Below the pieces are notes generated by a model. It saw only the letters and a program-made list of their open reading frames with translations. It was not told where the DNA came from and searched no databases. A stretch of 64,000 nt of DNA from Viridothelium virens (Eukaryota > Ascomycota > Dothideomycetes > Trypetheliales > Trypetheliaceae): NCBI GenBank assembly GCA_010094025.1, contig ML991776.1, positions 664,939 to 728,938 on the forward strand, read 5' to 3'. Shown here in pieces: positions 1 through 64,000 of this stretch; within the stretch, counting starts at the first letter, position 1; each line of letters opens with the position of its first letter. A program made the position numbers and the translations under genes.

Positions 1-2397
1 CCCCCACCTAAGAGGCTTAACCTCCCCTGGTTTCTGTAAATCGATTGCGGGGAGATCCTGTCTAGGCTTGCGGAATCCTGGAAATAAACCCTTGGTCTTG
101 CGTTCTACCGCCGTTAGATCTCAACGGCACACAGGATCTAAAAACTTAAGGACAAGATTTAATGGCAAGCACATCTCAAATGTGAAACATACCATTTTCT
201 TTGAGGAACTGCGGTAGAATAGAAGGCAAGTAAGAGCATGAGTCTGCGCGGCAAGGGCGGAGCTTGTCATCCAAATAAGAAAATTGAATGTTGTATCATT
301 CTCAGGGTGATCGCTGTGTATTCCCGACAAAAGAAAAGAAGAGCACAATCTATCCACCTACCCTTCTCAAACATATCTTCACTTACGTTCAAATCGACTC
401 ACAATTGGGCGATCGATTACCCGTGCGGAGGACTGGAGTGTTATTGGTCAGTTGATCAATGGATGCTCGTTCATCGGTGATTTTCACAAGGTTGTTGATG
501 TAGGACTGGATAGGAGGACGTGGTGTTTTGGCCGAGGTTCACATGTGAATGGGCCACGGCCGCGGCCTACGCAATCCCCTCTAGGGTTCACGGCAGCCAA
601 GCCCGAAAGAAATTCTTGTAGCTCGGTACCATAAAAGAGATGAATTAATCCAGAACCCTACAAGATAGAGTAGATGGCTAGGCAAGAAAGAGTTGCAAAA
701 TTCTGGTGGCCTTGTTGAGGGGATAAAAGGCCCTGGCATTCGTGCCCGTAGGACGCGATCCGGCGAAATCTTCCAGACGACCCAGTCTTGGGTTGACGCG
801 GCGCATTGCACCACTCCAATATTGCTGGCGGGATATCTGAGAGAAGTGCTTTCAACACACTCACCCCATCGACACTTAGTATAAACCTTCCTCCCATCCA
901 CAGATCCAGGATGTGTAGGGTGTTCCTCAATCCTGGCCTGCCTAGGATGCAAATGACAATCAGGTTGTGGTGATTTACATCCCGGACTGACCAGCTCATG
1001 GATAAGCGAGGAGATGTACCATCCAGGACAGCACTCTGCTCCTCAAGTCTTGTGGCAGAAGATTCAGGCACCCTCGGTTCCCTTAGGAACAATGCATTCT
1101 ACCCGCCGGACGCGCGCCTCAGCAAGGAAGCTTAACCAGACCAACAACCGTGTGGAAATAGACAATCGAGACTTGGTCCAGGGCTTCCTTAGGAAAACAA
1201 GGTCTGTTGGTGCTTGACGCCTCTGCAAAGGAAGATGATCCTCTCCTCAATAACGACGTGATCCAATTGCGGATGAATTTCCTTGATCTTATTGGCCCTA
1301 TATCGGTCGGTGTCGGTTGGAAAAAGTTCAGTACTCTGCCGGAAATTTTTTTTTTTTCATCTAGAGGATGAAGATACGACCCAGCCCAAGCTTCATTGAG
1401 AGCTTGCGGATGTTACAGTGGTAATAGATGTATTTGCGAGGCGGCCATGGCACGAAGAATGTGAGTCATAGGGACCATAATCGTCTTCATCCACCGTGCC
1501 TTCGTTGGGGTCAGCGCACTGAGTCAAGAGGAATGCAATGACGGGGCGTCTGCATCATACAGGCTACTAGGTAGCCAACGGGACTGTGGAGCCTACAAGT
1601 GCGTCGTGTTCAGACTGCTATATTTCTGCCTCAGGACTTCAGCTACCAGGGGGCGGTGACCATAAGGATCGTTCTGATTCGGGTTTCTTGGAGAGATGTT
1701 CGTCATACTGGAGAAAGATTTAGGCCCGCTTGCAGCGCACCCAGGGAAGGCATCTGGGGCTATGGAACATTGCGATACGAGGTGAGTTGGCAATTACCGA
1801 CCATTTATGAGGATGGTGGCATAGAGGCACTGAGGCTCGCCCTCCTATTGCTTGGTGCTTTCCCAAGATGGCAGTTGCGATGACGATCATCGGACTCACC
1901 GAAGCTACGGCCTGCCTTCTCGCGTCACACTCGCGTTTTGTCAACCCATTTCGTAACAGCATTCTGGATAATCAGCCTCTAAAGGCATTTTACACTGATG
2001 ATCATGAGGCAGCGAGCGCGAGAGCGAGAACGTCCTCCTCAGCGGGGACTTGGTATCACCAAGAATGGTCAAATCAAGACCACGCCCGCCTTTAGCTCGC
2101 AATGAGGACAGACGCTGCAGAGGCTGACTTCATCATTCCGCACGTTTTCGTAATTGACGGCATCGTCCAAAAAGGACCCCCTTTATGCATGCTGCGAAGC
2201 AAATCCCTACCCTTTGGCGAAGCTCATTCGCTGTAGTGTCAGATCTGCAGCCATGATCTCGGCCGAGCTGAGAAACAGTCCTTCGATCCCCCGCAACAGC
2301 ACGACAATAAGTATGTGGGTCTCTTTTGGGGAATTGCGGCGTAAGCAAAAAAGGGATGTTCTTTGCATTCCTAAATACTATCTTCATTGACTTCAAG
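1..2397. other. gene-poor left end
   Basis: No open frame here has a recognisable domain, codon bias or splice structure. There is a T-rich run near 1347-1358. Short frames on both strands (for example minus 581-952 and 658-1092) overlap each other in different frames and look like chance. The last few hundred bases should hold the promoter and 5' leader of the MFS gene that starts at 2398. Confidence 0.5.
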
Positions 2398-4238
2398 ATG
2401 ACGGAGAAATCCCCGTTCCAGCAGCAAAATCAGATCCACGCCAATGATTGTAACACATCACTTCACGCCGAAAGCCATGAGGTTTACAACCTCTCCAAGA
2501 CTGAACAGATTGCAGCGATAGATGCAGCAGTCGCCGAGCCGAATGTCAGCCTTGAGAGCTTCGCATACCTCGACATTAGGAAGATCCTATGGAGAATTGA
2601 TATCCGCCTCCTTCCAGTGCTGACCATTCTGTACTTGCTGTCTTTCTTAGATAAAGGCAATATTGGAAATGCAAAGATAGAGGGTTTATCCGAAAGCCTT
2701 CATCTTACTGGCGCACAGTACAATTGGGCGCTAACGGCCTTTTTCTTCACATACTGTGCTTTTCAGGTAATTGCTTTGGCAGCTCGTCTACACTGCGTCT
2801 GCTCAGTCTTGATACAGGTCCCAAGCAACCTGATGCTCAAGAAACTCCGACCTTCCCTTTGGCTCCCATCCATCATGGTTGCTTGGGGGATCATCACCAC
2901 GCTCATTGGTATCGTGCAGAATTACGAAGGCCTTCTGGCCGCGAGGATATTTCTTGGTATCGCTGAAGCGGGCCTATTCTCAGGAGTGGTCTATTATCTC
3001 ACAATGTGTTGAGTGTGCACGTATCTAGATCCCATCCCACATTCCTAATTATTCGCAGGGTACCCGAGATATGATGTTCAAGTCAGACAAGCAATTTTCT
3101 TCAGCGCTGCCAGTATTGCAGGGGCTTTCAGCGGATTACTGGCATAGTAAGCAGTCGTTTCCCAACCGTCTCTCGACGGAGCTGATGTTGGCAGTGGCAT
3201 ATCGTTCATGGACGGTATTGCGGGATTAGCAGGTTGGAGATGGATGTATGTTTCGTTTATGTCTACTCTTTAAGCAAGAGTTTGACCTAATATGACTCCT
3301 AGCTTCATCTTAGAAGGCATTTTGACTGTTGTCGTTGCCCTCGGGTCCTACTTCTTCATCTACGACTTCCCTGAAACTGCGCACTTCCTATCAAGTGAAG
3401 AGCGTGCGTTCGTCGTATTTCGCCTCAAATACGATGGCCAGGATACAGACATGGACGACTCCCAGCGAATTGCCCAAAGCGACGAGTATCATTGGAAATA
3501 CGTCAAGATGGCATTCCAAGACTGGCAAATTTGGCTTAATCTCCTGGTCTATTGGGGTTATAACTGCCCTTTGTATGGCATCAGCTTGTTTTTGCCCACA
3601 ATCATCAAGGAGCTTGGCTACAAGACCACCGTAGCGCAGCTCTTGACGGTTCCCATCTATGTCGCAGCTGCTATCTGCACCGTGCTCGTGGCATATTTTG
3701 CTGATCGGAAGAAGATCAGAAGTCCGTTTATCATTGCAGGGATGTTCCTTCAGCTCGTCGGTTTCGCAATGTGTATCTCTAGCGGCAACGCTGGTGTCAC
3801 CTATGCGGGCATTTTCATTGCCACATGTGCTATTTACCCAACACTACCCGGCAATATCACTTGGCTCTCCAACAATCTCGCCGGAAGCCACAAGCGCGCG
3901 GCAGGATTGGGCATACAGATCGGCCTTGGTAACCTCGCAGGTGGTGAGTTCTTATAAAATGTGCCTCGTCTTGCAGTGTATTTCTCTAACCAGTACTCAT
4001 AGCTGCTGCATCGAATTTCTACCGTGCCAATGACGCCCCACGGTACATATTGGGCCACGGGTTGGAAATCGGTTTTACGTCTCTTGGAATTCTGGCTGCA
4101 TTCGGCTTGGTCTTCAATTATCGTCGAATCAACGCGAGACGGGCGCGACAGCTAGCAAATAATGAGCACAGTAGTTTCACGCCCGAGGAGCTGAGCACTC
4201 TTGGAGACAGGGCTATCACTTTCCGGTACACTTTGTGA
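2398..4238 (+). CDS. MFS transporter, anion:cation symporter (Dal5/Tna1-like) family
   Basis: Six exons: 2398-2766, 2818-3007, 3059-3146, 3195-3245, 3303-3943 and 4003-4238, total 1575 nt, 524 residues. The N-terminal stretch with RKILWRIDIRLLPVL followed by YLLSFLDKGNIGNAK is the hallmark of the fungal ACS family of the major facilitator superfamily, which imports organic anions such as allantoate, nicotinate, pantothenate or biotin precursors across the plasma membrane. Twelve hydrophobic segments are expected and most are visible, for example around VPSNLMLKK, GLLAARIFLGIAEAGLF and the later GLGIQIGLGNLAG. The first intron (51 nt) is in frame, so a simple ORF reads through it. The fourth intron restores the motif GWRWIFILEG. 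Both ends look complete. The substrate cannot be told from sequence. No partner gene is adjacent. Confidence 0.9.
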
Positions 4239-4364
4239 GCATAGCAAGAGAAACGCACAAGAGTATGAAGGATTGCAAGCCAAACGCGTCCCATTGCGCA
4301 GTTAAATGATCTCTCCTTCGACTGTTCGAAAATTCTGAATTGTCCCTCAAAATATCCAGTTGCA

Positions 4365-5177
4365 TCAACGGCCCGTCCTTTGCGGAGACGCCACTGAAGC
4401 CAGGAGCCCTAGTCCTTCCAACGAGTTTATCTTTCTGTGTAGATTCAGGGTCTTTGTGGGGTGGGTGAATGATCCAATGCCGATCGAGGGAGTCAAGCAT
4501 ACATGAGCTTGGTCTAATTTCCATTCGCGCCATACAATACTCTGTGGCTTCGGCGTCTCGATAAACTGGAGATGTTAGAAAGATCGATGCTGAAGCGAAG
4601 AGCTGCTCACTTTGCCGGGCGACACGCCAGTAAAATCAGAGTGCGGCATGTTCTGGTTGACACACTGGCTGATGCCCGCTGCGAGCACTGGCCGATCTGT
4701 ATAATACGTCCTGTCCTCTCTTTCTCGATCGGGCGGAATCTTGAAGAGCAGATGGATTTTGAGCCTGCTCTCACGTAACGCCAGGATGATGGGCATGATC
4801 TTAGCGGAGCAGCACCGCAGCTCAGTTGGCTTGTCATCGGCTATGCTAAAGAAGCCAAATGCATTCCAGGTCGAACGATCCGGCATGATGGGGATGCTTC
4901 CAATACGGTCCATGATTGGCTGATTCATGATTCTGATGCACGTGGCCACAGCTCTGCAGTCCCGGCCAAGATGGGAGTAGTCTAGCGGGAATCTGAGGAG
5001 TGTCTTGCACATCTGGGAGAATTCAGTGCAAATTTGCTGGTTCGCGAGGGCGAAGTTGAGATCGGACTCGTGATCCATTTCGTTGTAGGTTCCGTCCTGG
5101 TTGATGGATTTGTGGGGAATGATATACTGGTAGATGATATCGCGGAGCTCGCGTGGAAGGTCTAGAAAGCTGGGCAT
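4365..5177 (-). CDS. F-box-like hypothetical protein
   Basis: The protein begins MPSFLDLPRELRDIIYQYI, the usual opening of fungal F-box-like (2EXR-type) proteins. I chose the ATG at 5177 because it sits directly before this motif; an upstream in-frame ATG at 5258 exists. The exon 5177-4611 ends at a GTGAGC donor. A 45-nt intron (4566-4610) with a CTAAC branch site leads to a second exon 4565-4365, giving 255 residues in all. Without the intron the frame stops near 4575 after about 200 residues. F-box proteins usually recruit substrates to SCF ubiquitin ligases, but many fungal members of this kind are uncharacterised, and here no substrate-binding domain is visible. The second exon has no recognised motif, so the 3' end is the less certain part. 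Confidence 0.6.
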
Positions 5178-5810
5178 TGTCGGAGCAAAGAACCGGCCTA
5201 GCATTCTGCATTCAGTATGACTCGGAGACAGATCGAACTTGATCTGAAATGGATACATAATTGTCTACAATACTCACAGCATATGGCTTTGTGCGCGTCG
5301 TTCGGAAGACCAATAACTCAAGAAGAAAATTCGATCCGTAGGTGTCGAAATTTTCCGTCGGGGTGCAAATCTCGCTTCTGATCTGGATGTTGAGGGGTGG
5401 GGGGCGAGGGTGAGGGCGAAATATACAGGCACGGAGTAGTACCTGATAGTGAATTGATTCGAGCTAGTCCGAATACGGTAGACCTTACCTTGGAGTATCA
5501 TTAGGTAGAGTTGGTCGAAACTTTCCGCTGTGAAACTTCCGGTTCTGATGGGAGCGAAGATTGACTTTTTATTTTCTATGGGTAGCTCTTCCGAGCAAAT
5601 TTAGTTCCTGTTTGCTCCCCCTTTGGTTCCTTTTTGTGTTCATTCCAGGGCAAACATTTGTGCACTTTTCATCGGGGCATACCACACCCTAGATCTGCGA
5701 AGGTAAAGTTGTTTTACCGATCACCTCCTAAGCCTCACGAACAAAGGATTCTTAGAAGCCGTGATTCTACCCTGAACACGACTCTCGTTCCCGAGTATCC
5801 GGGTAAGTGA
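5178..5810. other. intergenic, F-box-like gene promoter and DLH 3' flank
   Basis: This is the 5' flank of the F-box-like gene and the 3' flank of the dienelactone hydrolase gene, both on the minus strand. I see no conserved motif or coding signal in it. Confidence 0.5.
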
Positions 5811-6551
5811 TTATTGCAGAAATTGTCGGAGCCAGCTGACCGCAGCGTTCTTTCCTCGAACCATAGCCTCACGCTCTCCAGCCTTCTTCTCGTCGCCGCG
5901 AGTAAAACAAGCGTGTAACACACCTGGAAAATGCTGGAAGTCAAACGCCACACCCAATTTTGTGATAGTCTCGAAGCTATGCATCTTGAGCTCGGGCGTA
6001 TACACCGTATCTATCTCTGGAGCCAGAATCTGCACGGGGACTGCGACTTCGTCGATATCCTTCTTGGTCAACCAAGTCGGATGGCCCGCCGTAATGCAAT
6101 CCACAAGCGGCGGCTGATGCTCTTTTGCACCCAATCGAAAGACAGCCCACCCACCGTAGCAGAATCCAACCGCACCAACCTTTCCATGCTTCTGTCGCAG
6201 CGCTCTGGCGCACGCAAAAATCTCCGGCTCGCGCATCTCTCGTGTGTTCTTTTTGATGAAGCTGGGCACGTCTACTTCATTCCATCGGTCGTTGAGGATG
6301 GGCTCGAAAGGTAGGGTCTCGCCGCCAAAGAAATCGGGGACGTAGACAGTGACGTTGGCCTCGCGAGCGTAGTGATCGGCGAGCAGTCGTATATTGGGGA
6401 AGGCCCAGCTCAGGAGGTCATGTATGACGATCACTCCCACGTCGGGATTGTCACCGGCTACGTAGGCGTCGTTATTGGCGAGCTTGCCGACGCGTCCTGT
6501 GGGGCTACCACCCCATTCAAAGCCTTTGAGGCAGCACCGGGATATCGACAT
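5811..6551 (-). CDS. dienelactone hydrolase family protein
   Basis: A single-exon gene of 246 residues, the normal size for this alpha/beta-hydrolase family. The nucleophile elbow GFCYGGWA carries the cysteine typical of dienelactone hydrolases (G-x-C-x-G-G). The other expected triad members fit an aspartate in the APEIDTVYTPE segment and the histidine in FPGVLHACFTRGD. The N-terminal HDLLSWAFPNIRLLADHYA also matches the family. Enzymes of this group hydrolyse dienelactones in chlorocatechol breakdown, but most fungal paralogs have unknown ester or lactone substrates. No signal peptide is visible, so it is probably cytosolic. The start at 6551 has a good context, and no upstream in-frame ATG improves the alignment. 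No aromatic-degradation gene lies next to it. Confidence 0.92.
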   Translation of the reverse strand: MSISRCCLKGFEWGGSPTGRVGKLANNDAYVAGDNPDVGVIVIHDLLSWAFPNIRLLADHYAREANVTVYVPDFFGGETLPFEPILNDRWNEVDVPSFIKKNTREMREPEIFACARALRQKHGKVGAVGFCYGGWAVFRLGAKEHQPPLVDCITAGHPTWLTKKDIDEVAVPVQILAPEIDTVYTPELKMHSFETITKLGVAFDFQHFPGVLHACFTRGDEKKAGEREAMVRGKNAAVSWLRQFLQ

Positions 6552-7611
6552 TGTGACAAGTGTATACTTTTTGGTCTGGTGAGAGATTCTTCATCATCTG
6601 TAGACTATTCGTCTGAACGCTTGGAACGCCTGAAGGCGGGGCTTCATGAGTCAAACTCGTGGACTAGGACAGAATCCTTCTGCGCCTGCGCTTGGGCAAT
6701 AACCTCTAGGTATGTCCGAAAAGATCCTCGCACTGGGTCACAACAGATCACGGTCATACTCGGATCTGCTGTAGACCTGTTACTCTTTGTTCACAAACGT
6801 AGGTCAATATCTATTGCAGCAAACCGCCACGAGAATCAGAGTTAGCCGAGCACAAGCCAACCTAACCGATGTTGTTATCTTCACAAGTTGCGTGGTTCCC
6901 CTGTCGATCTTTCCACGGAACTGTGGCTTTCGATTTGGCATAACGTGACGAACAATTGCAGATATGCTGTACGAATCAAGAATGCTACCTATAAAGTAAG
7001 ATGCCCTACCTTGAGTTTCTTTGATGCACATGGAATTACCATCAGAGACCCTCACCAGTGGTTACGAGATCAAACGCAGAGTCGGGACTGTTTGCTTCAT
7101 TCATGAGACCAATGTTTCTGATCGCACACTCTCTTACGCTATCGACGTTGAAGCATGGTTCCGATCGCGCCCAATGATGAATTACTGATTCTTTCTTCAA
7201 TTTAAGACCGATTATCTAAGGCTAGCTTCGAAGGAATTTTTCGCGTCTTGGTCTCAGCTTCATTGATGTTAACACGAAAAGCTGGATCTGCAAGAAGAGG
7301 CACAAAGATAACATTATGAGGCCTTATCAACACAAAGGATGATACCTACTTGCTCCATGCTCTACCATGTCTTGGACTTACGCAATCCCGAAATGGACCC
7401 AGGTCCACCATTGACAATGTAACCTAGCGCCTTGCCTTCAGGCTCAAAGTGCGGATGCCAGATCTCCAAGCTGACGCAGAAAAGATTCAGAACCGTGAGC
7501 CTCATCAGCACATTGACCGATAATGCAGAGCTTGGGACTACATATGTCTGCGGTGTGGATCCACAAGGGGTATTGGTCAATGCAGCGACACGGCTGCTTC
7601 GTTGCTCGTTG
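6552..7611. other. intergenic, no gene seen
   Basis: The frames here are short and overlap in conflicting directions. The right part should contain the 3' untranslated region of the secreted orphan gene on the minus strand, and the left part the promoter of the dienelactone hydrolase gene. Confidence 0.5.
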
Positions 7612-8841
7612 CTAAGTACCTCCGATATTGTCAGGGAGCATCCCCTGGGCCGCTGGGATCCTAGCCGCGCTGTGCCAATAGCAATGCTGACGGAGCTGGT
7701 TATCTTTCAACCAGAGCCTCCATGCTCCAAAAAGAGGGCTGGCGCCCAGACCCTGATTAGTTGGAGATATAAGTAATGCTTGGTATGGATCAACCTCCAC
7801 CACAATGCGTCCTACGAAGCCAGACCCCGTGGTTCTGTTCAATTCGTCGGACTCTGAAGGCGGTCCTGGGTCTCTAGCGTATCCTATAACCTCAGGCATA
7901 AACGAATTAGGGAATAAGTCGTGTAAGCCAGCTTTGAGTCGATTTATTTTCTCCTCATACAAAAGCGGCGTCGTAACCCCTGCCGACCTGTCTTCATTAC
8001 TGGTCTCTGGCGTAAAAATAAAGATGAATGGGTCGTACTCCTCGGCCATTATCTGACCGCTCGCTTTGAGATCGTTCAGTCCAGGGCTTCCTCCTGGGTA
8101 GTCATCAGCTCGGTTCCCATACGTAAGTCTCGAATAGCTCTTTAACCAGAATTCATCATCCGTGGTTGGTATGAACTGTCTTCCAATACGGATCCCAAAA
8201 GCAAAGAATTCCCAGATGTATGAAAGAAAGACCCCTCTCGCAGATACGACTATGACGGATGTGCACCCTCGCATACCTTTGACACCAACAGCAGTTCGCT
8301 GTCTCAATTGATCAAACCTGAAAGCCTCAGTAGTCGTTTCGCCACCAGCATTCCTATGCAACCACTTCCTTCTTTGGGTCAACTGCTGTGATAGCTCAGC
8401 GATATATTGTTGTGGATCGGAAACGTCGAGAAGAAAGCGCTTTCGCTGGGTATTCAATGCATCCTCTCCGCAGACAGAACTGCCACTAATGGGGGTGGGA
8501 ACGATACCCCAGCTCTTAGTGGGTAAATGGGCAGTCGTGATGGTCGCATTTATCTTGTCGGATCCGGGCTGCCCTATGCCTTGGAGGGCGGGTATTACAC
8601 CACTGTCATCACTCGTAGACTGTTTTCCGGAACCCGAGTTGCATGTAGCGCCGCAAGTGGCAGGCTCGCAGAAAACGCGATCACCTATAGGCTGAGCACC
8701 TAAGGTGCGATTGCTACTGTCGGCAGAGCTATTCGATGGTATCGCGACTGCGCTGCTAATAAGAAGAGTAAGATGGAGAATTGTTCTTCTGAAAAGTCTG
8801 TGTGGCACTGGCTTTCCATTGAGGTGCATCAGGTTGACCAT
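7612..8841 (-). CDS. secreted hypothetical protein
   Basis: An intron-free frame of about 409 residues from the ATG at 8841 (405 from an alternative ATG at 8829; an upstream ATG at 8913 is less likely). A basic region (HRLFRRT) is followed by a hydrophobic stretch ending in SSAVAIPS, a plausible signal peptide. Then comes a low-complexity, Ser/Asn-rich, cysteine-containing section with N-glycosylation sites (CEPATCGATC). The middle has the segment VKGMRGCTSVIVVSARGVFLSYIWE, of a type seen in uncharacterised fungal secreted proteins, but I cannot assign a Pfam family. The C-terminal end after GAWRLWLKDN has no visible conservation, so an unrecognised 3' intron is possible. It may be an extracellular or cell-wall protein; no enzymatic motif is seen. 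Confidence 0.7.
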   Translation of the reverse strand: MVNLMHLNGKPVPHRLFRRTILHLTLLISSAVAIPSNSSADSSNRTLGAQPIGDRVFCEPATCGATCNSGSGKQSTSDDSGVIPALQGIGQPGSDKINATITTAHLPTKSWGIVPTPISGSSVCGEDALNTQRKRFLLDVSDPQQYIAELSQQLTQRRKWLHRNAGGETTTEAFRFDQLRQRTAVGVKGMRGCTSVIVVSARGVFLSYIWEFFAFGIRIGRQFIPTTDDEFWLKSYSRLTYGNRADDYPGGSPGLNDLKASGQIMAEEYDPFIFIFTPETSNEDRSAGVTTPLLYEEKINRLKAGLHDLFPNSFMPEVIGYARDPGPPSESDELNRTTGSGFVGRIVVEVDPYQALLISPTNQGLGASPLFGAWRLWLKDNQLRQHCYWHSAARIPAAQGMLPDNIGGT

Positions 8842-10187
8842 TGTGTAAAATTGGGAAAAGATTGAACTTCCTAAGCAACATGAGAATCGATAAGAGCGTA
8901 CTGCGACAAGCAAACTTGGGGGGAAAATATAGGCATCAAGTCACGTTGAGTTCCAAAAAAAAAAAAAGGTTGCATGCATGCTCGAAGCTGTACTCATGAT
9001 CATGGCCGTTCATCAGATCAGTAGCCTAGGTTGGGCATCGAAACTATATCTTCTCTGGTTGTTGGAAGCAGCACGCTTTGTATCGAAGCAGGCATGACAT
9101 TGTTTTACTACCGTGTGGCTATTAGGAAGCCAGTTTTCCATGTCTGACTGGTGACCATAGTGCACAGGTCCGGAAAGGCCGGACAAGTAAAAAAACAGAA
9201 TCGTGAAGAGCCACCCAGGAACGAGGTTGTTGCGAAACGGAGATGTCTTTTAGAACCGCAGAGAGGCTACTTGTTACGATCTTCCCGACCGTCAAGAGGT
9301 CTGCCACTTTGATCGCGTTTTGAAGGATTCACCGTTGAATGTAAACAATCGGGTTGAGCAGCCTTCTCCAGAGGCACAATTCTTAAAGACGATGGAGGCA
9401 GAACAAATCCGATCGCAGCCTCTGCGAAAGGAGGAAAGGATCAAATGTAGCAAGGTCGGCAGTGGTAATAGTGTACCGCGTCCTCCGTATCGGTAGAGTA
9501 CTAGTGCTCTACTAATTTACCCCTGGATGTCGGATTACCCCGACGTCTTCCTCTAACCGCTGCTCCGTTTCATCTCTGGCTCGTTTCATGTGGACGCGTC
9601 AACCTTCCTCTCGTTCGTCGAACTTCCGCTGGTGACCTACGGACGCTCCTGCATTAGCCCTGAAACAGAAAGCTGCGCCCGCCGTCGTAGGCTTTCAGCT
9701 GCGATGTTGGCGCCCACTCGAACAACGGTCTTCACCTACAACAGCAGACGTCAGCTAGGTGGACCCAGTGTGGATGAGCATCAGGCGACAATCACCTCCC
9801 TTCAGGCAGTCGCCCGTGCTAGAATCTTCATCACCCACCTTGCGAACCTTGCTGTCTATATCGTTGGCGCACATTTAGGCTGCTCCAGGCCATTTTCGCA
9901 CCTCACCCCTGATGTCGCTAATAATGCGGGACTTATCCTTAAGCATCTGTAGATCACAAGTGTGGGTCACCCGTGGCGGCGAGCACGCTGAAGGCAGGTG
10001 CAACGCCATCACTTCAACGGGGCTGCAGCGCAGCGTGACGGCTTAAAGACCAGAAGGGTCCATCTGGGATAGGCTGAGTGTTTTTTCTTAACGGTCCTAT
10101 CGTCTGCAATCTTTACACCTATTTGTTTTTGTTTCTTGTCGATCATTACCATCGGTCACTCTCTATATCTTGGGTCTACCTAGAACA
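8842..10187. other. divergent intergenic region
   Basis: This spacer separates the minus-strand secreted orphan from the plus-strand DUF4185-like gene and must contain both promoters. There is a run of 12 A near 8956. A 120-codon frame at 9590-9952 has no motif and I do not call it. Confidence 0.5.
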
Positions 10188-11403
10188 ATGTTTATCATTT
10201 CTTCCATTCCCCTCGTGCTTCTCCTCTGTCAGCCATTGGTAGCCTTAGTAGCTCGAGCTCCCCTTCCCCCACAGTTTACCGTCATTCCCGTTGGACAGGA
10301 GACGTCGAACTTTGCCAACGTCCATCGGGATGGCGGTGGAGGAGGTAACATCAACGGCAAAAATATCCTCCTGTTTTGCGATACTTTGACGCCCACTGGC
10401 TTTGTTGCCAACTCCGCTACCTACGTCAGTCTCTCCATATTTACCTGCGCGCGCATTAACTGACGAGCGGTTCAAGTCCAACTCTGAAGCACCCGAAGAT
10501 CAGATTGACTTTGGCGAGAATGACAATCCAACCCTTGCTATTCCATTCACTCCGACTGAAGAAGCATTCACGAATGCTGCTTTTCCGATCAACCAAACTC
10601 GCACAGTCCTATGGCCCGGAAGTTTGTCTTTTCCTCTCTTTAACGGAACCGTGCTAATCTAGATGAAGGCTCAATCACCTACCTTGGTGGCTCGAAGGGA
10701 ATGTTCTTCGCCAACGTTGCTCAGTACAACGTCGAAGGTACCGGGGCCGGCAACCAGTACAACACCTTAGTCACTGTGACAGCCAACGAAGCTGCTCCCT
10801 CCTTCGTGCGAACTCTTGAGCAGGCTTTCTATGCCAATGGACCTCTGTGGGGCAGTTTTGGCAGCGTGTATTCTGAGCTTGAAGGTATCTTGCTTTTCGC
10901 CAATACCGACGCGGGTATGAAGGTTGCCAAGGTTCCCCCACTATTGTATGCAGACTTGAGTCAGGTACGCGACATCTGCTGAGCGGTTTATGAAGAGCTC
11001 GCGCTAACAGTAATGCTAGTACACCTACTGGACCGGCAGCGAATGGTCATCGATGGCTCCCAACCTCAACGATACCGCTAGTGCCTTCATTCCCGGCCTC
11101 AATCCTACCTCCGGCGATATTTTCTGGTCCAATTACTACCGTACCTGGATATTCGTCTACATGGCCTTGACCAATGTGTTCTATTATCGTTACTCTCTCA
11201 ACGGTGGCATCAACAGTATCATCGGGCCCTGGAGTGACGAGTTTGAATTATACGACACATCGATTCAAACTTGGACCAACGGGGAAACTTACGACTATGC
11301 GGGACATGCGTATTCAGGATATGATCCCACCGGCCGGTCAATCATGCTGAGCTGGAGTCATGGGTTGAATGACGAGTACATGGCCAGGGTGCAATTCAAA
11401 TGA
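10188..11403 (+). CDS. secreted DUF4185-like beta-propeller protein
   Basis: Four exons: 10188-10424, 10477-10621, 10663-10964 and 11020-11403, total 1068 nt, 355 residues. The ATG at 10188 opens a clear signal peptide (MFIISSIPLVLLLCQPLVAL). The first propeller strand has the RDGGGGGNINGKNILLFCDT pattern typical of DUF4185/DUF5005-type domains. Later blades include the TYLGGSKGMFFANVAQYN, GPLWGSFGSVYSE and YTYWTGSEWSSMAP segments, and the end with MLSWSHGLNDEYMARVQF is also typical. Related proteins are presumed glycan-active or glycan-binding, but the activity is unproven. The second intron is only 41 nt. The assignment to this family comes from motif recognition only. Confidence 0.8.
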
Positions 11404-12475
11404 GGCTCCGGGTGTGCTGAATGCAAATGTTTACGCTAGCGAGGAGTTGCCGGTACAGATTCACGGGAGACGCCTTGATTAATTCAAGCCATGGCGAAAT
11501 CCCGTTCACAATATACCTTAATTCATAGAGGCTCGAATTGCCGGCGAATTTCAGCCGGCTTTAGATTAGATACTTAATCCTACCGATTCACGGGCACAGA
11601 GTTGTTATCGCGAGATTTCATCCAAAGAGCCGACTGTCGTTCCCGGAGTAGGAACTTCCTCTTGCTTACTAGACAGCTTCAAGCTTCCCAGCTAAAGCGA
11701 CTCGTCACACAGTTCAAAACATTTTTTTGTTTGAAGACAGGGTCCTCCTGCGCCTGGTGGTTAGCGCTTGTTCGGAGTCCTCACCTGCATTTCGGGGTAT
11801 TTCCCGAGCCCTATCTCTTCAGATTAACCCACCAATAAATCAGGTCACATGAAAGTGAAAAAGGCCCGTACGGTTCCCTGCTCTGCAGTATAACAGACAT
11901 CCTCTATACATAAGGGTCTTCCCTAGCCTCAGCCTACTTATGCAGGAGATTCTCGTGCTGTACGGGAGCTGTATGGACTTCTCGTCAGATGCGCTGATTC
12001 GAGACCTTTTCTTCATGTGTTCGGGAGGAAAGTGCGCCTGAGCTGCCTGTTTCTCCGAAGTACCACTTCTCGCGCATGACGAGAGCATAACGTGCTTGGC
12101 CTTTGAAGGTTGGCGATATCCAGATAATGAGACTACCGCACCTACTTAAGCTATTCAATGCTGGAGTCGGTTGGCCTCAAGTCACCTCGTGTACCTTTCT
12201 AGACACCTTGAAGAACACCCTCGAAATGGTGAGAATATCACTAAAGGAACAGACGTACAGAGCTTCACAGGTGGCATACGAGCATAGGTAGGAAGAAGAA
12301 TATCTCACCCCGAATGCAGTTCATATTTTTCTGGACCGGTCTCTAGTAATACACATCCCCATCAGCATTAAATAGGCTGCTATTGTCTTGCTCATCATCT
12401 TGCATCGTCATATGCAGCTCGCAATTCTCGCTCTCGCAACCAGGTGCGCCCATCTCTACACCATCACCTCCGCGC
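11404..12475. other. convergent 3' flanks
   Basis: This lies between the 3' ends of the DUF4185-like gene (plus) and the SCD6/LSM14-like gene (minus). It should hold both 3' untranslated regions and terminators. No coding signal stands out. Confidence 0.5.
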
Positions 12476-14594
12476 CTACAAACCCGTCCCCATAACCGTC
12501 CCGTTTTGAGCCCCAACTCCACCCCGGCCACGATAAGCGCCGCCACCACCGCGATAACCTCGTCCTCCCCTGAACCCACCCCTCCCGCGTCCCCGTCCCC
12601 TAAAGCCACCCCGATAGGCTCCACCATCCACACTGCCCTGTCCAAATGTCTCGAAATTCTTCTTGCGCTCCTCACTTCGCATCTCGCGCCCATTCACCAC
12701 TTTCGACTCATCCCGATCCTTCAGATCGCTGCTGATATCATCGAAGAAGCTCGACGCCCTGTTGTACATCGCCGTCGTCGCCGCTCCCGGAATCACCACA
12801 TCCTCCTTGTCCTTCTTCTCCGCTCCCTCCAGCCCTGCCTCTTTCACCACCGTGCCATTCGTCCCGGCCGCCGCTCCATTCTCCTCAGCGGAAGGAGGCG
12901 CCCCGCCCAACGGACTCCCACTCGCAATCGCCTCCTTGACCAAATCCTGCTTGTTGAACTTCTTGTTCGCGCTCTCGAAATCGAAGTCGTCGCTGGGCAC
13001 TTCGATCCTCCTCGCCACGCCGGCATCGTGTCCACCACGTCCGCGTCCTCGTCCCCGACCGCGGGGGGCGCCAAAGCCGGCACGACCTTGGCGCGCGTGT
13101 GCATCAGTGCGCATCTCGCTGACTTTCTGCGCGAGGTGCTGCATGGCGTCGTCGTCGGTGGTGGGTTTTGGCGCAGTGGGCTTGCCGCTTGGAGCTGTGG
13201 TGCTGGTGCCAGCGGCGCCGGATTGATTGGATGCTGCTGTGAGCTTGGCCATGGCAGCGGCGACGGCAGCGGTGGCGGTTTCGGTAGAGGGTTGGCCCAC
13301 GGGTTGGGTAGAGGGAGTAGGGGCATTAGGTTTAGAACCGATATTCGACGCGGATAGAGGAACGACAGGGATAATGCCGCCTTTGCCTCGGGGCCCAGCA
13401 GGTGCAGTCTTAGTTGCGGCTGGTTGAGCGGTAGAGGTAGAGGTGGAAGGAGGCGCGAGGGCAGAGGCAGCATCAGGTTTCGACTCGACAGGAGGTGGTG
13501 GTCCTTGTTGGGACGGTGGGCCCGTGGCTTTATTCGCGGACTGAGCATCTGGAGCTGGGGAAGGTTGAGGTTTTGCTGGTGACTGGGTATTCTGGCGTTG
13601 ATCTTTCTGGCCGATGGTGCCAATTGGCGTTGGCTGCTGTATCCGTTGATCTTGTTGATGCTGTCCCGGTGGACCTATCGGCATGTTAGGAGGACTCTGA
13701 AGCGCAAATGGCCCTTGATTCGGAAATCCCTGGCCAGGTACACCCCAGCCCGGAGGACCACCAAAACCTCCAGGAGGGCCATTGAAGCCAGGGTAGCTTG
13801 GAATACCGCCAGGAGCTCCAGGAAAGCCATGCGGACCTCCTGGTGGACCAAAGCGCGGGTTCTGTGGGAAAGGAGGGTAACCTCCAGGAGGAAACTGCTG
13901 TTGTTGAGGAAAGGTTTGTTGCTGGGGCTGACGGAACTGCTGATTCTGTTGGTTCTGCGAGACTCGCTGTGCCTGTGGCCGCGAACCAGCCTGCATAACA
14001 TGATATGTTAGCAGACTATGTTGGAGTGCGAGGCTGAGTGAATTCCAGGGATTAAAAATAAAGTAGTCAGAAGGAAGGCAACGGAAATGTCAACATGGAT
14101 TTGCGCATTCAGAAGGACTGAAGTGGTTTACATCCGTAGTAATTCATCACGCAAGCGAGCTCAAGACTGAGAACATAATTGCTTACCCCGAGTATAGCGG
14201 GATCATTGGGTACTTGTGGAGGAGGTTTGTTCTCTTTGGCCGCTTCTTCAATTCTAAGATCCTTCACATCGCTACCTCGAAAGACGATGTATTCGTAGAC
14301 ATTGTCTGATGCGGGAATTTCTTCTTCTGGGTTCTGCTTGCGACCTTCCGTGCCGTAAGACTTCACGTTCTCGAGCGCGACGGAGGAGTTTTCGGAGTTG
14401 ATTTCGTGAAGTACACCCACATATCTAGAAACGGGTCAGCAATCATCCCCTTCTGGAAAAAGGGCAGGTATCTAACCGGATGTCGCTTTTGGAAATGAGA
14501 GATATCCGTGATCTGGAACAAACGCGTTAGTAGGTGCGCCGGGCGCGGTATATCAGGGATGCCTAATTGGAACTGACCCGATAAACTCGGACAT
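12476..14594 (-). CDS. SCD6: LSM14/Scd6/Sum2 family mRNA decapping and translation repressor
   Basis: Four exons in transcript order: 14594-14578, 14512-14477, 14424-14187 and 13990-12476, total 1806 nt, 601 residues. The first two exons are only 17 and 36 nt, but joined they give the perfect LSM14 start MSEFIGSRISLISKSDIR followed by YVGVLHEINSENSSVALENV. A Gln/Pro/Gly-rich linker covers roughly residues 98-430. The FDF box (DFDFESANKKFNKQDLVKE) is near residue 433, the FFD box (YNRASSFFDDISSDLKDR) near 506 and the TFG box (KNFETFG) near 540. An RGG tail, rich in GGFRGRGRGRGGFRGG-type repeats, closes the protein. Scd6/Sum2 binds eIF4G and the decapping machinery in P-bodies and represses translation. 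All domains are present and in the usual order. The gene is divergent from the PEX39 candidate. Confidence 0.95.
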
Positions 14595-14919
14595 GACGAA
14601 AGGTCGATGCACTGCTCAAAAGGAGCAGTTGAAAGAATGTGAATTGGATTGGTAAGAGAAAGGCGCAGGGATGTGGAAGGATACTGCAATGTGGAGAATG
14701 GAGAGGTTGGCGATCGTGTGAGTGCAGGTGTAGGTGGTAGAACGGAAGAGGAAAAGGGAAGGAGATGGAGCTGCGGCGAGGATACGATAATTGTGTGCAC
14801 CGCACCGCCACAGGAAAGCCACCTTAGGTACCCACCTACCCACCTACCCCAGACATGAACCCATCCTTCACATGCCTTAGTTCCAACCACAGTGCTTTAC
14901 TCTGTCCTTCCTCACAGCC
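14595..14919. promoter_or_regulatory. shared bidirectional promoter, SCD6 / PEX39 candidate
   Basis: Only 325 bases separate the start codons of two divergent genes, so both promoters must share this space. It holds short ACCTACCC-type repeats near 14826-14850 and a stretch of CT/AG-rich sequence. I do not see a clear TATA box on either side. Confidence 0.6.
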
Positions 14920-15454
14920 ATGGCCGAGGCATCAGACCAATCTCCAGCTGCTCTTATCACTTATGAGCAGTTAGAAAATTACTCCTGGGATTCTGACGAA
15001 GATTTTCAAAGTGGTCTAGACGCAATTCTTGGAGCCAACCCCTCTTCGGAGCAAGCAGCCGAGCTCACATTAAGAGCTCGCTGCTTCTACTATGCTAGGT
15101 CCGTCCTTGTATTGGAGCATCGTTGAGCATCTGACTGAGCGTTGACATAGAAAATTCAATCGTGATATAGACTTTGATGGATACAAGGCCTGGCGCCAAC
15201 AAAACCTCGATCTTGCCAACGGAACAAACGAGTCAGAGATACCTTCTACACAAAATGCACAGGCACCAACTGTGTCAACTGGTCAAGAACAAAGTGCTCC
15301 GTATCCAGCCTCGTTCGCGCAGGTAGTTGAGCTCATCAGCTCAGGACAACCAATTCCAGGTATCAAAGAGATCCCGGATACAGTCTTGACCGGACAAGAG
15401 ACCGAAAGTTCAACTGCTAAACGGAAGAAACCGTGGGAAAGGGACCCGGACTAA
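14920..15454 (+). CDS. PEX39: peroxin PEX39 candidate (KPWE-motif protein)
   Basis: Two exons, 14920-15098 and 15151-15454, with a 52-nt intron; 160 residues. The C-terminal half has the conserved block with SFAQVVELISSGQPIPGIKEIPDTVL, followed by a basic KRKKPWERDPD end carrying the KPWE motif. This pairing defines the small family that includes yeast Yjr012c and human C6orf226, described as PEX39. Family members work with the receptor Pex7 and its partners in importing PTS2 proteins into peroxisomes, and the KPWE motif resembles one at the N-terminus of Pex13. The N-terminal half (LENYSWDSDEDFQSGLDAILG, then LRARCFYYARKFNRDIDFDGYKAW) looks helical and fungus-typical. There is no membrane segment, which fits a cytosolic import factor. 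The name rests on motif recognition and is not tested here. Confidence 0.82.
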
Positions 15455-17023
15455 ACAAATCTTCATAACGCTATCGCACAAAGTGGCGAATGATTTTTCA
15501 AAAAAAGAGAGGCTGGATCTCTGTAAAAATGAACAAGTTAATCCCCAGCTACAATACCAAGAGCACAGTCAGCGTTGCTCTTGGACGTTTGCATACGTAG
15601 GCAGAACCGTAGTGTGCGAATGTATAGCCTAGAACATTCACTTGCGCCGTATGGTCTTGGAAATAGTAGCCAATCGCCTCTATCACATCTCTTCTTGAGA
15701 TTTCTGCACCTCGTCTTCAATATCAAATGAACCGGTGAAATATCTCTCCTAGTTCTGTTGTCCAAGCGCCGGTGTCTCAAGGGGTCTATTCATTCGTAGT
15801 ATCTATATTTATATGTATGTCTTTGGATGCAAGAGGTGGACGAAAGAAGGGACAGTAAAGCAGCTTGTTCCCGTCACGCTGGTGGACATACCTCTGGGGA
15901 GAACGCCTTCCTTCCATCTAGAAAACGTAGAGACAGATCGAGTCCCAGGCAACTGCTACCCTCTGCAGCATTTGGAACCCGAATCATTCAATTGTTTCAC
16001 CGAAGTGCGTGTTGGTGGTTGCTCGCGAATGAAGCTCCACAGTGTAACAAGTCTTTCTATCAGAAACAAAGCCGAGCTTTTATTCTTTACAGAGATACTC
16101 TTCTACTGCAAGGAAACCCTCATATCAACAATACGAAACGTCTCATCTACACAAAGTATATCTGAAGCAGTGAGAAGGCACCTGATATCTTCATGCCTTG
16201 TCGAATCTTTTTCAGATCCGATGATGACGCACTCTGACTTCCATCAGGTTTCTGAGATATCGACCTTGTGGAAGTGATGCGCGCATAAATGATTACCAAC
16301 ATGATATCTACGTCGTTCGCAGCCCTTGCAGAGCATCAGGTCTAGGGCTTGCAGATCTCTCCAGTATCACTGCGTCTGAAAACTCGCACGAGTATCGTTA
16401 GCAAGGGTATCTGCTCTAACATACACAGCTCCAATAGAAGCAATTATCCAACGCGAAATGGAGTATAACTTGACATTTGAAATCAAATTGCGTTCAAATA
16501 ACTTTCGAAACAAGTCACGCCCAACAGTCCACACAATCGTACCGCTTTGAACGCCGAAAAACCCCGGTCTAAAGACCGATCGAGACTTTGAGATCCGTCG
16601 GAACCTGCAATATTAGACAGAAGAAGTCCCAGTACCTCATAACGAGCATAAATTTCCAACTTCGATCATCAGCGCCCGGATGCAGGACCAACTGCCGACA
16701 TCCGTATCCTAATATTTACTTCCCATTACTCGTGTACCCAACAACGCCACCTTTGTAGGTAAGCTTCTCCCTTTCGTTCGACTTTGATTTGTCTTGCAAA
16801 AGTCCCGTTCAATCAACCATCATCCCTTTTATCTCTCCAAGCATACACTTAGCTGTTCTGGAGACAGCCTTATCCTGTTGTCCGCAGAGTGCCACGAATG
16901 AGCAGGATAATGCCGGCCTGGTGTAAGACTCGTACGGAAGCACCATTTCAAGCGGTTCCTTTCTACCACTGTCTGATGTCCGTCGAAGTCCCTGGTTTTC
17001 CGCTCGTATCCGTATTCTCCCTC
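15455..17023. other. convergent 3' flanks
   Basis: This lies between the 3' ends of the PEX39 candidate (plus) and Abp2 (minus). A 154-codon plus-strand frame at 15813-16277 has no motif and unbiased composition, and I do not support it as a gene. Nothing else stands out. Confidence 0.5.
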
Positions 17024-19846
17024 TTACAGAACCAGGCCCAGGATCTTATCCTTCAATTCCTCCATCTCCACATCTCGTCTATCAGTCTTTCGCTTCAGAT
17101 CCTCGAACCGGCGCTTCCACATAACCGCATTTTGCATCGGATCCTTGAGACTGGGGAACCCTGTCATATACATCAGCACATCGTCAAACCGTAAACCAGA
17201 TAAGCGCAAAATCCACATACCTGATCCATACCCGGTGCCGGCAAACGTCACACCGGGCCCTATCGCTGCCGCAAGCGGTCCCTCCGTCAGATCACTCGCC
17301 GACCCCAGACCCGGACCCGCACTTGCCCCTCCCGGCGCCTTCCCAAACCCACCGCCCGCAATCATCAAGCCCTTCACCGAAAACTCCGCCGCCAACCCAC
17401 CCATCAGTAGGCTCCACGAGATGTCGAATGACTCCACGACGCCGAGCGTCGTCGGATCATCGTCATCGAGCGGAACCTCGTAGCCATCCTCGCCCATCTT
17501 CGACCGGCGCACCACGATCTTCTTCTGGCCGCCCGCCGGAGCAACACCGCGATCCACGACTCCGAGTTGCGCGCCCAGACCCAGCCAGAGCGCGGCGGCG
17601 AGCTTGTGCGCCTCCTCGGCGCTGGAGTCGGCGGCGTCGGAGTCGGGCGGGGTGGAGGGTCGGCCTTGGGAGTGGAGGTTGATGAGGAGCGCTTCGGCGA
17701 GGGATTTGGCTTCGGTGCCTTTGAGGCGGGTGCGGCCGACGATGTCGGCGCGGAGGAGGTCGGTGGCGAGGGCGCGCTTGAGTTCTTCCGAGGTGAAGCT
17801 GGTGAGTTTGGGACCGCGCTGTTTGGGCGAGCTGGGTTCGGGTGCGATGGATGTCGTTGTGCGCCGTTGGGGAGGCGCTTGGTCGAAAGCCGCGACACCC
17901 TGGGAGAAGGGCACTTTGGCCTGGAAATGGAGTTGAGTGGGGGATGATGAGCTGAAAGGTCGAATAGAGCTAGTACTTACCCCATTGTGGCTCTCTGATT
18001 GTCTTTGACTCGCGCTCACATTTTGTCTGTCATGGTTGCTACGTTCGTCTTGCGCACCAGGCCCAGTTGCAAGTCGTTCGGGATCACCATTGACGAGTAA
18101 GGTCGGAGGTTGAGGGCCACTAATCTGCTGGACAGGGCCACCTGTATGGCGCGGCACCTGTAACGAAAGCTTCGCTCTACCGCTGGGACCCGCACTCGCA
18201 GGGGTGCCACTACCTCCTGCGCTGGTGATTTGTTCACTTGCCTGCCGTTGCTGCTCAGAGAAAGGATCATGTTCAGTCTCTATCGCGCTCGCCGGAGGTG
18301 GATTCATTGCACCGACCTCAGGCCGCTCTGCGAGTGGTGTTTCGGATGTTCTTAGGTCAATGGTTGGTGCCTCATCCCGCTGAGGATTGGCCGGAAACGT
18401 GACGAATGGACCATCACGGACAGAGCGATTACTTGGCGGCCGCCCGCGCAATTTGCCGCTGGGCGTATGGGTAGAAGATGACCAGGCAGAAGAGACAGCA
18501 GGGCCGTGTCGCCGCCTTTTGCGTGGCTTGTCGGCGGTGGGCGTAACAGCAGATTGTGGCTCGTCAAGGGCAGAATCAGGGGGAAGACCGGTTGTGGGAG
18601 TGACGGCCGACATGGGTTGAGCAGAGAGTGGATGCGCGGACTGAGGACCATCATTAGCATTTTGATTGTGAAATCGCCATCGCAAATGCTGTGGAGTTGA
18701 GGCCGTAATCGCCGAGTGCGGCGTCAGCAGTTTGGTATTAGGATTTTGGCTAGCAGGATGCGGTGTTACAGCAGAACCGGGCCATTGGTCTTGGGTAATG
18801 GTGTATCGATCACCATCGTCCGGATGAGCGCTGACAGGGTAAGCTGAGGGAGGAAAAGCAGACATGGGTTGCGCTGAAAAAGGGTGCGGAGAGAAGCCAG
18901 CCTCGGTGTTGGGACGTCGAGCGATCGCAGGAGTCATGGTCCGCTCATTCTCATCTTCCTGCTCGTCCAGTTTCCGACGGCCGCGCTTTGGTCGATAGGA
19001 TGGGTCAATTGCCCGAATGGCGAGATCCTCTTCCAATATCACTCCATCGCGACCATTTTCAGGACGAGGCATGTCCGCGGGAGGAATATGAGTATAGTAG
19101 ACATGAGGTTTATCTAGAAGAAACTCGAAAAATGCATCGACGTGCATTGCTCGCATCCAGCGCTTGAGCCGTACAGAATATTGCTGTACCTTTTGGGTAC
19201 TCTGGCCCTTCTCAGTTGATGGCGGCTCAACACCAAGTTCTAATGCCAATTGCGTCCATGTTTTGATATCTTTATTATTGTATTTCCGTATGAGCTCGAA
19301 CAAATTGAATATGTTGAAGCTCTTCCCATCACTCTTTGGCGGAGCGCGGAATGCCTTCCTAAGCTCAGTCGTGTCGGCATTGGGCGGAAAAGATGGATTG
19401 CAATATAGAATGAATTCGGAATAAGCGTCATCAATGGTTTCATCGGAGACGTCCTTGGAGGGTAACTTGCGGTCCTGAGGGGTATAGGCAGAGAAGAACT
19501 GCTGTTGCACGTTTGGAGAAGAGGTGAACGAGGGGTCACTAAACCGGGGAGAGGCAGTGAGAGAGGGCGTCGAGGCTACATTCGTTTGGGCTGGCGGATC
19601 ATCCTGTAGGTCGTGAGGTGTTTGAAGCCGGGGATCGATAGCAGAGGTGTGGGCAGCATTATCAGATGCATTCCTCCTATGCGAAAGATGTGAATCCGTG
19701 CGAGTGGAATCGACGCGCACGAAGCCTGGGCTCCTCGAATTCTGCGAAGCGCTCAAGGGATTGCTGTCGTCGTCAACTCCAACACGACGTTGACCACCAG
19801 GGTGCCCTTCGCGCATATTGTCGCTAGGTTGTTCGAATAAGCTCAA
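17024..19846 (-). CDS. abp2: ARS-binding protein 2 (Abp2) family
   Basis: The continuous frame gives 940 residues. Residues about 136-250 form the Abp2 core: KDVSDETIDDAYSEFILYCN, the FNIFNLFELIRKYNNKD helix and WTQLALELGVEPPS, ending in VHVDAFFEFLLDKPHVYYTHIPP-like sequence. A basic segment PKRGRRKLDE follows, and an AT-hook-like LRGRPPSNRS lies near residue 466. The rest is long and disordered (Ser/Pro/Ala-rich with repeated ...SAHPMSA-type units). In fission yeast Abp2 binds AT-rich replication-origin DNA. The N-terminus at 19846 is plausible. Near the C-terminus, positions 17220-17161 form a 60-nt in-frame stretch with GTATGT donor and GACAG acceptor that is probably an intron; removal gives 920 residues and joins YGS to GFPSLKDP. 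Confidence 0.88.
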   Translation of the reverse strand: MSLFEQPSDNMREGHPGGQRRVGVDDDSNPLSASQNSRSPGFVRVDSTRTDSHLSHRRNASDNAAHTSAIDPRLQTPHDLQDDPPAQTNVASTPSLTASPRFSDPSFTSSPNVQQQFFSAYTPQDRKLPSKDVSDETIDDAYSEFILYCNPSFPPNADTTELRKAFRAPPKSDGKSFNIFNLFELIRKYNNKDIKTWTQLALELGVEPPSTEKGQSTQKVQQYSVRLKRWMRAMHVDAFFEFLLDKPHVYYTHIPPADMPRPENGRDGVILEEDLAIRAIDPSYRPKRGRRKLDEQEDENERTMTPAIARRPNTEAGFSPHPFSAQPMSAFPPSAYPVSAHPDDGDRYTITQDQWPGSAVTPHPASQNPNTKLLTPHSAITASTPQHLRWRFHNQNANDGPQSAHPLSAQPMSAVTPTTGLPPDSALDEPQSAVTPTADKPRKRRRHGPAVSSAWSSSTHTPSGKLRGRPPSNRSVRDGPFVTFPANPQRDEAPTIDLRTSETPLAERPEVGAMNPPPASAIETEHDPFSEQQRQASEQITSAGGSGTPASAGPSGRAKLSLQVPRHTGGPVQQISGPQPPTLLVNGDPERLATGPGAQDERSNHDRQNVSASQRQSESHNGVSTSSIRPFSSSSPTQLHFQAKVPFSQGVAAFDQAPPQRRTTTSIAPEPSSPKQRGPKLTSFTSEELKRALATDLLRADIVGRTRLKGTEAKSLAEALLINLHSQGRPSTPPDSDAADSSAEEAHKLAAALWLGLGAQLGVVDRGVAPAGGQKKIVVRRSKMGEDGYEVPLDDDDPTTLGVVESFDISWSLLMGGLAAEFSVKGLMIAGGGFGKAPGGASAGPGLGSASDLTEGPLAAAIGPGVTFAGTGYGSGMWILRLSGLRFDDVLMYMTGFPSLKDPMQNAVMWKRRFEDLKRKTDRRDVEMEELKDKILGLVL

Positions 19847-21437
19847 TACATTGGCGGACGTTTGGTGGTTTGCATGAGGGGATCCTTAATGGCCGTTTCG
19901 CGCGCAAAATGCGCCGAAGCGGGTATTTAGGTGGAGTGAGAGCAGCAGAGTAAGTCGGGCGGCGGAGCTTGATTGGCGTGATTGGGACCGAAGGAGGGCA
20001 TGAAGCGCTTGAGCAAGGCGTTTTGCGACAGGGTGAAGCAAGAGCAGGTAAGACTGCACGCTGTTAATTGCCCTCAAGCCAAAGACACCAAGGCGTCTGC
20101 ACGTTGATCGTCCTGACTAGCGTACCCGAGCCTCGCTGAGCCTCTGTGCGAACTGCGAAGACTGGACTGGATGACCGGACCAGCGTACCAGCGTACCAGT
20201 GGCACGTCTCTGCCACCTTCAAATCCACCGCACCTTCGTTTCGCCCTTGTGTCGGAGGGGCTGCGCTGCGCTGGTGCTGGGCTGGCCTGGAGCCTGCACC
20301 GAGCGGCTTCCGTCCCCATGACAAGATTTCGCTGCTTTCTCTGCAGTCTATCTCGGTACGATGACCACCATTTCCAAAAGAGGCAGGTAAGCATTAATGG
20401 TAGGAGTCGCAGTCCTTCCGCCATCACAGATCGAATGAATAGTGCATGTAATTCGGTGAATGATTTGTCGATGCATCCCCATTGGTGCTTCTGAGCCAAG
20501 AGACGAGCCGGCCGCTAATTGATTCTTAACCGAAATCCTTCGACTTAGGGGCCAAAACAGAGGCAAAGGTGCAAAGGTGCAAAGGTGATCCCAGTACCAG
20601 TCAGCCACAACATAATTAAGAGACAAGCTGATTAACCGACTGCAGAAGATTACCGGTCGCAACACAGTCAGCCATATTCTGTAAAGGGGAGATTGCGCGA
20701 GCACATTGAAGCCTAATCCAGGCATTTTGTTGTGTCCGACCACTCCGGGTAAGCAAATATGTGTAATTCGGAACTTCAGCCGGGGGATTTGGCTTGCAAA
20801 AGTCATCATGCTCAGTCCAGGCCAACGATTCAGTCCCGAGAATTATTACAGGTGGGGCTTGCACTAATGTGTTGGACTTGGAGATACTGCCATTCATAGA
20901 GAACCTAGTCAAAATAACAAAGAACGCAATCGATGTTTTTCCAGCAAGCTATGGTGCCATGATGTTATAGTATCTCAGTCATAGAATACATCGCATAGGT
21001 ACTCCGTACCAGGTAGGATTCCTTCAGTTCGTCGGCGCTCGTAGCATAGCGCTGGGGGTTTGCGATTGCCCCACTTGACCAATATGTGTCCCGTCACGTG
21101 CGTTTGCGTCCTGTTTGTATTTGATCTGCATGTTTGCGTCGGTTTGCATCGTGAACAACATTCGCGTCATGCCGTGCTGGACCTCGGCTTTAGTTTTAGA
21201 TATCGCGCATGGAATTCGTTAACCGGCTTCATATCAAACCTATCTCTCCATTCTCAGACATTGGACCTCCTTGATATTCCCGCGCTGCTTTAGTTCCACA
21301 TATCATCAGCAGGATACCGGGCAATCTTCTCTCTTCTCCAGCTTTGATCAAGCCGCATCCTGCCATTGTACGCCCTCCATCTCATCCCCAGAAGATTTCA
21401 GCAGCTGGTCTGTTCGAACCCAGCTTTACTTCTCATA
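19847..21437. other. divergent intergenic region
   Basis: This is the 5' flank of Abp2 (minus) and of the peroxisomal carrier gene (plus). Frames at 20074-20500 on both strands are mutual shadows without motifs. A short AGGTGCAAAGGTGCAAAGGTG repeat lies near 20570-20586. Confidence 0.5.
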
Positions 21438-22868
21438 ATGGCGTCGGGTAAGACGGCAGAGAATGTTTCCGAATCCGCGCCGTCTACTCCTGCTTCCAGT
21501 GCAGCCGCTCAGCAAAGCGACAATGTAGCTCATGCGCTTGCTGGTGCTGGTGGAGGACTACTTTCGATGGCTTTGACGTCAGTCGCGTCCCGCTATGCCG
21601 CGCTACGCCCTCTGCATCAATGCCGTGCTAACTTCTGGGACTGCATCGCAGCTATCCACTCATCACACTTTCCACGCGCGCCCAGGTCGAGTCCAAAAAG
21701 GCGCAGTCATCCACATTAGATGCGGCGCGTCGCATTGTGCAGAGAGAAGGCATAACTGGGCTGTATGCCGGCCTAGACTCCGCCCTCTTCGGAATAAGCG
21801 TCACAAACTTTGTTTACTACTACTGTCCGCTCCCCTATTCCGTCTCATTGCGCGTGAACCTTATGCTTACCGGCCGTGCTAGGGTATGAATGGACTCGTG
21901 CAGGCTTCGAGCGCGCCGCATTACAAGCCGGCCGTGCATCCAAGAAACTCACCACCATTGAATCGATGATTGCAGGTGCCCTCGCAGGCAGCGCGACAGT
22001 CCTTATTACGAATCCCATATGGGTTGTAAACACTCGCATGACGGCTCGCAAAAATGAGTCGGATCTACCCAGCACCTCGGATGCAGAGAAGGCTAGGGCC
22101 AGGAAGAAGGCTCCATCGACTATCGGGACATTGATGGCTATCGTCAAGGAGGAGGGTTTCATGCAACTGTTCGCCGGGGTGCTGCCTGCACTTGTACTCG
22201 TGATCAACCCAATCCTGCAATATACAGTTTTCGAACAGCTGAAAAACGTCTTAGAGAGGCGGAAACGTGTCACGCCATCAGATTCATTCTACCTGGGTGC
22301 CTTTGGAAAGCTCATGGCGACGGGAATCACATACCCGTACATCACCGTAAAAAGTCGGATGCATGTTGCTACCAAGGAATCGCCGAAAGAGGACATGTTT
22401 AGTAGCTTCAGACGTATCCTGAAGGAAGAGGGGTGGAGTGGGCTATACGGAGGTGAGTTCATCCGAATGTGGTTCATCTTGATCATGGCCCCATCTACCA
22501 TTACAAACGCTCATCTCCAACTTGGCGGTGTGGATAAAGTGGCTCCATCACTGTTTCCACGGTCTATCTCGCTTGTAGTTCAAATTCCTACCGCGCAATC
22601 TTCCGAAAGGAGACAGCTACCTAGAAGCGGATTCGTGCATCAGTGATCTCATTACCGAATTCCTGACCGCTCCTTCAACTATTTTTTTCCTTTTGTAATT
22701 CAAATCATTTGCAAACTGTTCTATCAGCTAACGAATCCCCCAGGCATTGGACCAAAGATCACCCAAAGCGTGATCACAGCGGCCTTCCTATTCGCATTCA
22801 AGGACGCTCTTTATGATATGACCATTGCTGCAAGGCGGAGAGTAGCCACGAGAAAACAACTACTCTGA
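21438..22868 (+). CDS. peroxisomal adenine nucleotide-type carrier (PMP47/ANT1-like)
   Basis: Four exons: 21438-21577, 21652-21824, 21883-22452 and 22744-22868, total 1008 nt, 335 residues. Three mitochondrial-carrier repeats are visible, with signatures YPLITLSTRAQV, NPIWVVNTRMT and YPYITVKSRM. The FVYYYWYEWTRAGFE segment, restored by splicing, and the NPIWVVNTRMT variant are typical of the peroxisomal PMP47/ANT1/PMP34 branch, which exchanges ATP for AMP and supports beta-oxidation in the peroxisome membrane. The start ATG follows a CTCATA context, and an N-terminal Ser/Ala-rich tail of about 35 residues precedes the first helix. The last intron is unusually long (291 nt), and reading through it gives an alternative C-terminus. 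The substrate is inferred from the family only. Confidence 0.9.
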
Positions 22869-25193
22869 ACAGATCAAAAATTCGAACGACACTTCGGAAT
22901 CGATGCACGCTACACAAATAAATATCTGGTTGATCCATTTTTAGGGCATCGCTACGCATAGAATTATATATGCATCGGCATGGGATGGAGCCCCTGCAAG
23001 CCGATCACAGTTATTGACGTATATACGGCAGTAAAATGAACAATCATTGATGTCAGCCCAATTTTTAATTGAAGCGTCCTCCAATCCTGTCTGAATCAAC
23101 ATGGCACTTACTTCCAAATCAATTTGCAGAGCCAGGGGCAGCCCCTGGAAATTAGCTGCGTATCAACTGAATCAACACTTCGAGACTCATTCAACTGGCT
23201 TCAAGCATTCCCGTGTGAATTGGCTTCCGAGCTCCCTTATGACCTCTCAGGTTTCGGCAAAAATCTGTAATTCATGGAAAGCTTATATCATTCGAAGTGA
23301 ACGTTCCAGCTTTCGTTAGTTGGACGCATCTATCAAGAACGTTGATCCCAAGGATTCAGCCGATTTTTCGAGGTTCACAGGTTTTAATAGCCCTAAGTCA
23401 AGATTCTGAAAATGCCACTAGAAACATTGTGTTCAACTAGAGATGAAAGGCATCAAAGATGGGGGAAAAGATAGAAGAACGGGTGGAAAGGAGAGCCCTC
23501 TATAGTGTAGGATACTGCTATATTCGCGCCGAATAAGCCAGAAGGCCACCGGTAAGAATTCCGCCTACCTCCCATGCCTTCAAGCCTGATGGCTCATGAC
23601 AATTCGTATCCCTTGATGAGTGTATTCCTTACCTTCCGCGAGGCAAACAAATTTGTTGCTACCATCTTTGCCGTTTATGTCGCTAGATATAGCTTGATCT
23701 AACGTCCATGGATAATGCTCTCAGTTCTTGTCCTTGCTTTTTGAAGCCGTCGTTGAGGATGTATCGCCTCTGCACGCCAATTCATTCTCCCCCCGGTTAA
23801 AAGTTGCCTCATCTCGTTCTTCATTTCTCCTAAAGTCTCTCTTATCCTGCCTTGTTCTTTTTGTTAACAATCAATACAGGCTGTCAATTAACCTTAGCCT
23901 TTCGCCCTGGTTTTTATCGACCACAGAACTAAATTTCATTACCAAACCTGAGATCTTCTCTTCCAGCCTCCGTTCTAAGGCATCGAAGTGGGTTATCTTT
24001 TGGCTGGTTTCGAGTCCTTAGATTCGTTGAACTTTTGTCTGCCCAACTCCTATATCTCGGACGGCAGCTTCTGAAAGATTGGCTCCGTGTAACGATCTGC
24101 TGGTCGTGATCATGCTGGAACTAAGCCATTCCGATATTGGGCACAAAATGTCCCATGAGAGACTGGAATCGCCCTTCTCCATATTCCAGCAGCTTTTAGG
24201 AGAGATTCGTAGTCCAAGCAGGCGAACCTGAGAGAGACCAATTTCCACCAACGCAATTTATTCTCAAGAACTAGCTCGGAAAGTAAAGGGTAGTCATGAC
24301 CTGCCTAGGCAGAATCAAGGGCGTTCACCTAAAGCGCGTTGAGTTAAGCTACTAAGTAGTAGACAGGACATATAGAAGAATGAACCAGCTCGTGAGGGAT
24401 TACGCGTCGCATCAGCTCTAAATGGAGTGAGAGACGCGTGTGGCTCCTCGTTGGAAGGGAATCTCTTAGACAGCAGCCTCAGTCACTCCTGATCAAACCA
24501 TCTATTTCTCACTGTATTAAGCGAGCTTCTGGTACGTACCAAGCCTCGAAGAACTTTTAGGATTGCTGTACTCACATACCATGAATTTTAAGGAGACTCT
24601 CGATGCAGAAATGAGCGCGATTAGAAATTCCAGGCATGACAGTGCCATGCCAGACTTTCTTCCTAAGCCCAGCGCAATAACTTACCAACGTGTAGGACTA
24701 TGCGTAGCAAGGGCAAATAATCTTAAACAAGAGGATTGGCAATGTGGCGTTTGGAGTATACGTCGATTTTTTCAAGAAATCCATTCACAATAATATTTAC
24801 TCTATAATGTGTATCAATCACAATCGATCAGTGTTGAGGAACTCACCCTAGGTGTTTTATGCGTACAACAGCTAACCCATCCATTGGAGTGGATGATTTC
24901 GTATAGTTTCCTAATTTGGCACTGTTCAAGGAAGCAATTTAAAGCTCGAGAATGGCCTAAGAGTCGGAGGCCGCTGTGAGCTCCTTGTTTCACGACACCA
25001 TTGTCCACTAACACACACTCTCTGTGTATTTCACACACACAGCGAAAGTGGTTGAACACACTTTCACAGCCTCATAGCGATTTCTGGAGCTCACCTCGAA
25101 CGAAAGCCATCGAACTTTCCATATAAAGCTTACCTTTCCTGGTACAGTTTTCAGGCTTCTAAGAGCTGATCGCTTGATGATTATTGACCCAAA
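22869..25193. other. gene-poor interval with one decayed gene
   Basis: No intact gene is seen in 2.3 kb. Part of it (23696-24251) contains a probable decayed coding sequence on the minus strand, listed separately. The right end should contain the promoter of the BTB gene. Other frames are short and unsupported. Confidence 0.5.
23696..24251 (-). pseudogene. possible decayed coiled-coil gene (fungal STAND N-terminal-like)
   Basis: Reading the minus strand in one frame from 24251 gives a coding-like sequence interrupted by two stop codons: ...LSEAAVRDIGVGQTKVQRI, stop, then GLETSQKITHFDALERRLEEK, ...SSVVDKNQGERLRLIDSLY, stop, then a charged tail rich in Arg, Asp and Glu. The amphipathic, charged composition is unlike random sequence. 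The pattern of a coiled-coil followed by an ERLRLIDSL segment is reminiscent of the N-terminal parts of fungal ankyrin or STAND proteins, which contain similar helices. No start codon or downstream domain is preserved. The family link is only a resemblance. Confidence 0.3.
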
Positions 25194-26216
25194 ATGGCTG
25201 CAAACTCAGAGATGTACCCGAACGTGAATCTTCCGGGATTTCGCAAAAGAAAGCGATCTGATGACGAGATTTTGAGCTTCGGGTTCGAAACGGTGATCAG
25301 TCTACACATCTGCCCAAAGGATCTTCCCTTCATACGCGCAGTTCAGGGGTAAGAGATACAAATACCTTACGGCGGCTGGGGGGTTCCTCAACTGGTAATT
25401 AATACAATGTTATTTCGACTTTACTGTTATGACCTTGTTGGTCCATGTCAACACCGCCTTAAAATGGGTCAACATGATCATAACAGTTAAACTGAGGTAA
25501 CATTGTATTAATTACCAGTTGAGGAACCCCCCAGCCGCCGGAAGGTATAGAGTCGAAGAGTCCGCTGATTTCTCGACAGAACATTCTATGACGAAATGAT
25601 CAGCATCACCGTTGGGACGACGCCAGACCGCAAAGAGTTTCACATCCACAGAGGTCTCCTCCGACACTTTTCAGATTACTTTCGAACCGCGCTGGATGGA
25701 CAGTTCAAGGAGGCTCTTGAGGGAAGATTCGACCTTCACGAAGATAGCGTAGATGTCTTTCAGGCCTTCCATAATCTGATCTATACCAATCGCCTCTATG
25801 ACGACACACAGACGCTCCCACACCGCACCATTTTTGAGATCATTGTCTTCAGTGATGTACGCGGAATTCCGGCTCTGCACAATGCCGCGATGAATGCGCT
25901 TATTTTCAAAGTGGCACACGAATGGAAACTAGCGAATGGAAAATACCTCACCTGGATCTATGATAATACTGCTACTAATTCTCCATTAAGGAAATTTTGG
26001 GTGGACTTTTACGCCAATACTCCAATGCCTAGGGGCTCAAGAATACAAGACTTCCTGAGGAACGCCGACGTTCAACGCAATTCCACGTTCTTTACAGACC
26101 TTGTCATCGCGCTGAAGACAAAGCTGGACCGTCACGAGCCTTCTTCATGGGTCAATGAAGCGGAATTTGCATCAAAAATTGACAACTGCAAGTACCACGT
26201 TCACAAAACCGTCTAG
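25194..26216 (+). CDS. BTB/POZ domain protein
   Basis: Two exons, 25194-25348 and 25580-26216, total 792 nt, 263 residues. Splicing joins ...FIRAVQ with GTFYDEMISITVG, in phase (GG plus A). The BTB core follows: FHIHRGLLRHFSDYFRTALDG, then VDVFQAFHNLIYTNRLYD and IIVFSDVRGIPALHNAAMNALI. This is the common fungal BTB-only architecture, with a degenerate C-terminal helical tail and no kelch or zinc-finger domain. BTB proteins often serve as Cullin-3 adaptors or dimerisation modules, but no partner is visible here. The N-terminal exon has a basic patch (FRKRKRSDDE) that could be a nuclear signal. The 231-nt intron is mostly a palindromic transposon-like element, described separately. Confidence 0.85.
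25349..25579 (+). other. intron of the BTB gene, carrying a MITE-like insert
   Basis: The donor is GTAAGA at 25349, and the acceptor (CGACAG) ends at 25579. Reading phase is preserved on both sides. Removing the 181-bp element and one copy of its 2-bp target duplication leaves 48 nt, which matches the size of other introns in this window. Confidence 0.75.
25365..25545. mobile_element. palindromic MITE-like element with 48-bp terminal inverted repeats
   Basis: The left arm is 25365-25412 and the right arm 25498-25545. They are reverse complements over 48 bp with one mismatch (25369 against 25541). The interior (25413-25497) continues as an imperfect palindrome, so the transcript could fold into one long hairpin. 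The element is flanked on both sides by TA (25363-25364 and 25546-25547), as expected for a TA target-site duplication of the Tc1/mariner type. It has no open frame and is therefore non-autonomous. No second full copy was found in this window. Confidence 0.8.
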
Positions 26217-27450
26217 GTACCTGCCAAATTGAGAGTGAGGCGTTAGTGCAACGGTAGATTTGAGGATATCGGACTCTGCAATGGCGCTAAAAACAGAAAG
26301 ACCCATCATGTTTCATGCTCCACTTCAATAATTCCTTGGCTTGGGTCTGTATCAAGGAAGCTGAGGGAGGTTGGTCCTGCGGGTTGACGACGGTAGACGA
26401 TGAATCAGAATGATTGTTGTTGTTCCGAGGTTGAGATTTGTCAATATTCTCAAAGCGGCAACGTATAAATTCTATTATTGAGCTTCTAAAACTACGACCC
26501 GGGAAAGCCTGTTGCCCAATACATGACTTACTCGCTTCTTGCCTTAGTAAGTTCGCGAAGCTGCGCAGCCATAATGAGAGCCCTGTCCGCCCATCGAAAA
26601 CAATCGCAATACAACTCCTCTGAGTTACGTTGCATAGGTGACTCTAATTGTCTCTCATGCATCTATCCCTATCTCGATGATGATAACGCCCAGTCAGTCC
26701 CAGAGTGCGGTACGCTCAAGCGTCGGAGCAAGCCACTTCAGTGATAAACTCCATGGAGGATACCAAGAGAGAGAAAAAAACACATTAAGGCAGACCCACA
26801 GTTTCTGCCAACTACCGGAGATGAGTGACCACAAACGCTGAACGCCGTTGCTATGCAAATTCAAACAGCACAGGTAGAACACTTGTGCAGAGAGAAGGGC
26901 AAAAGCGAAATATGATGAAATACAGCCTTGTGATGTTCTGCTAGAAACCGGCAAGGGGAAGCGAAGTGTAGCTAAATCGTAAAGATACGAAATCTCTATG
27001 TCCTTTAGAAAAGTTGCGGTCGCGCGGCTATTGGATCTTTGAAAAGCTGCGCACTCATAGACTGATCATGACAATCCGGGAGCTTGAGAAAGCAATTGAA
27101 AGTGTGAAGAAGAGAGTCGTGATGAGTAGGACGAGAGATCGAGAAAATTAATGTGATGCGGGGGATGAGGTCTTCCGTATCATTGTTGGCTGGAGCTGTG
27201 CTGTCGCGTCTCTGTCGATATTTCAGAAAGAAGAGTTTTTTTGGTAGATATCTTGTGTGAATGAAGAGTGGAGAATATCTTTCTTTAAAGATCGTGCTGT
27301 GAACCGATTTCCAAGATCATAGTGATCACGGGGAAGAAGCGTGAATATGCTCGGCAGCAATGAATCCATTCGCGAATGGGAGAAGTGGATCTCCAAAATT
27401 CCCGGAACCATTCAGATGCTTTCGCGCATGATGCTTAATGAGCAGTTCGC
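26217..27450. other. convergent 3' flanks
   Basis: This lies between the 3' ends of the BTB gene (plus) and the PFK-2 gene (minus). There is no supported gene. A tRNA-like fragment near 26238-26285 is discussed among rejected items. Confidence 0.5.
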
Positions 27451-29979
27451 TCAGGCCACTGAGTCCGCTGGAGCTCTCTTCAGCTCAAAGTTGGGCATGT
27501 GTTCAAACCACTCTTTCCGCCCGTCGTACTGGTATGCTTTGAAATCGACTCCATATGGTTTTGGTTCGAGGCAGTACAGCATGCCCAGCGGGACATCCAG
27601 ATCCGCGACCTCTTCCCGGCCCAAGCCCTTGAAGTATGCCAAGAGAACCCTCGCGACAGAGCGATGACCCACGAGCAGTACATGATCTGTCATACGCTCT
27701 AGCTCGACAATCACAGGGCGGAGACGATTGATGATGTCTAGGTAGCCTTCACCACCGGGTCCAGGGTATCGATAGTGGAGCTTGTCCGACTTGCGGATCT
27801 CGTATTCCTCAGGGAACTTGCTGCGAATATCCGCATAGGTCATGCCCTCCATAATTCCTGCATTAAGCTCGTCCAGCATGCGCATCTGCTTCATGTCAAA
27901 TTCCTCTTCGTCAAAGAACTGCGCGGTTTGGATGGAGCGCTTGAGCATCGAGGTCCAGACACAAAAACTCTTTTGCTGTGGCTCATCTTCGGCAAATGGA
28001 TCGTAATGTGGATTGGGCGGACTTGTATCACCGGAATGAGGAGGTAGGTGGCTCTTGGCTACCTTTTCGAGCTGATGAATCTCCCACAGTTTTCGCTCCT
28101 CGGCTACAAATTTGGTGAGGGCATGAGCATATTTGACACCTACGGCACTGAGATCCGAGTCACCGCCAATCTTGCCAGCCAAATTATCCATTGACTCTCC
28201 ATGACGAGTGATCCAGATCTGGCGTGGAGCAAGGTTGAAATTGAGGAGATAGTAATTTGCCTGGGCGGAGAGAAAGCCCTTGATTTGATGAGAAATGATT
28301 TTGCGACCAACGTCTATCATCTGAATGTAAGACATGTTATTCTTTTCCTCATACTTGCCAAGCGGAACATATGCTCTTTCGTAGATGGCAACACGCTTCT
28401 TGAAATCGATGAGAGAGGCAACCGGATCCTTATCCTTGTAATCGGGACCAGATAATTTTAGCCGCATATTGGATTCCAGAAGCTTGTCATCCTCGCAGAG
28501 AGATTCGAGGAATAGCACATTGAGGTCCACACCTGCCCGTTCACGTATGCGATCCATGACTGATTTGCGCCGCTGCAGTGTACTGTTTGTTGCATCCAAA
28601 ATACCAACAGAGCCATTCCCATTCAATATATAGTCTAGAAGATCGTCGAGGGTTTCCATGGCTACTTGCTCCCGGATTAGAGCTGCTTTCTTATTCTGTG
28701 GGTTGAAAAACTCTGCCGACTGCTCCATGGCTTGCGTGTCCTCTTTTTCCTCTGGCGTTGGCGCTCGCGTTAGCTCGGGAAACTTGTCTTCCAAATCAGC
28801 TGAGTTGAGCTCCGGGTTTGACCGCGATGCCTGTCGAGTCACGGCGGCTTCAGGTTCCTGATGAAGTGCAGCGACCGGGAGGGTGAAGCTCTCCTTCTCT
28901 TCTTGCGGCGTGGCACCATTCACCAATATTCTTGCTACGAGCTCAGGTGGTCCCGCTTGCGTCTTAGGACTTGGAGGGCCAGAGTGTGGAGCGTTGTTTC
29001 GGGTCGCACTCTTAGTCTTGACCGGAGATTTGGGTCCACTCGCCACCACCCGTCTCTTCTCTCCCACATTGAATATCCTGGTGTCATGTTGCAGCCAATT
29101 TAGATACCTTGCCAGCTTCTTCGTAATATAGCTCTTGCCTCGTGCCGGCAAGCCAACCATGACTATGACAAGCTTTGCGCCAACGTCGCGCTGAGCTATC
29201 CGACCATCGGGCGACACTTTGGATTTGGTCAAACCGGGGATGTCAAGAGTCGTAGGGCGCGCACGTGGGGTGCTTGTACCGGAGTTTTGACGAAGGGGCG
29301 GTATTCTGGGACTGTTTGGTGCTGTGCTTATCGGAGTGTCTGATGCAGCGTGGCCAACGCCGTCTCTCATCGGCACCATGCCAGGAACTCCGCTTGGGGT
29401 TGATTGAGGTGCACGGTGTGGAACAGGTTTGCTGGGTGGAGGCATTTGCCTGGATAGGCCCTCCCGTAGCTTCTCGGCATGTCGTGCAAGAGCTAGATTG
29501 TTCTCATCGGCGCTACTGTGCTTCTCTTGCGGTGGTGGGTTGGTGTTGCTGTCGACGGAGTTTCGGGAAGAGGTCCTGCTCATGATAGCGGACTGAGCGA
29601 GAACGGAGTGCTGACTTTGTCGACGAGGGTTTTGATACTGGAAGGTAGGCTGTGAGGTGGGATTGCCGGGGAGAGCGTCGGTGGTGATCAGAGGCATCCT
29701 TCTGAGCTGGAGACTGTTGTCGCAGTCGGTCGAAGCTTCAGGGTCTGATGCTTTGCTGGGATCCGCGCTCGGAGCTACCCTAGCCCTAGCTGGAATATGA
29801 CGTCTCCGTGCAGACGCGTCGACGTTGATCCGTTCGCTCGCGCTCGCTGCCGTCAGAGAGCTGAAAGGAAGTTGTAAAGGGAACAGCGAGGTGCACCTTC
29901 TTTTCTGAAAGTGATCGCGACCGCAAGAAAGCTCCCTAGATGCGGGAGACTTTTGGATGGTCACGGCGGAGGTAACCAA
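27451..29979 (-). CDS. bifunctional 6-phosphofructo-2-kinase / fructose-2,6-bisphosphatase
   Basis: A single frame of 842 residues. The kinase Walker A loop (GLPARGKSYITKKL) is near residue 278, and the second kinase motif GILDATNSTLQRRKSVMDRI near 495. The phosphatase domain starts with the catalytic histidine motif ITRHGESMDNLAGKIGGDS near 592 and ends with the second histidine in LLVGHRSVARVLLAYF. Both catalytic sites look intact, so synthesis and breakdown of fructose 2,6-bisphosphate are both expected; this cytosolic effector controls glycolysis. Two additions stand out: a 240-residue disordered N-terminus, and about 110 residues inserted into the kinase domain after NVGEKRR (rich in Ser-Pro sites) before SAEFFNPQNKKA. 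The true start may be the ATG at 29697 rather than 29979. Confidence 0.93.
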   Translation of the reverse strand: MVTSAVTIQKSPASRELSCGRDHFQKRRCTSLFPLQLPFSSLTAASASERINVDASARRRHIPARARVAPSADPSKASDPEASTDCDNSLQLRRMPLITTDALPGNPTSQPTFQYQNPRRQSQHSVLAQSAIMSRTSSRNSVDSNTNPPPQEKHSSADENNLALARHAEKLREGLSRQMPPPSKPVPHRAPQSTPSGVPGMVPMRDGVGHAASDTPISTAPNSPRIPPLRQNSGTSTPRARPTTLDIPGLTKSKVSPDGRIAQRDVGAKLVIVMVGLPARGKSYITKKLARYLNWLQHDTRIFNVGEKRRVVASGPKSPVKTKSATRNNAPHSGPPSPKTQAGPPELVARILVNGATPQEEKESFTLPVAALHQEPEAAVTRQASRSNPELNSADLEDKFPELTRAPTPEEKEDTQAMEQSAEFFNPQNKKAALIREQVAMETLDDLLDYILNGNGSVGILDATNSTLQRRKSVMDRIRERAGVDLNVLFLESLCEDDKLLESNMRLKLSGPDYKDKDPVASLIDFKKRVAIYERAYVPLGKYEEKNNMSYIQMIDVGRKIISHQIKGFLSAQANYYLLNFNLAPRQIWITRHGESMDNLAGKIGGDSDLSAVGVKYAHALTKFVAEERKLWEIHQLEKVAKSHLPPHSGDTSPPNPHYDPFAEDEPQQKSFCVWTSMLKRSIQTAQFFDEEEFDMKQMRMLDELNAGIMEGMTYADIRSKFPEEYEIRKSDKLHYRYPGPGGEGYLDIINRLRPVIVELERMTDHVLLVGHRSVARVLLAYFKGLGREEVADLDVPLGMLYCLEPKPYGVDFKAYQYDGRKEWFEHMPNFELKRAPADSVA

Positions 29980-31197
29980 GCCAGGTCCGGAATGCCTAAT
30001 AAGGTTCCCGTCCTAGGTGATCAGGCGAATCGCAAATGGCTTTAAGGGTGGTGGATCGAACGGGGCGTGCCGCCGAGCAAGTCCAGGGGCTGAGTCTCTT
30101 ATGGACCTGAGCCTGAGATACTACTAAGCTCGAGTCCAGTCAAGTCCAGTCAAGTCCTCAGCGGACTTCGGGAGGAGGAGCGCATTGGCAGCAATTAAAT
30201 CCTCCCTCTCGGACCCGGAGTCCGCAGCAAGTCAGACCTGAGAGCCAAGCTGACCGTGTGCCCCATCTTGTATGTGAATGTGCGTCGGGTAAAAGTCATC
30301 GACATGGTGGAGAACTTGGAAGTCTTGGGTCGCTTTGTCAAACGCACGTCGAGTCGAGCTGTGCACAAGTCGGCGAAGTAGCCTTGTCCGGAAACAGGCT
30401 GTGCGACTGACTAGGCAACACTTTGCCTACCTTTGGCATGAACGTAGGAACCTTTGGAAAGGATCAGTCACACAGCGCCGGACCCGCACTTGGTCGCCAA
30501 TTACACTCTATAGAAAAGTTGCCCAGACTTGACAACCTTGAGGGCTGCTCCCGGCTGCTCGCCGCCAAGACTCTCACTTACAACTCAGCCAAGAAACCTA
30601 AATCGCCAACGGCACCTCGTATATGTAACTTGGCAACGTCGCGACCGCTATCTGATGCTCGGTCGGATTTTGAAATCCTCAGAGGACGTCGGTGATCGAT
30701 TCTTGTTCTCTCCTTCTGTCAAATTTAATGTCTTCGCATCAGCGCTCTTGATCATCGTGCTATGAGATGGCTATATTAGCAAGACAAGTCAGGTAGAGTG
30801 CTATTTCGAGTATCTCTCCATGCACTTTAACTTTCAATTTCCAATTCAAGTGCTCTCTGGTACACCAAGTGATCTTCCCACTTTTCTCTCAGGTTGTTGG
30901 AGACAGCTTTCACGCAAGGGGTCATATAGCCAATATATTTTACCCCTTTACTCATCTACGCGCCACGTATTAGTCTACCCAGATTCTACCCAACATGCGG
31001 GCAACCTATAATCAAAGCGTTCACGTCCTTCCGCAGTGGCATTTGAGAGTATCGAAGAACCAGAGACCAAGGAGGAATCTACCCATGAGATTCATCCACG
31101 ACGTCTCTTTCCGATGACGAGCAAGGCTATCAAGCGGTAGATCACAACAATACACAACCGAGTGTTCCAAAGGCTCGACTAAGCCGCAGTCCACATA
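29980..31197. other. intergenic, PFK-2 promoter side
   Basis: This is the 5' flank of the PFK-2 gene (minus), followed by unassigned sequence. A short AGTCCAGTCA direct repeat lies near 30132-30155. No supported gene. Confidence 0.5.
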
Positions 31198-31797
31198 ATG
31201 TATTTACCTCCACTCTTCCTTCCTCCCTTACTCTCGATCCCCCCCAGCAGCCTGGAGGACGCCTCCGTGGCCCTCTCCTCTCTGGAACTCAACTGCGAGC
31301 ATCCCACCACCCATCTTGCGGGCTCCCTGGGCTTTCACCTCGGCCTTGCCCCGATGCTGTCCTCCCACTGCCGCTCCACCATCGACATCCTCAACGCGCT
31401 GTATCTCTCTACCCTCGTCGTCATCTCCGCTCTTCTCCTTTACCTTCATCACTCTCCACACTACGCGCATCTGCACATACGCTGGCATTGTGGAGTGGGG
31501 CGGTGCTGGTGGAGAGCAGTGTGCGTGACGATCGCGGTGCTTATAGTCAAGGCGCTGGAAAGGTGGGGTGGAGCATGGCAAAGAGCGAGTATGATGGTTG
31601 GTGTTGGTTTGGTGGTAGCTGGGCTGGAAGTGGGGGAGACGATGGTAAAATGGCGGGGGACGAGGATGGAGAGAATCGAGATGCAGAGGATTGGGGGGAA
31701 AGATATCGAGGCATACCCCATGTGCGCTGCGGGACTCGAAAGGATTGGAGTGCTACGGAAAGGTCTCGCAAAGGATGGAAGGCTGCAGTTCATTTAG
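31198..31797 (+). CDS. possible small membrane protein
   Basis: An intron-free frame of 199 residues with three hydrophobic segments: LNALYLSTLVVISALLLYL, AVCVTIAVLIVKAL and MMVGVGLVVAGLEVG. The region is clearly richer in G and C than its flanks, in the way coding sequence often is. A long frame on the opposite strand (31228-31581) shows that base composition alone can keep frames open here, so this is a weak call. No family is recognised. Confidence 0.35.
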   Translation: MYLPPLFLPPLLSIPPSSLEDASVALSSLELNCEHPTTHLAGSLGFHLGLAPMLSSHCRSTIDILNALYLSTLVVISALLLYLHHSPHYAHLHIRWHCGVGRCWWRAVCVTIAVLIVKALERWGGAWQRASMMVGVGLVVAGLEVGETMVKWRGTRMERIEMQRIGGKDIEAYPMCAAGLERIGVLRKGLAKDGRLQFI

Positions 31798-33684
31798 TGG
31801 TCGTCTGCCGTTGGCTACGATCCGTGTCAACTAGCCTACCAACTTAGGCACCATCATCTCTATGGTCTTCATGGTCGGCTTCTGTTGCTTTGTTGGCATG
31901 GAGAATCAATAGCAGCCAGCGTCGGCTATCTCAAGGTTGGCAGAGGCGGCAAGCTGATAGAGAGGCGGTTTTGGGCAAGAAAAACAAGGAATTCACGGGA
32001 AGTCGATCACCATAAAACTCAAAACTATGTGTTGGCGCGGAAGAGCCGTCCTACCGCAAAGAATTTGCTATCAAAAAGGTTTTAGCTTTGTCTAATGACT
32101 AAGGTAGCAATCCGATCATTCGTGGATATCGACGGTATTAAAGCGCCGAAAAGTGGTCCAAGTAAATGGGTTTATTGCAGAAATCAGGTCGACATCCAAG
32201 GTAATCATCCATTCCAGGAAATTTTTAAGCCCGCAGATTTCACGTGTGACGACACCAATTCGCGTGCTGAAACCTAGGTCCACTGCGAGGCGTAGACAAT
32301 GACGCTTTGAATGAGGGTGCAGCCACGAGGTACATGCAGCGATGCAAAGTCGATGTGAAAGGGTTTCAAAAATAGCATTCAATACGGCAGGTTCGATGCT
32401 TCAGAGGGACAGGCGTGGTCATCCCGGCCAGCCCCATTCGCTACGGTAGCCCTAATCAAGATGCCGTCCCATCTGCGGCCATCAAGTATTCCCTCACGGC
32501 GAGCGCCATTGGCATTGTTGGAGTCGGAACAGCGATCAGCAGAGATATCTTACCGTGGAGGTGAATGTCGGTCATCTCTTATGTAACGGGTTGAGCTTTC
32601 TCCACTTATCGTACTCTACTCTATCGCGCCGCATCATTCCGCCACGCGATCTGCAGACTCATGGTAGTTCTTTCTCCTCGATGCCTCAAACTTCTTTCTA
32701 TTCACTCAAAGACAGATGATAGGGGAGAAACAAGCGTCCCGTCTGATATGCTCGACTTCTCGGGAACTCTTTTTACACTTTGGCACAGCAGCTTAATTTG
32801 GGTGTCCAAAATTCCCTTGTCAAGACTTTTGGCTCTCGACAGTCGCATTTTGCAGGACTGTCATGTTGTAGCTTTGAGAGTACAACCTGCATATTGGTCG
32901 TCTCTCATGATACCTAACGAGTACGGAGTGCGGTCAAACACATTGGAAGACATCAACCGCGGTACTCCGCACTCCAGATTCTACTCTAAGCTCGGCCGCC
33001 ACATTTACTGACGCAGGGGCTTGCTCGAAGCTCGTAACCAATGGTAGGAAGAAGATGTTCGCATTCCAACAAAGATCGCCTCTGGCGCCAGATCAAGTCT
33101 GGAAGTCTGCAATCCATGGATAGATATCTCGGGAAGGATTATGGATAAGGGCCGTTCCGTCCCATCTTCCCACAGAGTAACATCGATCTAGCTGTGCACA
33201 TGCGCTGCTCTCGACCTGCCAGCGTCGCAGCAGATATGCAAAAGGTCTGGTCCATCTCCTTTGCCGCTTTCCCGTGCTATCATCTGCTTCTAGTAATACG
33301 AGCAATGGAAAAGCAAAGGAGTCTCCTCAATCTATACGTCAGTATCATCTCAATTCTAATAGGTCCGCCGCATGTCAAAAGCCTTTCGTGTGGGTTCACA
33401 GATCGCGATTCCGATTGAAATTGTTGCATGGCCTAGTGCTATGTGGCAAACTTCAGGTAAGTGCAACTGATGCGAGGTCTTCCGTACCTCCATCACAGCA
33501 ATGATAGAGTCGTTGCTGCAGGATCATCGATGTAGTCTTTTGCCATGCTGCTCTCTTGTAGGTGGCGTTGTTTACTAGACATATTAGTACTGCACTTGTA
33601 GCAGTCTAGCTTCCATTTGCACTTGTGCAGAGAGAACGTATGTTTTGTTCATTCCTTACCTAGACTCTTCATCGATTTACAACG
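31798..33684. other. intergenic, no gene seen
   Basis: There are only short unsupported frames on both strands. The right end should hold the promoter of the Pth11-like gene starting at 33685. Confidence 0.5.
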
Positions 33685-35180
33685 ATGAGTTCGAATTCTG
33701 GAGCCACATATCCTGCAAATCTTGGAGGCTTACCACCACCATCTGGCGTTACCCCCAATTTCTCTAACCCATATTCAATTGCACCAACCCTTAAGGCGAT
33801 AAACATCGTCTGCGCCACCCTGACAAGCATTGCGACGCTTGTCCGAATTTTCACGCGACTGTATATTATGAGAAGTCATGGGTGGCCAGATTGTAGGTCT
33901 AGTGAGCATACTTTAGGCGAGCAAAGATTGACCAGAGCGCAGATACCATGGTGGTTGCATGGGTACCATTTCCTCCTTTAATCGTTCGATCAAGCGGCGT
34001 TCTAATATCGCTAATTGTATCTCACGTCTAGGCAGGATACATCTCGTATCTTTTCGCGGGATACTCAATTTATAACCATGGTGCCGGCATCCACCAATGG
34101 AACGTGCCGATTGATGATCTCGTTCCATTCGTGAAAGTAAGGGACACGTCTTTAAATAGTTCTTACTGACCAAGGGAAGGCGAGTACGAATGCACTACTC
34201 ATCTACTGCCCTACAATTGTATTAGCGAAGCTTTCTATCTCTCTACAATTCGTTAACATATTCACCCCTGAGCGCGATGCAAAATTCTGGATGATTCAAG
34301 GATTTATCTTTGTTCAAGCATCCTTCTACCTATCTTTATTCTTCGTCACCCTTTTCGAATGCGTGCCAAGAGCCAAGATATGGAATCCTACCCTGCCAGG
34401 TACATGCGTCAAATATCAAGGTACGATCCTCGCTACTGGCATTTTTAATATGGTTTCGGATCTGTTGATGCTTGTTTTCCCGTTTTTCTGCATTTGGAAT
34501 TTGCAAATGCCTATCAAGAGAAAAGGAGGGGTTTCCGCGATCTTTCTTGTCGGCATATTGTAAGTCTAACACTTTCACTACATCGTAAAGGCGATGAATT
34601 GACTGAAAATTCAGAGCTCTCGCCGCCAGCATGCTCCGAGTCATCTATACTGCCATCAACAATGGTAATCCAGATGCAACATTTACCCTCACCCAAATTG
34701 GGGAATGCTCGTAAGTCGATGACATCTTTCTCTCAACTCTCCGCTGACAATGTCCTCAGAGCTGGCGAGCTGGCCGCTGGGATTCTCATCGGCAATCTTG
34801 TATGTCTCCCGCGCTTGTTCAAGCAGTACGGTCCCAAAGTCAAGCGACTTCTCTCCAAGTACTCCCGGAGCAATCTTGGAAGCGAACGGCCTCGCGAGAA
34901 GGGGAGTTTTGCTCGACCTCGGCATGGACCAAAGCCTTCCTCATGGCTTCAGAGCCAGATGCTCGAGAGCCAGTCAGCGGAATACTTAGAGTTGAAAGAT
35001 CGGCCATTTGGAGCAGCAGTCTTTCCTGATAGCAGCCTGCAAGAACGCCAGTCATCTGTTAGTGACACACTCAGCGGTCGACCGAGGCGGCAGATATTCT
35101 CCGAGCCACTGGTCGAGGCTCAAGACGAAGAAGGGGTGTTGCGGACGGTTCATGTAGAACAGAGTGTGGAACACGTCTGA
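33685..35180 (+). CDS. Pth11-like fungal rhodopsin-domain integral membrane protein
   Basis: Six exons: 33685-33892, 33943-33962, 34032-34136, 34180-34559, 34615-34710 and 34760-35180, total 1230 nt, 409 residues. The seven-helix fungal rhodopsin domain (PF20684 type) can be followed: IAPTLKAINIVCATLTSIATLV, then HGWPDYTMVVAW restored by a 20-nt exon, then NALLIYCPTIVLAKLSISLQ, FECVPRAKIW, GIFNMVSDLLMLVFPFFCIW, LVGILALAASMLRV and ECSAGELAAGILIGNLVCLP. The C-terminal cytoplasmic tail of about 110 residues is Ser/Arg/Glu-rich. There is no N-terminal CFEM domain. Proteins of this kind include Pth11-type G-protein-coupled receptors that sense surfaces or plant signals at the plasma membrane, but most are of unknown ligand. 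Confidence 0.88.
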
Positions 35181-35557
35181 TTCTAGGAACTAGTCTCAGA
35201 AATAGTCAATATACAGGTCAGACAGCTATAGGAAACTCCGGGAAAGGAGCGATGGAAATCACAGGCTATAGCAACAAGAATACTTCTCGTAGGTGAAAGG
35301 TCAAGGAGTTTGTAATTAACTTTCTTGTGTTTAGTTATAATCAATTTATCGAGTTTATCCACTCAAATCGTGACACTTATCCTGTGCGCCAAAGTAGCCA
35401 AAAACACGTCCGCATGCCCAAAGAACCGCTCGGGGGTTCGCTGTCCAGAAATATGACAAAACTCATTCCCTGATACTGATCCTGACTCTGGAGCTAGGAG
35501 AAGAAGAGGCGTTGAACCTCATTCCTAGTTTAGACAAGGGTCTTCGCAACAAGTGAT
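35181..35557. other. convergent 3' flanks
   Basis: A short spacer between the 3' ends of the Pth11-like gene (plus) and the DUF6594 gene (minus). It is A/T-rich in the middle with no coding signal. Confidence 0.5.
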
Positions 35558-37159
35558 CTATACCGGAGGATGGCCGGTCTCGGTGACCAGTATTTCCGCG
35601 CGATCCACTTGAGATTCGTCCCCTACTTCGACATCACGGACGGGCTGAGGTTCTCTGAAAGCGTTCGCAACACGTCGTGTAGCTTGATTAAGCCATGGTA
35701 CAAAGCTCCAGAAAATGTCAAGGGATAGCCCATACACTACGATACTGAAGACAGTCGACGGTGTGAGCAAGGTGGCGAACAAAGACATGGGGTCTTCACG
35801 AGATCCACCGCTGAGAAAGTTGATTATGAAGATATCAAAAGCAAAGCTCATCGCAACGATGAACAAACCGTGCCTATTTCCAAGGTCAGGTTCAATTCTG
35901 TTTTCGACTTTGCAAAGTAGCACATACATAACATCTACATCTAACAACCTACGGTCAACGAGAGCGTACTTGAACCCGAAATACAGGTTAAAGGTACTTA
36001 GGCTTTGCAACTGTCAGCAGGTATCGCATCTGCAGCAATTATTAACTTACAAGACGCGTTCCAAGAAATGAGTCTCGGGTGTAGAAAATTCTATGGTCAT
36101 GAAAGCTGACATTGCAGCAGCACACAGAAAATAGCCCCTTCTTTCTTGTGGATATTTCTTCGCATAATACGTGATAATCAGTGCCGTAGATGCGCACATG
36201 AACAGGACCAGGATAGGGGATGCGTGAGAAATGATCCATTGAACGACAGAAGGGCTTTTTTGAAGTGAGACATCGATGTCTAACATACTACTGCCATCGT
36301 GTTTTAAAATCTGTCTGGTTGACTCCGGGGGTGCTAAATGGTCGACTGGAGCGCCGCATATGGTGATGGGCAGTACTGAGAGTAGAAAGAGACTGATCTT
36401 TTGGATCCGCCATAGATGCCTATCCCGCTGTCGCATGCGGCAATTGTAATGGTTCTGAAGATATAATCTAGCAAGAACGTCAACCCCGAAAGATTTCACG
36501 ATCTTCATCTCAGGATCCTGGCGAAGATCTACAATGTCTTCTCTGCAGCGACTGAAAGCTTTGTCGTTAGTATTAGTGGTAACTGAGCGATGATCATGTC
36601 GAGCAGCGCGCTGAAAGGCCGACATATCACGATCTTTCATAAGAATATCATCTAATCTGGAGCTTTAGCTTCATACTTAGGATCTAATAGGATCAGAAAA
36701 TTTACCATTTTCCAAAAGTTTGGCTTCTATATCAGAAAGTATTGTATGCCGTGGGCGCTCTGCATCTGGCTGGTGTAGCATTCGAGAGTTCTCATCTTCG
36801 CTTTTGTGGTCATACTTATGGCTGGGTTCTCCAATTCTGATTCTCCGGTGTACTGGCTGGCAGATACTGTCACTTGTATCCAAATCATCCGATTCGCGTT
36901 CGAGGGCAGCAATTCCTTCTTGCATATGAAGCAACACGCGTGAACGCAGATAGCCAAAATCTCGAGGGAGCAAAAAGTTTTGCTCGCAATGCAGAGAAAT
37001 AGTCCGGCAGGTCAGTATAACAGGGTCATCACTCGAACTCTGCTTTTGTGTGGTGTCGTTCACATTCTTTTCATATGCCTCTATCTCCTCTTCTGCAGCC
37101 ATTCTCCCCGGTATATCGTTGGGCTCATGAATTTGCATGAAACTTTTAGATGGATACAT
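35558..37159 (-). CDS. DUF6594 multi-pass membrane protein
   Basis: Three exons in transcript order: 37159-36706, 36651-36051 and 36002-35558, total 1500 nt, 499 residues. The signature FGYLRSRVLLHMQEGIAALERESDDLD and, after the first splice, AKLLENDDILMKDRDMSAFQRAARHDHRS are typical of DUF6594, a fungal family of helical N-terminus plus C-terminal membrane helices. The hydrophobic segments ISLFLLSVLPITICGA and PILVLFMCASTALIITYYA follow. The second intron uses an AAG acceptor at 36003 with a CTGAC branch site; it adds a further part with two more hydrophobic segments (GLFIVAMSFAFDIFIINFL and STVFSIVVYGLSLDIFW). Function is unknown. It is divergently paired with the HeLo-like gene. Confidence 0.75.
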
Positions 37160-37633
37160 TCTGCCTTTGAAGAATAGTTCAACGCTTCCTGCAAGAGGGT
37201 CGAAATGGCGTCAGAGGAAAGTCTGAAGCTGAGGCTTCAGCCTCGATCTGTGGCGGCGTCAGTTCGAGACATTACGCTGTACTTGAATCCGGGAAAAGAT
37301 TAGACATGATCGCACATACTGTTGCTATGGATCGAATGGGCCTGTTTAACAGTTCTCGAGGTGCAAACCCCAACGAACTGTAAACTTGAAAGCCCGCAAG
37401 TGATACAGGTAGTAGGCTTAGATTTGGGCTAAGTGACGGCCGCCAGTACACACAAATCCTGTCCCGAGCATGGGTAAGTAGGTACCGACATATCATGCAT
37501 CGTCCACGTAAGATTCAGCCTTGCCTAGCGACCTCGGTCGCTCCTTGTGTTCGGTAAAGACTCAGAACTTCGTCGCTCTTCACGACATCGTCTCAACTCA
37601 ACTCCTTTGAAGAAGTCTGTTTGTCTTCCTCGT
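37160..37633. promoter_or_regulatory. shared spacer of two divergent membrane-protein genes
   Basis: The 474 bases between the start codons at 37159 (minus) and 37634 (plus) must carry both promoters. I see no obvious inverted operator-like motif. An alternative upstream ATG for the plus gene at 37547 would shorten the spacer. Confidence 0.5.
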
Positions 37634-38624
37634 ATGGATCCGTTGTGCGCTCTCGGCATCGCATCGAGGGTGGTCCAACTTGTTGACTGGACTGCGCATC
37701 TCGTGAGTGCAATCTCTATACGCGCGCATAGTGAAAGGCGTCTTTCTGAACTAGAGGATGACTTGCAAGCATTCCCAACATTGCTCAGAGCATTGGAAGG
37801 ATGTATCGTTTCGAGAGAGGACAAGCTTGATGATACAGGTTCAGCGACGCTACCGAACTGCAAAGTGAGGCTCCTGGAAGTGCAAGCTCTTCTGGATCAG
37901 TTCCAGGAGACGCGCGAGTCTGGGTTAGCAGCTCGAATCAACAAATACTGGAGCTGTCGTCCTCAAGATTTCAAACTCATAGAGAAGAAATTGAAGAGCT
38001 TTCCCCAGAGCATGTGGGAACTTCTGCACTCGCAGGCATTGGACCCGAAAGGCAGAGAACGCCACCAAGGGAACGGGTCGTCACATACCAGTTTTGAGCC
38101 AGTAGAGGAGGTCATTAGATGTTTTGAAAGTCCGACAAAGTCGAAAGGGTCGTCATTTGTAAGATTAGACACTTTTTATGACCCAACGTACTCGATGTTT
38201 GCTGACTTTCTTCAAGCTCTCGCACGGACGCATCTCATCAAGCAAATTCCTCCCTCAATATCTCAGTGATCCAACGCGCGATGTTTACTTGTTGTGCTGC
38301 ATAGTCTACGCATTCTCACTCATGGCCTTTCTGCAGCATCGCAAAGGTGACAGATATCAGCAAAAATTCCTTATATCAGGGTTGATTGTGGGGTTTGTGT
38401 TTGGTCTTGCTCAGGCACTTCAAGTCGGTGATATCGCTGGATTCGGGATTATTACGCCTGGGTGTATCACCGGCGCTCTGATTGCAAGTGTCACCTTGCA
38501 CAGTGTGCTGCCTGGATGGCGTTACAATTGCGATGAAAGAAATGAAGACGATCCATCCAAGACGATGCCATGCCAACATTCAGAGATGATGGAAAACAAA
38601 TTGAATCAAGATGGGACGGAGTGA
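37634..38624 (+). CDS. HeLo/STAND N-terminal-like domain protein with membrane helices
   Basis: Two exons, 37634-38158 and 38217-38624, total 933 nt, 310 residues. The intron (GTAAGA donor, CTGAC branch site, TTCAAG acceptor) joins two frames in phase. The N-terminal 160 residues start MDPLCALGIASRVVQLVDW and continue as long amphipathic helices (SELEDDLQAFPTLLRALEG), the pattern of the helical N-terminal domain of fungal STAND/NLR and HeLo-like proteins. Unlike an NLR there is no nucleotide-binding domain. Instead the C-terminal half has three hydrophobic segments: VYLLCCIVYAFSLMAFL, FLISGLIVGFVFGLAQAL and GFGIITPGCITGALIASVTL. It is probably a small membrane-anchored signalling or incompatibility-type protein. 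An upstream in-frame ATG at 37547 is less likely. Confidence 0.65.
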
Positions 38625-40377
38625 ATATGACACGAAGAGACGATTAGCCGGTGAGCCGGTGCCTTTATTAATGGCCCGTTTATGTCGACTTAACTCAGTT
38701 TCGGCTTGGTACTGGCGCTTGGGAATAGCGGGTCTGCCCTACCTCCAAGAAGATGCTATCCTTGATGGCAATACACCCCAATACAGCTCTGATAGAGCGT
38801 GTCTTTCTTTAATTCAGGATGTTGGTGCGAAAGTTTCTATTTAGTGAAATTATGATACATGAGTTGTCTTCGTCAAGTCCGTGGCTACGATACTCTAGTG
38901 TACGCGAGAAATTGCTCGTCCAACGGTGCCCTTCAGCATTATGAAGCGATCACCATCGAATATGCTGCTCTTTTCATCGTCATAATCCTGGATGTATGTG
39001 GTTCCTAGAATCTGCAAGTTTGGGCCTCTCCAGTCTATCTAAGTAAGCATTCACTATTCAAAGGTATCACTTTATCCGATCTGGTGAAAAGTCGGTTAGA
39101 TTTTCCATCTAGGATAGCGCATGTCCGGATGTGCCTCTACATGAACTAGGTATCATAGCGCACCGTACTTCTCAAGACTCGCGTGAGACTACAAATTTAA
39201 CCGACCTTGTAGCGCGCTGAGGACGACTGCGCGACCAGATTATCAAGCTCATCGTCGGAGCTGGATAACCTCCGCCATAACCTCCAGTCGTTCCAGCGTT
39301 AGGAAGCAAAAGCGTCAAGTCCATAGATTTCTACAAAGTAAAGCTCAAAGACTCGTCCTAGCTTACGACTCTCATCGATCTTCCATTCTTATCATTCATA
39401 TCTCGAAATCGAAAACAACCAAACCCTTTCCCGACAAACACTGTTTGTAGAGCTCATGCTAACATCCTTACCAAGGATTTCAACGCCCGTCCCGCAAGCT
39501 AAAACCCAGACAGCCCTATAGCCGCCCGTATCACCGTTCGTCTAGACCGTAGCCTACCTTCGAACCGTTAGTTGTCGTCAGAATCAATGTTACAGTCATA
39601 CAAGGTCGTCTGAGAATAAGAGATATGCAAAAGAAGAATGGCCGCAACACCTATGCAGTCAATATCGGCCCGTCACCCTTACCATGGATTCCTTGAGGCT
39701 CCAACTGTATGTGAAGCTTTAAATGGACCGACCTCCTCTATGGTAGCAGAGCTTCCCTGGACAACCCTTCCGGTAGATCGAGCCTCACCGACTGTCGTAT
39801 CTCGATGCAGCCTGGTATATAGAGGTACATCCTCTGGACTACCCATCACTTACTCCGCAGAAGTGTCGAATATGTTTAGACCATGCTCGAAAGCCCAGTT
39901 GATGACAGCGCCGGAGCCTCCTCGCAGAAGCACCGTGTAATGGTTGCGAAGATGTTCCTATTGACTTAGGTGGACCGTTAGCAATACTATGCCGTTAAAA
40001 AGCCTGTCTTTGCATGAAAGGGAGTAAGTCGAATTTTGTATGAGCTACCTCGAGGCTCTAATGCTTTTCTCCGTATTTCATCGGTGCAGATATGCTGCGT
40101 CTGTATGAGGAGCTTCGACATTAGGTAGGTAAGGCAAGGTACCTAAGGTAATACCTGGGGAAGCTGCACGTGAGCATGATGCTTTCTGTTATCTCTGGAC
40201 TCCGCAAAGGAGCCCTCTAAATTTCAAATGTGTCAGCAGATCTGCAGGGGAAGAAGGGTAGACAGTGCGAACATGCAAGGATGGTCTCGGACGATTCCAT
40301 ATTTGAAAGATGAAATGAAGACATTGAGAATGGTAAAATATTCCATTCTGTGGGACTGGTGTAGTTAGGACTTCTGG
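38625..40377. other. intergenic, contains an enzyme relic
   Basis: No intact gene is present. A short decayed aldo/keto-reductase-like segment lies at 39846-39945 on the minus strand. The rest gives only short frames. Confidence 0.5.
39846..39945 (-). pseudogene. possible aldo/keto reductase relic
   Basis: On the minus strand one frame reads NHYTVLLRGGSGAVINWAFE followed by HGLNIFDTSAE, then a stop. The segment NWAFEHGLNIFDTSAE closely matches the substrate-channel entrance strand of aldo/keto reductases of the potassium-channel beta-subunit type (consensus WAFEHGINFFDTAE), including the catalytic-site aspartate of the FDTA motif. Neither the upstream glycine-rich start nor the downstream tyrosine and lysine motifs can be found, so only a remnant seems left. 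I do not know which member it came from. Confidence 0.3.
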
Positions 40378-42986
40378 TTATCCTATCACATTGCCAATTC
40401 GATCCATGAGTCTCAGCCCTCCGACTGCCTCTCTGACTACCGTCACTGAATTGACCAGTCCACTCTCATCCCATCCAAAATCAATGATACCACCACCTCT
40501 CACCCTCAATCCTTTCACACTGCCTCCGCCCCATCTTGCAGGAATAGCTGGTCCGAGAACAACTGTTCTCCCTTGTCCGTTGGCCCTCCCATTTCCGCCG
40601 GTAACTTGTCCTCCCACACTGCTGCTAAAATCTGGCAGATCAACTACAAGCATACTTAACATTGCCGCAGCGAGCCCGAAATTCGCATCAATCTGAAACG
40701 GCGTGTTATGCCCCGAGTACATACTGAACCCATTCGGTGCGAAATTGCTTCCTGCCGCAAGCCGTAGTTCATAGTCGGCTTCATCCGTCTCGTTGAGTCT
40801 CGCCCAGCACGCTGCTCGCCACACTTTCTCCCAGCCTGCATTGGAGTCGACGATGCCAGGGCCACGGCTCCAGAGGCTGGTGGCGACCGCGTTCTGGATA
40901 GTCGAGTTCGTGTAGCCAGAGGCGATACCGGAAACGGAGAATCCAGGGTACCATCCCACGAGCTGCGAAAGGTGGCGATGGGTGTCGTTCTCGAAGTCAT
41001 AGCCGAAGGAGTCGGGGACCTTCCATTCTTTGATCTCGCCCCAGCTGCCAATGTGGATTCCGGTATCGAGATGGGCGAGTGCGCCGCTGACGTTCGCGAA
41101 GAAGGCTGCGTCGTCCGAGCCAGAGACGTTGGCATAGGGAATGATCGAGGATGTTGAAAGGATGCTCGTGAAGAGTTGACTGAGCAATTGCTGATAGTGC
41201 GTGCAAGCAAAAGTTGTAGGCCCATGTTCTGGGGAGTTACATGGATTGACGACAAATGTGGAGTCATTGAAATAAGCATCCGGTTGAAGTTGTGAAAGCC
41301 AGAACTGAGCAACGCCCTTCATAAGGGGATAACCTTGGTCAATGAACCAGGAAGTATTCTGTGAGTATGAGTAGTGGTCGTAGACTTGCTGCATCATCCA
41401 AGCCGCGGACGCGGGATCTGGCGTTGGTCAATTGGGCTCACAGTCTCCTAGAAGGGCTAATTTAGTGGAAGACATACAATTAGCCCAAGATGCATCATAT
41501 TTCATTGCAGTGCTCCCAAATATGTTCAACTCATCATGAGTCACCCAGCCTGGCGCGCCGTACAAGAGCTGGGCAGTCTCCATACCCCTCGGCACCCAGG
41601 TTTCCTGCATGTAATCCCAAAGTGCGGCTAGAACCCCTTCGCCAAGGCCAGTTTGATCAGCAATCCAATAATTCATCTGCAGATTAATGTTGGCGTGGTA
41701 ATCAGCACTCCAGGCTCCATACAGGTCAGTACTCCATCGCCCTTGAAGGTTGGAAGGAAGAGAATTATCGCGAGATGATGTAAAAGATAGATGCCGGGCG
41801 TAGTCAAATAGTAACGACTCGAAGTAAGGATCGCCAGTTCCATTAATGTTATACCTAGATACTATCTCTGAGGTCTCCAGTCCTGCAGAGCCGGCGATGT
41901 CGGGGAGACTGAGACTAAATGTGCTGGCTAGCGATTGGTAATCTGCGACTGCAGCCTGACGAATATCATTCTCCGGCTTGCTCGTTGCATCAGAGACGAG
42001 TGCGTCAACTGACTCGGTTGGATCGTTGCCCCTAAAGGAGAAGTTATTGGCGGCGTTACCGTACTGCTTCACATAATTAGTGTCAGCTCCAACCAGGATG
42101 CTTAGACTGCGTTTTCCGCCAACAGATGGCACTGTCATCCAGGCGCCGGTACTGTTCGTGCACGTGGCTGTTACGTTGGTATCCGCTAACTTTGCGGTGG
42201 CATAATATTTCATTCCAGTAGTATCAACGGCTGCAGTGAGACCTGCAAAACCAATACTATTCTTACTGCATGTTGCATTTTGCAAGCTGGAATCCACCAG
42301 CGTGTTTTCCAGAGCTATTCCGACTGCTGGTAATGTCGAGTTGGACTCGAGCTGATAAACACAGATTTGATCTGGATAGGAGCAGTAGACCCTGGACGTA
42401 TAGCTTACGCCGGCATCAGTCACGAACGAGGTGGTATGGATTCCAGTAGTGAGATCGAGTGACCTATTGTAGCTCGAAGTTGAGGTAATTCCCGCAATAG
42501 ACACACTTAGATTTCCCAGGACTTGATAGCTTCCATAACAATCATATTCACTGCCTAATAGCTGGGAAACGTTTCCGGTCCCGTTTTGGAATATCCATTG
42601 GCGAATGCTTGGTAGAGAGGTATATCTTTCGGATGAAGGATTGCCGCCAGTATAGTTCTGACAGATCGTCAGTATCAAGTCAGTAGTGATACTCCTTGTG
42701 AACTTACACTGCACTCAAAAGGACCCCCGGACCATAGTGAATCCACGTTCAAGTTGATCGATTCAGACCCTGGGTTACCAAATGGCATTGCTGGGCCTGC
42801 GTAAGTCAAGGCAAATTACTCCATTGAACAATACCTACCTCCAAGACGACCATTTCCAACTGCGTAAGATTGCTGAATGACATCGTCCGCTGCAGCTGGA
42901 GTACTTGACCAGAGGGACTTTGCCTCCACTCTTGTAAAAGTGCCAATTCCGGCTGTTAGGAAAATGCCCAGGTGTAATCCAACCAT
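40378..42986 (-). CDS. secreted GH95 alpha-L-fucosidase
   Basis: Four exons in transcript order: 42986-42839, 42796-42708, 42657-41478 and 41417-40378, total 2457 nt, 818 residues, the usual GH95 length. The start at 42986 opens a signal peptide ([20 protein letters not shown]). The N-terminal beta domain has [20 protein letters not shown] and [17 protein letters not shown]. The catalytic (alpha/alpha)6 barrel keeps the residues known for this family: the paired asparagines in [15 protein letters not shown], the glutamate in [10 protein letters not shown] and the aspartate in [14 protein letters not shown]95 enzymes remove alpha-L-fucose (or related L-galactose) from glycans such as xyloglucan. 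There are many N-glycosylation sequons. It has no neighbouring carbohydrate gene. Confidence 0.93.
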
Positions 42987-44026
42987 TATGCCAGGCCGAA
43001 GAGAGAAGAACAACAAAAAGCTTTACAAAATCGGGGACATCATAGACCTAACTTTAGAGAGCTATGGAAGAGTTACAGGGTCAATCGAAAGAGCAAAACT
43101 TCTCCTTGCCACGACACTTCTTTCACCTACTTTAAGTTAATCGGTAGTGGATCTTTGAGGCTAAATCTACAAACTAGTCAAGGCACCCCGCAAAGATGAG
43201 CAGTCCCTGCAGATAGCCTCAGAGGTCTCGACATCTTAGACCCCTGAGGGCACTTGCAGCGAGCACGGAGGCGACAGAGACCACTCGCGGACGATACATG
43301 GTTATGGAGGATTTGGTAATTTTTCCGTGCAGAACCGTCGGTGTTTCCTGGCCCGAACTAGTTTTCGCTGGCTATCCCTATTCGGACACGCCGGGTTCGG
43401 GCGATAAGATGATGTTGTTACGTTCATTACGCTGATATTCCATGGCACTATGAATTGAGAAAAAGGTGAATGGATCTTGTTACAGACATGAGGATGCAGT
43501 TCTCCAACCATTTGTACGTGCCTTCTTGGCTTGTCATATCGGGCTTCTTGGCAAGTTTTGCGCTCAGGTACGGTATATGGAACCATGACCCGAGAATCTT
43601 GAAGGTTCGGAGAGCATTTCAAGATCCGTGAGAGCAAGTACTCCATTATTAGGGATGAGCCTGGCAGTTGGGAGCTAAACGAGGAGACATGAAATGACAT
43701 TGGGGAAACTGTGTGGAGACAACTCTGTCCAGCCGGATTCTGCCCGCTACTCTAAGGAATTCCGCCCGCCAGAGTTTCGCCGAAGAACATCACCACTCCA
43801 TTTGCGGCGCGACCATAAACTTGCCATCCTCTAGCTGAGTCTAGGTACAATCAGGCAAAGCGTGAATTCCATTAGCATTGCTCTACATCACAGCTCAGTT
43901 GCCTCTGTCAATCGAGCATCGCTCTTGTCTCACCCACATCTTTCCAATTCCAGGAGACCTTTACGAGCACGCCGCCGTCAAGCCGCTGTGAGAGCTACCT
44001 ATCGTTTCAAATATTCATCCACGGAC
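42987..44026. other. divergent intergenic region
   Basis: This is the 5' flank of the fucosidase gene (minus) and of the I9-like inhibitor gene (plus). No other gene is supported. Confidence 0.5.
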
Positions 44027-44395
44027 ATGACGAGAATTCACTGTTGGCGGGTCTCGCTGATCAACTCTTTCTTGATCTTTCGAATGGTGCTTTCTTCGAT
44101 AACCCCTGCGGTCTCGTATAGCACATATCGAGCGCCTTACCACCCTTCTTCCGATCCAACACGATTTCCTGCTATACCTGATTACTACATCGTCAAGCTT
44201 CGCGAAGGCCATGAATTGGAGGATCACTTTGCATATATTGGATTGGATCTGTCCTCAATGCAAGAGTTTGGACGCATTGATGGCCTGTCGTCGTACTATG
44301 GAAAATTCAGCTACAAAGTCGTTCATGAGAAGATACGGCGCGACCCAGGCGTCCTATACGTAGAAGAGGATACCCCTGTTCATCTAATTGACTAG
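44027..44395 (+). CDS. secreted stand-alone I9 propeptide-type protease inhibitor
   Basis: A single exon of 122 residues from the ATG at 44027 (an in-frame upstream ATG at 43862 would add 55 residues and is less likely because a hydrophobic signal-like segment, VSLINSFLIFRMVLSS, would become internal). The mature part begins after a Ser/Pro-rich spacer and carries the inhibitor I9 fold: IPDYYIVKLREGHELEDHFAYIG, then RIDGLSSYYGKFSYKVVHEKIRRDPGVLYVEEDTPVHLID. This matches the propeptide of subtilisin-like proteases, but no protease domain follows, so it resembles the small free inhibitors such as the Pleurotus POIA1 type. It may control its own or foreign subtilases outside the cell. Confidence 0.7.
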   Translation: MTRIHCWRVSLINSFLIFRMVLSSITPAVSYSTYRAPYHPSSDPTRFPAIPDYYIVKLREGHELEDHFAYIGLDLSSMQEFGRIDGLSSYYGKFSYKVVHEKIRRDPGVLYVEEDTPVHLID

Positions 44396-45388
44396 CTGAG
44401 CTTTGCAGTATACACTGGTACTCAAGACTAGTGTGCAGCGGTACGAAGCATAGCCATTGCGGAACATTCATCATTGATGAATTTCTCTGGAGAGCCCCTC
44501 GGCTTAGATATCGAGCACGAACAGGAATATGGCCCAATCATTTTAACCCTTGCCTCCTTTAGCTCAACCTTATGGATCCTTGAATTCCTTTCGATCCATG
44601 CTGAACACCAACCTTTCTAGATCCCCGAACCAGCAGAGGTCAATACTAGCCAGGTCTTTGCCCTCGTCGTGGAGTTGTCGATAGCTTCGAAGGATGCGGG
44701 ACTTCTGTTCAGAGCCCCAGCAGGTGACGGACTCCGTCGACGTAGACATCACGCTCACTCCATAAAGACCAGCGTCAATCAGCCTTCCGCCATGGCGTAG
44801 GCTTGCGTCGCCTCTGCCGCGCATTTGTACGTGAGGTGGATTTACCATTCAGATTTCGTACGTCTTTGAGCGCATTGGGCAATGGGACCGAATGAGGGGC
44901 CGTTCAGAATCCCCTCCATGTAGCTTTCGAAGTGGGATAAGTGCTGGGTAAATCATCTCCCGGCAGGTCTCCCACGAGAGAGATAGGCGATTCAATTTAT
45001 CTCAGAAGCTATTTTGAAGGCAAGGAGTGCTTGCAAAGTTGAAGGGTTCCTCAACGACCACAGCTTTTCTTCAAGGACGATATTTTCAAGCTGATGATAT
45101 GGGCGATCGAAAACAGCGTGGTCACGATTAGTGGCATAGAGCGAATGCTAGATACGGGTAGTGAGGTGAAGGCTATGCTGAAGTCCCTAAGTGTATGAGG
45201 ACTAAGTCGACAGATGTGCTTTAATAGCCAGAAGTCAGATTGGACTCGCGGAGAAAGAGCACACCCAAGATTGGATTTGTACATATCATGGTACAACGTG
45301 ACTTTACCTACACATCGAACGCCAGAAGATAAGTTGGTAACGACCAATCTATTTCATCTCCGCTTAATAGCAACATAAGAATCTTAAT
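44396..45388. other. convergent 3' flanks
   Basis: This lies between the 3' ends of the I9-like gene (plus) and the complex I gene (minus). A minus-strand frame at 44570-44848 has no motif and is not called. Confidence 0.5.
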
Positions 45389-47839
45389 TTAAGCAGATGC
45401 TTGAGCCATGCCTTCGCCGTACTGCACCTGAGCAAATGGCTCACCAGGGGCCATAAAGTTCGTTTGTGGGTTCTTCGTCGCCTTCGCCGCCGAACATCTT
45501 GCCATCGTTGGAGAACTGAAGTCGTCGTCAGCACGGACTGCATTTCCGCTATTCGACATTTCGGTGGCTATCACATACCTTCTACTGATGGAATCTGTAA
45601 AATAAAAGTTCTCAATAACCTTCTTCAGCTTCTCACCTGTCGCCTTGGCGCCTTTATTCTGGTCTACCAATTGTACCTTGCTCAAACTAGCGATGTCCTT
45701 GCTTGCAGGCTCAACAACATCATAGCTGCGTAGCGACGGGCTGATCTCTGCCATTCTATCGCGCAAAAGCTCTACGTCGTCGTAGGGCAAGGGCTTGCCT
45801 AGATATTCGCTGACCGCCCGGATGATCTTCCAGTCGTCACGGGCTGCGCCGTAGAGCGAGGTCGCAGCACGCGTCATCTGGACACGGCCTTCGGTGTTCA
45901 AGTATGTTGCACCCTTTTCGGTATATGCTGCCCCAGGCAGAACGACATCAGCGACTTGAGCGCCACGGTCACCATGATGGCCTTGGTAGATGACAAAGGC
46001 ATCTTTAGGTATGTCTGCGTCAGTGATCTCATCTGCACCGAGGAGCCAGATCATTTTGGGCTTCGTCTGCGCAACTGGGACTGACGGGACGGTGAAGCCA
46101 ACTTCGTAGGCTCCGGTTCGGGATGCAGCACGCTGGAGGATATTGTATCCATTCCACTCGGGAGTGAGGAAGTTTGCCTTGTTCTTTTCGACAAATGATC
46201 CGATGCTCTCGAACATGATCTTCGCATCTCTATGCTCTACGACGCCGCTGCCGACGATGATCATGGGTCGTTTTGCGGACTGTAGTTTCTTGCCAAAGGA
46301 ACCTGAAAGGGCCTCCTTGAGGTTCGTAGCATTGTCACCTAACTTTTCATACTCAAAGGTCGAATCAAAGTCTTCTCCAACGAGGCCAATCTCGAGATCT
46401 GAGCGAAGCCACTGTTTCCGGATCCGGGCGTTCAAAACGGCAGCTTCATGCCGAGGGTTAGTACCAACAAGCAGGATTGCATCAGCTTCCTCGACTCCAT
46501 AAATTTTAGAATTGAATGCGTATGATGAGCGAACATCAACACCGTGGGCAAGAGGCTGGCTCCCCTCAGGCTGGTCGAGAGCAAGGTTTTCTGAATTAAG
46601 GCTGTTGGCAAGGTCCTTCATGGCGACCAGCGCTTCAGTCTCCACGAGTTGACCGGCGATTGCTTTGAATTCATTGTCCTTAGGCTGTAGGCTATTGTAG
46701 GCTTTGCCAATTTCAGAAAGAGCTTCACCCCACGTTGCTGGCTGGAATTGATTGTCTCGTCGAATGAGAGGAGTTGTCAGTCGTTGTGTACCGAGGCCAT
46801 CACAGGCAAACCGTGACTTGTCATTAATCCACTCCTCGTTGACATCGTCATTTAGCCTAGGTAGTATCCTCATGACCTGCAAACCTCTAGAATCAACCCG
46901 AATGTTTGAGCCTAATCCATCAAGGACGTCTACGGATTCAAAATGTCCCAGTTCCCAAGGTCGAGCTCGGAACGCGTATGGTTTGGATGTAAGAGCACCG
47001 ACTGGGCAGAGATCGATGACGTTGCCGGACAGTTCAGTGTCCAGTGCCGTCTCGAGGTATGTACCGATTTGAAGGTCGTTGCCACGACCCGTAGATCCAA
47101 GCTCGGGAGCTCCAGCAATGTCATTCGCAAACCGAACGCAACGCGTGCAATGTATGCACCTGTTCATTGAAGTCTCGGAACCGTCAGCCCAAGTCCGAGA
47201 GCAGCAGTCAGTGTGCTCACCTTTACTAGTGGTCCAATATTCTTGTCCTCAACCGCGCGCTTGCCACCAACCTCGTGGAAACGACCCCGATCCGCGCCGT
47301 ATCTCATTGACTGATCTTGCAAATCACATTCTCCTCCTTGATCGCAAATCGGACAGTCGAGAGGATGATTAGCCAGGAGGAATTCCATGACACCTTCGCG
47401 GGCCTTGTGTGTGAGGGGCGAATCCGTTTTGACGACCATGCCAGGCTGGACAGGCCATGCGCATGATGCAACAGGTTTGGGTGCTCTTTCGACTTCTACC
47501 AAGCACATACGACAGTTGCCAGCAATCATGAGTTTTTCGTGGTAGCAGTACCGGGGTATCGTAACGCCTGCTTTCTCGCATGCTTGTATGAGGGCAGAGC
47601 CGGCTACAAATGGATTAGATAGCTGCAAGGATGAGCGAGTTGTAGAAGTTTGTACCTTCGATAGATACTTTTTTGCCATCTGCGACGGTGGTTAAGATAC
47701 TGCTCTTTCAAAAGTGGCAATGTGGTAGTGGCGTACCGACTGTGAGCTCGACTTCTGCAGGTCTTCTAGGGCTTGCAGCAAATGTTCGCCGGGCAGTCAG
47801 GCACCGAAGCCTTTGCGGCCGTGTGAGCGACCGCAGCAT
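45389..47839 (-). CDS. nuo78: NADH:ubiquinone oxidoreductase 78 kDa subunit (complex I, NDUFS1)
   Basis: Five exons in transcript order: 47839-47737, 47679-47656, 47603-47221, 47173-45579 and 45515-45389, total 2232 nt, 743 residues, the normal length. The N-terminus [20 protein letters not shown] is a mitochondrial targeting sequence. The 2Fe-2S ferredoxin-like domain has [20 protein letters not shown]. The histidine/cysteine N3-type motif is in [18 protein letters not shown] and the 4Fe-4S cysteines in [12 protein letters not shown]. The molybdopterin-like domain follows. This subunit carries electrons from the flavin site in the matrix arm of complex I. The last intron (45516-45578, 63 nt) is in frame and would be read through as extra sequence; removal gives [15 protein letters not shown]. 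Exon 2 is only 24 nt. Confidence 0.96.
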
Positions 47840-49557
47840 TGACTGCCTCAGCATCTTCGAGAAGGAGAGAGTGTGGGTTGAAAGAAGAATGGATTTCGCC
47901 GTGAATGTCGAGGTCCGATGTTAGGATCATTGATAATGCGCCACTCCCGATTGGGCAACCTGTGCCAGGGGGGTAAAACTCAACCTCCACAGCGCTCTCA
48001 TCTTCTTTTCTCCTTTTCAACTCATTCAAAAGGACACGATTATTGTTGGAAGATCACTGATACCCACCTTATCTTCCTCTACTACGTGTCCGAGACTAAG
48101 CCTTGGGCTCCGTAGCTGGAGCAGACGAGGGTTTCCTGATGAAATTCTGTTCCTTACCGACGGCTGCCACATACCTTCCGAAATGAAGAGTCGCGTGTTG
48201 CCCATGAAGTCACAGAGCCGCATTAAATTCCCTGTTGACGCTGCAAGTTTTAACGTTTCAAAGTGAAGGCTGAAAGATGCCATGACAGTCAGGAATGCTT
48301 AGAAGACTGCAGAAGTTCTGTCATTAGGTCAATGTGGATTTCTCTTTGCTACGCCGTCTACTTTCATGTCTACATCGAAGGTCAGTGCAGACATGCAACC
48401 AACGAGGATCGCAGGATGAGGCTAAATGCAGCTCTCTACTATTAGCGGGGTCATTTTGTCTTCTGTATCTTAGGAGCCCTATCAGCGTTCTTGCAATGTA
48501 ATGCTCGCCCTGCAGCATATTTCATGTATGTCAGACTTGAGTCAACTAGAGACTACAAGAGCCACAGTGTGTTCAATCGGCTCATGTAGTACTGACTCAA
48601 ATTGAAAGTGTGGAGCTCTAGCAGTCATTCCTTCAGAACACAGTCGCCTGTCATGTTTGAGCGGCGCAGGCAAAATCTATGGCGTCGTAGCTCCTTGGCT
48701 ACACATTAATCTCCTGACAACGACATCAGTGTTCTCTAGATTTCTTGATTTGCTTTTTGCCGAATGTTCTCTTACAAATCATCTGGCCCAGCTTTCAACT
48801 GAGGCTGATTTTATAAAGATGATAGTCGACTGGTGACTAAAGACATATTCAAGCGATACTGACGAGTCAGAAAAGCTACAGCAGGAGCCAAACATTAGAA
48901 GGAAAAGGCCAAGCGGGTTGCGGAGAGGACTACACGGAAATTATCAAACCTGCGGAGGGGACGATGAAGTGCATCGAATTCAGAGAAGCACATGGTCGCA
49001 AGCGGGCTTTTGACAATGGCGGAGTCAACATGACCGAGTTCACTGGCATCTCAGCTAGGGACACCCGTCCGTAAAGCCTCTGTGAAGGCTCATCGCAGAT
49101 AAGCAGTCAGGGAAGGACTGGAAGACGATGGGTTTTATAGCCTGTCTCTCCTCCGCTACAGAATATGCTTCCTGTTACTAATGCGTTTACGATGTCTCGT
49201 TGCACAAATCGACACCTACAATCAATCCCTCTCGGTCTGTCTTTGCTTTGATGACAGAGGAAGCCCGCAGCTACGGAGTGGAGACTTAAAGCCCTATTAT
49301 ATACATCGGCTCACTTGAAATGAACCAATTTTGCGAATTTCTTGCTGATACTTCGGAGTCTAATGCATTTAATCTTCAGGTCCTTCTAGTATTATCCCCA
49401 GAAGTAAGGCCGATAGACCAAGACCTCCCATCGTTTTCGGAGAATCTAACACCATAACTTCATGATATTCTAGAAGTGTAAGTTAACAAACTTTTGATCA
49501 TAAGTGTGCACCGTACAACCCCAAAATTCCAGTGTCATACATATCCTCTCGACCCAA
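47840..49557. other. intergenic, complex I gene promoter and RNase H1 3' flank
   Basis: The left part is the 5' flank of the complex I gene, and the right end the 3' flank of RNase H1, both on the minus strand. No supported gene. Confidence 0.5.
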
Positions 49558-50920
49558 TCAACCGGCTTCCCCTCTCCTATCCCTCGCCTCCTTCGCGCCC
49601 AACACGGCTAATCCATCGGCTGCTAGATTCCCAGGGTCCTTCGCATGCCCCTTCACCCACTCAAATACAGTCTGACTCCCAACCTCCTCCCGCAGCCGGA
49701 TCTTCTCGAGCACTTTCTCGATGATGTCGCGGTTCTCAACGGGTTTCTTCGCTGATGTCTGCCAGTTCTTCTGCTCCCAGGACCGATGCCATACCGTGAC
49801 GCAGTTGATGGCGTACGAGGAGTCGGACAGGATGGTGGCGTCAAGGTGGTGCGGAGTGAGGTCAAGGGCGCGGAGGAGGGCGGTGAGTTCGGCGCGTTGG
49901 TTGGTCTGCCGGGGGCCGGGAAGGGGCTCAGAGAGGTTGCTGAGTGGGTGTTAGTGATGTAGTCATTGAGTGATGAGAAATTCTGTGCGGGAATAAATAG
50001 GGAAACGTACCGTGGGTCATCTGGACCGAAGAAGACGCCCACACCCGCAATGGATCCGTTCTGACCATTGCCTAAACTACTTCCGTCGGTGTATATTCGT
50101 AGCATGCTTCCCTTACTGGGCCCTGTGGCATGCCATTTCGTCGCATTTCTTTGCTCTTCGCTCTTGTATTTGACTTTGCCAGTCGCCACGTCTAGGATTA
50201 CATTGGTATCAAACCCATCCTCAGCGTCCGGAGGAAGTGGGCCAAGTCCGGGCTCATATTCGTCATCTTTTCCGTCAAGGCCGGGCGTTGGGCTTGCTGC
50301 AGCACCGTTGGTTTTCTTGGAGCTTGCGCTGTCCCTGCTTTTCTTGGCTTTCTTGGCTGGCGGTGTACCATCTGCGGGAACAACGACGTTCGAGACAGCA
50401 TCCCCCACATTGGGTGCTGCATTCACAAACGCTTCAGCTTCAGCCCGAGTGGTGAAGGCCTTGTGCTTGGGACGGGTCCAACCAGTGATCTGCTGCTGGG
50501 CCGAAGCCCAATCTTCGTAGACGCCAGGGACGCGGCCATTTTGTACAGCATAAAATTTTTGAGGCCCTGAAGATGCTAATGAGGAAGACTTAGAGCTAGA
50601 AGTGGCATTCATAAAAGCTTCTGCGTCGGTGAGTGAGGTAAATGATTTGACTAAAGAGGCAGTCAGTACTTCGGAGTTCACTCCGAACGAGTAATCCGGA
50701 GCCTGCACGTACATGTAGCATTCTTGAACCCTCTAACTTGCTCCAAGCATTCCGCCCAGCTATGATATATCCCTGGCTCGTGTCCGACGCGGACAGAGTA
50801 GAACTTTGGCGGAGGCTCTCGCTTGCGCTTCGTACCTGAAGAGGCGGAAGTAGGGATCGGCGAAGTGAGGTTGGGCTCGCCAGCTTCTTGGGCCGCGGCG
50901 GTATCGATCTGGACTTCCAT
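49558..50920 (-). CDS. ribonuclease H1 with two viroplasmin-like domains
   Basis: Three exons in transcript order: 50920-50713, 50650-50011 and 49939-49558, total 1230 nt, 409 residues. Two hybrid-binding (RNHCP/Cauli_VI) domains are visible: KFYSVRVGHEPGIYHSWAECLEQVRGFKNATF and FYAVQNGRVPGVYEDWASAQ. A Lys/Ser-rich linker follows. The RNase H fold then supplies the four acidic residues: IYTDGSSLGNG, QRAELTALLRALDL, LSDSSYAINCV and the aspartate in NLAADG after WVKGHAKD. It degrades the RNA strand of RNA/DNA hybrids in nucleus and mitochondria. I chose the ATG at 50920 because the first domain follows it. The frame stays open upstream to 51448, which may encode a mitochondrial form. The gene is divergent from the DUF202 gene. 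Confidence 0.93.
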
Positions 50921-51750
50921 GGTGGACGATTCGAAAAAAGAAAGGCGACTTCCAAGCTGCCGACCCAAGTTGTGGCGCTGCAGCAAACCACCTATAAGAG
51001 GATTTGCCCCCTGGCCCAGAAATGGGGCCAATTGAGGTAGCAATGTTCTCAAGTACGGTAGCCTCCACGCGAGTGCCTGTATCAGAGGTCTACGAAAGAG
51101 ACCCGTCAAGCCGTAGCCAGGAATGCTGATTGGCGCGGCAGTCTTGCCAGTCAGGATTTCACGGCTGGGAGCAAATGAATCTTGGTGTAGCAGATCTGGT
51201 TTGTTTAGGGGCCCTTGGGAAGGTTGGTCGTGGGGGAAGTTGGAGAGGAAGTGGGCAGGTAGTGGGCAGGTAGTGGGCAGGAGATGGGGAGGAGCTCGGT
51301 AATAAGGCGAGGGAGAGTTGGGGGATGGTGGGCACGAGCTGAGCCAGGTTGGGGGCATGAAGAGAGGGGGTGCCGGTCGGAGGAGGTGAATGGGCATGGG
51401 GGGCTGGTTAGGGTGCGGAGGGGGGACTTTGGGGGGTGTGGTACCCAATCGCGCCCACGATCCCGAACTCCACTGACTGCATCATCCCACCTCCGCCCTC
51501 TCCCTTTGCCCTCCACATCCCATCCCGTCTTTGTTAGGTAGGCTTGACCGTCTCGGCACCTCAACCGCACCTCAATCGTACCATTCCCCTGCGCAAATGT
51601 GAACAGACTGTGTCAATCGTGCCACGCTTGCGAGCAGTTCCAATCCCTTACCTCTGTGGACTTCCCGTTTAATGAGAAGTCGCTCCTCCCAGACGACCGA
51701 TTCTGAAACGAAGGATGCCTTCTTGCAATTGACGTGACTGATCAGATAGA
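50921..51750. promoter_or_regulatory. divergent spacer, RNase H1 / DUF202 gene
   Basis: This region holds the promoters of RNase H1 (minus) and of the DUF202 gene (plus). On the minus strand an open frame in phase with RNase H1 covers 50921-51448 and includes a leucine/arginine-rich stretch (see findings). An AGTGGGCAGGT repeat lies at 51249-51280. Confidence 0.5.
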
Positions 51751-52279
51751 CCCACGCTACGCCGACATGTTCGAGGTGGCCATGTCCGCTTTCTACCGCA
51801 ATCCAACAAAGCTAACCTGAAGAAGGGCCGCCACGCTGCCGACCATTACCATCTGCGTCTGCATCGCGCCAGATCCGTCATCTTAACCTCACAGGAGCTA
51901 GCTGAGATTCGCGCTGCACAGAGAACCTTCGAAGGAGCATATATCCGGACGGCTCTTGGGCAATTCTCCTTCGCCTTGGTCGTTCTCAAGATCTTCACCT
52001 CCGAATTCTATGGCATCGGGGCTCTCTTTGTAAGTGCACAAATCTCGAAACTCATACAAGCAAATCTTAACAACCTAATAGGCAGTCTACGGTACTGGCG
52101 TGCTATTTACAAGCCTATTTCGAAGATGGCAGGGTAACAGACAGTTCTTCTCCGAGGTTGGGGAGGATGGCCTGCACAGGAAGAAATTCAGAACCAGTGG
52201 AAACGTCGTTTTGGTGCTCACCGCTCTAAGCGTCGCTGCTTACGCATCACTGTTGGTGTTGACCTTGAGATTGGCCTAA
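51751..52279 (+). CDS. DUF202 (YidH-type) membrane protein, 5' end undetermined
   Basis: The sure part is an exon ending at 52029, a 52-nt intron (52030-52081) with GTAAGT donor and CTAAT branch site, and an exon 52082-52279. Together they read ELAEIRAAQRTFEGAYIRTALG, QFSFALVVLKIFTSEFYGIG, ALFAVYGTGVLFTSLFRRW, and a final helix NVVLVLTALSVAAYASLLVL. This is a clear DUF202 domain with three membrane helices. In the same frame 51751-51897 is open but contains no ATG, so a short first exon must be added. One option is the ATG at 51767 with a GTGGCC donor at 51776 and an AAG acceptor around 51822 (with GCTAAC branch site). DUF202 proteins are small membrane proteins of unknown role. Confidence 0.72.
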
Positions 52280-54133
52280 ATGCATCACTCTGAGCGCATT
52301 CGCATATCGTCCCACACGACCGACAGCTGAGCCACATGACTCGGGCTTGAGGCTGACTCGATATAATCCTGTTGCGACTATCTAGGCTTTCTAATCGACC
52401 CTGAAAAGATTGCCCTTGGTTACTCCGGATGTCCTTTTACTTTCCTAGGATTCATACCCTGGGTCTTCTGTTGGACCGTTGGCTCACATCAGTCCTGGCG
52501 TAGTCCTCCGGGCTTCTTCAGCTTTCAAGGGATTGGCCTCAATCGGTTTGCGGGGCATCATTCTTGTCTCCTGGGATTTATAGCTGAGATCTTCAACTCT
52601 AGGATCAGCTTAAACTGGCTCTTGCTTGAGAGTCCGAGTTTCCTGCTTATTTCTAGGATAGGTAGATCAAAGAGAAGACCAGAGGCTCTGAACATTCTGC
52701 GTCGTCAATTAAAGAGGAGCAAGATCTTCAAGTTAGTCTAGGGACTTGGCGGAGAGTCAAAAAAGATGCTGGCCTGGTGCATCTATTTCATGAGAGGACA
52801 GGGGAGATTACTTACCTCCTGGAAGCAAAGCATTGGCAATGATGACGATTGCCCTCCAAAAATTTAGCTTCCATGTCGCTCATGCAAATCTCCGGCCAGC
52901 CGATTGGCGCTTGTCTAATTCTAAAACTTTTGCACCCAGCACTCTCACATATCTCGACCTTTGCTGGTCTATGGGAGCTAACATCTGCGATTCTGTTGCT
53001 CGAGACGATAGCTTCTGAAAGATCGATCTTTGAGCCTATGGCTCTTCGAACGTACAAAACTCTACCTTGGTGGCATTTTGAGATGGCTGCTGAAAGTACA
53101 ATTTCTTCTCAGTCAAGTGGGTAGAACTTAGTTTCGCTCGACCCATTCCTTTAGATCTTACACAGGGTCCAGCTTTTTAAATTTCCATAAACATCGTACA
53201 GCATGATGTCAACCACGGAACTTGTTCAGAACTTGAGAGTCTTACGCTTACCATCTGATCCCCATCAAGGCATCCTAATCTCTCCAAGACGGTGCTTTAT
53301 GATTAGCCCTGCACAGTGGACGGCTTTGGTCTGAGGATCTCTTTAGAGCTTGAATATCGTCATGCAGGGCCTTTGAGTAATGTAGCCAGTGCAAATTCGG
53401 CTCTGCCGAGCTTTCAGAGCGCTCAGCTTTGCGAGAACTCAGTCGGTCACCCAGTTCTTTGTAAAAGAGCTGGCATTGTTCGCAAAGCATCGCCTCGCGC
53501 GTCTTACTCAAGTACAGTGTTGACGCTTCGGTTCGTTCAGCAGCCGCAAGACCTTCATAAACGAGTTGTCTATAGGTGGGCTACCTGACTTGAGGCAACT
53601 GCACTACGTACGGTGAAGCGCATTGGCCAATTTTTGTACGATCTCACAGGTTCCGCAGTTGTCTGCACACATATTTAAACCTACCTTACCCAAATATCTC
53701 TATGACCACTCGGGTCTGTAGAAACTAATGTATTTCAGTGTCCTTGGAAAGTAATGACGAGAACGCACTCCGCGAGTGTAGGGTGGTTAGGTAGTGTACT
53801 ACAGTCAGGACTTAGGACCGAGACAACTGGGTGACGGTGATCCGCGATTGGCTAATACCTAAAGCGGGTACGTGGGTACTTCCAACCTTATGCACCTTAT
53901 GCGTGAGCTTAAATCGAGAACCCAATCTAATGACAGCATCAGGGCATCATCGATATTTGAGATTGCCATGTTTTATGCGCTCTTTTCCATGTGCTCCCCT
54001 GTCCGCTCATCGCCAGGGTATTTAGATCTCTTTTCATGAAATTCTACAATCTAGGAAATAATTGAATTTATTCCAAGTTCTCGTGATATATTCTTGTCCA
54101 CTGTTCACTCCATTCATAGAGCATTCAAATACC
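52280..54133. other. gene-poor interval with a HET-like relic
   Basis: No intact gene is seen. The minus strand at 53275-53570 holds a decayed HET-type N-terminus. A plus-strand stretch near 52615-52730 reads WLLLESPSFLLISR and could be a sugar-transporter remnant, but this is weak. Confidence 0.45.
53275..53570 (-). pseudogene. possible HET-domain protein N-terminal relic
   Basis: The minus-strand frame reads a cysteine motif AMLCEQCQLFYKELGDRL, a Ser/Glu-rich spacer, then HWLHYSKALHDDIQALKRSS followed by DQSRPLCRA and a stop. The order of a CxxC pair, a histidine/leucine segment and a Cys-containing LKRSADQGCPLC-like end is the usual N-terminal part of fungal heterokaryon-incompatibility (HET) domain proteins. 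The conserved HET core is not found downstream, so this is probably a remnant. Composition is coding-like. Confidence 0.35.
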
Positions 54134-55168
54134 ATGCAGGACCTTAAAAACACCGCCGCCGAAAATTTTGGTGGGCCCGCCACAAAGCTAGCACCCAAGG
54201 AGCACCAGTTCAGTCTCGAGGAAGTTCCCAGTCTTGCTGGGAAAGTCGCCCTCGTCACCGGCGGTAGTGAAGGCATAGGTTATGGCTGCACTCACACCCT
54301 CATTTCCCACGGCATCTCGAAACTGTTCTGCATTTCACTTTCCAGAGATGTCGTAGAAAATGCCAAGGCCGCTATCAGCGAAGAAATCGGTGCCGACGCC
54401 GCGGAAAAATTCGTTTGGCTCCAATGTGACCTTAGTGATTGGGCTAAAACCAAAGAAACTGCTGAGAAGATCAAGTCGCATACCGACCGTCTGGACATTG
54501 TAATCAACAACGCCGCCCGCGGCATCATGACGCACCAGCTCGCGCCCTCCAACGGTGTCGACCTGCATATGGCCTCAAATCACATGGGCCACGTTGTACT
54601 GACTTCGCATCTCCTCCCCCTTCTTAAGAAGACTGCCGACGCCGGTCACACCGTCCGTGTCGTGAATCTCGCGTCAAACGCCCACCAGAATGCACCAGCC
54701 GAGACCAAGTTCCTCAACCTTGCCGAACTCAACAAGGACTACGGCGCCACAACCCAGTATGGCCGTACCAAGCTCGCTAATATCCTGTACACCCGTTACC
54801 TTGCCCGGCATCTGAGTTCCTCGCACCCAAAAATCCTAGTCAATGCCACGCATCCAGGAATCGTCGAGACGGCGCAGACACGTAAACACATTTTGGAGCC
54901 CTATCCGCTAGCAGGGTACGGGCTTAAATATCTGCTCAATCCAGCTAAAAAGGATATTTTTGAAGGGTGCATGAGCACTATGTTTGCGTCAACGAAGACA
55001 GAGAAGAGCGGGGAATATATCACTCCGCCTGCAATTCCTGAACAGGGAAGTGACATGAGTCGGGACGAGGGATTGGGAGAGCAGTTGATGAGGCTAACGA
55101 GGGAACTGGTGGCGGATAAGACGGCGGAATTGAGTCGAGAGCAAGGATGCCCATTTCGGGATTTTTGA
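54134..55168 (+). CDS. short-chain dehydrogenase/reductase
   Basis: A single exon of 344 residues from the ATG at 54134 (the frame is open to 54062, but the ATG in ATACCATGCAGG is the better start). The Rossmann glycine motif TGGSEGIGYG is near residue 47. The NNAARG segment, the serine in VNLASNAHQN and the catalytic YGRTKLANILY complete the active site. Its length and the THPGIVETAQT tail fit the retinol-dehydrogenase or WW-domain-oxidoreductase-like branch of fungal SDRs. Substrate unknown; probably NADP-dependent. No signal peptide. It is convergent with the acyl-CoA-binding gene, with only 157 bases between the stop codons. Confidence 0.92.
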   Translation: MQDLKNTAAENFGGPATKLAPKEHQFSLEEVPSLAGKVALVTGGSEGIGYGCTHTLISHGISKLFCISLSRDVVENAKAAISEEIGADAAEKFVWLQCDLSDWAKTKETAEKIKSHTDRLDIVINNAARGIMTHQLAPSNGVDLHMASNHMGHVVLTSHLLPLLKKTADAGHTVRVVNLASNAHQNAPAETKFLNLAELNKDYGATTQYGRTKLANILYTRYLARHLSSSHPKILVNATHPGIVETAQTRKHILEPYPLAGYGLKYLLNPAKKDIFEGCMSTMFASTKTEKSGEYITPPAIPEQGSDMSRDEGLGEQLMRLTRELVADKTAELSREQGCPFRDF

Positions 55169-55325
55169 GTCTGAGGGCGGTTTCCACAACTTTTGTAGAA
55201 CTGGGTAAAAAGACTGTGTAGACATTATTCGTAAGCTTGTAAGTGACAGAAATTTCGACACAGATAATACATTATACACATACAGTCATATGCCCTACCT
55301 GGATCTAGTCTTTGGGGAGTTCTCA

Positions 55326-56615
55326 TCACCCAGATCCCCTCCTCCCATTCAATCTCGGCATTTTCAGGTTCGGCATACTGGGCAGCTTTGCCATGGTCAC
55401 TTCCCCAACCCCTTTCTGCACCTGCGCCACAGCATCTCCCAATAGCACCCTCACGGCTCCCTCCAACCTTCGATCCTTCTTCCGCCGCATCCACAGCAGC
55501 ACCACCCCTAAGATCATGATGTCCAGCGTGATATGCTTGAACACGCCCCACACCAACCACCCACACCACGACCAGAAGCCTTGTCTCCGCTGTGCGCGAT
55601 ACAGCGAGCGCGCCTCCAGCTGCTCCCGCAACGCCGCCACCTCCGCCGTCATCTTCACCAGCGCCGACTCCACCCGTCGCCGCCACTTCTGATTTGCCGT
55701 CGGATCCCGCGACGATGACGCACGCGGAGGCCCTCGTGTTTGAGGTCCGGCGTCACTGTGCTCCTCGCCGGCGCCAGAAGAACGTTGGCGCTCGGGCGAG
55801 AAGGTGCGGTCGAGACCGGTATATTGGGAGTCCGGCGCGTCGACGAATTCCTCGCGGTCGGCGTTGTCGTCGACGTCTTCCTCTTCTTCCTGGGAGACCG
55901 GGCTCATGACACGGAGGGATGGTTTGCCGGACCGAGCGGGGGTGGGGGAGGGCGCTGGTGGGGGTTTGGAAAGGGAGGCTTGCGAGGAGCTGAGGTTAGG
56001 GTAGGATGGGGGGTTTTGCAGGCCGGGGATGCTGGCTCCGAGGGTCTGGAGGGGGGACGAGGAGGACGAGGACGGGACGTTGGATTTGATTTGGTCCCAG
56101 ACGAATTCTAGTTCGGATACGAGTTCGCGAGCGTCTGGAGCTTGGGCGGCGTATTTGTGCATGGTTTCAATGAGAGTAGAAATATAGCGGCGCTTAGCTT
56201 CGGTGCGCGAGATTCCGCTTTGTGCCTTCCAGGCGTCCCTAGGAGCATGTGAATGAGAGTGGATCCGGGGGCGGAAGGAGCCAGTCGCAGTCGTACCATT
56301 TTTGGCCATCTTCGCCATTACCATTTGGTCGGTCCCATACACCGTCCACATCGCCTTCTGGATAGCACTCAAATTCAGTATGTGGATGCTGGTCTTCTGT
56401 CCTGGACAATCAAATACCCATGCTTTGCTTGTAGAGGCCATACAGCTTCAATCGATCCCCCGGAGGCGGCTTCTCCGACCCAACCCGGATCTTGTTGACG
56501 GTATTGAGAGCATGACTGAACACGCGATCTAGGATCCAACCTGATATCAGAACATCTGTGGGTGACAATGCGGGGTATTTGATCGAATCGCGTGCTCACC
56601 TACTGAGTCGGCCAT
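55326..56615 (-). CDS. ATG37: acyl-CoA-binding membrane protein, ATG37/ACBD5-like
   Basis: Four exons in transcript order: 56615-56600, 56528-56418, 56357-56297 and 56238-55326, total 1101 nt, 366 residues. The first exon is only 16 nt. Splicing restores the ACBP domain: MADSVDRVFSHALNTVNKI, PPPGDRLKLYGLYKQSMEGD, GQKWDAWKAQSGISRTEAKRRYI. A disordered Ser/Pro- and acidic-rich middle follows (EEEEDVDDN). Near the end are a coiled coil (KMTAEVAALREQLEAR) and a membrane segment HITLDIMILGVVLLW, then a basic tail. This arrangement is that of Atg37/ACBD5, tail-anchored acyl-CoA-binding proteins of the peroxisome that act in pexophagy and peroxisome contacts. The organelle assignment is inferred from the architecture. 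Confidence 0.83.
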
Positions 56616-57439
56616 CAAGATGTGTCGCGTCCAAGATTCTATCCAACTGATATGTTTTAGGAGAACATTGCGGAAGCGATCATTTTAATCATGGAAAGAT
56701 GATAAAAGCCTTAAAAGTGCCCAAGAAAAAAAGAATTTGATGAAAACGAACATAGTCCTCACGGCCAGATGGTAAGTTTCAATGAGTCGATAAGTCACCT
56801 CGGCTCTCGCTCATCCAAAATCTGGGGCACAATCTCCCGGACCCGCGGACACGTGAGCGTCAGCAGCCCCACGATACCTGACTTTAATTTGACCTCGAGC
56901 GAGCTACATACGGTGTTACATTGTTCATCCATCTCCATTTTCAATTTGGGATCCTATCATTTGATCCTTGCCTTGGGCTTTCCGACTGCTTCGCTCGTCA
57001 CTATCATCGAGAAATACTCACCACCTGACAATTGATTACAGAGGTCACTTCTCTCAAAAATTAAGTACCGTAGTCAATAACATCTAAATCATTTATGTCT
57101 CGCAAAGTGTGTGTTCGGAAGCTTGAACGGTAAGGAGGGTCTCGCTTTAGATCCTCATGCGGAGATTTTCCGTAACAGGTAGCCAATAGACCGGATGTGT
57201 TACATCTCGGCAATCTTGTTACCTTCAAGTCGACGTCATGGCAAGGCGACAAGATTTTTTACCCCACCGTGGGGCGATGGGACCTCGTATTTTCTCTTTA
57301 TCTAAGTTTCCCAATTGCCAAGAAATTCTGAATTGCTTCTGCGATACATTGTATCTTTAGCAGTCTTTATTAGCTTGACAATCCTGTTGTCGCTCCGAAT
57401 TCCTCACTGTTACCGTTACCATCATTTAGCCCTATCACC
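56616..57439. other. divergent intergenic region
   Basis: This holds the 5' flanks of the acyl-CoA-binding gene (minus) and of the Gfo/Idh/MocA gene (plus). No gene is supported within it. Confidence 0.5.
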
Positions 57440-58655
57440 ATGTCATCACCGTTACGTTGGGGTATTTTGGCAACTGGTGGAATTGCCGTCACCTTTACCA
57501 AAGATCTCCTCAAAGATCCCTCCACACGTGGGGCCAGCGACGTTAAGCATACCGTGACTGCAGCAGCCTCTTCGTCTTCAGCATCCCGAGCAAATGAGTT
57601 TCTCAAAGAAGTCGGTGCCCCATCGGAGGCCAAGGGCTACGGCTCATACGCCGAGCTAGTGAAAGATCCTAATGTTGATATTGTCTATGTGGCAACACCG
57701 CATTCCCACCATTTTCAAAATGCTATGCTCTGCCTCGAGGCGAAGAAGCATGTTCTATGCGAGAAGGCTTTCACCACCAACGCTGCTCAAGCAAAGCTTC
57801 TCGTTGATACGGCCAAGAAGAATAATCTATTCCTGATGGAGGCTGTATGGATTCGCTTCTTCCCCATTTGCCAAGAGCTCAGGAAGATGGCTAGCGACGG
57901 CAAAATCGGTGACATCCGTAGAGTATTTGCAGATTTGAGCCTAGGTGTTGATGTCGAAAGCAAGTTTGGCACAAAGCACCGCATGACAAACATGGATTTG
58001 GCTGGTGGGGCAATGTTGGATTGTAAGTTTTCTTTTAAGCATTCGTATCTAGTCCTTAGGCCATGTAACCGCTCTAACACTGCAACCAGTGGGTATTTAT
58101 CCGATCACCTGGGTCTTCCAGTTCCTCTACCATATCCAATCCCCTCAGCATCAAAAACCACCGAAAGTTGCCTCATCTATCACCAAGTACGCTCCAACCG
58201 GTGCGGATGAGATGACTTCGATGATCTTTACATTCCCTGCGACCAATGCTCAGGGTATCGCGACGACCAACTTCCGCGTTTCCTATGACCCGGACGATAA
58301 AAATACTGCTGGACCTGCCATCCGTATTCAAGGTACCAAAGGAGAAATTCAGGTCTATGGCCCTGCATACCGTCCTACTCATTACCGTATTATCCCTGCA
58401 GTTGACAAGGACACCGGAAAGGATAAAGCTGGCTTTGAGTTTCAGGATGTGACACGAGATATTCCGGGACATGGCATGTTCTGGGAAGCAGATGAGTGCT
58501 TCAGGTGTCTAAAGGACAAGAAGCTGGAGAGCGATGGTATGAGTTGGTCTGAGAGTATTGTTATAATGGACGCCATGGATGAGGTCCGGAAGCAAAATAG
58601 CTTGGTATATCCAGAGAAGATTGAGAGCACAAAATACCCACTCGAAGACTTCTAG
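57440..58655 (+). CDS. Gfo/Idh/MocA family NAD(P)-dependent oxidoreductase
   Basis: Two exons, 57440-58022 and 58090-58655, with a 67-nt intron; 382 residues. The Rossmann start LRWGILATGGIAVTF, the strand VDIVYVATPHSHHFQNA and the segment VLCEKAFTTNAAQAKLL identify the family; the usual EKP of the active site is EKA here. The sequence IGDIRRVFADLS and the restored GGAMLDLGIYPITWV match the NADP-dependent D-xylose dehydrogenase or dihydrodiol dehydrogenase branch, so a role in oxidising pentoses or dihydrodiols in the cytosol is possible. Length is normal for the family. The start at 57440 has a good context. Confidence 0.92.
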
Positions 58656-60826
58656 GAATGCTTCTTGCAAAAGTATTGTTTTTGCGTGAGGGAGGCTTCG
58701 CATCATTGTAATGAATTTCATTCACGGCATTCAATTATTATGTAGAACTGAAGAGAGCGTGTCTTACCCTGCAATTATACTTATCCAGACACCAAAAGAA
58801 CCTTCATCGGCAAATGAGGTGCTCCCCAGCCTCAAACGCCAGCTCGAAACCTCTCTTTAGAAAATCTCTTCCCCCAAAATTTCCTCGACCACTTCTCTCC
58901 CCAGACTATTGCCCAAGCCTTGCTCCTGACACTATCAGCTGAGGCCCTCCTCGTCCTATTATCTCTGTCTGCCCTCCCGACTACCGGCCCAGCCCCGAGT
59001 TTGCCAAATATACTCCCCAGAGCCTTCTTCGACGATTCTATGGGAATGTTGGTTCCCTCCGGTTACGGGCTTTGAACCCCCGAATCGTAGAAGTAGACCT
59101 GGTTGCCTCCCTTTTTCCTTCTTTCTCCTCTCCCCTAAAGTCCTTCTCTTCCCTCCTCTCCCTGTAACCCCCATCGCGTTTCCCGCTATCCCCCCACCTG
59201 GCACGTGGGATCTGGCGTAATCTCCACCACGCAACTACTCCCCCGCTCCGTCCTCAGTCTCCTCTCCCTCCCCCTTCCCCCTTCCCGTCTTCCTCGTCCC
59301 AAAACGGCTTAGCCGTCACCAGCGTCCTCCTCCCTCCTCCACTTCTCAAGCTGCGCATCCCGTAGCTATGGCGACAGCCGTAATTTTAACCCTACGAGGT
59401 CCTCTTTGCTCTCAGATCCTCCCGCAGATCCCAAATTCAGAATCTCCGGCCCTTCCTTTCCGCCGGCATGGAGCCACGGCAGGCAGTGGCGTGGTTGCAA
59501 AAGCGTCCCCATTGGTGAGGATATCGCCCCAGAAGATGCTGTCGTTGTCGTCACTATCATCGTCGTCATAGGAAACGAGGTCGCGCCCGGGACGCCTCCA
59601 TCACTTCGAGGAGGCCCTCACGCTGGCCCCTTCAGGCGAGCTAAGCTCGTCCCGGAGGGCACTCGACCGGCACCCGAGAGCGCGGATTTAGCAAGGAGGC
59701 CAGGGGTACGGCACAAAGATGCGGCACAGAGGAGCGCCGGGAATTGAGGAGGCCATAATGGTGCGAATGCGCTTGGCGGCGCGCTCGTCAGTGTGGCTGA
59801 GGCTGAAGGACCTGTCTTGCTTGGTGGAGCAGGGCCTTTCCCTCTCTTCTCCTCCTTGGTGGTGTAGAAGGAGGAAGAGCAAATGATGACGTTCGTGCTT
59901 GCTTTCTTGCTGTGGGGTGCTTCAATGGGAAATTGTGTCTCAGGGAGAGTTGAGAGAGCGAACAACGCGAAGGCAAGCAACAGAAATAAAAAAGAAGTCG
60001 TCTCAACAGCAGGACCCATCTCCTTATCTAGAAGCTTGAGCTGAAATAATGAGGCAGAAGCCATCAGAAGTAGATCATAATAGATAGATGATAACAGTAG
60101 AACAGACAAGAGGGTACAAATTTGAATGGAGTTAATAGATCATCGAATGCCTGTCCCAGAAGGCAACGAGAACTGGAAAGATTCGCAGAAATCACAGTAT
60201 GTCAACGCAAGGATCGCGCAAAAAAAAAAACTTGACATAGCCTCACGTAGCTATGTCGTAACTCGAAATCTCCGTCATTCAACTCTCTACTTAGCCATGA
60301 AATGGCGAGGAAAAGGAACCATCACACGCAATAGTAACCAGACATATTGGGTATTGCCACATTTGAGAACCCCTCGATGTTGGTAGTCAAGAGTAGCTGA
60401 AACATGCAAAGAAAAATTTGATGGTGTATCTCTTTAAGTCATTCGTATGAGAATGAATTGAATTTAAGTCAAAAATCGTCATCAGTTGGAGATCCCACTC
60501 CCCTCTCTGTCACTCCAAACACGCCTTCGCTACTTTCTCCCGCTCATCATGAAGAGAATAACCCAAAAGCTCGAGACCATACAAAGGAGATACATATGCA
60601 GTAGAGTGCGTCGTGGGAGTGATTTTTGAGTGTCGGGCTGTCTCCCGAGCGCCAGACCGAAAATAGATCTTCCAACCAAATCCATTACCCCATCTCTTAA
60701 CTTACGAAGGCCCGTCTCCAACACTCGTCCGCCTTTTTGATCTTTCCAGCTCACTTTCCAATTCGGCTACCATGCTCTAGCCCTAAACCTTTCCGTCGTT
60801 CAACTCGTCGTTAGGCAACTAAATAC
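58656..60826. other. convergent 3' flanks, long spacer
   Basis: This lies between the 3' ends of the Gfo/Idh/MocA gene (plus) and veA (minus). It includes pyrimidine-rich stretches near 59100-59340 and a run of 10 A near 60221. Frames on both strands at 59366-60109 overlap and have no motif. Confidence 0.45.
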
Positions 60827-62636
60827 TCATTGCGCGGCGGGTAGTTTCCTGTGAGATTGCGTTCCATCTGCCCGCTTGTACATCAGATCTTCACTACTCT
60901 CACTGTCGCTAATTTCGTCGTAAGTTCCGTCGTACAGACCGTGTCCGGGACTTGTACCGTCCGTCCCATTCGGTCTCGCTCCCTGCCTTAGCGGCTGCTG
61001 AATGTGTTTGGTATCGAACGACTGTCCAAAGCTGCGCTTGCCGACCGCGGCGGTCGGGTGCGCCGACTGAGGCGTCGCAGGGTACTGGTTGGACAAGTTT
61101 GGCATGACAGGTGGTCCTACAGAAGCACTCATAGCGATTGGCATGGCGCTGGCGGGAGAGTTGGGCTCAATCTTGTCAGATGGCATCGGAAACTTAGTCT
61201 GGAGTGGTGGTAGAGCATTGCCAGTCATGCTCGGAGGTCCGGCGGTGGGCATCGAAGGGCGAGGAGCCTGGGCGACAGATGGAGGCCTGCTGTAGGCATC
61301 GAGCCCGCCAATAGAGCCTTGGTGCCCGTGGAATGGTGCTTGTGGCTGACTCTGCAATTGAGGCATGGTCTGACGGCGGTATTGCTCTTGAGCTTGATGG
61401 TCGTACGTGAAGCTGTCGTGACGTGAAGAAGGATGCTCATAGTGCTGAGGAGAAGCGAAAGGCTGGTTAGGCATGTAGCCATTGTAGTTCGACTGGACCG
61501 GTACAGATTGGGGTTGGTATTGACTCTGTGGTGGGTGGTACTGCGGCTGAGGGGGCTGCATCGGAGCTGGCTGCGGTGCGTAGCTATTCGGGTGCGAATA
61601 ACTCGGCTGTCCATATGGCATCTGCTGTGGATATGTCTGCTGTGGGGTCTGAGGAGCTATCGGAGGTTGACCATAGCTCTGGGCCTGGTATGCAGCGTGC
61701 ATATCCGAAGCCGAAGAACGGTGAGAGGGGTGTAACGAGGCCTGGCTAGCATTGCTCATCCTCCTGTGATGTTCGATCCCATCCAGTCCTGGGTGGGGAG
61801 TTCCCATAGCAGCTTGCCCATAGGCATCAGGTGTAGCTGATGCTCTCTTAGCACGTTCATAGGCGTTCTCATCGTCATAATCGTCCCAATCCTTGGAGTG
61901 CTTGTTATCACGCCTCCTCATACGTACGTCGCGTCTGATGCGCACACGACAGCCTTGCTCTGCTACAATCCTGCTCAGAGACGTACTCTCAGTAAGTCCG
62001 GGGAATTTCTTGGCGCTGAATACAGTGAAGGGAGTGGACTTGACCTCCAAGCGGTAAGAGACGTGGCTCGAGTTCGGTGCTCCGGGATTGGTGGTCTGCG
62101 CTGCTGGAGACTCATCCTTATCGGCATCCTTGGGCTCTTTCAATTCCTCGTACAAGCTGAATGCCAGCCTATATTTTCCCTCGTGGCGTACAGACAGATC
62201 CGGAAAGATGAAATATCCTGCGGGTGCTGGACGATCTAGGTAGGCCATCCCGGCAACAGGGGTACCAGTCAAGACTGGGAAAGTGGCCTGGCTTTGTGGG
62301 ACACGGCCTTGGGCAATAGTCCGAGCATTTTCCAAAGTAGCGAAGAGAAAGAAATTGGCATTGTAACCAAAAGTGATATCATCATTGTCGTCAAACACAC
62401 GGAGCTCGACGATAGGAGGTGGATCAACTGGGCGACGGTCGGCCGATGCTTTCATGCATTAGCTAATGGCTGTCATTCAGGGTGAAGCAGTGCTCACATT
62501 TGGCACCAGAACCACAGGCACGCGCCCTTTCAGGAGGCTGAATGACCTTCAGCTGATACGTGATCTTGCGACCCTCTTTGGTAATCCTCGACGTCGTGCT
62601 GTTCATCTCATTCGCGACCTGAATGGTGGAAGCCAT
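60827..62636 (-). CDS. veA: velvet-complex regulator VeA
   Basis: Two exons in transcript order: 62636-62498 and 62448-60827, total 1761 nt, 586 residues. The intron (49 nt, CTAAT branch site, GAAAG acceptor) joins [11 protein letters not shown] to [12 protein letters not shown]. The velvet domain continues with [40 protein letters not shown] and [25 protein letters not shown], ending after [21 protein letters not shown], which also looks like a nuclear signal. A long Gln/Pro/Ser-rich tail follows, with an acidic C-terminal stretch. VeA links light response, sexual/asexual development and secondary metabolism, acting with VelB and LaeA in the nucleus. The acidic end and YKRADGTQ agree with other VeA proteins. 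Confidence 0.96.
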
Positions 62637-64000
62637 GATTGGGAAAGATGGGTGGCGAAGTGTGGATGCTTGGACACTCAAAAACTAGAGAAGGCAAAAG
62701 TTAGTATGTATGTTTCAAAACAAGGCCCGGCATTCCAAAGAAAGGTGCTGTTGAGCGAAAGTATTGCATTTGGGCAGACGTCGCGAGCTGGTCTTAGGCA
62801 CGTACCGCATAAAATACTTTCGACACGAATTATCAGGGGACGACAATGGTTGACAAGTAGATGACACGGTCGGCACCGAGTACGGGGTGCCCGAGGATAC
62901 GGACCTGGGAGCGTTATAAGCATCAGCCACGACAAACGACGTTCCGAATATAAGGTTTGGGTTCGCCGTTAGAAGACAAAAGGGCGACCGCGATTGGTTT
63001 CGATGGGGGCAATCAGCGAGGGAGTGAGGAATGCAAACATACCAGGGACTCTCCCCGCGAACAGGATCAGAGGCGCGAATTCTGTCGCAGCGGTCTCTTC
63101 TATGGGGAGAACGGAGGTGCGAAGTGTTAGGTGGTGTGGAGGAATTGAGGAAAGACCAGGAGGGCTGACGAGCTCCTGGCTGCGGTCACACACGACACGG
63201 CAGGCAGTCAGGTCGAGTAACGAGGCAGTGAGCGAGAAGCCCAGCTTGATATGGAGCGTGGATTGGGCACTGAGCCCTGGGAGGTGCAAGCCCTGAGAGC
63301 AGTGCTGCGGGAGGAGAGGAGGAATGTGGGAGAGAGGAGAGAAGGGACGAGAGGAGGAGAGAGGTACAGAGGTGCGATCGCGGATGTGAGTGCGAGAGTG
63401 AGTGTGGGCATGGGCGCGGGCGAGGGCGTGGGCGTGGGCGTGGAGTTCAGGGCTCACCAGTCAGAGCAGGCTGGGGCGCATTGGCATTGGCAATGGCATT
63501 GGCGGTGGCCCGCGCGGCCCCCGGTGTCGCCAGTGTAGGAGTCTCGTCTCTTTCGTCGCTCTCGCCCGCCCTCCCGGCCCCAAGAAGCTTAGCCGGCACG
63601 CTAGCCATTGCTCGGAAACGAATCAGCTCGCTCACTAACGCAGACCCACTCTAGCCCATGTCGACTTCCCGAGTGGAGGCGCACCAGACCCACCAGGCCT
63701 GCCTGGTCCACCAAGCCGCTGGGAAGGTGCGCACCCTCGCACCCTCGCACCCTCGCACCCTCGCACCCTCGCACCCTCGCCTCCCATCCCAGCGATCTGA
63801 TTCTTCGAGAGCACACTGCCGACCGTCATTGTTGCCTCAACCGTACCCCGTAGTGTAGGCTTGGTCTGATGAACGTCTGCGCATTATTGTCACAATTCAT
63901 GCTATGACGATCCCTCAGCTGGTCTGACTGCGGCGGCCAGTTCAAGTCGCTTCCTGGGGTCTGCAGCCTACGGTAATGATGGGTGGATGAGTGGATGGGT
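62637..64000. promoter_or_regulatory. veA upstream region
   Basis: This is the 5' side of veA to the window end. It is G/C-rich, with several short ATG-initiated frames on the minus strand (for example 62678-62935), so a long leader with upstream frames is possible. A GGGCGTGG-type repeat lies at 63404-63443 and a tandem 8-bp repeat at 63731-63778. Confidence 0.45.
63731..63778. repeat. tandem repeat, 8-bp unit x 6
   Basis: Six perfect head-to-tail copies of the 8-base unit GCACCCTC. The opposite strand reads GAGGGTGC. It is upstream of veA, and its copy number is probably variable between strains. Confidence 0.9.

Follow-up and report, generated by a model that had tools for sequence, protein, structure and literature searches.

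DNA transposons residing in fungal introns have already been published: in Zymoseptoria tritici, 56% of the copies of one such family, DTH_Donna, are reported to lie in introns, and introns overall account for 1% of transposable element counts (PMC10936205). Among fungal miniature inverted-repeat transposable elements (MITEs), six Tc1/mariner MITEs of 481 to 813 nt have been described from Sclerotinia sclerotiorum (PMC4188875), and in Epichloe MITEs are reported near genes (PMC6374014). Introners create introns, either carrying splice sites with them or recruiting one or both at the insertion site (PMC9860276). In a stwintron, one intron is nested within another and interrupts a splice element of the outer one. 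Symmetrical stwintrons of fungi are described as having inverted repeats of 45 to 55 nt with no flanking duplications (PMC8469720). A stem within an intron can also affect its splicing: in yeast RPS17B, according to the published account, it shortens the branchpoint distance and promotes splicing (PMC2536676).

Here we describe a palindromic element within the predicted intron of a BTB-domain gene of Viridothelium virens. We consider it likely that the element is a TA-targeting, nonautonomous MITE of ∼181 bp, most likely mobilized by Tc1/mariner-pogo machinery, that inserted into a pre-existing 48-nt intron. It resembles MITEs of the Tc1/mariner-pogo group in being short and noncoding, with long terminal inverted repeats and TA at both ends. 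However, it is much shorter than the Tc1/mariner MITEs described from S. sclerotiorum (PMC4188875), its terminal bases, CCTT, are not assigned to a named family, and no partner transposase was found among 20 scanned proteins of the window (the whole 64-kb stretch of DNA that we analyzed). As a probable fungal DNA transposon within an intron, it is like DTH_Donna (PMC10936205). It shares extensive inverted-repeat symmetry with introner-like elements and symmetrical stwintrons, with arms of 48 nt as against the 45 to 55 nt reported there; here, the symmetry lies inside an intron that apparently already existed and includes no splice site that is used, and it has TA at its ends, whereas no flanking duplications are reported for the stwintrons (PMC8469720). 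The stem lies between donor and branch site, as in RPS17B, but unlike the promotion of splicing reported for that intron, its effect here is a prediction, with a donor-to-branch distance not clearly below that of shuffled inserts (PMC2536676).

The host gene and its surroundings

The coordinates of the gene, its intron, and the parts of the element are collected in Table 1. Joining the predicted exons (ATG at 25194 through 25348, then 25580-26213) yields a protein of 263 aa, in which Pfam places a BTB domain at residues 63 to 131 (E = 1.2e-6). When compared with solved structures by phmmer, the product weakly matches Kelch-like protein 11 (E = 0.0038) in an alignment that starts at residue 52, which is the exon junction; the list of matches is weak (27 sequences up to E = 10) and also contains unrelated proteins, ribosomal L23 among them. 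The proposed splice is supported by where the reading frame resumes, at the beginning of the BTB domain, as both Pfam and the fit of the phmmer alignment to the junction indicate. If the intron were retained, an in-frame TAA at 25350-25352 would stop the BTB protein after 52 residues. A search of a prokaryote collection, in which few fungal sequences are expected, with the ORF at 25569-26213 (exon 2 plus a few intron-encoded residues) returned 36 pattern-matched stretches and no confirmed relatives.

Table 1. Features of the BTB gene, its intron, and the palindromic element (positions within the 64-kb window)
Feature	Position	Strand	Description
BTB gene predicted exon 1	25194..25348	+	from the ATG up to GG|GTAAGA; 51 complete codons and 2 further bases
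Intron, 231 nt, GT-AG	25349..25579	+	GTAAGA donor, CTGAT branch-like site at 25565-25569, CAG acceptor
5' part of presumed ancestral 48-nt intron	25349..25364	+	ends in TA
TA, putative 5' target-site duplication copy	25363..25364	.	sequence
MITE-like palindromic element, 181 nt	25365..25545	.	150/181 positions self-complementary
Left terminal inverted repeat, 48 nt	25365..25412	+	47/48 versus right arm
Inner, more diverged palindrome plus loop	25413..25497	.	28/42 positions paired
Right terminal inverted repeat, 48 nt	25498..25545	-	47/48 versus left arm
TA, putative 3' target-site duplication copy	25546..25547	.	sequence
3' part of presumed ancestral 48-nt intron	25548..25579	+	branch-like site and acceptor
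BTB gene predicted exon 2	25580..26216	+	BTB/POZ domain; stop codon 26214-26216

With the element and one TA taken out, the intron is 48 nt long and still complete, with its GTAAGA, CTGAT, and CAG motifs. The original prediction gave both of these lengths, 231 nt and 48 nt, and both hold; its further statement that 48 nt is the size of the other introns here is roughly right, judged against three homology-anchored introns rather than a census: two in the gene for the complex I subunit NDUFS1 (47 nt, 47220-47174, and 63 nt, 45578-45516) and one in a GH95 gene (60 nt, 41477-41418). The GH95 intron, GTATGT...CAG (41418-41477, minus strand), would remove an in-frame stop; its basis is that stop together with a split Pfam match, and it contains no CTRAY motif.

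The window has a GC content of 50.4%, no tRNA genes by ARAGORN, and one snoRNA at the Rfam gathering threshold. This snoRNA, Z13/snr52 (RF00335, 75.8 bits; 14059-14159, minus strand), overlaps the upstream end of an ORF with an FDF domain (12476-14089, minus strand) and is perhaps intron or leader encoded. The Pfam scan covered 20 window proteins, a minority given the 52 window ORFs of at least 150 aa, and 4 of the 20 had no match. The families matched include Velvet factor, ARS-binding protein 2, complex I NDUFS1, GH95, and 6-phosphofructo-2-kinase; no transposase family was found in these 20 proteins. Together with the short GT-AG introns, these families suggest a filamentous ascomycete. In the solved structure of PFKFB3, two parts of the protein are almost contiguous that, in the 6PF2K/FBPase-like ORF (27451-30009, minus strand), lie ∼100 residues apart (ORF residues 321 to 430); the extra residues would represent an insertion or unspliced introns. 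Two overlapping ORFs at 49653-51481 (minus strand), each of which matches the ribonuclease H1 N-terminal (Cauli_VI) domain, are perhaps one gene with an intron.

Architecture and ends of the palindrome

The outer arms of the element are reverse complements at all but one of their 48 positions, as the original prediction stated, although the repeat extends slightly beyond the ends given there: it spans 25362-25548 and takes in the flanking ATA and TAT. A repeat search reports it as 90-nt arms (25362-25451 and 25459-25548) that are 86% complementary. The center, too, is palindromic, as had been proposed; its 28 matches in 42 positions are beyond chance, since none of 20,000 shuffles reached that number. 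Nothing else in the window compares with this structure: the next inverted repeats, at spacings of up to 700 nt, have arms of only 12 nt, and a second, ungapped scan (score threshold of 13) returned this element alone in the window and none in one shuffled window. The 181 nt are noncoding, with 2 to 9 stops per frame in all six frames and a longest open stretch of 41 codons.

The 15 mismatches between the arms (10 transitions and 5 transversions) are not spread evenly: the outer arms have 1 in 48 positions and the inner arms have 14 in 42 (Fisher p = 8e-5). That 48/42 split was picked post hoc; when we repeated the test over 36 split points, none of 1,000 permutations gave a value as low. Such a pattern is expected of a transposon if its ends are what the transposase requires, and is unexpected if one local duplication had decayed uniformly. 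It therefore bears on an alternative in which no transposon is involved, namely, that the palindrome is a one-off local inverted duplication made by template switching during replication. Two observations would fit such an origin: the absence of a second copy in the 64-kb window, and the fact that a palindrome spanning 25362-25548 includes TA and so has it at both ends automatically. The clustering of mismatches in the inner arms speaks against it, as does the finding that the flanks, cut exactly at the TA, add up to a complete intron, and we regard it as improbable. Transposition is the reading we favor, on the strength of the conserved outer and diverged inner arms together with the intact intron formed by the sequence beyond the TA; both are stronger evidence than the TA ends.

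Those ends read TA before CCTT on the left and TA after AAGG on the right, so the TA that had been predicted at both ends is present. As evidence for a target-site duplication this is weak: TA reads the same on both strands and the inverted repeat extends through it, so its presence on both sides follows from the symmetry. TA is the target of the Tc1/mariner-pogo group, and plant Stowaway elements are among the MITEs of that kind. PIF/Harbinger elements make a 3-bp target-site duplication; the 3-bp flanks here, ATA and TAT, are not a repeat, which speaks against membership in that superfamily. In this the element also differs from DTH_Donna, which has been assigned to Harbinger (PMC10936205). 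We infer that the element was probably mobilized in trans by a transposase of the Tc1/mariner-pogo type. A text search of the literature for a 13-nt string from the arms found no matching paper.

The original prediction had left a choice between a MITE and a copy of an introner-like family. The first fits best, given an element that is short and noncoding, with long terminal inverted repeats and TA ends, and that leaves a 48-nt intron behind; the second fits poorly. It would have the hairpin bring the intron with it, either as one unit of 231 nt or with splice sites taken over from the surrounding exon. There are precedents for parts of such a scenario: fungal introner-like elements are reported to have inverted repeats or stable structures, among them the repeats of the symmetrical Hypoxylaceae introns (PMC8469720); some introners are described as co-opting both of their splice sites from the sequence into which they insert (PMC9860276); and in Z. 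tritici, 56% of the copies of one DNA transposon family are reported in introns (PMC10936205). At this locus, however, the donor (25349), the branch-like site (25565), and the acceptor (25579) are all outside the element, although a splice site of its own is not always required of an introner, and the inverted repeat leaves 13 nt of the intron free on the donor side and 31 nt on the acceptor side. TA adjoins the palindrome rather than the ends of the intron, and blastn found no similar intron in the window at E values up to 1. Moreover, the flanks alone make up a complete intron that contains the in-frame TAA, so that the flanking sequence was probably intron, and not exon, before the insertion. 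Neither an introner nor a stwintron is evident here, and creation of the intron by the hairpin, even with both splice sites recruited from its surroundings, is unlikely.

Predicted folding and splicing of the enlarged intron

As RNA, the 231-nt intron has a predicted folding energy of −136.7 kcal/mol (z = −19.1), and none of 200 shuffles folded as well; the element with its two TAs (25363-25547) folded as DNA gives a z of −18.1. Mean predicted pairing within the insert is 0.82, compared to 0.58 for shuffled inserts. The predicted pairing of donor, branch site, and acceptor is nearly the same with the element (0.68, 0.86, and 0.70) as without it (0.70, 0.87, and 0.68). The mean change in flank pairing is 0.072 for the real insert versus 0.171 for mononucleotide-shuffled inserts, 6 of 200 of which were as low. 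These predictions support the view that the element disturbs the pairing of its flanks little.

All three GT and three YAG sites that lie wholly within the element have a predicted pairing probability of 1.0. Sites that straddle its right edge are partly open, with values of 0.74 for the GT at 25545 and 0.49 for the AG ending at 25550. Because the cryptic sites would be buried and the true splice signals would keep close to their former pairing, splicing should still take out the enlarged intron. We also considered whether the hairpin significantly shortens the distance from donor to branch site. The predicted path is 25.5 with the element, 29.6 in the flank-only intron, and 35.1 on average with shuffled inserts (SD of 8.3, lowest of 12.2, n = 60), so the value with the element is not clearly shorter than that of shuffled inserts, and we set this idea aside. 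In silico, the element looks splice neutral, with no advantage evident.

The earlier suggestion that the hairpin could affect splicing is therefore not borne out by these predictions. In a further reading, the hairpin persists because it serves a function, as a source of small RNAs or as a regulator of BTB splicing. The long predicted stem might serve as a Dicer substrate, and intron retention would truncate the BTB protein; the near identity of splice-signal pairing to that in the flank-only intron, as modeled, leaves no switch evident. We judge a retained function to be very improbable.

Our preferred reading, a MITE in a pre-existing intron, would run as follows. A transposase acting in trans would have inserted the element into the 48-nt intron, at a TA downstream of the donor and upstream of the branch-like site. 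In the transcript, the element would close on itself as a long hairpin, burying the GT and AG cryptic sites of its arms and leaving the pairing of the genuine splice signals nearly unchanged, and the enlarged intron would still be spliced out.

Further copies and implications

No second copy of the element was found in the 64-kb window. A relaxed search of the window with the arm gave three matches, which were the element itself twice and one with 3 mismatches; 6 of 100 shuffles gave at least three. Exact arm patterns, which do match the window, had no hits in viral contigs or prokaryote genomes, and a blastn search of plasmids and phages with the intron gave no match; all of these collections are expected to contain few fungal sequences, and a fungal element is unlikely to turn up in them, so that these negative results carry little weight.

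What we see is most probably one intron-borne MITE, an ordinary kind of event. There is a bolder version, to which we give little credence: that the element belongs to a palindromic, TA-targeting MITE family that prefers short introns because its hairpin hides the cryptic splice sites it carries without altering the splice signals of the host. If such a family were real, it would occupy a splice-neutral transposon niche, distinct from that of introners, which make introns; and if it proved to be intron biased, near-perfect palindromes would be a means by which transposons inhabit short fungal introns without breaking splicing.
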